Of a DNA stretch of 40,130 bases, positions 1 to 40,130 are shown one piece after another. The DNA is from an uncultured Gammaproteobacteria bacterium. GTDB lineage: Bacteria > Pseudomonadota > Gammaproteobacteria > Enterobacterales > Succinivibrionaceae. The translations under genes were made by a program, and so were the position numbers. How positions within the stretch are numbered: position 1 is the first letter of the stretch; each line of letters starts with the position of its first letter. The DNA lies in assembly GCA_900315395.1 (NCBI GenBank), contig OMZC01000014.1:1-40130 (forward strand), written 5' to 3'. The notes beneath the pieces were generated by a model. It saw only the letters and a program-made list of their open reading frames with translations. It ran no database searches and was not told where the DNA came from.

Positions 1-637
1 GTCTTGTAAGTAAACCTGTATCTGCTGACTTTTTAGGCAAGATATGACGTCCTATAAAGAACATAAATAATGAGGTAGCTAGAGCTATAGGGCCACCAAT
101 TGGCGCAAATTCAAAAAATCCATATGGTTCTAAACCAGCACTGGAGACTTCAGCTACAGCTAACATATTAGGAGGTGTACCTACCATGGTTAAGTTACAG
201 CCTACATTAGCAGCAACAGCAACTGACATTAAAATTGGAGCTGAAGGAATTTTAGCTGAAAGACATACACCAATAATTACTGGCAACAGACATGCCACAG
301 TACCGGTATTAGAAGCAAAGGCAGACAGTACGATGGTCAAAATCATAAAAGCAGGGATTAAAGCATGCTGCGTACCGCCCACTTTACGCACAATAAAGTT
401 ACCTATTGTTTGGGCAAGTCCAGACTCAAGCATGGCAGCACCAACTACAAACATGCCCGAGAACAAGATCACATTACTGTTTGAAAATCCAGAAAAAGCT
501 TCTTGAGGTGTTAAGATTCCAAAGAAGACTAAGGCTACTGTCGCGCTTAGAGCAGAGACTGCAACAGGTATTATTTCTGTTAAAAATAACAGAGCTACTA
601 TAACTAGAATAATAAGTGTTATTAGAGCCTGATCCAT
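1..637 (-). CDS. SLC13/DASS-type membrane transporter, N-terminal part, cut by window edge
   Basis: Reading the minus strand from an ATG at 637 gives 212 codons without a stop, running off the left edge. The start follows GAGGAAA about six bases upstream, a good ribosome binding site. The product is highly hydrophobic, with several membrane helices. It carries an SNTGT stretch near residue 110 and a GTPPN stretch near residue 153; motifs of this kind mark the SLC13/ArsB ion-transporter superfamily (di- and tricarboxylate or sulfate carriers). It should sit in the inner membrane. The substrate cannot be read from this half of the protein; a dicarboxylate would suit a fermentative organism, but that is inference. 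It is divergent from the peptidase gene at 880, and 242 bases separate them with no clear gene. Confidence 0.8.
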   Translation of the reverse strand, partial: MDQALITLIILVIVALLFLTEIIPVAVSALSATVALVFFGILTPQEAFSGFSNSNVILFSGMFVVGAAMLESGLAQTIGNFIVRKVGGTQHALIPAFMILTIVLSAFASNTGTVACLLPVIIGVCLSAKIPSAPILMSVAVAANVGCNLTMVGTPPNMLAVAEVSSAGLEPYGFFEFAPIGGPIALATSLFMFFIGRHILPKKSADTGLLTR

Positions 638-879
638 TTTAGTTTCCTCAAAAATTTTGTTTGATTTAATCATTTATGGAGTTTCATCGCTATTGCCTCA
701 ATATCAAACTGTGATTTGTGCAAACCTTGACAACGCAAATTGCTACAAGCATCAAAAATCTATAACTTATCAATACACTAAGTAAAAGCTAATCAAGAGA
801 AAATACAATGAAATGTCTTTAACAATAGATTAAACAAGATGATACGAAGTTCCAAAAGTGAGCTAAAAATCTAAAAACT

Positions 880-2790
880 GTGCCTTTGTATATGCTATTA
901 TTTAGAACTATGATTAACGTTAAGATTACTAACAGAACTGCAACAGAAGATTATGTGGCCGTTGAAAGAGAGACGGGCGCTATTGCTTTACCTAGCAAAC
1001 ATGTCTTTGCAATTTTTTCTGTTGGAATCATCTCTGTCCTTTTAGCACTCCCCTTTGGACAGTTAATTCCTGAAGATTATTCCCCATTCTCAGCATTAAG
1101 TGCTGGTCGTCAGGAACAGAACAGAAGATACGAACAGGCCTACCTTAGAAATGATGAATCGTTTGCAGAAAAGAATCTTGAGATCTCGTCAACAGCAGGT
1201 TCTGAAGAAAACTACGATGATGAAGTTATTCCTGAAGCTCTGCTTGCTAATGATTCAAAGGATGATTCATATACAACTCAATCAGCAGTTTCAGATCAGG
1301 ATACTGAGCGTCAGAAGTTCGTAACTACTGACGATAAGTTAAAGAAAGAAGTTGAAAACTCTGAAAAGTTCATTGCCAACATCATGGAGCCTAAAAACAT
1401 AACTGATGAGCGCAAGGCTGAAAGTAAACAAGAATCAGATGATGTAACAGCTCTTAAGAATACCGTTGTTAAAAAAGAGTTCAAGTATGACGGTAAGTGG
1501 TATGAACAGACCGTTAAGAAAGGTGATTCTCTCTTTAAGATTTTTACTTACTTAAATCTTGATGTGAAGGATTTAAAGAAGATTAGGGCTGCCTCTGGCG
1601 ATGACAACTTAAACCTCTCTGTTGGCGACAAAATCCAGTTCTTAGTTAATAACAAGAACGTTTTACAAGAAATCGCTATTCCTCTTGCCGGCAAGAAACA
1701 ATTGAGATTCTCTCGTGATCTTGATGATGGCAGTTTTGCAATGTCTAAAGAAGATAGATTTGCTCAATTTGAAAATAATAAAAAATCAAAGATGGAGCAA
1801 GCTACACAGATGCCAGGCTATCTAGAGGCTCAAAAGGAAAAAGAAGCTAAAGAAAAAGAGCTTTTGTTAGCTAAAGAAAAGGCTGAAAAAGAAAAAGCAA
1901 AGCTTGATGCCATGACAGCTGCTTTAGATAAGAAAGAAGCTGAAAAAGAAGCAGATGTTGCTCAAGAGAAAGAGTCAAAAGTTAATCTTGCTAACAGACC
2001 ACGCTTAATCATCGGTTCAATTAGAGCCGGAGAGAACTTTGATAAGGCAGCAGCCCGTTTAGGACTTACCCGTTCTGAGATTGTAAGTATTAAGAATCAG
2101 TACTCAGGTAAGATTGACTTTAAGCGTGTTGGTGCTGGTGATAACTTTAGAGTTTTATTCAACGGTATCGGTTCAGGTTCTAGCATGACTGCAATTTCTG
2201 TAGATTCAGGCAGATACGGTCAGATTAACCTCTATCGTCACCCACAGAACCATATCTTCTACGAGGAGAATGGTTACCATCCATCTACAGGTACCTTCAG
2301 ACGTTTCCCATTCATGGGTCAGGTAAAGGTTAATTCTCCATTTAACTTAAACCGTTATCACCCTATTAAGAAGCGCAGAAGACCTCATTATGGTGTGGAC
2401 TTTAAGTTACCTATCGGTACACCAGTATATGCTCCTGCTGAAGGCACTGTAACCTACGCAGGTTACATGCGTGGTGGTGGATATACCGTAATTATTAACC
2501 ATAAAGGCGGTTATACCACCGTCTATATGCATCTATCCAAGTTCGATGTAAGAAAGGGACAGGATGTCAGAATCGGTCAGGTTATTGCTAAATCTGGTAA
2601 TACCGGCTATTCAACAGGTTCTCACTTACATTATGAGGTTCACATCAACGGCAGAGCTGTTGATCCTCTAAAAGTTGACCTTCCTTCAGGAAGTCCAGCT
2701 ACAGCACAGAGATTACGTGAATCTTTCAAGAACACGGTATATATTTTAAAGACAGAGCTGTATAAGAATGCTCTAGCTGAAAACAAGTAA
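880..2790 (+). CDS. mepM: M23-family murein endopeptidase, MepM/OapA-like
   Basis: Predicted envelope peptidoglycan DD-endopeptidase that cuts peptide cross-links so new wall can be inserted. The 636-residue product has one membrane anchor near residues 43-62, then an acidic linker. An OapA/LysM-like segment lies around residues 204-270 and a Lys/Glu/Ala-rich coiled coil around 305-370. A second OapA-like segment follows, then a C-terminal M23 LytM domain near 490-600. The zinc motifs are intact: HxxxD (H503, D507) and HxH (H582, H584). The start is uncertain. GTG 880 is used here; ATG 892 and ATG 910 are alternatives and none has a strong ribosome binding site. A weak promoter TTAACA-16-GATACG lies at 819-846. 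The next gene follows on the same strand after 97 bases and may be co-transcribed. Confidence 0.88.
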   Translation: MPLYMLLFRTMINVKITNRTATEDYVAVERETGAIALPSKHVFAIFSVGIISVLLALPFGQLIPEDYSPFSALSAGRQEQNRRYEQAYLRNDESFAEKNLEISSTAGSEENYDDEVIPEALLANDSKDDSYTTQSAVSDQDTERQKFVTTDDKLKKEVENSEKFIANIMEPKNITDERKAESKQESDDVTALKNTVVKKEFKYDGKWYEQTVKKGDSLFKIFTYLNLDVKDLKKIRAASGDDNLNLSVGDKIQFLVNNKNVLQEIAIPLAGKKQLRFSRDLDDGSFAMSKEDRFAQFENNKKSKMEQATQMPGYLEAQKEKEAKEKELLLAKEKAEKEKAKLDAMTAALDKKEAEKEADVAQEKESKVNLANRPRLIIGSIRAGENFDKAAARLGLTRSEIVSIKNQYSGKIDFKRVGAGDNFRVLFNGIGSGSSMTAISVDSGRYGQINLYRHPQNHIFYEENGYHPSTGTFRRFPFMGQVKVNSPFNLNRYHPIKKRRRPHYGVDFKLPIGTPVYAPAEGTVTYAGYMRGGGYTVIINHKGGYTTVYMHLSKFDVRKGQDVRIGQVIAKSGNTGYSTGSHLHYEVHINGRAVDPLKVDLPSGSPATAQRLRESFKNTVYILKTELYKNALAENK

Positions 2791-2887
2791 ACAGACAATT
2801 TACATTCTGTATAAGTCGACAATATAAAAGTCTTATACATAGACAAAACAATAGACAAAGTAAGATAAGCAAAAGTAAGGATCAATC

Positions 2888-4690
2888 ATGCTAAGTGAAA
2901 AAGAGTTTTGTGAAGAAGCCCTAGCCGTATTGAAATGGTTGATTGCTATTCCTAGCATCACTAGAACCTCTGGTGATGAAATCATAAATCACACAATCTA
3001 TAACACAGTATCTGAGTTTACCTATTTTAAGAGTCATCCTGAGTATTTAAATTTCATTACTCATGATGATCAGAAGAATCACTCTTTTACAGCTTTCGTA
3101 AGACGTGACTTAATTACTAAACCTACATTAGTGGTGTTATGTAATACTGATACCTCATCAAATGAAGTTTACGGTACCATCAAGTCATATGCTTTTAAAG
3201 CTGATGATTTAAAAATCAAGTTAAAGAACTTGTCTTTAACCGAAAAGCAGTTAAAAGATTTAGAAAACGAAAAGAACATTTATGGCTTAGGAAGCTTTGA
3301 GAACAAAGCCCCTATTGCCGGTATGCTGATCTTATTAAAGTACTACACCGAAAGATTATGGGAATTACCTGCTAATCTGTTGTTTGTTTGTACCTCTGAA
3401 TCTTTAAATGGCCATGAAGGTATCAGAACCTGTTTACCTTACATTCATAATCTAATTAACTATTATGATATTGAGTTATCTTTAGCTTTGAGCTTCAAAC
3501 CTGAATCTGTTGGTGTTACCGAGAACACTATTAACCTTTACACTGCCAATATGGGTAAGGTAGAAGCAGGTTTCTACATCTTTGGTGAAGGTACAGATAC
3601 AGAGTTACCATTTAAAGGTTTCTCTCCTACTTTAATTGCTTCAAAAATCATTGAAGATATTGAGTTAAATCCAAAGATCACTAAAGATATTTCTCATTCA
3701 GCGATTGCTCCTACTTTTAACTATCTGCATTCATATAACAACCGCTCACCAAATACCCCTGATGCGGTACATTTAAGTTTCAATTTCCCCTTTATTAACT
3801 TAAATCTATTAGATTTAGTTGAGAACTTAAAACAGATTGCAGCTACAGCTATTGAGAAGACCGCAGGCTTCATGGAAGACAGAGAGAACTTCTTCTGTAA
3901 GATAAATGACACCGAGCCTTTAAATCCATCTAGAGAAGCTGAAGTTTTATCTTTCTCTGATCTTTTCTACAGAGCAAGTCTGCATTATAAAGGCAACTTA
4001 AAGTCAGCTATTGAAGGCTTAATTCAGAAGTGCACTAATGAAGATCTTGGAAGTCACGACATTATCAAGACCATTATTGAGCGTTTAAATGAATTAGCTC
4101 ATTTACCAAGACCATCTGTTGTGATCTTCTTTGGTAATGACTTTATCCCTCAGCAACAGTTACGTAAGAACTTTGCTCTAGATAGAGAGCTTTACATTAA
4201 GATCAATCGCGCTGTTGAAGAGTTCAATAAAGATCATGATCATCAAATCAATATCGAAAATGAGTGTCCTGCTAATGACAACTGCTTTATCAGACCAGTA
4301 GGTATTGACGTTGCTTTAAAAGCAATGAAAGATGAGTGCCCTATTCCGGTATCAACTTTCTATAACCTGAATGCCCCTGGCATTACCTTTACCTATAAAG
4401 GTGGTGAACTTTACAGAGCTTGTGAACACGTAGAGATGAGTATCTTTACTGACATGCTAAGCTTTGTACACAACTTAATGATTGAGATTGGTCCTGACGA
4501 TTCATCAAGCTTTGAAAAGAAAGCAGAAGATGATGCAATGTCAGCATTAAAGATCGACAAGATCATTAAAAAGAACAATGTAAAGAAAGAAGATGAAGGT
4601 AAGATTGAAGAGTCCTCATCAGAGAGTAAGTCTGAAGACTCTGATAAAGATAAGTCAGATGCTACAGAGAATACCGTTGAGAAGATCTAA
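2888..4690 (+). CDS. RocB-like M20-family protein, probably catalytically inactive
   Basis: The 600-residue product follows the layout of the RocB branch of M20 zinc peptidases, including a YG-x-(I/L)-K-S-x-AF segment (residues 95-103) after the first metal motif. From remembered family sequence, the ligands are mostly replaced. The HxDT motif reads NTDT (N86, D88), the GRGxxDMK motif reads GLGSFENK (E138), and the DEE motif reads SES (E171, S172). The later SEP motif reads FKP, and the C-terminal ligand His is not in place. Hydrolase activity is therefore unlikely. The last 60 residues are a Lys/Glu/Ser-rich, probably disordered tail. The start has AAGGA about eight bases upstream. The gene converges with another degenerate enzyme gene across a shared terminator. 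The role is unknown; binding or scaffolding is inference. Confidence 0.75.
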   Translation: MLSEKEFCEEALAVLKWLIAIPSITRTSGDEIINHTIYNTVSEFTYFKSHPEYLNFITHDDQKNHSFTAFVRRDLITKPTLVVLCNTDTSSNEVYGTIKSYAFKADDLKIKLKNLSLTEKQLKDLENEKNIYGLGSFENKAPIAGMLILLKYYTERLWELPANLLFVCTSESLNGHEGIRTCLPYIHNLINYYDIELSLALSFKPESVGVTENTINLYTANMGKVEAGFYIFGEGTDTELPFKGFSPTLIASKIIEDIELNPKITKDISHSAIAPTFNYLHSYNNRSPNTPDAVHLSFNFPFINLNLLDLVENLKQIAATAIEKTAGFMEDRENFFCKINDTEPLNPSREAEVLSFSDLFYRASLHYKGNLKSAIEGLIQKCTNEDLGSHDIIKTIIERLNELAHLPRPSVVIFFGNDFIPQQQLRKNFALDRELYIKINRAVEEFNKDHDHQINIENECPANDNCFIRPVGIDVALKAMKDECPIPVSTFYNLNAPGITFTYKGGELYRACEHVEMSIFTDMLSFVHNLMIEIGPDDSSSFEKKAEDDAMSALKIDKIIKKNNVKKEDEGKIEESSSESKSEDSDKDKSDATENTVEKI

Positions 4691-4710
4691 GACGTTTTAG
4701 ATTTGCATAT

Positions 4711-4736
4711 AAAAGAGAGCTTTACTGCTCTCTTTT
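4711..4736. terminator. Bidirectional intrinsic terminator
   Basis: A perfect 10-bp inverted repeat, AAAAGAGAGC and GCTCTCTTTT around a 6-base loop, lies between the convergent genes ending at 4690 and 4787. The A and T tracts suit termination in both directions. Confidence 0.85.
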
Positions 4737-4786
4737 AGTATCTAGTAAACACAATTGCTGAAGTTCCGGAAATTATCTTTTGGTCA

Positions 4787-5965
4787 TTAAAGAGCCAATG
4801 ATAAGATCACCTCACAATCTGTCTTATCTAACTTCTCATAATTACCAATATTGCCTATCTCAGGGAATCCTGCTTTATACAAGATCCTCTCAATATCAGC
4901 TGCATCACCGTTAATCTCTGATAGGCTTGTAGGAAGTCCAAACTTTTTGAACATCTCTTTAATTAGTATCACTGTGTTTTTAGATGTAAACTCAAGATCC
5001 TGATAATCTAAAGCGACATTAAATACAGATGAACCAAGTTTTGCTACCTTCTTAGCATGCTTCTTTTGTACAAATTCAAACCAAGCTGGCAGAACGATAC
5101 TCTCTGCCTGTTCTCTTGAGCAGTCAAATACACTCACAATTGCTCTTGAGAGGATATCTACAGATACATCATCACCAAAAGAGTAGAAAGGCACAACATA
5201 AGCTGTAATACTTGCCCACATCAAATTATTGATACATTCAAGATCACCTGGCTTATCCTTTAACTTGTTGTACATTAAAAGCACGGTCTTTAAAGTAGCT
5301 TCTGTAATGTTATCTGAAAGCAGTGTTACTTTGTTTTTAGCAAAGTAACGGTGCAACATCAATGAGGTAATAGAGACCACATTGCTCTCTAAAGACATGT
5401 CATCATATAAACACAACTCAGGAGAATAAATGATGAACTTTGGATATAAAAGATCTGAAGAGCAACTGTAGAAAGTCAATGAACCATCAGATAAACGGTG
5501 AGCTACAGAAGCACTGTCAGAGTTAGCTGCACCTGTACAAATAGTGGTACTGATAATTCCAATTGGCAGAGCCTGTTCGATGTCGTATTCTTTTTTAAAG
5601 ATATTATAGAAATTGTCATCAAAAGGAGATGCTACAGCAATTAACTTAGAGATGGTAAATTCATTGATACCACCTACTGCTAAAACAAAATCTACATTCT
5701 CTTCACGGCAAATTCTAATACCTTTGAAAATGGTATCGATTTTTGGAGTTTTAAGATCGTCTTCTGCTAACTCCACAAAATCAAGACCGGTTAATCTTAA
5801 CGAACGCTTAATCTTATCTAAGAGGTTATTTAGATTCTTAATATTTCTTGAATAATGTAAAAGAACTCTACTTCCACCTAGGTATTTAATCTGTCTACCA
5901 ACATCATTTTCTTCATTAGAACCATAGAGTAATTGAGTTCTTGTAAGATTATTGTAATTTTGCAT
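4787..5965 (-). CDS. YqhD/BdhA-like iron alcohol dehydrogenase family protein, metal site lost
   Basis: The 392-residue product aligns by eye along its length with YqhD-type NADPH-dependent alcohol dehydrogenases. Shared landmarks are LAVGG near 95-99, a TG-x-x-x-S stretch near 144-149, MWA near 249-251 and IVLPAW near 290-295. The functional residues have changed. The GGGSxxD nucleotide motif reads GGINEFT. The four metal ligands, D194, H198, H267 and H281 in Escherichia coli YqhD, correspond to S198, L202, R274 and R284. Oxidoreductase activity is unlikely. The frame is intact over its full usual length, so the protein is probably maintained for another purpose. The gene is divergent from the potABC operon and converges with the RocB-like gene. 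The function is unknown. Confidence 0.75.
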   Translation of the reverse strand: MQNYNNLTRTQLLYGSNEENDVGRQIKYLGGSRVLLHYSRNIKNLNNLLDKIKRSLRLTGLDFVELAEDDLKTPKIDTIFKGIRICREENVDFVLAVGGINEFTISKLIAVASPFDDNFYNIFKKEYDIEQALPIGIISTTICTGAANSDSASVAHRLSDGSLTFYSCSSDLLYPKFIIYSPELCLYDDMSLESNVVSITSLMLHRYFAKNKVTLLSDNITEATLKTVLLMYNKLKDKPGDLECINNLMWASITAYVVPFYSFGDDVSVDILSRAIVSVFDCSREQAESIVLPAWFEFVQKKHAKKVAKLGSSVFNVALDYQDLEFTSKNTVILIKEMFKKFGLPTSLSEINGDAADIERILYKAGFPEIGNIGNYEKLDKTDCEVILSLAL

Positions 5966-6029
5966 AGTAACCTTTGAAAAAATTACAATTTTTTTAACAA
6001 AATCGTAAAAAAAATTTCATATAAAGATC

Positions 6030-6049
6030 AGATAATTAGACGATTATCT
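6030..6049. promoter_or_regulatory. Palindromic operator candidate between divergent genes
   Basis: AGATAAT-N6-ATTATCT is a perfect 7-bp inverted repeat in the divergent gap between the YqhD-like gene and potA. Its size and spacing suit a dimeric repressor. No regulator is identified. Confidence 0.4.
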
Positions 6050-6103
6050 AGACCTAGTTTAAGATAAAAAAAGAATAAATGTCTATGTAACTGAAAATAA
6101 ATG

Positions 6104-6131
6104 TTGACTGTTATCACTTTTCATTTAAGAT
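6104..6131 (+). promoter_or_regulatory. Candidate sigma70 promoter for potABC
   Basis: TTGACT at 6104-6109 and TAAGAT at 6126-6131, with a 16-base spacer, lie about 50 bases ahead of the chosen potA start. Confidence 0.45.
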
Positions 6132-6182
6132 CAGCGAAAAAAAACAACCTTTTTGTTTTTCTCTAGATGGAGATTTACGCGC

Positions 6183-7400
6183 GTGGAAAATATTAGCGCT
6201 CAAAACGCAAAATCAGCAAATAACCAGGTAAAACCTGGTGAAGCAACTTTTAAACAGCAGCACAGACCAGGTGAGTTACCAGGTCAGAAAGCTTCTCCTG
6301 TAGAACAGAATAAAAAACCTATTTTGGAGATAAAGTCGCTTACCAAGAACTTTAGTAATTTTACTGCAGTTAACAATGTTGACCTAACCATCTATGAGGG
6401 TGAAATTTTTGCTCTTTTAGGATCATCTGGTTGCGGTAAATCTACTCTTTTAAGAATGCTAGCTGGTTTTGAGCATCCTAGCGCAGGTCACATCATCTTA
6501 GATGGTGAAGATATTGTTGATCTTCCACCATACAAGAGAACCTTAAATATGATGTTCCAGTCATATGCTTTATTCCCTTATATGACTGTAAGACAGAACA
6601 TCGCTTTTGGTCTTAAGCAAGAGAAATTACCAAAAGACGTTATCAATGAGCGTGTAGACAAGATGTTAAAGCTTGTTCACATGGAAGATTACGTTGATAG
6701 AAAGCCTTACCAGTTATCTGGTGGTCAAAGACAGCGTGTAGCTTTGGCAAGATCACTTGCTAAAGAGCCTCGTTTACTGCTTCTTGATGAGCCTATGGGT
6801 GCTTTGGATAAGAAACTGCGTGAGCAGATGAGATTGGAGTTAGTTGACATTATTAACTCTGTAGGTGTTACCTGTCTAATGGTTACCCACGATCAGGAAG
6901 AAGCTATGACCATGGCTGACAGAATTGCCATCATGGATAGAGGTGAGTTCGTTCAGATCGGTGGTCCTCGTGAAATCTACGAGAACCCTAACTGCCGTTT
7001 CTCAGCTGAGTTCATCGGTTCTGTTAACATGTTTGATTGTACCTTAACCACATCAAACGCTAACGGTTCATTCATTGCTTGCAATGACTTCCCTCGTCCA
7101 ATTGAATTACAGCACGATATTGATATTGCCGACGGTATGCCTTTGTCAATTGCAATGCGTCCTGAAAAGATTTACATCTCTCATGAAGAGCCTCAAGAGG
7201 AAACCAACTGGTGTTCAGGTATCGTAGAGAATATTGCTTATTTAGGTGATATTTCTATTTACTACGTAAGATTGCCATCAGGTAGAATCATTACCTCTAC
7301 ACTGCCTAATGTTGACAGATTCAAGGTTGGTCTGCCTACATGGGATGATAAGGTTTACCTAAGCTGGGATCCTGAGTCCTGCATTGCATTAACATTCTAA
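6183..7400 (+). CDS. potA: Polyamine-type ABC transporter ATPase PotA
   Basis: ATP-hydrolysing subunit of a spermidine/putrescine-type importer at the inner face of the membrane. A GSSGCGKST Walker A lies near residues 80-88. It is followed by the LSGGQRQRVALARSL signature, Walker B LLLLDEP with its D-loop, and a THDQEEA switch motif. A C-terminal TOBE-like region (RPEKI) contacts or regulates the transporter. GTG 6183 was chosen because GGAG lies ten bases upstream at 6169-6172; a TTG at 6153 would add ten residues but has no ribosome binding site. The first 45 residues are polar and extend beyond the usual PotA start. It is the first gene of a potABC operon. No binding-protein gene follows, so the substrate is inferred only from family. 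Confidence 0.9.
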   Translation: MENISAQNAKSANNQVKPGEATFKQQHRPGELPGQKASPVEQNKKPILEIKSLTKNFSNFTAVNNVDLTIYEGEIFALLGSSGCGKSTLLRMLAGFEHPSAGHIILDGEDIVDLPPYKRTLNMMFQSYALFPYMTVRQNIAFGLKQEKLPKDVINERVDKMLKLVHMEDYVDRKPYQLSGGQRQRVALARSLAKEPRLLLLDEPMGALDKKLREQMRLELVDIINSVGVTCLMVTHDQEEAMTMADRIAIMDRGEFVQIGGPREIYENPNCRFSAEFIGSVNMFDCTLTTSNANGSFIACNDFPRPIELQHDIDIADGMPLSIAMRPEKIYISHEEPQEETNWCSGIVENIAYLGDISIYYVRLPSGRIITSTLPNVDRFKVGLPTWDDKVYLSWDPESCIALTF

Positions 7401-7410
7401 GAGGCAAATT

Positions 7411-8376
7411 ATGGCAGTTGTAAGCATTGGTTCTTCAAAGAGACCAAGCTCCAAGGGACACAGACCACCACCTAGATTTGTCCCTGGTAAAAAGATTTCA
7501 TGGAGAGAAAGAGCAATCATATTCGTACCATATGTATGGATGATCCTGTTCTTCCTGATCCCATTTTTAATTATTTTCAAGATTTCTTTTTCTATTACAG
7601 AAATCTCTATTCCACCTTATTCTCCAATTATTACTTTTGAAGAAGGTGCAATGCAGATCATTCTGCATCTTGAAAATTACACCAATATCTTTACAGATCC
7701 TGACGGTACTTATTTGAGATCATACCTAAAGTCAATTCAGGTAGCTGCTTTCTCAACTCTGTTCTGTCTAATCATTGGTTACCCTATTGCCTGGGCTTTA
7801 TCCTCAGCAAAGAGTACCACCAGAAACATTCTCTTTATCTTAATCATCATGCCAAGCTGGACCTCTTTTGTGGTTCGTATTTACGCTTGGATGACTATCT
7901 TAAAGAGGGACGGTCTAATCAATGATATCTTAATGACCTTAGGTATCATCGATCACCCAATGCACATGTTGCAGACAGATTTTGCTGTTTACGTAGGTAT
8001 CGTTTACTGTTACTTACCTTATATGGTTTTACCTCTTTTCTCTGCTTTAATGAAGGTTGACTACAGCTTAATTGAAGCTGCTCAGGACTTAGGTTGCAAA
8101 CCTGTAAAGACTTTCTTCCAGGCTTTAGTACCACAGACTAAGAGCGGTATTATCGCAGGCTCTATGCTGGTATTTATTCCAGCAATCGGTGAGTACGTAA
8201 TTCCTGAACTGTTAGGCGGTAAGGATTCAATTCTTATCGGTAGAATTCTCTGGCAGGAATTCTTTAACAACAGAGATTGGCCTTTAGCTTCAGCTGTTGC
8301 TATTACCATGTTAACTATCATGGCAATTCCTATTATCTGGTTCTTTAAGGCACAGCGTAAGAAGGGAGACTACTAA
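7411..8376 (+). CDS. potB: Polyamine-type ABC transporter permease PotB
   Basis: Inner-membrane permease of the BPD-transport type, 321 residues with about six helices. A polar N-terminal 40 residues precedes the first helix at roughly 44-65. The coupling region that docks on the ATPase reads EAAQDLGCKPVKTFFQALVP, the expected EAA motif. The start is ATG 7411 with GAGG about seven bases upstream, ten bases after the potA stop. It pairs with potC, which begins one base after its stop, so the two subunits are probably translationally coupled. Confidence 0.9.
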   Translation: MAVVSIGSSKRPSSKGHRPPPRFVPGKKISWRERAIIFVPYVWMILFFLIPFLIIFKISFSITEISIPPYSPIITFEEGAMQIILHLENYTNIFTDPDGTYLRSYLKSIQVAAFSTLFCLIIGYPIAWALSSAKSTTRNILFILIIMPSWTSFVVRIYAWMTILKRDGLINDILMTLGIIDHPMHMLQTDFAVYVGIVYCYLPYMVLPLFSALMKVDYSLIEAAQDLGCKPVKTFFQALVPQTKSGIIAGSMLVFIPAIGEYVIPELLGGKDSILIGRILWQEFFNNRDWPLASAVAITMLTIMAIPIIWFFKAQRKKGDY

Positions 8377-8377
8377 A

Positions 8378-9256
8378 ATGATATTAAAAAAACAGACTAA
8401 AAGTCTTATTATCAGAGTAATCATCCTGGCTTTAGCACTGACTTTCTTATACTTACCAATCATGACCTTGATTGTTTATTCATTCAACGAGTCAAAGATG
8501 GTAACTGTATGGACTCAGTTCTCATTAAAGTGGTACAAGGCTTTATTCAACAACTCAGCTATCATTACAGCTGTTGGAATTTCACTTACCATTGCTTTTA
8601 TGTCAGCTATTGCCTCCGTTGTCATTGGTACCTTAGCTGCTTTTGTTATGGTAAGAGTTCATAAGTTCCACGGTGAAAGTGCTTTCTTACTGTTTATGAC
8701 AGCACCTATGATCTTACCTGAGGTGATCTCAGGTCTTGCACTGTTACTTTTATTCGTAACCTTAGGTGATATCATTCCTGTATTCTCTGACAGAGGCATG
8801 ATCACTATTTGGATTGCCCACGTAACTTTCTGCTCTGCTTATGCAACTGTAGTTATCCGCTCAAGATTTGTTGAGCTTGATGTTTCAATTGAAGAGGCTG
8901 CAAAAGATCTAGGAGCAGGTCCTTTGAAAGTATTCTTTGTGATTATTCTGCCAGCTATTATGCCTGCAGAAGTTGCAGCATTCTTACTTTCATTTACCAT
9001 GTCAATGGATGATCTGGTTATCACAAGTTTCGTAGCAGGTCCTAACTCAACTACATTACCAATGCTGATCTTCTCAAGCGTAAGACGTGGTCTGTCACCC
9101 GAGATCAACGCATTAGCATCTGTAATTGTGCTCGTTGTATCCTGCTTTGCTTTTGGTTCTTGGGTACTTACCGTAAGAAAACAAAAGCGTAAAGAAAAGA
9201 ATCAGGCTTTAATTGAAGCTGCACTTCGTAAAGAAACAGCTCGCCATACAGCTTAA
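8378..9256 (+). CDS. potC: Polyamine-type ABC transporter permease PotC
   Basis: Second permease subunit, 292 residues with six predicted helices. The EAA motif reads EAAKDLGAGPLKVFFVIILP. The C-terminus is a basic cytoplasmic tail rich in Lys, Arg and Glu. A TAA-A-ATG junction links it to potB. In enterobacteria potD normally follows; here the operon ends in a terminator at 9263 and the next gene is prs. The importer must borrow a substrate-binding protein from elsewhere, perhaps the one at 32212, or the partner lies outside the window. Confidence 0.9.
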   Translation: MILKKQTKSLIIRVIILALALTFLYLPIMTLIVYSFNESKMVTVWTQFSLKWYKALFNNSAIITAVGISLTIAFMSAIASVVIGTLAAFVMVRVHKFHGESAFLLFMTAPMILPEVISGLALLLLFVTLGDIIPVFSDRGMITIWIAHVTFCSAYATVVIRSRFVELDVSIEEAAKDLGAGPLKVFFVIILPAIMPAEVAAFLLSFTMSMDDLVITSFVAGPNSTTLPMLIFSSVRRGLSPEINALASVIVLVVSCFAFGSWVLTVRKQKRKEKNQALIEAALRKETARHTA

Positions 9257-9262
9257 TTTTTA

Positions 9263-9298
9263 AGAGCCTCAATTTAGTATCAGAAAAATTGAGGCTCT
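9263..9298 (+). terminator. Terminator of potABC
   Basis: A 13-bp inverted repeat, AGAGCCTCAATTT and AAATTGAGGCTCT around a ten-base loop, begins seven bases after the potC stop. The run of T after it is short (TTTT a few bases on). Confidence 0.7.
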
Positions 9299-9341
9299 CA
9301 TGTTTTAAAACACAATAAAACCAATTCAAAATGATTTTTTT

Positions 9342-9370
9342 CTGACCTTCGTCAAAATTTTGTATATAAT
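9342..9370 (+). promoter_or_regulatory. Sigma70 promoter for prs
   Basis: CTGACC at 9342-9347 and a perfect TATAAT at 9365-9370, with a 17-base spacer, lie about 35 bases ahead of the prs start. Confidence 0.65.
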
Positions 9371-9405
9371 ACGCTCACGTTCTTCAATCACTAATCGAGA
9401 TATTT

Positions 9406-10359
9406 ATGTCTGATTTAAAACTCTTCTCTGGTAATGCTACACCAGAACTTGCAAATGAAATTGCAAAATGTCTATACACTAACCTATCTGATGCAACCGT
9501 AGACACCTTCTCTGATGGTGAAGTACATGTTCAGATCAATGAATGTGTTCGTGGTTGTGATACCTTCGTAATTCAGTCAACTTGCGCTCCAACAAATGAT
9601 AATTTGATGGAGCTTTTAGTAATGATTGACGCATTACGCCGTGCATCAGCAGGCAGAATCACTGCTGTAATTCCTTACTTTGGTTATGCTCGTCAGGACA
9701 GACGTGTTCGTTCTGCTCGTGTACCTATCACTGCAAAGGTTGTAGCTGATTTATTATCATCAGTTGGTGTAGATAGAGTTTTAACAGTTGATCTTCATGC
9801 AGAGCAGATCCAGGGCTTCTTCGATGTTCCTGTGGATAACTGCTATTCTTCAAAGTTATTCGTTGAAGATATGAAGTCATTAGACTTAAAGAACCCTTGC
9901 ATCGTCTCACCTGATATGGGTGGTGTGGTTCGTGCAAGAGCAATCTCAAAGTTATTAAATGATGCAGATATCGCTATTATCGATAAGCGTCGTCCACGTC
10001 CTAACGTTTCAGAGGTTATGAACCTAATCGGTGAAGTTAAGGACAGAGAGTGCATCATCGTTGATGATATGATTGATACCGGTGGTACCTTATGTAAAGC
10101 AGCTGCAGCTCTAAAGGCTCGTGGCGCTAAAAAGGTTATCGCTTACGGTACTCACCCTGTTCTATCAGGTTCTGCTTATGAGAACATCAAGAACAGCGTG
10201 ATCGATACTATCGTTGTAACCAACTCAATTCCTGCAACCGAGCAGTTCAAGGCTACAGGTAAGTTCAGATATGTATCATTAGCACCTACCTTAGCTGAAG
10301 CAATTCGTCGTATCAACAACGATGAATCAATTTCAGTTATGTTCAACGATGCTGTTTAA
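9406..10359 (+). CDS. prs: Ribose-phosphate pyrophosphokinase (PRPP synthase)
   Basis: Transfers pyrophosphate from ATP to ribose 5-phosphate, giving PRPP for purine, pyrimidine, histidine, tryptophan and NAD synthesis in the cytosol. The 317-residue length is that of bacterial class I enzymes. Seen motifs are FSDGEV near residue 36, the flexible-loop stretch YARQDRR near 105-111, [11 protein letters not shown] near 130-140, and the PRPP-binding loop [10 protein letters not shown] near 219-228. It is a single-gene unit with its own promoter and a terminator at 10385. All key residues that can be checked by eye are present, so this is an ordinary housekeeping gene. Confidence 0.97.
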
Positions 10360-10384
10360 TCACATCTAAAACAGAATACTATAT

Positions 10385-10411
10385 AAAAGCTCTGCTCTGT
10401 CTGAGCTTTTT
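10385..10411 (+). terminator. Terminator of prs
   Basis: AAAAGCTC and GAGCTTTT form an 8-bp stem around a ten-base loop and end in a T run, 25 bases after the prs stop. Confidence 0.75.
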
Positions 10412-10563
10412 CATTTGTACTCCTGCAAACATAAAAACTAAGACTCGTCTACTTCAAACTACCTAATCCAATTCAAAATACCTAGTCCAAAATATTTTTT
10501 CAGATCACTTCTTTTTTCAAAATACAAAGTGCTATCATTCACGAAAATTCTTTTGATTTTCAG

Positions 10564-11787
10564 ATGAATAATAAAATGAGCAAACAAATTTCACCTACTA
10601 ATATTACTCATACAAGTACACTGTCTAATATCTCTAAGTATTTTCCACTCATCGTACTTTCTGTGTGCGGATTTACCTTTAATACCTCTGAGTTTATACC
10701 AATTGGACTGCTCTCTGACATTGCTCATGATTTTTCAATTACAGAGTCTCAGGCAGGTATGCTTATCACTGTGTACGCTTGGGTGGTAATGGTTGCATCA
10801 CTGCCTTTGATGATGATTGCCTCAAAGTTTGCCCTAAAGAAGTTACTGTTAACAGTTGTAGGACTATTTGTGTTAAGCCATGTCTTATCAACTGTATCTA
10901 CAACCTTTGCTACTTTAATGACCTCAAGAATTGGTGTTGCCTGTGCTCATGCTATCTTTTGGTCAATAGCTTCACCTTTAGCGGTAAAGATTGCTCCAGA
11001 TGGTAAGAAATCATTAGGTTTGAGTATGATGATAGCAGCAACCTCTGTTGCGATGGTAGTAGGTTTACCATTAGGTCGTATCGTTGGTCTGTATGTAGGT
11101 TGGAGAACAACCTTCTTATGTATAGCAGTGATCTCAGCTATTTTATTTATTCTCTTAACTATTGTCTTCCCTAAATTACCAGCTTCAGGATCTTTAAAGA
11201 TCTCAGAGTTGCCAAAACTCATGACCGATCCTGTTTTAGGTGGAATTTTCCTGATGACCGCAATTGCTATCATCGGTCACTATTCAGCCTACAGCTATAT
11301 TGAGCCTTATTTAGGACAGGTAGCAAAGCTCTCACCTAATGCTGTAACCATTGCCTTAACAGTATTTGGCGGTATTGGTATTATCGGAAGCTTTATCTTT
11401 TCAAAGCTCTTTAGTAAGTACCACTATTTCTTCAACCTCTTTGCAGTCTTTGGTATTGCCCTGTTCATCTTATTATTAAAGTTTGCATCAGGCAATCTAG
11501 TAACCTTATACATCGTACTGATTGGCTGGGGTCTTGCAATCACAGCATACAACCTTGTATATCAGTACGAGATCATCAAGTTTGCTCCAAACACTACAGC
11601 GATTGCGATGTCTATTTATTCAGGCATCTACAATTTAGGCATCGGTGGTGGCGCTATGGTAGGTGGGCTTGTAATTGATAACCTGTCCATTGCCTACATT
11701 GGTTTTATAGGTTGTGTCTTCCTCATCATTGCAGGTATCTACCTGTATACAAAGCTACTACCAAGACTAAAGTCTGTTGCAGACTGA
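10564..11787 (+). CDS. sotB: MFS sugar/drug exporter, SotB-like
   Basis: Inner-membrane major facilitator of the DHA1 family, 407 residues with about twelve helices. It matches the remembered SotB sequence closely: FNTSEFIPIGLLSDIA near residues 38-53, SRIGVACAHAIFWSI near 119-133, GLPLGRIVG near 165-173, and HYSAYSYIEP near 239-248. SotB exports arabinose, IPTG and related sugars in E. coli; the same role here is inference from family. The start at ATG 10564 is the first in frame. A second ATG at 10576 is possible, and neither has a clear ribosome binding site. The gene is followed by its own terminator and then an AraC-type regulator. Confidence 0.88.
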   Translation: MNNKMSKQISPTNITHTSTLSNISKYFPLIVLSVCGFTFNTSEFIPIGLLSDIAHDFSITESQAGMLITVYAWVVMVASLPLMMIASKFALKKLLLTVVGLFVLSHVLSTVSTTFATLMTSRIGVACAHAIFWSIASPLAVKIAPDGKKSLGLSMMIAATSVAMVVGLPLGRIVGLYVGWRTTFLCIAVISAILFILLTIVFPKLPASGSLKISELPKLMTDPVLGGIFLMTAIAIIGHYSAYSYIEPYLGQVAKLSPNAVTIALTVFGGIGIIGSFIFSKLFSKYHYFFNLFAVFGIALFILLLKFASGNLVTLYIVLIGWGLAITAYNLVYQYEIIKFAPNTTAIAMSIYSGIYNLGIGGGAMVGGLVIDNLSIAYIGFIGCVFLIIAGIYLYTKLLPRLKSVAD

Positions 11788-11796
11788 TTGTCATCA

Positions 11797-11828
11797 AAAG
11801 TGCTGTCAAATCTTAATGACAGCACTTT
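11797..11828 (+). terminator. Terminator of sotB
   Basis: AAAGTGCTGTCA and TGACAGCACTTT form a perfect 12-bp stem around an 8-base loop, ten bases after the stop. Confidence 0.75.
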
Positions 11829-11975
11829 AGCTTCATTTCTCTTACTATTTCTACTCCATTCAATTTCAAGAATAAAATTGCGCTCAATAAAATGGACAGA
11901 TTTTGTCATAAAATGACAGGAACACTTCTATAGCAATTTTTAGAATACAGTCATTGGCAGATATTAGAGGATCTT

Positions 11976-12935
11976 ATGGATTGGTTAAGATGCATTAACA
12001 AGACTCTTACTTTGATTGAAGATAAACTTCAACAAGGCGATGACAATTCAAAAAGCTCATGTGATATAGATAGTATCGATATTGCAAACATTGATCTTGC
12101 AAAAATTGATCTTGCAAAAGAAGTTGGTGTTTCATCAATGTATTTACAAAAGGCATTTCCTTTGATGACAGGATATACCATTGCTGAATACGTAAGAAAC
12201 AGAAAACTCTATCTAGCTGCTCTTGATATCATCTCAAATCGTATGAAGGTCATTGATGTAGCATATAAATACGGCTACACCACACCTGAGAGTTTTACCA
12301 AAGCTTTTATTCGCTTCCATGAGATATCACCTCTAAAACTTAAAGCTGATCCTTCAAAGCTAAAAGTCTTTCTGCCGATGCATGTAAAAATTGATATCAG
12401 AGGTGGAGACAATATGGATTACACAATTGTAAAAGAAAATGAGTTAAAGCTAATTGGCTATTGCTATAACGTATCTTACGACGAAGCTTATAAGTTAATT
12501 CCTAAGTTATGGGATGATTACGATCAAAAGTATCTAAATCCACTTTTACTGCACAAGAGTAAAGCTCCTTCAACTATTGAAGATAAAGCTGTTGTAGACA
12601 ACAGAATTGGTGAATTTGGCATCTGCTTTGATGATAATGGAGATAACAAGACCTTTACCTACATGATAGGAGGCATCTATAAAGGAGGAGAGGTACCTTC
12701 AAGCATGCAGATAATGACAATTGAGCCATTAACTTATGCAAAGTTTGCCATAAGAGGTCCTATGCCTGGCGCACTTCAGGCAACTAATAAAAAGATCTTT
12801 AATGAATGGTTGCCTGGTAACGAGAAATATGAATTGTCAAAAGGCATTTCAATTGAATGGTACAGCTGTGGAGATATTCAAAACACAGATTACAGATCAG
12901 AGATCTGGGTGCCTGTAAAAGAGATAAAACAGTAA
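11976..12935 (+). CDS. AraC-family regulator with C-terminal GyrI-like effector domain
   Basis: A cytoplasmic DNA-binding protein of 319 residues. The double helix-turn-helix lies at the N-terminus, about residues 5-125. It includes SSMYLQKAFPLMTG for the first recognition helix and VAYKYGYTTPESFTKAFIRFHEISP for the second. The rest, from about residue 145, resembles the GyrI/SoxR-type ligand-binding fold found in Rob-like regulators, so it probably senses a small hydrophobic or cationic molecule. The first HTH is preceded by an unusual Ile-Asp-Leu-Ala-Lys repeat encoded by a 15-bp tandem repeat. It lies downstream of sotB on the same strand but beyond a terminator; control of sotB is possible but unproven. 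Confidence 0.85.
   Translation: MDWLRCINKTLTLIEDKLQQGDDNSKSSCDIDSIDIANIDLAKIDLAKEVGVSSMYLQKAFPLMTGYTIAEYVRNRKLYLAALDIISNRMKVIDVAYKYGYTTPESFTKAFIRFHEISPLKLKADPSKLKVFLPMHVKIDIRGGDNMDYTIVKENELKLIGYCYNVSYDEAYKLIPKLWDDYDQKYLNPLLLHKSKAPSTIEDKAVVDNRIGEFGICFDDNGDNKTFTYMIGGIYKGGEVPSSMQIMTIEPLTYAKFAIRGPMPGALQATNKKIFNEWLPGNEKYELSKGISIEWYSCGDIQNTDYRSEIWVPVKEIKQ
12075..12119 (+). repeat. 15-bp tandem repeat, three copies, inside the AraC-type gene
   Basis: Two identical copies of ATTGATCTTGCAAAA are preceded by one copy with three changes. Each unit encodes I-D-(I/L)-A-(N/K), so the reading frame is kept whatever the copy number. Confidence 0.8.
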
Positions 12936-12951
12936 CTGTCTATTTTGGGTT

Positions 12952-13050
12952 TGAACCTCTATTTTCACTTTTGCCTGTTAGTAAGCCGACAGGCAAACCT
13001 CTAATAAATTCAGTTCAGCACAGAAAATTGCGAAACCACATAGAGGTTCA
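12952..13050. repeat. Nested inverted repeats after the AraC-type gene
   Basis: An outer 10-bp arm TGAACCTCTA (12952-12961) is matched by TAGAGGTTCA (13041-13050). Inside it, TTTGCCTGT and ACAGGCAAA form a 9-bp hairpin at 12970-12997. The inner hairpin may end the regulator transcript, though no T run follows it. Confidence 0.5.
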
Positions 13051-13133
13051 TTCCTATTCTCACCGGTAGCTAAGAAAATAATTTAATAACGCAGTTAACA
13101 AAGATGCCTAGAATTTAGTTAAGAGAAATTTTG

Positions 13134-14759
13134 TTAAGGTACAATCTGATGCTCTGTAAAAGCTCTTACCTTAGGATCTGCATTAAAGACTGCGGCTATT
13201 CTTAACAGCTCATTCTTTTTAGGTAAGATATTGCCATAGTCTCGTGTTTTAATCTGCTCGACAGCTTCATTAAGCATTGCCTTAGCTTCAGTCTCATTTT
13301 TTGCGTACTTAAATTCAAAGACAATTCTTTTAACATCAGTGTTAACTATTAAATCAGCTCTGCCCTTTGATTCATGAACTTCTGATAGAACTTCCTGATG
13401 TGCACCTATCAAGTAAAGCTTTAACATATTCTGTACTGATGATTCTGACACTATTGGATAATCGTCATAGGAGACAGTGTTTAAAGCACTGTTAAAGAGT
13501 TTGATGATGTCATCAACAGAACCGTCTTCTAATAAGTTCTTACCTTGCTCGTCAGTAACATCAGCTTTCCCTTTAAAGATATTGTTTGCTAGTAACCTGT
13601 TTAAAGCTTTATAGATTTCTCCATTTGGAATTCCTAATAATACTGTAGAGCTTTTTTTAAGATCAGATCTTAAAGTTAGGTATCCTGTCTGACACATCAG
13701 TACATTCTGATTCATTGAGGTTAAAGCTGTTGGGTTCTTAAAATCATCACATGATACTTTTAAGAACTTATCTTTGTCTAAGTATTCAAAAATATTTAGT
13801 TCATGAGTTTTTAAATAGTTAACTAAGATAGGTGGCAAACCACCGTTGTCGTACCAATATTCATCGAAATATACAAATTCATTGTTTACTACACTTTGAA
13901 AAAATTTATTTACAGACCAGGTACTGAAAACTTTCTTTTTATAGAATTCATCAAAGCAGTAACCATCATAGTTCTGAGCCATCATATCTAACATTGATTC
14001 TAGCTGAGCATCGGTTACTTCATCTACGCTACAGTTATTCTCATATGATGCAGCAAGCTTTAAATGATCAATGTAGTACTTTTTAATTTCTTCTCGAGTA
14101 AAGCCAATTAACTGTGAAAAAGCACTTTCATTAGTGATATCGTTGATATCAGAACCAATAGAAAAGATTTCTACATCTTTTAATCTGGTAACACCGGTAA
14201 TTCCTAAGAATTTAATTGCCCATTTGTTTTTGATGTTGGCATAAAATCTTTTTATTTTATGTTGGAATTGTTTATAGAGGTCGTCATTATTGATGTTCGA
14301 TGTCAGCTGATAGTCATACTCATCAATTAAGATCACGATTTGACGCTTCTCTTCTCTTAGTCTCTCAAGCAGACCTTCAATTGAATTTTCTGGTTCAGAT
14401 TTTTCAACATAACCTTTTACACTGATTTTGTTTGCAAAATCAGTTATCTTTGAATTTAGTTCGCTTTTAAATTCATCTAATGAGAAATTATCTAAATTTA
14501 AGAAGCTCAATCTGAATACAGGATAGGTAGGCTCTGTCCATTTATCATAAATCCAGGTACCTTTAAAGTAAGGCTCTACACCTGATTCAAATAAAGTGGC
14601 AATAGTATCTAAGGTAAGAGATTTACCAAAACGACGAGGACGAGAGATAAAAACACGCTTTAATTTGACAAGTTGTGGAAGATATTCAGTTTTATCTACA
14701 TAGACAAAATTCTCTAAAGTAAAATCCACAAATGAGCCTGTTGAACTGATATCTTTCAT
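13134..14759 (-). CDS. AAA-ATPase-like protein with C-terminal PD-(D/E)XK nuclease-like domain
   Basis: Member of the large family of AAA-ATPase-like/PD-(D/E)XK proteins that is expanded in gut anaerobes; its cellular role is not established. The 541-residue product has Walker A SRPRRFGKSL with G45-K46-S47 and Walker B VILIDEYD with D147-E148. A C-terminal nuclease-like core has D469 and an E482-x-K484 pair (GRADLIV ... EFKYA), so both domains look intact. The start at 14759 has GGAG about ten bases upstream, and a TATAAT lies 30 bases ahead. The gene stands alone. A decayed relative lies just upstream on the same strand. Confidence 0.85.
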   Translation of the reverse strand: MKDISSTGSFVDFTLENFVYVDKTEYLPQLVKLKRVFISRPRRFGKSLTLDTIATLFESGVEPYFKGTWIYDKWTEPTYPVFRLSFLNLDNFSLDEFKSELNSKITDFANKISVKGYVEKSEPENSIEGLLERLREEKRQIVILIDEYDYQLTSNINNDDLYKQFQHKIKRFYANIKNKWAIKFLGITGVTRLKDVEIFSIGSDINDITNESAFSQLIGFTREEIKKYYIDHLKLAASYENNCSVDEVTDAQLESMLDMMAQNYDGYCFDEFYKKKVFSTWSVNKFFQSVVNNEFVYFDEYWYDNGGLPPILVNYLKTHELNIFEYLDKDKFLKVSCDDFKNPTALTSMNQNVLMCQTGYLTLRSDLKKSSTVLLGIPNGEIYKALNRLLANNIFKGKADVTDEQGKNLLEDGSVDDIIKLFNSALNTVSYDDYPIVSESSVQNMLKLYLIGAHQEVLSEVHESKGRADLIVNTDVKRIVFEFKYAKNETEAKAMLNEAVEQIKTRDYGNILPKKNELLRIAAVFNADPKVRAFTEHQIVP

Positions 14760-14788
14760 ATGTAATTATCTCCAAACCTACTTTAAAG

Positions 14789-14827
14789 ATTATAGCTTGA
14801 AAAGCTCTTGTTTTGCCCTAATTAGGG
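14789..14827 (-). promoter_or_regulatory. Promoter and palindromic operator candidate of the AAA-ATPase-like gene
   Basis: On the minus strand a perfect TATAAT (14794-14789) has no good -35 box. At the expected -35 position there is instead a 12-bp perfect palindrome, CCCTAATTAGGG, at 14816-14827. A regulator bound there could act in place of, or block, the -35 contact. Confidence 0.4.
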
Positions 14828-14884
14828 ATAATTATTGACAAATTAGAGATGATTCAAAAAAGAGTTATCTATAATTACACAATG

Positions 14885-15158
14885 AGTTCTCAATGCCATC
14901 TTGAATTTGCGGATCTTCTATTAAGACTGCTGTCAGTACTTAGTACTATCTGTTGCAAATAAAGATTATTAGCTTTCTCTTTTGCTGAGTATTAGTTCGC
15001 CTCAAGATATGACTTTTGTGGCGCTAAAGATATAAAAGAATTGATAGCAATCCATAATTAACATTCCACTAATCATTGTAAGATACAAATTCATTATTTA
15101 CTTCACTTGATAAAAATGTGGTTTAGTTCAGAAAAAATACTTTAAAATTTCCTAAAGT
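14885..15158 (-). pseudogene. Decayed fragment of a second AAA-ATPase-like/PD-(D/E)XK gene
   Basis: The 446-base gap 14760-15205 holds no intact gene. Reading 15158 towards 14990 on the minus strand in one frame gives a peptide with stops at TAG and TAA. It nonetheless aligns with the intact neighbour around its VNNEFV segment. The fragment has KVF, then VNNEFV, then W, N, G, L, IL, YL and H at matching positions, with internal stops where the neighbour has Tyr and Lys codons. DNA similarity is plain between 15083-15125 and 13871-13913, where the first 13 bases are identical. Similarity from 14990 down to about 14885 is weaker. It is a middle fragment without ATPase or nuclease motifs. Confidence 0.6.
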
Positions 15159-15205
15159 TCAGATCTATACTTACCGTTAACAAAGATAACCTAGTGGAGT
15201 ATCTT

Positions 15206-16204
15206 ATGTCTTTAGTTAACACAACCTATAGCTTTATTGAAGGCTCTGAAGTTCAATCATTTCAGAACCATAATATCGCTGTATCTGCTGTTGGCAACAG
15301 ACAGGATGATGAAAAGAAACAGAATACTCTGCAGGATGACTGTGTTACCCTCTCTCAAGGTGTACAGTCACAAAACAAAGATACTTACTCACACAATCGT
15401 AGCAAAGCTTTAAAAGCTTACCTGTCTAATTCCTTTGGTTCTACAAATCAGAATCAGTCTTTGTCTGATACTGTAACCTCAATAAGAGAGGCTCTAGGAG
15501 AAAAAGATCCTCTTGTAAATGACGACTCTCAGAATGAAAACAGTGATGAGAATGGTGTTGATTTAATAAGATCAGATGAAAAGTCTGAAGCTATTGATGA
15601 TACAGGTGTTGTTGATGACAACGACAGTCAGGACAAGAGCATTGTAAAGAAGTCATCTGCTGACAAAGCAAAAGAGAAAGAGCAAAAGGAAGCAGCTCAA
15701 AACCACAACGGTAAAAAGCAGAATGGTGAGTACCTAACCGATGATGAACAATCTGAGGTTGAACAGTTAAAAGCACGTGACACTGAGGTTAGAACTCACG
15801 AGCAGGCTCATCAGTCAGCTGGTGGTTCATACGCAGGATCTCCACAATATGAATATAAGACAGGACCTGATGGAAACAAATACATAACTGACGGTCATGT
15901 AAATATTGATATTGGTAAAGAATCAACACCTGAAAAGACCATAGAAAAGATGCGTACTGTAATCAGTGCAGCTCATGCTCCAGCAGAACCATCAGGTCAA
16001 GATCTGAAAGTTGCAGCTGAAGCTCAGCAAAAGATGTCTGAGGCTCAGCAAGAGCTCTCTGAGGAAAACACCAAAGAAAATAATCAAAAGATGAACAAGC
16101 ATGAGTCATCAGGTAATTCTGTTTCAAATAACTCAAGCTCTAATGATTCAGGCTCAAATAATGCCTCATCACAGGACACAAAGACTGTCTCTGAAAGTGC
16201 CTAA
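15206..16204 (+). CDS. SprA-related putative metalloprotease
   Basis: Matches the SprA-related family of putative metalloproteases. The conserved core, about residues 185-290, contains H198-E-Q-A-H202, an HExxH-like zinc motif. It is followed by AGG, a YKTGPDGNKYITDGHVNID stretch and TVISAAHAPAEPSGQDLKVAA. The first 180 residues are acidic, polar and low-complexity, and the tail is Ser/Asn-rich. No signal peptide or membrane segment is visible. ATG 15206 was chosen because GGAG lies six bases upstream; the GTG at 15194 overlaps that site. Expected length is about 330 residues, typical for the family. The substrate is unknown. It is flanked by a decayed gene and an antiporter gene. Confidence 0.8.
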   Translation: MSLVNTTYSFIEGSEVQSFQNHNIAVSAVGNRQDDEKKQNTLQDDCVTLSQGVQSQNKDTYSHNRSKALKAYLSNSFGSTNQNQSLSDTVTSIREALGEKDPLVNDDSQNENSDENGVDLIRSDEKSEAIDDTGVVDDNDSQDKSIVKKSSADKAKEKEQKEAAQNHNGKKQNGEYLTDDEQSEVEQLKARDTEVRTHEQAHQSAGGSYAGSPQYEYKTGPDGNKYITDGHVNIDIGKESTPEKTIEKMRTVISAAHAPAEPSGQDLKVAAEAQQKMSEAQQELSEENTKENNQKMNKHESSGNSVSNNSSSNDSGSNNASSQDTKTVSESA

Positions 16205-16310
16205 ATACCTTCCATAAACTCTCATTTTCACCATTTAAGAGCATATTCAGTTTAACTTCAATTTAGTTGTATAATTACAGTGCATAATTTCTACTATTTT
16301 TGGAGTACTT

Positions 16311-17873
16311 ATGGATCCAGTATCAGTTGGAGTTTTATCCATTCTCCCTCCTGTAATTGCCGTTGTATTAGCGTTAATTACTAAGGAAGTATTTTCATCA
16401 CTAATCGTGGGTATCTTATCAGGAACCCTGATTTATACTTTAAAAACTGATGGTAATATCATTCTAGGACCTGTTGAAAGTGCCTTATCAGTAATGGGCA
16501 ACAAGTTCGATCTGAACATTGTGCTCTTCTGTTCACTTTTAGGCGCTCTAGTTTATGTTATCTATATGGCCGGAGCTTCTAAAGCTTATGGAAATTGGGC
16601 TACTGCTAAAATCAAAGGCAGACGTTCAGCACTTCTATCTACATCAGCTTTAGGTGCTTTTATCTTTATCGACGATTACTTTAACTGCTTAACCGTTGGT
16701 ACTGTGATGAGACCTATTACCGACAAGTATAAGATCTCAAGAGAAAAGTTAGCCTATATCATCGATTCAACCGCAGCTCCAATCTGCATTATCGCACCTG
16801 TATCATCATGGGCTGCAGCTGTAGGTTCAAACTTAAAAGCTACTAACGCTTTTGATTCTGATATCGCTGCATTCTGCGCAACCATTCCATGGAACTTCTA
16901 CGCTTTACTCTGCATCCTTTTAGTTGTTTTGGTTTGTTGCTTTAATGTTGACTTTGGACCTATGTACAAAGCTGAAAAAGAAGCTTATGAGTCAACTAAG
17001 GCTGCTAAAGCTGATGATGTAAATGAGACTGACGACAGCATCGAAGTTAAAGGCAACGGTACTGTTCTAGACATGGTAGTACCTATCATTTCTTTAATTA
17101 TCTTTGCAGTTCTTGCAATGCTGTATTTAGGCGGTTACTGGGGTGAAGATACAAAGTACCACACCTTAGGTGCTGCTTTTGGTAACACAGATTCATCACA
17201 GGCTTTAGTACTAAGCTCATTTGGTGCATTAGTTGTAGCCTTCTTAATGATGGTTCCAAGAAAACTCTTATCCTTAAAAGAGTATATGGATGGTGTTCTG
17301 CGTGGTGTTCAGGCTATGATCCCAGCTAACATGATCTTAACCTTTGCTTGGACCATTTCAGGTGTTACCCGTGACCTGCTACAGGCTCCAGAGTTCATCT
17401 CATCAATCGTACAGAATGATATTGGCTTTGTAGGTGTAGTTCTACCAGCTGTGATCTTTGTGATTGCAGGCTTCCTATCATTCTCCACAGGTACTGCTTG
17501 GGGTACCTTTGGTATCTTAATTCCTATCGTGGTGATCGTAGCTCAGGCTGTTGATCCAAACTCAATGGAATTGACCATCATTGCCCTATCAGCAACTCTA
17601 GCAGGCTCTGTATTTGGTGATCACTGTTCACCTATTTCAGATACTACTGTTTTGTCATCAGCAGGTTCTGGTTGTGTTCATATCGAGCACGTTTACACTC
17701 AGTTGCCTTACTCTTTAACAGTAGCTGTAAGTGCTTTAATTGGTTATGCAATTGCAGGTGTTACAAGAAGCTTACCACTGAGCTTAGGAGCTTCAGTAAT
17801 TATCATGGTAGTGTTAATTACCTTTATGCACAAAAGACAGTTAAGAATAGCTAAGTCTCAAGTTAATGCATAG
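16311..17873 (+). CDS. NhaC-type Na+/H+ antiporter family protein
   Basis: Inner-membrane secondary carrier of 520 residues with about 11-12 helices, of the Na+/H+ antiporter (NhaC-like) family. Typical segments are IDDYFNCLTVGTVMRPITDKYKISREKLAYIIDSTAAPICIIAP split over residues 121-164, GTAWGTFGILIPI near 386-398, and GSVFGDHCSPISDTTVLSSAGSGC near 429-452. It could exchange Na+ for H+, or Na+ together with an organic acid, as some relatives do; the substrate is inferred from family only. A cytoplasmic charged loop lies at about 220-255. A TATAAT at 16270-16275 gives a probable -10 box. A strong terminator follows. Confidence 0.88.
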   Translation: MDPVSVGVLSILPPVIAVVLALITKEVFSSLIVGILSGTLIYTLKTDGNIILGPVESALSVMGNKFDLNIVLFCSLLGALVYVIYMAGASKAYGNWATAKIKGRRSALLSTSALGAFIFIDDYFNCLTVGTVMRPITDKYKISREKLAYIIDSTAAPICIIAPVSSWAAAVGSNLKATNAFDSDIAAFCATIPWNFYALLCILLVVLVCCFNVDFGPMYKAEKEAYESTKAAKADDVNETDDSIEVKGNGTVLDMVVPIISLIIFAVLAMLYLGGYWGEDTKYHTLGAAFGNTDSSQALVLSSFGALVVAFLMMVPRKLLSLKEYMDGVLRGVQAMIPANMILTFAWTISGVTRDLLQAPEFISSIVQNDIGFVGVVLPAVIFVIAGFLSFSTGTAWGTFGILIPIVVIVAQAVDPNSMELTIIALSATLAGSVFGDHCSPISDTTVLSSAGSGCVHIEHVYTQLPYSLTVAVSALIGYAIAGVTRSLPLSLGASVIIMVVLITFMHKRQLRIAKSQVNA

Positions 17874-17950
17874 AAGCACAATTAAAGATATTCTTATTTG
17901 GTAGCAGCATTTGTAAGTATTTATGACATAGAAATCTGCCACCTTTCTAT

Positions 17951-17978
17951 AAGTCCGATAAAAAGTATCGGACTTTTT
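17951..17978 (+). terminator. Terminator after the NhaC-type gene
   Basis: AAGTCCGATA and TATCGGACTT form a perfect 10-bp stem around a 5-base loop, followed by TTT. Confidence 0.85.
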
Positions 17979-18028
17979 AGTTACGAAAAATTCCCTTACA
18001 ATAATATCTTTCGAAAGAGGAAATTAAA

Positions 18029-18385
18029 ATGATAAAGATATTAGCAGCATTAGTGTCAATTATGGGAATAATACATATTGGAGCCACTTTTTCACCGTTG
18101 ATTGTAGGCAAATTGGAAAGCTTAGACCATAGAACTTATAACGCTGTGCTCTATATGAGCCTTATGTGTGGTTGTTTTCTTATTATTCTCGGTACCTATC
18201 TAGTATGGGCTGTCGATAAAATACAAAGATATCCTATATTAAAAAATTCATTTAAAACTGCGAATTATGTCTTATTAGTTAACGGTGTATCTGCCATATA
18301 TTTCATGCCTTATAATCCATTTGCATGGGTAACTTTTTTTCTCTGTATAAGCACGTGTACAATAATCATTCTTAAGAAATTTTAA
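18029..18385 (+). CDS. Small four-helix membrane protein, unknown function
   Basis: A 118-residue hydrophobic product that I do not recognise. Four membrane segments are visible, about residues 4-26, 42-64, 76-94 and 97-115, with short charged loops and a basic C-terminal LKKF. The start has AGAGGAAA eight bases upstream, a strong ribosome binding site, so the gene is probably real. It has its own space between the NhaC terminator and a convergent CoA ligase gene. Nothing in the neighbourhood indicates a role. Confidence 0.65.
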   Translation: MIKILAALVSIMGIIHIGATFSPLIVGKLESLDHRTYNAVLYMSLMCGCFLIILGTYLVWAVDKIQRYPILKNSFKTANYVLLVNGVSAIYFMPYNPFAWVTFFLCISTCTIIILKKF

Positions 18386-18519
18386 TTTTATACCTCTCAA
18401 ATATGACTATATAAGCAAACTGTTAGACCTCCTAAATTGACAAAACAAATTAATCTCTAAGGACTTTTCCATACATAGAGATAATTAGTGCTAATGCAGC
18501 TCTTTGTACTAAAGCCTAA

Positions 18520-18556
18520 AAATAAGGCTCTACACTTTCGAGTATAGAGCTTATTT
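18520..18556 (-). terminator. Terminator of the oxidoreductase-CoA ligase operon
   Basis: AAATAAGGCTCTA and TAGAGCTTATTT form an 11-12 bp stem with one bulged G, 20 bases beyond the CoA ligase stop. The flanking A/T runs suit minus-strand termination. Confidence 0.7.
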
Positions 18557-18576
18557 AAATTTATGATTGCTTTTTA

Positions 18577-19908
18577 CTAATCTTTCTTTGTTCGCTCATC
18601 GATAATACGCTTTGACTTATGCTCTGAACGAGTGTTCAAGCCACCATCCTTATGAACTACAACAGTGTATGGTTTAACACCGATACGAGCCTTTAAGGAC
18701 TTGCTTACAATCTCAGCTACCTGCTCGTCTGAATCCTTGTTATCAAACTTCTTCTCAACTTCAACTGAGTACTTGCAGGTAAAGTCTTTCTCAAAGATTC
18801 TGATTAAGTATTCACCGGTGATACCTGAGATTGAACGAATACCAGCCTCAACGTCACTTGGGAATACGTTAACAGCAGATACGATGAACATATCATCCTT
18901 TCTACCTAAAACGTGGATACGACCGTGGGTACGACCGCACTTGCACTTAGTGTTATCAATCCAACCGATATCACCAGTACGGAAACGGATCAATGGACGA
19001 GCATGCTTTCTTAAGGTAGTAAATACGAACTCACCCTTTTCACCTGGAGGTAATACTTTACCAGTATTAGGATCAACAGTCTCAACTAAGATATGGTTCT
19101 CAGCGATGTGTAGACCATCTTTGTACTCACACATTGCAGCACAAGCACCAAAGATATCAGACAGACCGTAGAAGTCGTAAACCTGTGCGCCCCACAAATC
19201 TTCGATTGCCTTACGAGTAGCATCAATAGAACCACCTAACTCACCTGCTACGATGATGGTCTTGATGTTTAAATCCTTCTTAGGATCAATGCCACTCTTT
19301 AAAGCCTTTTCACCTAACTGCCATGCGTATGAAGGTGAGGTCCAGATTACGGTTGGCTGATAGGTCTTTAGAACCCATAGTAAACGCTCTGAAGGTAAGG
19401 TACCGCCCCAAATACATAGAGCACCTGTCTTCTGAGCACCAATTACGTCAGGACCACCTACGTATAGAGAGAAGTTTAAAGCATGAACGTAACGATCATT
19501 AGGTCTTACGCCAACCTGCCAGAACCAGCGAGCCTCAGTATCCTGGAACTCATCGAAATCCTTCTGAGTAAATGGGCTGATGGTTGGAACACCAGTTGAA
19601 CCTGATGATGTTGAAATAAATACAACGTCGTCTTCAGGAACTGCGCATAACTCACCTAAGAATGAACCTACGCCCTGAGTATCACGCTGAGTCTTCTTAT
19701 TGATGAATGGGAACTTCTCGATATCTTTTAAAGTTTTGATATCTGATGGCTTTACGCCTGCCTCATCAAATGATCTCTTGTAATAAGGAGAATTATCGTA
19801 TGCAAACTTTACGATCTCCTGAAGATCTTTTAACTGATTTGCTTCTAAGACTTCACGAGGAGCTGTTTCTAATGCCTCATCCCAGAATTTTGATTTATTG
19901 ATAGCCAT
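18577..19908 (-). CDS. Phenylacetate-CoA ligase family protein (AMP-forming), PaaK-like
   Basis: Adenylating enzyme that would join an aryl- or acyl-acid to CoA using ATP. The 443-residue length is usual for PaaK. The ATP-binding P-loop reads STSSGSTGVPT (residues 99-109). Further family marks are FYGLSDIFG for the A5 region, and FRTGDIGWID with IHVLGRKDDM for the A7/A8 hinge. A Cys-x-Cys before the hinge is common in the family. It is the last gene of an operon that makes a 2-oxoacid:ferredoxin oxidoreductase, eight bases after the beta subunit. The likely substrate is the acid corresponding to that enzyme's acyl-CoA product; phenylacetate or indoleacetate are possible. No phenylacetate ring-oxidation genes are nearby. 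Confidence 0.85.
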   Translation of the reverse strand: MAINKSKFWDEALETAPREVLEANQLKDLQEIVKFAYDNSPYYKRSFDEAGVKPSDIKTLKDIEKFPFINKKTQRDTQGVGSFLGELCAVPEDDVVFISTSSGSTGVPTISPFTQKDFDEFQDTEARWFWQVGVRPNDRYVHALNFSLYVGGPDVIGAQKTGALCIWGGTLPSERLLWVLKTYQPTVIWTSPSYAWQLGEKALKSGIDPKKDLNIKTIIVAGELGGSIDATRKAIEDLWGAQVYDFYGLSDIFGACAAMCEYKDGLHIAENHILVETVDPNTGKVLPPGEKGEFVFTTLRKHARPLIRFRTGDIGWIDNTKCKCGRTHGRIHVLGRKDDMFIVSAVNVFPSDVEAGIRSISGITGEYLIRIFEKDFTCKYSVEVEKKFDNKDSDEQVAEIVSKSLKARIGVKPYTVVVHKDGGLNTRSEHKSKRIIDERTKKD

Positions 19909-19916
19909 GTAAACCT

Positions 19917-20804
19917 CTAATTAAAATGCTTGTTAATAAAATTCCATTTTGCGTCACGACCTGCGATGATGGCTTGAATATCGTTATCATCCAAGTGTTT
20001 AAAACGGCCCTGACGTTTGATGTAGTCAGCTACATCTGTAAACTCTTTTGGTTTACGGTTAATATGGAACTCACCGTTTTCAAATTCAGCTAAATACCAT
20101 AAACCGCAATCAACTACCTCTTTAGCTACCTCGATACAATCCTCTGTTTTAATACCCCAACCAGTTGGACATGGAGCAATTACGTGGATGTACTTAGTAC
20201 CTCTAATGGAAGCTGCCTTTTCAACTTTCTTCATGAAATCTGGAAGGTAACCTACACTAGCGGTTGCTGCATAAGAGATCCCGTGAGCTGCAACAATTTC
20301 AAACATATTTTTCTTGTTTGAAAGATTTCCATGCAGATTTTTTCCTGCAGGAGTAGTGCTTGTTCTAGCTCCAAATGGTGTCAGCGAACTTTTCTGAATA
20401 CCTGTATTCATGTAAGCTTCGTTGTCATAGCAGATGTATAAAACATCATCATTTCTGTCTATGGCACCTGAAAGCGCCTGAATACCGATATCAGCAGTAC
20501 CGCCGTCACCTGCAAAACCTACTACATTAAAATCAGTTTTGCCTAAAGCCTTTAAGCCAGCCTGAATACCTGTCATCATGGATGCAGTACCGGCAAAGGT
20601 AGAAATAATTGCGTTATTTGCAAAGCACAGCTGTGGGAAGTTAAAACCTACAGCTGACATACAGCCTGCTGGAATTACCGCAACTGATCTTTTGCCTAAA
20701 ACTTTTAGAGCAATTCGAACAGCAAGAGATCCACCGCAACCTGCGCATGCTTTGTGGCCATAGAAGAACTCATCGTCTGTTAGTGTTTTTACATTGACTG
20801 CCAT
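19917..20804 (-). CDS. porB: 2-oxoacid:ferredoxin oxidoreductase, beta subunit (TPP-binding)
   Basis: Catalytic thiamine diphosphate subunit of a cytosolic enzyme that turns a 2-oxoacid plus CoA into acyl-CoA, CO2 and reduced ferredoxin. The TPP/Mg motif reads GDGGTADIG from residue 99 and ends with YDN at 126-128. The four cysteines expected to hold the proximal 4Fe-4S cluster are C20, C23, C48 and C212. The sequence is closer to the pyruvate/2-ketoisovalerate branch than to the 2-oxoglutarate branch, judged by remembered motifs (YDNEAYMNTG, APCPTGW). It starts two bases after the alpha subunit. Pyruvate, a branched-chain or an aromatic 2-oxoacid are all possible substrates. Confidence 0.9.
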   Translation of the reverse strand: MAVNVKTLTDDEFFYGHKACAGCGGSLAVRIALKVLGKRSVAVIPAGCMSAVGFNFPQLCFANNAIISTFAGTASMMTGIQAGLKALGKTDFNVVGFAGDGGTADIGIQALSGAIDRNDDVLYICYDNEAYMNTGIQKSSLTPFGARTSTTPAGKNLHGNLSNKKNMFEIVAAHGISYAATASVGYLPDFMKKVEKAASIRGTKYIHVIAPCPTGWGIKTEDCIEVAKEVVDCGLWYLAEFENGEFHINRKPKEFTDVADYIKRQGRFKHLDDNDIQAIIAGRDAKWNFINKHFN

Positions 20805-20806
20805 GA

Positions 20807-21967
20807 CTATTCCTCCTTTAGACCTACAAATACAATTTCGTTATTTAATGACTGAAGTCTTGTAAAAATGTCTTCAATCTGGTGTTTTTCGATATTTCTG
20901 CCACCAAGACCTGCAATATAATTTGATGAAACCACATCAAGTTTTGCTTTATGCAGAGCTGAATTTACATTGGTATACACAGTGCCTTCATTACCAAATG
21001 AAATATCTTTTTCTAAAACACCAATGGCTTTGACGTTCTTTAGAGCTTCTACAATTTCCTCATTTGGAAATGGTCTTAGATAGCGAATTCTTAATAAACC
21101 TACCTTTTGACCTTTGTCTCTTAAATCATCGACAACTTCTTTTACTAAACCTGCGATAGTACCTAAAGTTACAATCACAAAATCAGCATCATCTGTCTTA
21201 TAAGTCTCAATTAAGCCTGAGTACTTGCGTTTGAAGATCTTAAAGAACTTATCCTCGCACTCTTTGATAACTTTACGTGCGTTTAAAATGCCTAAATGCT
21301 CTTTGTACTTAAACTCAGTATTAGTATCAGGTCCTGCTGAGAAACCTAAGTTTTTAGGATCTTCAAATGAGATCTTATTGTCAGTCTCATATGGAGGTAA
21401 AAACTCATCAGCCTTTTCTGCCTCTGGAACATCTACTACTTCATAAGTATGAGTTAGAGTAAAGCCATCTAAATTAGCCATAAATGGAGTTGCAACATCT
21501 TTATGCTCAGCAATGTAAAAACTCATCAAAGCTAAATCTAAAGCCTCTTGAGCATCCTCAGCGTATGCCTGGATCCAGCCATGATCTAATAAAGATAATG
21601 AATCTCTCTGATCTCCGTAGATATTCCAAGGTAACGCAGTTGATCTGTTAGCATTCATCATTACGATTGGAAAGCGTCCACCTGAGGCATAAGTCAAACA
21701 CTCAGCCATATATAAAAGGCCTTGTGATGAGGTAGCTGTAAAGGTTCTAGCACCAACAGCTGATGCACCAATAGCAGCAGACAGTGCTGAATGCTCAGAC
21801 TCTACATGAATGAACTCAGACTTTAACTTTCCAGACTCAACTAACTCTGATAACTTTTCTACTACAGTTGTCTGTGGTGTAATTGGGTATGCTGAAATCA
21901 CATGAGGTTTAGCAAGACATACACCTAACGCAAATGCTTCATTGCCTGATAAAAATTTCTTAGTCAT
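20807..21967 (-). CDS. porA: 2-oxoacid:ferredoxin oxidoreductase, alpha subunit
   Basis: Alpha subunit of the same enzyme, 386 residues. The N-terminal domain has GNEAFALG and YPITPQTTVVEKL, then ESEHSALSAAIGASAVGARTFTATSSQGL split across residues 57-85. The C-terminal transketolase-like domain has RPFP near 298-301 and GNEG near 324-327. Its ATG overlaps the delta subunit stop in a TAATG junction, which suggests translational coupling and equal subunit amounts. The four-subunit form is common in anaerobes and Epsilonproteobacteria; many gammaproteobacteria instead have a single-chain pyruvate enzyme. Confidence 0.9.
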   Translation of the reverse strand: MTKKFLSGNEAFALGVCLAKPHVISAYPITPQTTVVEKLSELVESGKLKSEFIHVESEHSALSAAIGASAVGARTFTATSSQGLLYMAECLTYASGGRFPIVMMNANRSTALPWNIYGDQRDSLSLLDHGWIQAYAEDAQEALDLALMSFYIAEHKDVATPFMANLDGFTLTHTYEVVDVPEAEKADEFLPPYETDNKISFEDPKNLGFSAGPDTNTEFKYKEHLGILNARKVIKECEDKFFKIFKRKYSGLIETYKTDDADFVIVTLGTIAGLVKEVVDDLRDKGQKVGLLRIRYLRPFPNEEIVEALKNVKAIGVLEKDISFGNEGTVYTNVNSALHKAKLDVVSSNYIAGLGGRNIEKHQIEDIFTRLQSLNNEIVFVGLKEE

Positions 21968-22254
21968 TATTTTTCAGACTCCATAGTAATTGCGCCATGT
22001 TTACAGATCTTTTGGCAGATGCCACAACCTTTACAAAAGTCATAATCGATTTCTACTTTGTCACCGTGTTTTGAAATCACACCATCTGGACAATACAGGT
22101 AGCAAAGAAAACAGCCATTGCACTTTTCTTTATCACATACTGGCTTTTCATTTCTCCAGCCTGAGTTTTTAGTAACTAAGCCTGGTTTATAGCTTGGTGC
22201 AAAGGGAATGTTTGCAGTTGTAAACTTAACGTTTTCTTTTAATTCAACTTTCAT
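21967..22254 (-). CDS. porD: 2-oxoacid:ferredoxin oxidoreductase, delta subunit (2x[4Fe-4S] ferredoxin)
   Basis: A 95-residue ferredoxin-like electron-transfer subunit that carries electrons from the TPP site to free ferredoxin. Two complete CxxCxxCxxxC motifs are seen: C45, C48, C51, C55 and C74, C77, C80, C84. The first ends in Cys-Pro as usual; the second ends in Cys-Lys. Lys-Pro-Gly and Trp in the first 35 residues match the extension that packs on the other subunits in the PorD family. It lies between the gamma and alpha genes, with GGAGG upstream of its start. Confidence 0.9.
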   Translation of the reverse strand: MKVELKENVKFTTANIPFAPSYKPGLVTKNSGWRNEKPVCDKEKCNGCFLCYLYCPDGVISKHGDKVEIDYDFCKGCGICQKICKHGAITMESEK

Positions 22255-22263
22255 GACATCCTC

Positions 22264-22788
22264 CTAAGCCTTTACAGCATCAAATGCTGCTTTAACAACT
22301 TCAATATTTCTTTGCTGAAGTTTTGGAGGCATGTTCTGCTCAATAGCAAACTTAAGATCATCTACTGTAACCTCATCAAAGACAGCAGCAATTGCGCCTA
22401 GAATTACAGTATTGGTAATTGGTAAGTGCAGAATTTTCTCTGCAATAGACACACCATCGATGGTGATAATTTTTGAATTTGTGAATATCTTCTTGGTGCA
22501 GAGAATGATTTTGCCATTCTCTTTTAATTCTGAAAAAGCTTCATCATTAAATAAGGTATCATCAAGATATACAGCAAAGTCAGCTTTCTCAATTTCAGCT
22601 CTGTTACCAACCTTTTTAGTATCAAGTTTGGTGAAAGCTCTAATTGGTGCACCTCTGCGCTCTGGACCGAAAGATGGGAATGCTAAAGCATAATTGCCAT
22701 CTTTCTTTAAAGAGTAGGCTGCGCCTAAAAGACGGGCTGCTGTAAATGCGCCTTGACCGCCTCGACCATGCCATAGAAACTCGTACAT
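22264..22788 (-). CDS. porC: 2-oxoacid:ferredoxin oxidoreductase, gamma subunit
   Basis: First gene of the oxidoreductase operon, 174 residues. It has the family marks GRGGQGAFTAARLL (residues 8-21) and PSFGPERRGAP (38-48), with AEIEKADFAVYLDD further on. The subunit helps bind CoA in this enzyme class. The start at 22788 has AAGG about eight bases upstream. A candidate promoter lies at 22857-22886, and the LysR-type gene upstream on the same strand is the probable regulator. Confidence 0.9.
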   Translation of the reverse strand: MYEFLWHGRGGQGAFTAARLLGAAYSLKKDGNYALAFPSFGPERRGAPIRAFTKLDTKKVGNRAEIEKADFAVYLDDTLFNDEAFSELKENGKIILCTKKIFTNSKIITIDGVSIAEKILHLPITNTVILGAIAAVFDEVTVDDLKFAIEQNMPPKLQQRNIEVVKAAFDAVKA

Positions 22789-22856
22789 TATTCTTACCTT
22801 TTTGTATGTGATCTATTCTTAAAATTTAGAATTTTGTTATTAAATTTGGTGAATAA

Positions 22857-22886
22857 AGTATCCCAAATTTTCCATAATATTGTCTA
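22857..22886 (-). promoter_or_regulatory. Candidate promoter of the oxidoreductase operon
   Basis: On the minus strand TAGACA (22886-22881) and GATACT (22862-22857) are 18 bases apart, about 70 bases ahead of the gamma subunit start. Confidence 0.4.
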
Positions 22887-22926
22887 ATACTAATTACAAA
22901 TAGTCAGTTATAGCTATTTTGTATAA

Positions 22927-23079
22927 CATATTGTAAATTCTAAGGATACACTAGACTTTAATCAGGATGATTTGGCTTATATAAGCGTAAAACTGAAAGG
23001 AAGAGCTATAGAAAGAGAAATTGAAAAGGAAGTGAAACGAGCAAAAATTACAAAGGAGCAACCAAAGTCACTCCTTTAA
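22927..23079 (+). pseudogene. Remnant open frame of unknown origin, no start codon
   Basis: The 368-base gap 22789-23156 holds the operon promoter and this frame. It is open for 50 codons to a TAA at 23077-23079 but has no ATG. The reading is rich in Lys and Glu with a plausible protein texture: DFNQDDLAY, then KLKGRAIEREIEKEVKRAK, then KSLL at the end. It looks like the C-terminal end of a lost gene. I do not recognise the family; a transposase tail is one possibility. It could also be chance. Confidence 0.3.
23052..23077. terminator. Hairpin between LysR gene and oxidoreductase operon
   Basis: AAAGGAG and CTCCTTT form a 7-bp stem with a 12-base loop. On the minus strand it is followed by TGTAATTTTT, so it could end the LysR transcript before the operon promoter. 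Confidence 0.5.
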
Positions 23080-23156
23080 AATTCTTAAAATTGAAGTTTA
23101 TCTTTTTAAGATCCTAGTGGTTGCCCCAAAAAGTTCTAAAACGAAGCAAAATAAGC

Positions 23157-24089
23157 TTAATCAGCTAGCCCATAACGACGGAAGTAGTTCTTAATCTCTT
23201 CGATGTACAAAGTACCCATCTGACTTAAGATCTGATTCTTTTTAACAATATAGCCAATGCTCATATTGTCATCCTCATCGCCCTCATCAGGTTTAAAAGG
23301 AACAGCTACATAATCATCACCGTTTAACTCCTGACAGATGATACCTGAGCACAGTGTAAAGCCGTTTAGACCACGCATTAGGTTCAGCATAGAGGCTCTA
23401 TCATTTACTTTTACAGTTCTTAAGTACTCTTTAGTTGAATAGATTTCCTCGGCAAAGTAGAAAGAGCTGTTATCGCCTTGCTCGAATGACAAGCTTGGGA
23501 AATCAGCTAGATCTGAGAAATGAATTTCTTTGTAAGTTGCTAATGGATGCTCTTTGTAAAGGTATACATAAACCTGGCAGTTAATCAGATGATGGAATTC
23601 TAACTCTGCTGAGTTTAAGAGCTTTAAGATCATATTACGGTTGAAGTTTGATAAGTACAAAATACCAATCTCACTCTTTAATGAGCTTACATCATCGATA
23701 ACTTCACGAGTTTTGGTCTCACGGATAGCAAAGTCATACTCTGCGGTATTAAATTTCTTAACCATCTCCACGAAAGACTTAGTTGCAAAAGAATAGTGCT
23801 GAGTTGAAACACCGAACTTCTTTTTTAAAGTGCCGTTCTTACCAAACTTATCTAGTAAAGACTCATACTGATGATAAACCTGTCTTGCGTAGGTAATGAA
23901 CTCAACACCTTCATTGGTGAGGCTGACACCACGACCTGATCTGTGGAAGATAGAGATTGAGAATTCATCTTCAAGATCATGGATTGCATTTGAAAGACTT
24001 GGCTGAGAAACATATAAGATCTGAGCTGCCTTATTAAATGATCCGGTTTCTGAAATTGTTATTGCATAATGAAGTTGGGTTAAGGTCAT
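23157..24089 (-). CDS. LysR-family transcriptional regulator
   Basis: A DNA-binding regulator with an N-terminal winged HTH (residues 1-65: LTQLHYAITISETGSFNKAA and SQPSLSNAIHDLE) and a C-terminal substrate-binding-like effector domain. ATG 24089 was chosen because AGAGG lies five bases upstream and the protein then begins MTLTQL, as usual for LysR proteins. An in-frame ATG at 24128 would add 13 residues without a ribosome binding site. It lies directly upstream of the oxidoreductase operon on the same strand, unlike the usual divergent layout. Control of that operon by an organic acid or amino acid is likely but inferred. Confidence 0.88.
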   Translation of the reverse strand: MTLTQLHYAITISETGSFNKAAQILYVSQPSLSNAIHDLEDEFSISIFHRSGRGVSLTNEGVEFITYARQVYHQYESLLDKFGKNGTLKKKFGVSTQHYSFATKSFVEMVKKFNTAEYDFAIRETKTREVIDDVSSLKSEIGILYLSNFNRNMILKLLNSAELEFHHLINCQVYVYLYKEHPLATYKEIHFSDLADFPSLSFEQGDNSSFYFAEEIYSTKEYLRTVKVNDRASMLNLMRGLNGFTLCSGIICQELNGDDYVAVPFKPDEGDEDDNMSIGYIVKKNQILSQMGTLYIEEIKNYFRRYGLAD

Positions 24090-24209
24090 AATTGCCTCTA
24101 TATTTGCCGGTTCTGATACGTTATTCACATTGTAATATTTTTTTCACTCTTTAAAAATACCATAAATCCTAGTAAAATGATAAGTATTAAGAGTTAAAGG
24201 AAAGATCAC

Positions 24210-24647
24210 ATGAAAATTTCGACCAAAGGAAGATATGCCATTCGCATGATGCTTGATTTGGCAGAACACCGTAACAACGGCTTTATTACTTTAAAAGATA
24301 TCGCTCAAAGACAGAATATTTCTAAAAAATATTTAGAGCAGATCATTCCCGTATTAAACAGATCTAACTTTTTAAAAACCTCTCGCGGTTATCAGGGTGG
24401 CTATCAGTTAGCTAAAGAGCCATCTGAATATACCTTAGGTGCAATTTTACGTTTAACCGAAGGTAATTTAGCTCCTGTAGCCTGTTTAGAGTGTGATCCT
24501 GTCAATTGTGACAGAAGTGCTAACTGTGTAACTTTACCTGTATGGCAAGGTTTATATAAACTCATTACCGACTATTTAGATTCAATTACCCTGCAGGATC
24601 TTTTAGACAAGCAAATTGAGATGTACTCAAACGACTACATGATTTAG
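24210..24647 (+). CDS. Rrf2-family regulator, CymR/IscR-like
   Basis: A 145-residue winged-helix repressor. MKISTKGRYAIRMMLDLA and KKYLEQIIPVLNRSNFLKTSRG match CymR, the cysteine-metabolism repressor of Firmicutes; GGYQLAKEP is the wing. Unlike Bacillus CymR it also has four cysteines, C92, C95, C100 and C106, where IscR-type proteins bind an Fe-S cluster, so redox or iron sensing is possible. AAAGG lies about eight bases ahead of the start. A cysteine operon (cysK to mccA) lies 1.7 kb downstream on the other strand; regulation of it is inferred from family. The gene is divergent from the LysR gene. Confidence 0.88.
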   Translation: MKISTKGRYAIRMMLDLAEHRNNGFITLKDIAQRQNISKKYLEQIIPVLNRSNFLKTSRGYQGGYQLAKEPSEYTLGAILRLTEGNLAPVACLECDPVNCDRSANCVTLPVWQGLYKLITDYLDSITLQDLLDKQIEMYSNDYMI

Positions 24648-24660
24648 AAGCTTAAGATTA

Positions 24661-24690
24661 GTGCTCTTAACTACAACACGTTAAGAGTAC
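24661..24690. terminator. Convergent terminator between Rrf2 and IIA-like genes
   Basis: GTGCTCTTAAC and GTTAAGAGTAC form an 11-base stem with one mismatch and an 8-base loop. It overlaps the 3' end of the IIA-like gene. Confidence 0.6.
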
Positions 24691-25201
24691 ATAAGATGGT
24701 ATCAAATGATACATGTCTTGCGTTGATAAAGCTTACATGTCTTGAAGTACGATTCTGTTTTACAGTGATGGTACATACAAAGTTGGTATCAACTTTGTAG
24801 ATCTTTTCAATATCAAAGGACATCAGCTTCTGTCCTTTAGAAATTCTCTGACCTTCAACAACGTTTAATTTAAAGAAATCTTTTTTGTACTTCTCAAACT
24901 CCAAGCCTACGTTGATGATTAAATGTGCATTGCCTACCTTTAAGAGCATGGCATTGCCCACAGGAGATATTCTCTCAACGATACAGGCACATGGAGAATG
25001 AACTTCATTCTCAACTGGCTGGATACCTAAAGAATTGCCAAAGACATCACGTGAGATATTAGACTCAGCAATCATATCAGAAGGCACGATATTGCCATCA
25101 AATGGTGACAAGATCTTATGATATCCACTATCCTTAAATAAATTTAAGAATATAGATACGTACCTTAATACTGAAATAACGATTTTTTTCTGTCTGTTCA
25201 T
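24671..25201 (-). CDS. PTS glucose-type IIA domain protein lacking both phosphorylation histidines
   Basis: A 176-residue protein whose residues 30-150 follow the IIA-Glc (Crr) fold: SPFDGNIVP, then an EVHSPCACIVERISP strand region, and VEGQRISKGQKLMSFD near the end. In E. coli IIA-Glc, H75 and H90 form the active site. Here the corresponding positions are N83 (GNAM, with a one-residue gap nearby) and N97 (IINVG). The protein should fold but cannot take phosphate from HPr in the normal way. A short hydrophobic N-terminus (about residues 7-23) may bind membrane. No other PTS gene is in the window. It may act as a fixed-state regulator that binds partners, which is inference. Confidence 0.75.
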   Translation of the reverse strand: MNRQKKIVISVLRYVSIFLNLFKDSGYHKILSPFDGNIVPSDMIAESNISRDVFGNSLGIQPVENEVHSPCACIVERISPVGNAMLLKVGNAHLIINVGLEFEKYKKDFFKLNVVEGQRISKGQKLMSFDIEKIYKVDTNFVCTITVKQNRTSRHVSFINARHVSFDTILCTLNVL

Positions 25202-25312
25202 AATTGCTTTGTCTTAATAAAACCTCTCACAGTATATAGCTATAACTTTTTAAAACAAAATAAAAAGACTTAAATTAGCCATGATTAAGTGAGATTTTCA
25301 ACGCATATCAAA

Positions 25313-26116
25313 TTATGAGTACCAGTTAAAAAGTGATTTTCCAGTATCAAGTGTCTCAATCTTTTTAAGATCACTTTCATCTAAATTAAAGTCAAAGATC
25401 TCAAGGTTCTCTTTCATTCTCGATGCTGTAGATGACTTTGGTATTACCGCTATACCATTTTGCACTAAATATCTTAAGGCTATTTGAGCAGAGCTTTTGT
25501 GATGTTTTAGCCCTAACTCAACTAATACAGGCTCTTTGAAGATTTCTTTTCTGCCTTCTGTAAAAGAGCCCCACGACTGCATTATGGTGCCGTACTCTTT
25601 TAAACACTCATTCAACTTTAACTGTGGATAGTAGACATGTGATTCAACCTGATTTACTGAAGGTATTACCTTTGCCTCTTTTATGAAGTTTAAATAATAC
25701 TCTTTACTAAAATTAGAAACACCTAAAGCTTTAACAAGCCCCTTGTTATAAGCATCAATCATTGCTTCATACATATCAGTACTGTTCTTATAAGGCTCAT
25801 GTATGAGGATAAGGTCAAGATAGTCGGTCTGAAGCTCATTTAAAGAGCGTTCTATACTCATATAAGCTGATTTATAGCTAGTATCAGGTCTGTAGATTTT
25901 TGAGGTTATAAAGAGCTCCTGACGAGGTATTTGAGATTCTTTTATAGCCTTGCCTACAATATTCTCGTTCTGATACATAGTTGCTGTATCTATAAGTCTG
26001 TAGCCACACTCAAGCGCTTTTAAAAGTGTTTTCCTGCCAATGTCATTACGTACATTCCAAGTACCGAAGCCCACTACAGGCAACATCAGACCATTATTGA
26101 GTTTTTTAAATTCCAT
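25313..26116 (-). CDS. Aldo/keto reductase
   Basis: NADPH-dependent carbonyl reductase of the AKR superfamily, 267 residues, cytosolic (alpha/beta)8 barrel. The catalytic tetrad is visible: D42 and Y47 in DTATMYQNE, Lys in FITSKIYR near 72, and His in LILIHEPY near 105. The NADPH-binding C-terminal IPKSS near 226-230 is present. The sequence is of the 2,5-diketo-gluconate reductase type, which accepts many aldehydes and ketones, so the physiological substrate cannot be named. It stands alone, separated from the sulfur operon by a terminator. Confidence 0.9.
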   Translation of the reverse strand: MEFKKLNNGLMLPVVGFGTWNVRNDIGRKTLLKALECGYRLIDTATMYQNENIVGKAIKESQIPRQELFITSKIYRPDTSYKSAYMSIERSLNELQTDYLDLILIHEPYKNSTDMYEAMIDAYNKGLVKALGVSNFSKEYYLNFIKEAKVIPSVNQVESHVYYPQLKLNECLKEYGTIMQSWGSFTEGRKEIFKEPVLVELGLKHHKSSAQIALRYLVQNGIAVIPKSSTASRMKENLEIFDFNLDESDLKKIETLDTGKSLFNWYS

Positions 26117-26229
26117 AAGAGATATCGTATTAGATTAGTTAGCACGCTATGATTATAACTGTAAATTTTAAGTAAACGATGATGATTAGAAAATGATGGA
26201 CAGAAAATAAAGTTAGGCTGTTAAAAAGA

Positions 26230-26252
26230 GCCTGCAAAAGAGATTTGCAGGC
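26230..26252 (-). terminator. Terminator of the cysK-mccA operon
   Basis: GCCTGCAAA and TTTGCAGGC form a perfect 9-bp stem with a 5-base loop. On the minus strand it is followed by TCTTTTTAA, 90 bases after the mccA stop. Confidence 0.85.
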
Positions 26253-26343
26253 AAAAGCACATATTGTAATCGGATGTACTGTTAAGTATTAAATTGAGGT
26301 AGATAAACTATTTTTAAGAATTCTAAGTTACAGAATTCCTGTC

Positions 26344-27261
26344 TTAAGCATACAGATGCTTTGAGAAGTATCTGTCGCCTCTGTCTGGCGCGATAAAGAC
26401 GATATTGCCCTTTACGTGATGCTCATAGATTAGCTTTAAAGCTGCACTAAAGGCTGCACCTGTAGATGATCCACCTAAGATACCCTCATGGCGAGCTAAA
26501 GCTCTGGCACCATCAAAAGCCTGAGTATCGTTAATCTTGATGACCTTATCAACTAATGACATATCCATGGTATCTGCAATAAAGTCATTGCCAATACCTT
26601 CAATGTCATAATCAGCATGCTCACCACCGCCCATAGTTGAACCTACAGGATCAGCTAGAATACCTTTAATGTTGCTGTTCTTTTCTTTTAAGAACTTCAC
26701 TACGCCTGAATAGGTACCACCAGAGCCAGCACCTGCTACTAAATAGTCAATTTTTCCATCAAGATCCTGATAAATCTCAGGGCCTGTAGTCTCGTAGTGA
26801 GCTTTTGGATTTGACATATTCTTAAACTGCTGCAGAGAAATTGAGTCTTTAATTTCTGAGAGTAACTCTTGAGCTTTAGTAGCAGCTCCTAACATACCGT
26901 CTTCACGTTTGGTATGGATAATGTCTGCTCCTAAGGCTTTCATCAGGATTTGTTTTTCCTCAGAGAACTTTTCAGGTACCACAAAAATTACATGAAAGCC
27001 CTGATTTAAGGCTGCAAAAGCTACACCTAAACCGGTGTTACCTGCTGTTGCCTCAACAATGGTAGAACCACGTTTTAGTCTGCCATCTTTAATGGCATCT
27101 TCAACCATATAAAGACCAGTTCTGTCTTTTACAGATCCTGATGGATTGTAGTACTCTAATTTTGCAAACAGGTTTACACCTTCTACCTGTTCAAAAGCAT
27201 AGTTAATCTTTACTAATGGAGTATGACCGATTAGGTCGCGCATGGAATTATAGTAATGCAT
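26344..27261 (-). CDS. mccA: Cystathionine beta-synthase-type PLP enzyme, MccA-like
   Basis: PLP-dependent beta-replacement enzyme of 305 residues, the cysteine synthase fold. K45 in NPSGSVKDR should hold PLP, and TAGNTG (72-77) binds the substrate carboxylate. GAGSGGTYSG binds the PLP phosphate. It matches the MccA (YrhA) type of Bacillus better than CysK, in FAKLEYYNPSGSVKDR, VPEKFSEEKQILMKALGA and EGIGNDFI. That type joins O-acetylserine and homocysteine to cystathionine. It starts two bases after mccB ends, so both steps of reverse transsulfuration are made together. The substrate is inferred by family and operon; simple cysteine synthase activity is also possible. Confidence 0.85.
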   Translation of the reverse strand: MHYYNSMRDLIGHTPLVKINYAFEQVEGVNLFAKLEYYNPSGSVKDRTGLYMVEDAIKDGRLKRGSTIVEATAGNTGLGVAFAALNQGFHVIFVVPEKFSEEKQILMKALGADIIHTKREDGMLGAATKAQELLSEIKDSISLQQFKNMSNPKAHYETTGPEIYQDLDGKIDYLVAGAGSGGTYSGVVKFLKEKNSNIKGILADPVGSTMGGGEHADYDIEGIGNDFIADTMDMSLVDKVIKINDTQAFDGARALARHEGILGGSSTGAAFSAALKLIYEHHVKGNIVFIAPDRGDRYFSKHLYA

Positions 27262-27263
27262 GA

Positions 27264-28421
27264 TTATTTCTCCGAAGCCTTGATTGCTACATCAAGATCA
27301 TTTTTAAGATCTTCAAAGTTTTCAATACCTACTGATAATCTGATGAGGTTATCGGTAATACCTACTTTTGCTCTTACCTCTGCTGGGATTGCAGCATGAG
27401 TCATGGTAGCAGGATGGCATACTAAGCTCTCAACACCACCTAAACTTTCAGCTAATGAAATCAGATTTAAAGATTTAAAGAACTTGTTTACATCATGATT
27501 TTCCTTTAGCTCAAAAGAAATCATGGCACCACCGTTACGAGCCTGCTTTTTGTTGATCTCATAACCTTTGTGATCTTCAAGACCTGGATAGTAAACCTTT
27601 GAAACTTCACTGTGTGACTTTAAGAATTTTGCTAGCTTTAGAGCATTATCTGTATGTCTGTCTAATCTTACAGATAAGGTCTTGATACCTCTTATGAGTA
27701 GGAATGAATCAAATGGTCCTAAAACAGCACCTACTGAGTTCTGTAAGAAAGCAATCTTTTTAGCAAGATCTTCAGAATTTACGACAACTAAACCTGCAAC
27801 CAAATCTGAGTGACCACCTAAATACTTAGTAGCTGAGTGAATAACAATATCCACACCAAACTTAATTGGTTGCTGTAAATATGGGCTCATGAAGGTGTTA
27901 TCGGCAATGGTAAGTAAATTGTATTTCTTACCTAATTTAGCAACTCCTTCAAGATCAGTAATATCAAGTAGTGGATTAGATGGAGTTTCAATATAAAGAG
28001 CTTTTACATCAGGGGTGATCTTGCTTTCAATTAAAGCTAAATCACTAGTATCAATACTCTCAAAGTTAATGTTAAAGTTCTTAAAAACTTTATCTAAAAC
28101 TCTGTAGGTACCGCCATATACATTTGATGAGATTAAGATCTTATCACCAGATTTAAAGAGGCTTAACACAGTAGATACCGCAGCCATACCTGAAGCAAAG
28201 GCAAAACCTGCAACACCAGCTTCTAACTCAGCAATTAAAGCTTCTAAAGCTGCACGAGTAGGATTACCAGTACGTGCATACTCCCACTTTGGATTTAAAC
28301 CGATACCTTCCTGTCTGAAAGTTGAGGTCTGATAAATTGGTACATTTACAGACTTGGTATAAGGATCAGTGCTGATACCACCGTGAATTACTGCTGAATC
28401 GATAAATTTGTAATCTGCCAT
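27264..28421 (-). CDS. mccB: Cystathionine gamma-lyase-type PLP enzyme, MccB-like
   Basis: Trans-sulfuration enzyme of the Cys/Met metabolism PLP family, 385 residues. K199 in HSATKYLGGHSD is the PLP lysine; YARTGNPTR (48-56) and ASGMAAVST (77-85) contact the cofactor. In the MccAB pathway it splits cystathionine to cysteine, 2-oxobutyrate and ammonia. A homocysteine- or cystathionine-synthesising role (MetB-like) cannot be excluded from sequence. Its place next to mccA favours cysteine formation from homocysteine. It sits between the methyltransferase gene (14 bases) and mccA (2 bases). Confidence 0.88.
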   Translation of the reverse strand: MADYKFIDSAVIHGGISTDPYTKSVNVPIYQTSTFRQEGIGLNPKWEYARTGNPTRAALEALIAELEAGVAGFAFASGMAAVSTVLSLFKSGDKILISSNVYGGTYRVLDKVFKNFNINFESIDTSDLALIESKITPDVKALYIETPSNPLLDITDLEGVAKLGKKYNLLTIADNTFMSPYLQQPIKFGVDIVIHSATKYLGGHSDLVAGLVVVNSEDLAKKIAFLQNSVGAVLGPFDSFLLIRGIKTLSVRLDRHTDNALKLAKFLKSHSEVSKVYYPGLEDHKGYEINKKQARNGGAMISFELKENHDVNKFFKSLNLISLAESLGGVESLVCHPATMTHAAIPAEVRAKVGITDNLIRLSVGIENFEDLKNDLDVAIKASEK

Positions 28422-28435
28422 AGTTAATACTTCCT

Positions 28436-29338
28436 CTATTTTTCTATTATTCCTTTGACTAAATGCACGTTTGCATAGGCTTGCATGCCATCATGTCGAT
28501 TTTGAAAATACTTTTGATTGATGTCCTCTGGTGTCAAATGCTCTAAAACTCTGCCTTTGTAGTTTTTAAAACACTTTTCAATTTCTCTAAATTTATAACC
28601 ATGAACCATCTTTTCACCTAAGAGCTCGGTCATTTGATGCAACAGGGTTACATCAGAGTTCTCATCAGAGGTAAAAGTAGTGTCATCAGGATAATCAAAA
28701 ACAATCACTGATTCATTTTGGGTAATAGATGACAAAGTCTCAATGGTCTTTGAGAACACCTCTAAACTTAAATAATAGGTAACACCTAAGATTGAAAAAA
28801 AAGTCCTTTTATTAGGATCAAAGCTTGAGTTTGACAGTACCTCTTCAATGCTTTGTGTATTAAAATCAATTGGCACAAAATGCACATTCTTAGGCACTAC
28901 CCATTCAAGCGATTTAATCTTTTCTTTCTTGTAATAGCCTGTATCAGGATGATCTAATTCATAGATCTCAATATTCAAATTGGTATTTCTAAAAGCAAAG
29001 GTATCAAGACCTGCACCTAAGAGCACATACTGTACAGGACCTTCCTTTGCATACGCATTAAGGCTGTCTTCAGTGTATCTGATGCGTGATAAAGGTATAG
29101 GACTTAAGAACTTGTTTACCGTGTCATCGATTAGAGCGCGGTTGAATACATAGTTCTCGTCATACTTTTCTACATCAAAATTATGCTCAATTAACTGACC
29201 TACTTTTAAATACTCATGCTGACTTAATAAGTCATAAGCTAGTGAGTCATCAAAAATCTTTTCATGTGAATAGATTGAATGATAGGCTCTTACAAATGAG
29301 CAAATCTTTGCAGTAATTGATTCGTGTTTATCTATCAT
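28436..29338 (-). CDS. SAM-dependent methyltransferase, LCM/PPM-like family
   Basis: A 300-residue class I methyltransferase of the leucine carboxyl methyltransferase-like group. The SAM-binding motif is YVLLGAGLDTFAFR around residues 104-117, followed by an acidic residue in YELDHPDT near 130. LGVTYYLS near 185 is also typical of the group. The acceptor is unknown. Its position inside a cysteine/methionine operon parallels yrrT in the Bacillus mccAB operon, where a methyltransferase is tied to recycling of SAM-derived homocysteine; the parallel is one of position, and common descent with YrrT is not claimed. Confidence 0.82.
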   Translation of the reverse strand: MIDKHESITAKICSFVRAYHSIYSHEKIFDDSLAYDLLSQHEYLKVGQLIEHNFDVEKYDENYVFNRALIDDTVNKFLSPIPLSRIRYTEDSLNAYAKEGPVQYVLLGAGLDTFAFRNTNLNIEIYELDHPDTGYYKKEKIKSLEWVVPKNVHFVPIDFNTQSIEEVLSNSSFDPNKRTFFSILGVTYYLSLEVFSKTIETLSSITQNESVIVFDYPDDTTFTSDENSDVTLLHQMTELLGEKMVHGYKFREIEKCFKNYKGRVLEHLTPEDINQKYFQNRHDGMQAYANVHLVKGIIEK

Positions 29339-29354
29339 TTTTAGTACTCTTGCT

Positions 29355-30284
29355 TTACTTTAGAAAAACCGGAGTTGATAGATAACGCTCACCGGTATCA
29401 GGGAGCACCACGACAATGTTTTTATCAAAAAACTCTACTCTTTTAGCAATATTAGTTGCTGCAAATACAGCAGCTCCTGAGGAGGCACCAGCTAGTACTC
29501 CGTCAAACTTTGCTAGATCCTGAGCAGTCTTAAAAGCATCTGTATCATCAACATCTATGATTTCATCGATGAGCTTTACATCCAAATTGTTAGAGATAAA
29601 CTCTGAACCTATGCCCTGAATTTTATGGGCTCCTGTATATCCTTTTGATAAGAAAGGAGAGCGCGCAGGCTCTACAGCTATTATCTTTAAATCAGGATTT
29701 TTCTCTTTTAGGTATTTGCCTGTACCTGAGATAGTGCCTCCGGTACCAACGCCTGCAACTAAAACATCTACCTTACCTTCAGTGTCCTCAAAAATTTCAG
29801 GACCTGTAGTTAAGTAATGAATGTTCTTATTCTCCTGATTGTCAAACTGTGATGGAATAAAAGAGTTCTCATTGGACAAATGTAATTCCTGAGCTCTTTT
29901 AATCGCACCTTTCATACCTAAAGAGCCTTGTGTAAGTTCTAGAGTTACACCATAAGCTCGCAACAGATTACGTCTTTCTAGTGACATACTGTCTGGCATT
30001 ACAATCACAAGTTTTAAGCCATAGGAAGCTGCAACTAATGCTAAACCAATACCTGTATTGCCTGAGGTAGGTTCGATTATCAAGGTATCTTTATTTACCT
30101 TGTTCTGTGCAATAGCTGCCTTTAGCATGGCTAAAGCGATTCTGTCTTTTACAGATCCGCCTGGATTAAAAGACTCTAACTTAGCAGTAATTGGATTATT
30201 TAATCCTATAGCTTTTGAATACCCTTTTAATCTTAGTAATGGTGTTCTGCCAATCATGTCTGTAATGCTGTCGTAAATTTTCAC
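29355..30284 (-). CDS. cysK: Cysteine synthase A (O-acetylserine sulfhydrylase)
   Basis: First gene of the sulfur operon. PLP enzyme that makes cysteine from O-acetylserine and sulfide, 309 residues. K46 in NPGGSVKDR is the PLP lysine, PTSGNTGIG (72-80) binds the substrate, and GVGTGGTISGTG binds the phosphate. AVEPARSPFLS and KIQGIGSEFI match CysK from both Gram-positives and proteobacteria. AAGGAAAG lies about seven bases ahead of the start. A candidate promoter overlaps a 22-bp palindrome 160-195 bases upstream. In Firmicutes CysK also binds CymR to sense cysteine; whether that applies here is open. Confidence 0.93.
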   Translation of the reverse strand: MKIYDSITDMIGRTPLLRLKGYSKAIGLNNPITAKLESFNPGGSVKDRIALAMLKAAIAQNKVNKDTLIIEPTSGNTGIGLALVAASYGLKLVIVMPDSMSLERRNLLRAYGVTLELTQGSLGMKGAIKRAQELHLSNENSFIPSQFDNQENKNIHYLTTGPEIFEDTEGKVDVLVAGVGTGGTISGTGKYLKEKNPDLKIIAVEPARSPFLSKGYTGAHKIQGIGSEFISNNLDVKLIDEIIDVDDTDAFKTAQDLAKFDGVLAGASSGAAVFAATNIAKRVEFFDKNIVVVLPDTGERYLSTPVFLK

Positions 30285-30443
30285 TTTTATCTTTCCTTTG
30301 GTTGTGAAATTAAGTTGGTCTTAAAAAGACCTATTCAAAGCTCCATTCCAAGAGAGCAAATTGAAAACTATCTACAACAGTACAAAAGAAGATTAAACAT
30401 AAGCACCTTTTACCACTACATTGGCTAGTTACATTTCATTGTT

Positions 30444-30480
30444 TACATAACCTATATGTTATGTAGGTATTAAAACTCAA
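30444..30480 (-). promoter_or_regulatory. cysK promoter with overlapping palindromic operator
   Basis: TACATAAC-N6-GTTATGTA is a perfect 8-bp inverted repeat at 30444-30465. On the minus strand TTGAGT (30480-30475) and TATAGG (30456-30451) are 18 bases apart, which puts the -10 box in the centre of the palindrome. This is the layout of a repressor site. The nearby Rrf2 protein is the obvious candidate. Confidence 0.5.
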
Positions 30481-30684
30481 AATAATTAACTATACAAGCA
30501 GTTTTTTAAAATATTTGATTTTTTATATATTTTTCAAAAAGATATTTTTGTTAAATTCAGGATTAATAAATAGCATTGCGCTATTTTGGAGAGAGTTTTA
30601 ATAAAATTAGATAATTCTAAGATCACTAAACCATTCTTAAGTTTGATTAAGCTTAACTAGAACTATTATTGTGCACTTTAAGAA

Positions 30685-30714
30685 TTTTCAAAAAAATTAA
30701 CTTTTGTAAAGTTA
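30685..30714 (-). terminator. Candidate attenuator hairpin upstream of cysK
   Basis: On the minus strand TAACTTT-ACA-AAAGTTA is followed by a run of seven T. The stem is 7 bp and AT-rich, so it is weak. It lies between the possible leader peptide and cysK. Confidence 0.35.
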
Positions 30715-30892
30715 TCTTTAAAAGAGTAAACACACCTTTAATTACCTTTCATAATCTTATGCAGAGCGCTTTTTTAAGCCATTGTTATTTTATTAAACAA
30801 GTAAAATTTAAGCTTCAAGTTCAATGAAATATACAAAAAAACCTCTAATAACATTCTGAATTATCGTTATTTTTTAACCTTATGCACCATTT

Positions 30893-30946
30893 TTAACATC
30901 TTGTATATGCGCATGATCCAATATTTACCAGCATAAGTTTGCACAT
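30893..30946 (-). CDS. Possible Cys-rich leader peptide upstream of the sulfur operon
   Basis: An 18-codon frame encodes MCKLMLVNIGSCAYTRC, with Cys at positions 2, 12 and 17. AAGGAG lies exactly six bases before its ATG, among the best ribosome binding sites in the window. It is on the strand of the cysteine operon, about 610 bases ahead of cysK. Three Cys in 17 residues is far above expectation and would suit cysteine-sensing attenuation. Against it, TATAAG overlaps the ribosome binding site and could instead be a -10 box, and the distance to cysK is long. Confidence 0.3.
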   Translation of the reverse strand: MCKLMLVNIGSCAYTRC

Positions 30947-31013
30947 ATTTTTCTCCTTATAGTAGTGAAAAAGTTTTTTACAAACGTTTAGTCATAACGT
31001 TCTATCAAACAAC

Positions 31014-31061
31014 ATTTTTCAGAAATAAATATTTTTCAGAAATAAATATTCAGACATAAAT
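31014..31061 (+). repeat. 17-bp tandem repeat ahead of the potA2 operon
   Basis: ATTTTTCAGAAATAAAT occurs twice head to tail (31014-31030 and 31031-31047), followed by a shortened copy, ATTCAGACATAAAT (31048-31061). It ends 27 bases before the potA2 start and could be a leader element or a row of regulator sites. Confidence 0.75.
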
Positions 31062-31088
31062 AGTCAGAAAGGATCACGGAGAAATAAT

Positions 31089-32201
31089 ATGGAGACTGAA
31101 CAAAAAGGCATTGGTCAGGAGCTGTCTGTTGTAAACGTATCTAAGTATTACGGCACCTTCAGAGCTTTGACCGATATTAACCTTGTCTGTAAGCCAGGTG
31201 AATTTGTCTCAATTCTAGGTTCATCAGGATCTGGTAAGACTACCTTATTAAAGGTTATCGCAGGTTTCGAGCGTTGCTCCGATGGTAAGATCTTTATTAA
31301 CGGTAAAGATGTTGCCACCGTACCTTGTTTTAAGCGTAACATCGGCATGCTCTTCCAGAACTACGCACTATTCCCTCATTTAACCGTTGCTCAGAACATC
31401 GCATATCCATTAAAGCTCCGTAAGTTAAAGAAAGATGAGATTGATAAGAAAGTAAAGCACATGATTGAACTTATCAAGCTTACAGGACTTGAAGACAGAT
31501 ATCCTCGTCAGCTTTCAGGTGGTCAGCAACAACGTGTCGCCTTAGCTCGCGCTATTATCTACAACCCACCATTACTGTTGTTAGATGAGCCTTTAGGTGC
31601 GTTAGATAAAAACTTAAGACATGACATGCAGTTTGAGATCAAAAGAATTACTCATAAGCTTGGCATGACAACTATCTCTGTTACACATGATCAGGAAGAA
31701 GCTTTCTCAATGTCTGACAAGATCTGCATTGTTTCAGGCGGTCAGATACAGCAGTTTGATACTCCTGAAAATATCTATGAAAAGCCTGCTAACCGCTTTG
31801 TAGCAGAGTTTATGGGTACTACTAACATTATTCCTATGAACGATGTTACCTATGAGGCAAACGGAGACAAGACCACTGTTACTGGTACTTCTCCTTTAAC
31901 TGAAGGTAAATGCGTTTTAAGTACTGATTCTAAGACTGTTAAAGCAACTGATAAAAATCCATTCTTTGCCTTACGTCCTGAGGATATCCACTTAAAGACC
32001 GAGTCAAACGCTCATGAGAACACCTTTAAGGCTAAGTTAGTAGAGAGCATCTATTTAGGTCAGTATGTAAAAGCTAAAGCTCAAGTAGGCAACATGTCTT
32101 TGAACGTAACCCTCGATGTTCGTGAATTTAGAAATTTAAATCCTGATATGTCTTGTGAATTCTCATTCTCACCAGAACACACAGCAATTATCTATAACTA
32201 G
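31089..32201 (+). CDS. potA: PotA-like ABC transporter ATPase of the codA-creatininase operon
   Basis: ATPase of a second polyamine-type importer, 370 residues. Walker A is GSSGSGKTT near residues 44-52. The signature LSGGQQQRVALARAI, Walker B LLLLDEPLGALD and switch THDQEEA follow, with a TOBE-like C-terminus (LRPEDIHL). It is the first gene of a tightly packed plus-strand operon through 37637. The ribosome binding site GGAG is about eight bases ahead. It is clearly a separate paralogue of the gene at 6183. The operon partners argue for a substrate other than polyamines. Confidence 0.92.
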   Translation: METEQKGIGQELSVVNVSKYYGTFRALTDINLVCKPGEFVSILGSSGSGKTTLLKVIAGFERCSDGKIFINGKDVATVPCFKRNIGMLFQNYALFPHLTVAQNIAYPLKLRKLKKDEIDKKVKHMIELIKLTGLEDRYPRQLSGGQQQRVALARAIIYNPPLLLLDEPLGALDKNLRHDMQFEIKRITHKLGMTTISVTHDQEEAFSMSDKICIVSGGQIQQFDTPENIYEKPANRFVAEFMGTTNIIPMNDVTYEANGDKTTVTGTSPLTEGKCVLSTDSKTVKATDKNPFFALRPEDIHLKTESNAHENTFKAKLVESIYLGQYVKAKAQVGNMSLNVTLDVREFRNLNPDMSCEFSFSPEHTAIIYN

Positions 32202-32211
32202 GAGTTTCATT

Positions 32212-33282
32212 ATGAAAAGCAAATTTGTTAAAACTTTACTCGTTTCATCTTTAGTTGCAGCTATAGCTACAGGTTGCGGTGATGAAAAAGACAATAATAA
32301 AGCTACAGACACTCAGGCAAAAGATGCTGGCTCTTTAGTCTTTGTTGACTGGGGTGGAACTAATACAGATGCCCGTATTGAAAAGAACATCAAACCATTT
32401 GAAGAAAAGACTGGCATTAAGGTTACTGTGGTTACCCCATCAGATTATGCCAAGTTAATTGCCATGGTTGAAAACGGCACCACCGAGTGGGACGTTATGA
32501 ACTGTGATGCTTACTGGGGTGTTTATGCAGGTAAGAAAGGCTATTTAGAGCCAATCGATTACAAGACAGTAACTGAAAAGTTAGATAAGGCTGTAGAGCT
32601 TGAGCACGTTGTAGGTGCTGAGGTGTATGACTCAGTTATCTCTTATAACACTGATAAATATACAGCTGACACTGCTCCTAAATCATGGGCTGACTTTTAT
32701 GATTTACAGAAGTTCCCAGGTAAAAGAGCTGTCTGGCAGTACCCTGTAACAGTTTTAGAATCAGCACTGTTAGCAGATGGTGTACCAATGGATAAACTCT
32801 ACCCACTAGATCTTGATAGAGCATTTGCAAAACTTGATACTATTAAAGATTCAATTGTGTGGTGGACTAAAGGCGCACAGCCAGCTCAGATGCTGTCAAC
32901 CGGCGAAGCCGATATCGCGCTTGCTTGGTCTGGTCGTATCATGAACGCAAAAGACGAGGGTTCTCCTTTAGGTCTTACCTACAACGAAGGTATGCGTATT
33001 GCAGCAGGCTGGGTAGTTCCAAAGGGAGCTCCTAACAAAGAAAACGCTATGAAGTTTATCAACTTCATTTCATCAGCTGAGCAACAGGCTGCTTTCTCCT
33101 CACAAATTCCTTACGGTTCAACCAATCCTGAAGCTGTAAAGCTGTTAAGTGCTGAACAGATTGAACGTATCGGTCAGACTCCAGAGCAGGTAGCTCACGA
33201 ATTCTATATCGATAACGACTATTGGGCAGATCACTTAACTGAAGTGGTTGAGCGTTTCAATGCTTGGTTATTAAAGAAATAA
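32212..33282 (+). CDS. Periplasmic substrate-binding lipoprotein, PotD-like, non-polyamine pocket
   Basis: Binding protein that captures the substrate outside the inner membrane, 356 residues. ATG 32212 was chosen because GGAG lies seven bases upstream. It gives a textbook lipoprotein signal: MKSKFVKTLLVSSLVAAIAT followed by Gly-Cys, with the lipidated Cys at residue 22. The rest is the PotD/family 1-like bilobal fold (LVFVDWGG, SWADFYDL, INFISS). In PotD, W255 and D257 (FWMD) hold the polyamine. Here the aligned stretch reads RIAA, so these contacts are gone. Substrate preference therefore probably differs; the operon suggests creatinine, cytosine or a similar base. It directly follows the ATPase gene. 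Confidence 0.85.
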   Translation: MKSKFVKTLLVSSLVAAIATGCGDEKDNNKATDTQAKDAGSLVFVDWGGTNTDARIEKNIKPFEEKTGIKVTVVTPSDYAKLIAMVENGTTEWDVMNCDAYWGVYAGKKGYLEPIDYKTVTEKLDKAVELEHVVGAEVYDSVISYNTDKYTADTAPKSWADFYDLQKFPGKRAVWQYPVTVLESALLADGVPMDKLYPLDLDRAFAKLDTIKDSIVWWTKGAQPAQMLSTGEADIALAWSGRIMNAKDEGSPLGLTYNEGMRIAAGWVVPKGAPNKENAMKFINFISSAEQQAAFSSQIPYGSTNPEAVKLLSAEQIERIGQTPEQVAHEFYIDNDYWADHLTEVVERFNAWLLKK

Positions 33283-33353
33283 GCACATAGAGCTTCTGCA
33301 TCAACTTTAGTTAATTGATTCACACAAACATATACACAAACAAAGCATTCAAA

Positions 33354-33374
33354 AAGAGGGGGCTTCCCCCTCTT
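33354..33374 (+). promoter_or_regulatory. Intra-operon GC-rich hairpin after the binding-protein gene
   Basis: AAGAGGGGG and CCCCCTCTT form a perfect 9-bp stem around CTT, with no T run after it. It lies between the binding-protein and permease genes. Such hairpins often protect the upstream mRNA so the binding protein is made in excess. Confidence 0.65.
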
Positions 33375-33388
33375 GTAAGGATTTTAAT

Positions 33389-34246
33389 ATGACTGCCAAA
33401 ACTCAATTTAAGTTCAGCTCATATGAAAGTGCCAAGTGGCTGTTGCTTGCCATTCCTCTTTTATATGTAGTCCTGACCATGGGATATCCTTTAGTGGATA
33501 TCATTTTAAAGAGCTTTAGAGGCAAAGATGGTTTTACCTTTGATTTCTATCTAAAAGCTTTTACTGATCCTCTGTATATCTCAGTTTTAATCAGCACTGT
33601 AAAGATTGCGCTTATCGTAACTTTAGTTTGCCTAGTATTAGCTTATCCTATGGCATATCTGAGTGTTAGTGCTAAAAGCCGTAAGGTAAGAACTTTAATT
33701 ACAGCAGGTGTACTTATTCCTTACTGGGTAAGTATGTTAGTTAGAATTTTCGCTTGGCAGATTATTTTACAAAACAACGGTATCGTTAATCAGGCTCTGA
33801 TGTTCATAGGTTTTGTAAAGGAACCGGCTAAACTTTTGTACACAGATCTTGCTGTTACCATTTCTCTTGTACACATTCTGATCCCTTTCATGTTCTTGAG
33901 CTTACAAAACTCTATGAAGCAAATTGATCCTAACTTACTGTTAGCTTCAAACATCATGGGTGGTACCAAGTTCTATGGCTTTATCCATGTGTTCTTACCT
34001 CTATCAAAAGCTGGTATGTTATCAGGCTCAATCATGGTTTTCGTGTTATCCCTAGGCTTCTATATTGCTCCAGCACTATTAGGTGGTCCCGACAACATGA
34101 TGTTATCTAACTTGATTGAAATCAGTATGAATAACTTCAACTGGGGTCTTGCTTCTGCTCTGTCAGTAGAACTGTTGGTATTAGTTTATCTAATCATTGC
34201 AGTTGCCTTTAAATTCACCGGAAACATCTTTATTAAAGATATCTAG
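33389..34246 (+). CDS. potB: PotB-like ABC transporter permease
   Basis: Inner-membrane permease of 285 residues with six helices, of the PotB type. The coupling loop reads LLASNIMGGTKFYGFIHVFLP, where the usual EAA is replaced by LAS (residues about 187-189), a mild departure from consensus. The start is ATG 33389 with AAGG about eight bases upstream, 106 bases after the binding-protein gene across the hairpin at 33354. Pairs with the permease at 34260. Confidence 0.9.
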   Translation: MTAKTQFKFSSYESAKWLLLAIPLLYVVLTMGYPLVDIILKSFRGKDGFTFDFYLKAFTDPLYISVLISTVKIALIVTLVCLVLAYPMAYLSVSAKSRKVRTLITAGVLIPYWVSMLVRIFAWQIILQNNGIVNQALMFIGFVKEPAKLLYTDLAVTISLVHILIPFMFLSLQNSMKQIDPNLLLASNIMGGTKFYGFIHVFLPLSKAGMLSGSIMVFVLSLGFYIAPALLGGPDNMMLSNLIEISMNNFNWGLASALSVELLVLVYLIIAVAFKFTGNIFIKDI

Positions 34247-34259
34247 TCAGGAGTAAATC

Positions 34260-35021
34260 ATGCTGTACTTTTTCGTATTCTTATTACTGGTGATAATTAT
34301 CGCTCCTGCTCTGGTAATTATTCCTCAGTCATTTACCTCATTGAACTACTTCATCTACCCTATTAAGAGCTTCTCTTTAAAGTGGTATGACAAGTTCTTT
34401 ATGAACGAGCAATGGATAACTTCATTAGAGAGAAGCTTGTTCATCGCAATCTGTGTAGCTGTTTTTGCAACTATCATTGGTACATTAGCAGCTTTAGCAG
34501 TTAACAAATTAAAGTTCAAAGGCAAGAACCTCTTTTTGAACCTGATGTTAACTCCAATGATTGTGCCTGTAGTTATCACTGGTGTTGCTTTGTATGCAAG
34601 CTTTGCTAAAGTCGGTCTTAATAACACCATTCCAGGTCTTATCATGGCCCACTCCTTACTTGCAATCCCTATGGTATTTCTAACCATGTCAGCTGCCTTT
34701 GCTAGATTTGACGCAAATTTAGAGTTAGCTGCCATGTCTATGGGATCAACTCCTGTAGGAGCCTTCTTTAAGGTTACCTTGCCTGGAGTTAAAAACTCTG
34801 TAGTTACAGGTGCTCTGCTCTCATTTGTAACCTCACTAGATGAGGTTGTAGTAACCATTTTCGTATCAGGCGCTAATACCAAGACTCTACCTATGATGAT
34901 GTGGGAGAACTTAAGAGCAACTATCGATCCTACCATCGCAGTTGCAGCAACCTTCTTAATCATTCTGACATTAGGTATGTACGTAATTAAAGAATTCATC
35001 GAATCAAGATCTAAGGATTAA
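34260..35021 (+). CDS. potC: PotC-like ABC transporter permease
   Basis: Second permease, 253 residues with six helices. The EAA-like loop reads LELAAMSMGSTPVGAFFKVTLP, followed by SFVTSLDEVVVTIFVSG, a stretch typical of PotC. GGAG lies about seven bases ahead of the start. It follows potB by 13 bases and precedes the deaminase gene by two bases, so import and catabolism are transcribed together. Confidence 0.9.
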   Translation: MLYFFVFLLLVIIIAPALVIIPQSFTSLNYFIYPIKSFSLKWYDKFFMNEQWITSLERSLFIAICVAVFATIIGTLAALAVNKLKFKGKNLFLNLMLTPMIVPVVITGVALYASFAKVGLNNTIPGLIMAHSLLAIPMVFLTMSAAFARFDANLELAAMSMGSTPVGAFFKVTLPGVKNSVVTGALLSFVTSLDEVVVTIFVSGANTKTLPMMMWENLRATIDPTIAVAATFLIILTLGMYVIKEFIESRSKD

Positions 35022-35023
35022 AA

Positions 35024-36277
35024 ATGACAGTTACAGTTTATAAAAACGCACAACTGCAAGGTTGTGACAAAACCACTGACATCGCTGTTGTTGATGGTAA
35101 ATTTGCAAAGATTGGCGGTGATTTATCAGATTATGAGAAAAATGGTAACACTGTAGATTTAAAAGGTAATCTTGTGATACCTCCATTTGCAGATGCTCAT
35201 ATCCATTTGGATTATATCTATACAGCATCATTGCCAACCCATGAGACTACCTCCGGTACCTTATTTGAGGCTATTGATAACTGGTCTGATTCTAAAGCTT
35301 CTCTTACAGCTGACATCATCAAAGAGAGAGCTTTAAAAGGTGTAAAGATGCAGATAAGCCACGGTGTGCAGTACGTCCGTTCACATGTGGATGTAACCGA
35401 TCCTAAGCTAACTGCTCTAAAAGCCTTGTTAGAGCTAAAAGAGGAGCTAAAAGACTACATTGACTTACAGATAGTAGCTTTCCCTCAGGAAGGTTACTTT
35501 GCCTACAAAGGCGGTGCAGAGTTAGTTGAAGAAGCTTTAAAGATGGGCGCTGATGTTGTAGGTGGTATTCCTCACTTTGAGTTTACCCGTGAAGACGGTG
35601 TACGCTCTGTTGAAAAAGGCTTTGAACTTGCTATGAAATATGACAAGTTACTAGACTTCCACTGTGATGAGACCGATGACGATCAATCACGCTTTGTAGA
35701 GTCTATTGCAGCCTATACCTACTTTAACTCAATGCAAGGTCGTACTGCAGCCTCTCATACCTGTGCTATGGGCTCATATAACAATGCTTATGCTTTCAAG
35801 ATGATGAGTAAGTTTAAGAAGGCTCAGTTAAACTTCATTGTCTGCCCAACTGAGAACTGCTATTTACAGGGGCGTTATGACTCATATCCAAAGCGTCGTG
35901 GTATCTCACGTGTAGATGAGTTAACACAGAATGGACTTAACGTCTCCTTTGCTCAAGACTCGATTTCAGATCCATGGTATCCACTTGGCAATGGCAACTT
36001 GATGCATCAGTTAGATTTTGGTTTGCATTTATCTCACATGATGAGTGTTGATGAAATTAAAAACTCATTAAAGTTTGTGACCGAAAACGGAGCTAAGACC
36101 ATGTGCATTAAAGACTATGGTATTAAAGAAGGCAATAGCGCTAACTTTGTAGTCTTAGATGAAAAGAATGTCTTTGATGCTGTAAGAAATACAGCTTCAA
36201 CCATTTTAAGTGTAAGAAACGGTAAGGTTATTATGGAAAAACAGCCTGAAAAAATTCTTACAACCTACAACTTTTAG
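35024..36277 (+). CDS. codA: Cytosine deaminase family amidohydrolase (CodA-like)
   Basis: Metal-dependent deaminase of 417 residues, cytosolic. It aligns closely with E. coli CodA. The metal and catalytic residues are present: H59 and H61 (HIHLD), Q155 (AFPQEG), H213 and E216 (HCDE), H245 (SHT) and D312, then DPWYPLG. One active-site change stands out: CodA has HDD at 312-314, while this protein reads QDS, so D314, which shapes substrate choice in CodA, is S313 here. Cytosine to uracil plus ammonia is the default reaction. Some creatinine deaminases belong to this family, and the creatininase-like neighbour makes that worth testing. It follows potC by two bases. Confidence 0.88.
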   Translation: MTVTVYKNAQLQGCDKTTDIAVVDGKFAKIGGDLSDYEKNGNTVDLKGNLVIPPFADAHIHLDYIYTASLPTHETTSGTLFEAIDNWSDSKASLTADIIKERALKGVKMQISHGVQYVRSHVDVTDPKLTALKALLELKEELKDYIDLQIVAFPQEGYFAYKGGAELVEEALKMGADVVGGIPHFEFTREDGVRSVEKGFELAMKYDKLLDFHCDETDDDQSRFVESIAAYTYFNSMQGRTAASHTCAMGSYNNAYAFKMMSKFKKAQLNFIVCPTENCYLQGRYDSYPKRRGISRVDELTQNGLNVSFAQDSISDPWYPLGNGNLMHQLDFGLHLSHMMSVDEIKNSLKFVTENGAKTMCIKDYGIKEGNSANFVVLDEKNVFDAVRNTASTILSVRNGKVIMEKQPEKILTTYNF

Positions 36278-36285
36278 GAGCGTAT

Positions 36286-37032
36286 ATGAAGATCATGCAT
36301 CATATGACCAGAGCTGATTTTGAAAAGGCTCAGGATAATGTAGTAGTACTACCAGTAGGTTCAACAGAACAACACGGTCCACACTTACCTTTAGGTGTTG
36401 ACTCTTATATTGCTCGTGGCATCAGTGAGATCTTATCAGAACGTACCGGTGCTATCGTAGCTCCTACTCTTACTTATGGTTATAAATCAAAACCTCTATC
36501 AGGTGGTGGTCCTTTATTTAAAGGTACCATTGATCTGAACGGTAAGACTTTAATCGACCTTGTATATGACATTCTCTGTGAGTTTGCCCGTGACGGTTAT
36601 AACAAGATCTTTATTAACAATGCTCATTTTGAAAACCAGGCTTTTATTGAAGAAGCTATGGATTTGGCTTGTCAGGCTTTTCCTAAATTAAAGGTTGTTC
36701 AGTCAAACTGGTGGGATGTTCTAGATAACGACACTGTAAATAAGGTCTTTTCAGATGTACCTTTCCCAGGTTGGGCTTTTGAGCATGCTGCTATTACCGA
36801 AACCTCTCTCATGCTCTTTTTAAAGCCTGAATTAGTAAGAAAGAACCTAATTCCTGAGGACGTTAAAGCAAAAGCCCTACCTTACTCTGTATATCCTGCT
36901 CGCAAAGAGATGGTACCTGAGTGTGGTGCATTAGCTCCTTCTAAGGGATCATCAGCTGAAAAAGGCAAGCTCATTGTAGATAAGGCCATCGAAGGCTTTT
37001 TAAAGATCTTTAAAGATGAGTTTAATGTCTAG
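36286..37032 (+). CDS. Creatininase family amidohydrolase, close to true creatininase
   Basis: Predicted cyclic amide hydrolase of 248 residues. It follows Pseudomonas creatininase along the chain. The metal-binding set is E28 and H30 (GSTEQHG), D39 and E116 (AHFEN), with H114 next to it. The aromatic residues at the active site are matched by W143 (NWWDV) and W163 (PGWAFEH). YGYKS (64-68) and SGGG (72-75) are also shared. The reaction would be creatinine plus water to creatine, reversible. The family also holds MftE and formamide hydrolases, but the YGYKS and tryptophan matches favour creatininase. No creatinase is in the window, so creatine breakdown would need genes elsewhere. GGAG precedes the start. 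Confidence 0.85.
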   Translation: MKIMHHMTRADFEKAQDNVVVLPVGSTEQHGPHLPLGVDSYIARGISEILSERTGAIVAPTLTYGYKSKPLSGGGPLFKGTIDLNGKTLIDLVYDILCEFARDGYNKIFINNAHFENQAFIEEAMDLACQAFPKLKVVQSNWWDVLDNDTVNKVFSDVPFPGWAFEHAAITETSLMLFLKPELVRKNLIPEDVKAKALPYSVYPARKEMVPECGALAPSKGSSAEKGKLIVDKAIEGFLKIFKDEFNV

Positions 37033-37040
37033 GAGGCAAC

Positions 37041-37637
37041 ATGGATAACTTTGTAATCACTGTTTCAAGACAGTTTGGTAGTTTAGGTAGACCTATTGCC
37101 CAAAAGATTGCGCACAAACTTAATATTGAGTATTACGACAGAGATCTGATTGAAAAGGCAGCTTCTATCATGAACGAGGATATGAGAACCGTATCTCCTT
37201 TAGATGAGAGCATCAAGCTTCCTTTTGCAAATGCCCTGTTTCCTTTAGGTTTAGGCACAGGTTCATCGCACAGACGTTTATTTAAAGTTCAAGAAAGTCT
37301 TATCCGTGAGTGTGTAGCAAAGAGCAACTGCCTAATTGTAGGACGTTGCGCTGACTACATCTTAAAAGACTATAAACGCAGATTCTCAGTCATGATCTAC
37401 GCTCCTTTAGAAGAGCGTATTAAAAACTCTGTCAACGAACTTAGAATTCCAGAGTATGAGGTAACTGACTATGTAAAGGAAATTGATAGAGCAAGAGACT
37501 CCTATCATAAGTTCTTTACAGATGAGAAGTTAGATACCATTAAATACAGAGACATGTTAATTGATTCATCTACTATGTCACAAGACGAGATAGCAGATTG
37601 CATCATTGAAGCTGCTAAAAGAAAATTGCACTTCTAA
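37041..37637 (+). CDS. Cytidylate kinase-like family protein
   Basis: A 198-residue P-loop protein of the cytidylate-kinase-like family. The N-terminus ITVSRQFGSLGRPIAQKIAHKL is split between residues 6-27 and forms the nucleotide-binding loop. YYDRDLI near 32-38 and LIVGRCADYIL near 98-108 follow the family pattern. A nucleoside monophosphate kinase role is possible but not proven for this family, which is widespread next to transporters. It is the last gene of the operon, eight bases after the creatininase gene, and a strong terminator follows. AGGAGG precedes the start. Confidence 0.8.
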   Translation: MDNFVITVSRQFGSLGRPIAQKIAHKLNIEYYDRDLIEKAASIMNEDMRTVSPLDESIKLPFANALFPLGLGTGSSHRRLFKVQESLIRECVAKSNCLIVGRCADYILKDYKRRFSVMIYAPLEERIKNSVNELRIPEYEVTDYVKEIDRARDSYHKFFTDEKLDTIKYRDMLIDSSTMSQDEIADCIIEAAKRKLHF

Positions 37638-37681
37638 TGAAGGAATAGAGTTCTTTGATTTAATAGATAAAATCTAGGTTT

Positions 37682-37718
37682 AAGGCAGTCGCATTTTGGT
37701 GTGACTGCCTTTTTTTAA
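37682..37718 (+). terminator. Terminator of the potA2-codA-creatininase operon
   Basis: AAGGCAGTC and GACTGCCTT form a perfect 9-bp stem with a 12-base loop, followed by a run of T. Confidence 0.9.
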
Positions 37719-37724
37719 GCTCTT

Positions 37725-38639
37725 TTATAAGATCAGAGCCAGAAGAGGAATTGAAAGTACTGATAACAGAGTGGTTAAGAAAGTACCTTCTGACATGGTG
37801 CTACCATCAATATTATTCTTTAAGCACAGCATTGTACCGATTGAAGCTACAGGCATACCAAATAGAACTACTAATACCTGAGTGTATTTGTAATCTAATG
37901 GGCTTAATCTGAATAAACCGTATAGAACAACAGGAATTGCTAATAGCTTAATTGCAGTAAGAATATACATTCTTACATTGCCTAACATTCTCAATACAGG
38001 AATACCGGCAAGAGTAGAACCAATAATTAGTAATGAACCTGGTACAGTCATGCTACCTACTAAAGAGCAAGCCTCTGATACTTCTTTTGGCATCTTAGCC
38101 TGCAGGCATACGATCACGATAGTGATGTAAGTTGCACACAGACATGGTGAGAATAGAGTTCTCCACTTAAACTCAAACTTACCTTTACCAGAGGTAATAA
38201 TAGGCACACCAAACATAAAGATTAAGATGTTAAATGGAATAGTTACAACCGCTGCATAGAAAATTGCAGTTGAACCAAATAAAGCATCTAATACAGGGAA
38301 ACCAATGTAGTTGATATTTCCAAAGATCAGCATGAATCTGTATGAACCTAGCTGATCAGGATTTTTACAGATTAACTTTGATACAGTAAAAGCAATGATA
38401 AATAAGAAAGCATAAGACAAAAGACCTGCAGTTAATACAGGAGGAATATCCTCTGGCTTTGGTAATACCTCACCCATTACTGAAGATAAGATTAAGAAAG
38501 GTGCAGTAATATTTAAAATCAGAGATGAGAACTTACGATTAAAGTCGACATCCATGTATCTTAGCTTGTTACAGCAAAAACCAATGATAACAAGCAGAAA
38601 CAGAGCCCCCATCTGGGTCAGTGTGTCTAAAAAGCTCAT
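37725..38639 (-). CDS. AEC (auxin efflux carrier) family transporter
   Basis: Inner-membrane carrier of 304 residues with about ten helices in two repeats. Features of the AEC family are the early FLLVIIGFCCNKLRYMD segment and the NITAPFLILSSV stretch. IFGNINYIGFPVLDALFG lies near residues 108-125, and GMPVASIGTML falls in the later helices. Bacterial members move organic acids such as malate or malonate; the substrate here is unknown. It converges with the creatinine-type operon and has a nested palindrome ahead of its start. Confidence 0.88.
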   Translation of the reverse strand: MSFLDTLTQMGALFLLVIIGFCCNKLRYMDVDFNRKFSSLILNITAPFLILSSVMGEVLPKPEDIPPVLTAGLLSYAFLFIIAFTVSKLICKNPDQLGSYRFMLIFGNINYIGFPVLDALFGSTAIFYAAVVTIPFNILIFMFGVPIITSGKGKFEFKWRTLFSPCLCATYITIVIVCLQAKMPKEVSEACSLVGSMTVPGSLLIIGSTLAGIPVLRMLGNVRMYILTAIKLLAIPVVLYGLFRLSPLDYKYTQVLVVLFGMPVASIGTMLCLKNNIDGSTMSEGTFLTTLLSVLSIPLLALIL

Positions 38640-38650
38640 TTTTGCTCCAT

Positions 38651-38698
38651 GTCACAAAATTAAAAATAAGTGCGCACATGATATGCCTATTTTGTGAC
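38651..38698. promoter_or_regulatory. Nested palindrome ahead of the AEC transporter gene
   Basis: GTCACAAAAT (38651-38660) and ATTTTGTGAC (38689-38698) form a perfect 10-bp inverted repeat. Near its centre GTGCGCAC (38670-38677) is a second perfect palindrome. It begins 12 bases upstream of the AEC start on the minus strand, so it may be an operator or a 5' leader hairpin. Confidence 0.55.
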
Positions 38699-38909
38699 GA
38701 ATAGTAGAGATTTTTTTAAATCACAATTATTGAACACTGGTATTAAAATTGGTTATACATCCTTATTTTCTTGATATTTATGCTGTTGGATAAAAGCTGT
38801 AAAAGCTACAAATTATTTATGGACTACAACTAGATTTTTTTATAATGTATTGTTAAATAAACAGTGTTAGCTTTCTACTTTTCCCATCCTTCAGAATATA
38901 AATTTTTAA

Positions 38910-39959
38910 ATGAACAACTTATTGAACATAAGCAAAAGCTACATCAATAAATGTGGAGATATCATCGGTAAAGGTGACAAAGAAAGCTTTGAGTATGTTC
39001 AGGCTTTAAAGGCCATTTCAAATTGGAGATCTTTACATTTAGATCCTTTAAATAAGGTCAGAGCCATCGTAAAACGTAGATTAGAGAGCTCTGGAATTAA
39101 ATATCTTTTAGCTCAACGCTTAAAGAGAATGCCATCTATCATTGAAAAGGTAAATCGATATGATGGACTTGAACTTTCAAGAATGCAGGATATCGGTGGT
39201 CTTAGAATAGTAGTACCTACAATAGATGATATTAAAAAAGTTCATGACAGATTACTTTACAAAACTTCTACTTTGTCTTTGTCAAACGAAAAAGACTACA
39301 TAAACACAGATGGACCAAAGGCTGATGGTTACAGAAGTGTCCACATGATCTTCAAGTACAAAAGTAAAAAACATCCTGAACTTGCTCAATACAATATCGA
39401 AATTCAAATAAGAACTCAGCTTCAGCACTGTTGGGGAACAACAGTTGAAACATTAGGTATGATTGATAAGGAATCATACAAGACAGGTAAAGGAGAGTTC
39501 AAAACAAAACGTTTCTTACTTCTTGTAAGTGCTCTTTTTGCTTTAAAAGAAAAGACAAAGATACCTGATGCACTAGCAAAAGTATCACCTCTTGAAATAG
39601 CAAAAGAAATTGAGGACATTGATAACGAACTTAATATCACAAGAAAGTTGCAAGGTGTAGTTGTAAGTATCAAAGAGAAAAAAGTAAATTCTGATGATAA
39701 CTACTATGTATTAGAGCTTACTGTTAAAGATGATGGCAAAAGTAATATCAAAATCATGTCATTTAAAGTCGGTACAGATAGTTTAGCAGAGGATTTCTAT
39801 AGATTTAGAGAGCAAGAAACTCAAAACCTAAAAAATGTATCAGTTCTTATGATTAGATCAGATAAATTTATCAATATTAAGAGCGAATATCCAAACTACT
39901 TCTTAGATACTCAGAAATTCATTAAAGAACTGACAAAAGTAAGCTCTATTAATAGATAA
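38910..39959 (+). CDS. RelA/SpoT synthetase-domain protein without hydrolase domain
   Basis: A 349-residue protein with a single RelA/SpoT nucleotidyl-transferase domain at about residues 45-185. Key residues are present: D94 (MQDIGGLR), Y141 and H145 (DGYRSVH), and E164 (IEIQIRT). HCWGTTVE follows in place of the long-RSH sequence. There is no HD hydrolase, TGS or ACT domain. The C-terminal 150 residues are mixed alpha/beta and unrecognised. It could make (p)ppGpp or pppApp-like alarmones, or modify tRNA ends as toxic small alarmone synthetases do. TATAAT at 38841-38846 may be its -10 box. No antitoxin-like gene is seen in the 171 bases downstream. Confidence 0.85.
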   Translation: MNNLLNISKSYINKCGDIIGKGDKESFEYVQALKAISNWRSLHLDPLNKVRAIVKRRLESSGIKYLLAQRLKRMPSIIEKVNRYDGLELSRMQDIGGLRIVVPTIDDIKKVHDRLLYKTSTLSLSNEKDYINTDGPKADGYRSVHMIFKYKSKKHPELAQYNIEIQIRTQLQHCWGTTVETLGMIDKESYKTGKGEFKTKRFLLLVSALFALKEKTKIPDALAKVSPLEIAKEIEDIDNELNITRKLQGVVVSIKEKKVNSDDNYYVLELTVKDDGKSNIKIMSFKVGTDSLAEDFYRFREQETQNLKNVSVLMIRSDKFINIKSEYPNYFLDTQKFIKELTKVSSINR

Positions 39960-40130
39960 CTGCAAACATTCATTTATATACACATTTTAACATTGTGTTT
40001 TGATATAAATTCCAAAAGATCCTATACTTACTTGAGGTGAACAATTATTTACGTAGTCGTTTATGCTTATTGATGGTAACTTTCCCAAGACCCAGCTGAG
40101 ATAAAAAAATAAAAGTTCGAAAATGACCTC
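39960..40130. other. Right-edge gap, nothing supported
   Basis: AT-rich sequence with no convincing gene. A 46-codon minus-strand frame enters from the edge and stops at 39990-39992; it has no recognisable motif. Confidence 0.4.

Follow-up and report, generated by a model that had tools for sequence, protein, structure and literature searches.

A seven-gene importer–CodA–creatininase operon in the family Succinivibrionaceae as a candidate creatine/creatinine nitrogen-scavenging unit

Introduction

A gene cluster that joins a complete ABC importer to a CodA-type deaminase and a creatininase raises the question of which compound is taken up and how the two enzymes share it. Such a cluster is present in an uncultured bacterium of the family Succinivibrionaceae (assembly GCA_900315395.1), on the 40,130 nucleotides of contig OMZC01000014.1 that were analysed here and are referred to as the window. 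The original prediction regarded the cluster as an uptake and breakdown unit for creatinine or for cytosine-like bases.

Results and discussion

Operon structure and conservation

The operon consists of seven genes on the forward strand (31089–37637), called as open reading frames and separated by gaps of 10, 106, 13, 2, 8 and 8 bases. Together with a single terminator at the 3′ end, this is the layout that had been predicted. The terminator, a rho-independent hairpin with a T run on the same strand (37682–37711), is strong (z −4.69, with 0 of 200 shuffles equally stable). A hairpin scan also found a G + C-rich intergenic hairpin 3′ of the binding-protein gene (33350–33375, forward strand). 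The 106-base gap as a whole is of unremarkable stability (z −1.79, 12 of 200 shuffles equally stable), and hairpins of differing sequence are possible at the matching place in four relatives. Three direct copies of TTCAGAAATAAATA (identities 100, 100 and 93%) precede the first gene at 31018–31062 on the forward strand and are a possible, putative regulator site. They were not evident by eye in the leaders of the four relatives, which gives no support to a conserved leader. Promoter-like sites were found in no excess (20, compared to a shuffle mean of 22.2), and no Rfam family indicating riboswitch control reached its gathering threshold within the window.

Related genomes were searched for the same gene order, as had been proposed. 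The identical order of all seven genes was found in four more genomes of the family, three of the same genus (G015, G012 and G013) and one of another genus (G027), indicating that the grouping is more than chance. Full-length CodA occurs in 5 of the 56 family genomes. Creatininase of the operon type is present in the same five and, as fragments, in a sixth (G018). The latter also carries the kinase-like gene, but the search revealed no CodA in it.

Creatininase and CodA

The creatininase (creatinine amidohydrolase) family enzyme is encoded at 36286–37032 (forward strand) and scores 300.1 bits against the equivalog model TIGR04448, above the cut-off of 235. It retains the equivalents of E34, H36, D45, S78, H120, E122, W154, W174 and H178 of the P. 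putida enzyme (1j2t), positions that we take to be metal-binding or in contact with the substrate, including the substrate tryptophans. In contrast, two remote family members keep E34, H36, D45, H120 and H178, while S78, E122 and W174 are absent in both and W154 in one. Y121 of the P. putida creatininase is replaced by F in the operon enzyme and D175 by A. A loss of creatininase function through the latter change was considered and dropped, as the same A is found in Bacilli creatininases of creatinine-type clusters. From family, active site and gene neighbourhoods of its kin, we infer that the enzyme interconverts creatine and creatinine.

The deaminase gene (35024–36277, forward strand) encodes an Amidohydro_3/cytosine deaminase protein that reaches 532.3 bits against the cytosine deaminase model NF006685 (cut-off 483). 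According to the excerpt of PMC6186785, the site corresponding to E. coli position 314 (numbered 315 there) is critical for specificity. Instead of Asp, Ser is found at this position in the window CodA and in four close relatives. The 5-methylcytosine deaminase Kpn00632 of Klebsiella pneumoniae (4r85, 4r88 and 4r7w, the last of which we take to be this protein) is 51% identical to the operon CodA over the aligned part and shares the AQDS motif at 311–314 and C/T at 275/277. Since Ser at 314 is also the state of this Klebsiella enzyme, plain cytosine deamination is not a safe call. Unlike the operon CodA, Kpn00632 falls on the tree outside the clade formed by window and Bacillota sequences. We know of no sequence signature that proves creatinine deamination; the protein is predicted from its sequence to deaminate creatinine and/or 5-methylcytosine or cytosine.

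Importer and kinase-like protein

The first gene (31089–32201, forward strand) encodes a PotA-type ATPase with ABC_tran (PF00005, 130 bits) and TOBE_2 domains. It narrowly passes the model of the polyamine subfamily TIGR01187 (359.3 bits, cut-off 355.6). Both permeases, of PotB/PotH type (33389–34246) and PotC type (34260–35021, both on the forward strand), belong to the BPD_transp_1 family (PF00528) and score under the cut-offs of the PotH/PotB and PotC models, respectively. The binding protein (32212–33282, forward strand) is an SBP_bac_8 lipoprotein with a lipobox recognised by eye. Against the PotD model it yields 45.7 bits, far below the cut-off of 582. A better PotD-like protein, likewise under the cut-off, is encoded elsewhere in the genome (153.2 bits, compared to 43.4 for the operon protein). 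By cut-off, the 'polyamine-type importer' of the original prediction holds for the ATPase alone. The nearest relatives of the binding protein are GABA and opine receptors.

The best PDB matches of the binding protein are the GABA-binding proteins Pf622 (9d57, 2.6e-71, and 6dgv) and Atu4243 (4eq7), with E-values from 7.7e-68 to 2.6e-71, followed among others by 6hly (agropine) and 5l9g (MotA). In the alignment, the equivalents of W9, W202, R205 and Y264 of the eight-residue GABA site of Atu4243 and Pf622 are retained, whereas T13N, F100E and D228A set the operon protein apart. All three changes are common to the protein of a Clostridia locus (L024). The F102 equivalent is Y, as in Atu4243. R205, an arginine that presumably contacts the carboxylate of the ligand, corresponds to R242, and the lost amine-binding Asp (D228) to A265. 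The R205 equivalent is absent from two importer-linked binding proteins of Alphaproteobacteria. Judged by these residues, the protein is a predicted creatine or creatinine receptor.

The last gene (37041–37637, forward strand) encodes a Cytidylate_kin2 protein (PF13189, 150 bits, cut-off 28). It scores only 21.7 bits against the (d)CMP kinase model TIGR02173, for which the cut-off is 102.1, and its only PDB matches are the Cytidylate_kin2 structures 3hdt (2.2e-18) and 3fdi (1.5e-16), listed as 'putative kinase' and 'uncharacterized protein'. The family is enriched beside transporter genes, and here, too, the gene stands at the end of an operon with an ABC importer. It is thus probably a transporter-associated accessory and unlikely to be a CMP kinase. 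Salvage of cytosine-like bases, an option in the original prediction, gains no support from this gene.

Occurrence in other genomes

In a survey of creatininase loci, 80 were kept, comprising 31 closer relatives and 49 remote ones. Among the closer relatives, 7 of 31 loci contain CodA, compared to none of the 49 remote. It is found in seven of the eight relatives with an identity of at least 53%; in L033 the distance is about 7 kb. The loci L026, L031 and L032, with creatininase identities of 53, 52 and 50%, contain no CodA, which speaks against the proposed link. The nearest kin of the creatininase are all from Bacillota, and many have a CodA of the same type in their vicinity or, in the case of Bacilli, creatinase-like, sarcosine-oxidase-like and permease genes. 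The Clostridia locus L024 features the same importer, CodA and creatininase, and a divergent creatininase–CodA pair is found in two further genomes of its class. Four Bacilli clusters (L034, L035, L037 and L038), with creatininases 45–49% identical to the operon enzyme, differ from the operon: creatinase-like and MFS genes are present in all four, a sarcosine-oxidase-like gene in three and a cytosine-permease-like gene in two, and CodA is lacking.

Five plasmid loci were examined out of 409 records with a creatininase match. CodA accompanies creatininase on the Halobellus plasmid, and on the Terrirubrum plasmid it adjoins creatininase with a Pot-type importer nearby. The Ancylobacter plasmid carries, as annotated, creatininase with hydantoinase A and B, isochorismatase-family genes, a Pot-type importer and, in place of CodA, a nucleoside deaminase. 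Neither CodA nor a Pot-type importer lies beside creatininase in the Salipiger and Rhizobium loci, which counts against a universal link. Two plasmid records with CodA (Citrobacter and Klebsiella; 2 of 717 with a match) contain no creatininase in the stretch examined. In the Klebsiella record the related genes are ordered codB–PucR–codA, whereas the operon CodA adjoins creatininase. One scan of viral contigs yielded no creatininase relative, and at the DNA level the creatininase gene had no counterpart in E. coli genomes.

In a creatininase tree of 31 hand-picked rows, the window clade, nested in a Bacillota group, adjoins L024 (support 98/96). A Clostridia-like donor appears to have passed the module to the family.

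Proposed pathway and alternative readings

Family cut-offs, active site and gene neighbourhoods of the kin support the predicted union of importer, CodA and creatininase in one operon of creatinine-type chemistry. The original prediction further had the two enzymes attack creatinine at different bonds. Rival routes need not follow from this: creatininase converts both ways (PMC8864220, in the part available), so the enzymes can act in series. We consider it fairly probable that the operon is a creatine/creatinine nitrogen-scavenging unit with its enzymes in series. The ABC importer would take up creatine and/or creatinine, creatininase would interconvert the two, and CodA would deaminate creatinine to N-methylhydantoin and ammonia. 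When creatine is imported, the pull of deamination would drive creatininase towards creatinine, and the two enzymes would therefore be partners and not competitors. The kinase-fold protein probably serves the transporter rather than the chemistry.

N-methylhydantoin would be an end product, because neither a convincing hydantoinase A nor a creatinase was found in six genomes, the assemblies of which are incomplete. Hydantoinase A matches in four of the six are partial throughout, spanning about 100 of 291 positions. Two are just over the cut-off, and one of these, in the bacterium's own genome, lies in an open reading frame with a DnaK-chaperone-like start, as judged by eye. The creatinase search was run without a positive control.

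Among the closest known systems is that of Corynebacterium glutamicum, strains of which carry both enzyme types together. According to the excerpt of PMC8864220, strain ATCC 14067 (creT, crnA, crnT, codA, cshA, hyuB) uses creatine and creatinine as nitrogen source, as is proposed for the operon, and its growth on creatine requires the transporter CreT. Creatininase (CrnA) and a CodA tied to creatinine degradation are present there as well. In contrast to CreT (11 predicted membrane spans), CrnT and the hydantoin branch of this strain, the operon has a single ABC importer and unites all the genes; a convincing hydantoinase A was not found.

An importer for cytosine or 5-methylcytosine, a CodA forming uracil or thymine and a creatininase-family enzyme opening or trimming a related cyclic amide would make the operon a scavenger of pyrimidine bases. 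The model score of CodA, its discriminating site and the codB and PucR company of the Klebsiella gene speak for this reading, which we nevertheless consider unlikely: full-length CodA is confined to family genomes with creatininase, the latter passes a specific equivalog cut-off and has some kin in creatine/creatinine-type clusters, and the kinase-like protein stays below the cut-off for CMP kinases. Creatinine is, by family, a substrate of both enzymes, and they might instead work in parallel on imported creatinine, one releasing ammonia from a share of it and the other hydrolysing another share to creatine for detoxification or storage. As suggested in the excerpt of PMC8864220, C. glutamicum benefits under high creatinine when this is turned into creatine or when N-methylhydantoin is degraded further. 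Creatine, as a carboxylate ligand, would match the retained R242 better than creatinine would, and we regard the parallel arrangement as distinctly improbable.

Co-transcription of two enzymes without a common substrate, next to an importer of a polyamine or GABA-like compound, is the least credible reading and is given very little weight. The subfamily of the ATPase and the GABA receptors nearest to the binding protein are in line with it. However, three of the eight GABA-site positions are changed in kind, the amine-binding Asp among them, and a fourth from F to Y; the genome holds a better PotD-like protein; and the importer–CodA–creatininase set recurs in a Clostridia genome.

Returning to the scavenging of creatine and creatinine in series, a more specific scheme is offered tentatively, as a possibility that we would not yet call probable. 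A dedicated creatine ABC importer would feed creatininase, reversed as a creatine cyclase and drained by CodA. Creatine would in this way yield ammonia and N-methylhydantoin without O2 and without creatinase. The route would have been transferred between Clostridia and a proteobacterial family, and its importer would carry a kinase-fold accessory of a kind attached to many transporters.

Significance

The chemistry itself is already known. The operon packaging was not found described in the literature searched, which leaves uncontradicted the original remark that no operon with this exact gene set is known to be described. Both enzyme types co-occur in C. glutamicum. Creatine and creatinine are part of the waste nitrogen of vertebrates. 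In common infant gut symbionts, the genes for creatinine metabolism have barely been characterised, according to the excerpt of PMC10215027. A compact, recognisable operon would mark creatine/creatinine use and the formation of N-methylhydantoin, and its binding protein might serve as a creatine sensor. For Cytidylate_kin2, a family rarely named in the literature searched, the link to transporters provides a functional lead.

Operon structure and conservation within the family

The window is a single entire contig (G000:C70, 40130 bases). On its plus strand, 31089-37637 is occupied by seven genes: four for an ABC importer (the ATPase, a lipoprotein binding protein and two permeases), followed by those for a CodA-type amidohydrolase, a creatininase-family enzyme and a Cytidylate_kin2 protein. 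The original prediction of seven genes on one strand with a terminator at the end was confirmed: the open reading frames are separated by gaps of 10, 106, 13, 2, 8 and 8 bases, and a strong terminator lies 3' of the seventh gene. Three near-identical 14-base direct repeats (TTCAGAAATAAATA; 31018-31062) are located directly 5' of the first gene. A hairpin was found between the binding-protein gene and the first permease gene, and the 106-base gap overall folds no more than slightly better than shuffles (z -1.79). Such intergenic hairpins are a common device raising binding-protein output above that of the permease, and the hairpin here fits a binding protein made in excess of its permease.

Mapping of relatives by tblastn, the gene-order search proposed along with the prediction, showed that all seven genes keep their order and orientation in three genomes of the same genus (G015, 81-94% identical; G012, 77-87%; G013, 65-87%) and in one of another genus (G027, 72-83%). 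A G+C-rich hairpin of differing sequence can form at the corresponding gap in all four. Full-length CodA occurs in 5 of 56 family genomes; three further matches span only 47-59 residues (E 8e-5 to 6e-4). The window-type creatininase is present in six of the 56, namely the five CodA-bearing genomes and G018, in which creatininase fragments are spread across two contigs, one adjoining the kinase-like gene. CodA was not found in G018. The binding-protein gene of G027 (C99; L020:8007-9063) contains one in-frame TGA, reflecting decay or a sequence error.

Creatininase and CodA

The creatininase-family enzyme (CREATININASE) scored 300.1 against TIGR04448 (cut-off 235) and matched P. putida creatininase 1j2t with an E value of 3.3e-48. 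Residue mapping showed that the metal ligands, S78, W154, W174 and H178 of 1j2t are retained, while Y121 is replaced by F and D175 by A. Alanine at position 175 is also found in creatininases of Sporosarcina, Oceanobacillus and Peribacillus.

The CodA protein is 51% identical, over the aligned parts, to both E. coli CodA and the Klebsiella pneumoniae enzyme Kpn00632 (which we take to be 4r7w). At E. coli positions 311-314 it carries AQDS, the same as Kpn00632 and common to 6/6 aligned Bacillota CodAs and 4/4 close relatives of the window, and the Terrirubrum and Halobellus proteins have GHDS. The specificity-site residue 314 of E. coli CodA is Asp, the aligned chain 1r9z being a D314S variant. 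The C. glutamicum CodA NCgl0075 is presumably also a 5-methylcytosine deaminase. According to PMC6186785, this residue (Asp315 in its numbering) is critical for specificity and is Ser in the Klebsiella 5-methylcytosine deaminase. PMC8864220 describes C. glutamicum CodA as related to creatinine degradation. By sequence, cytosine, 5-methylcytosine and creatinine are all candidate substrates; the linkage to creatininase favours creatinine.

This linkage was examined at closer creatininase loci (L024-L054; 31 loci, at least 34% identity) and remote ones (L055-L103; 49 loci), with slight overlap in local identity. CodA lies within the locus in 7/31 closer versus 0/49 remote cases (one-sided Fisher p 0.0008, which is not a clean probability, given the relatedness among the loci and the shortness of some). 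At creatininase identities of at least 53%, the fraction is 7/8. In L033, CodA is about 7 kb from creatininase. Pot-type importer matches (22-44% identity) occur near creatininase in L041, L042 and L043. Among five plasmid loci read, CodA adjoins creatininase in Halobellus and Terrirubrum and is absent beside it in Ancylobacter, Salipiger and Rhizobium. At the Ancylobacter locus, the annotation places creatininase in a run with genes for a nucleoside deaminase, an isochorismatase-family protein, hydantoinase A and B and a Pot-type importer, an arrangement that resembles a creatinine-to-sarcosine pathway served by an ABC importer.

The four Bacilli creatininase loci contain members of a creatinase-like cluster (4/4), an MFS cluster (4/4), a sarcosine-oxidase-like cluster (3/4) and a cytosine-permease-like cluster (2/4), with identities assigned from the members of one locus, L035. 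There, the creatinase-like member has Creatinase_N and Peptidase_M24 domains, the oxidase-like member is above the N-methyltryptophan oxidase cut-off and narrowly below that for SoxA, and the permease-like member is above the cytosine permease cut-off. In Fretibacterium (L036:8687-9925), an arginine-deiminase-family gene is directly 5' of creatininase and a cytosine/purine-permease-family gene 3' of it, perhaps another guanidino route.

Binding protein

In the PDB, the binding protein comes closest to sensors and receptors of GABA; receptors of the agropine and mannopine type rank lower. The GABA site of the binding protein Pf622 comprises W9, T13, F100, residue 102, W202, R205, D228 and Y264, with D228 bonding the GABA amine (PMC12999171). 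The window equivalents are W47, N51, E137, Y139, W239, R242, A265 and Y301, identical at 8/8 positions in L024, a Clostridia locus, and in G015, G012 and G013 (alignment without G027). The retained arginine and shifted acid suggest a ligand that may combine a carboxylate with a differently placed cation; creatine would fit this prediction, creatinine less well. The R205 equivalent is missing from the Alphaproteobacterial importer-linked binding proteins of L013 and L015, which therefore lend no support to the carboxylate-ligand reading.

Cytidylate_kin2 protein

The same genome has another strong Cytidylate_kin2 gene, which closes a separate ABC importer operon; the ATPase, binding protein and two permeases of that operon were assigned by eye from length and sequence. 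By eye, copies in G012 and G015 are likewise terminal in ABC importer operons, the one in G013 is at a comparable ATPase/permease locus, and a further G015 copy is flanked by an aminotransferase-like gene and by a 906-aa gene of membrane-bound appearance. Matches within the phylum outside the family are weak (at most 29% identity among those listed).

We scored 35 Cytidylate_kin2 loci (best matches, not random), taken from genomes of the same class as the L024 MAG and from further genomes with a creatininase, counting same-strand neighbours within 200 bases that are polytopic membrane proteins or ABC ATPases, or fusions to one. Such a link was found for 17/35 loci versus 20/106 control ORFs, a convenience set (one-sided Fisher p 0.0008); membrane segments were called by simple hydropathy. 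Ten chosen ORFs were identified as five MatE-type or polysaccharide-exporter-type proteins, two ABC permeases, a citrate transporter, BacA and an elongation-factor-G-like protein. The transporter link is strong but not universal, since 18/35 loci are without it. Examples of the association are 37041-37637 in the window, L124:4210-4815 and L207:88-2085, the last a MatE-Cytidylate_kin2 fusion counted among the five. In the alignment column that we take to be the Walker-type lysine position, the window and 32/35 relatives have Arg, and none has Lys. The protein is more likely a transporter accessory or regulator than a CMP kinase.

Origin and distribution

Among the best 80 of 580 creatininase relatives, the best matches outside the family belong to Bacillota, with identities of 61% to L024, from a Clostridia MAG, and 53-56% in Clostridium, Eubacterium, Haloimpatiens and Veillonellaceae. 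In L024, codA, permC, permB, binding protein and potA are 53-75% identical to the window genes and form a run divergent from creatininase; a PucR-type regulator adjoins the locus, within which no match to the kinase-like gene was found. Tree building with 31 creatininases placed L024 as the sister of the window clade (98/96), both nested in a 13-row group (97/96) whose remaining members are Bacillota. The simplest reading would be horizontal transfer, for which we infer a Clostridia-like source.

In the L024 class, 5/391 sampled genomes carry the window-type creatininase (threshold E 1e-30), so its distribution is patchy. Two of these five were already among the best 80. In the other three, CodA is divergently adjacent to creatininase twice, and two Pot-type permease genes lie immediately upstream in one (43% identical).

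Other genes in the window

A PLP-enzyme/methyltransferase cluster on the minus strand (27264-30284) comprises a PALP-family cysK-like gene, a TIGR00027 methyltransferase gene (138.9 vs 93.55 bits) and, as judged by eye, a gene resembling that for a cystathionine lyase. A Mem_trans/auxin-efflux-type carrier gene (37725-38639, minus strand) is convergent with the operon. The 349-aa protein encoded at 38910-39959 has a RelA_SpoT domain and matches a YjbM-type model below its cut-off, and is therefore a possible small alarmone synthetase.

Proposed pathway

A search of 6 draft genomes gave no convincing hydantoinase A: partial matches were found in 4/6, two narrowly above the cut-off and one DnaK-like by eye. 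No description of an ABC importer-CodA-creatininase operon was found among the papers listed by searches of an open-licence library. Creatininase and CodA-type enzymes are already known and are found together in C. glutamicum. The analysis establishes the order and conservation of the operon genes, their family membership, the residue changes and the phylogenetic placement. We infer all substrates of the operon, the flux direction and the end product as follows: the substrate would be taken up via the importer and enter the creatininase equilibrium, and deamination would then release ammonia used for growth, with N-methylhydantoin as the end product.
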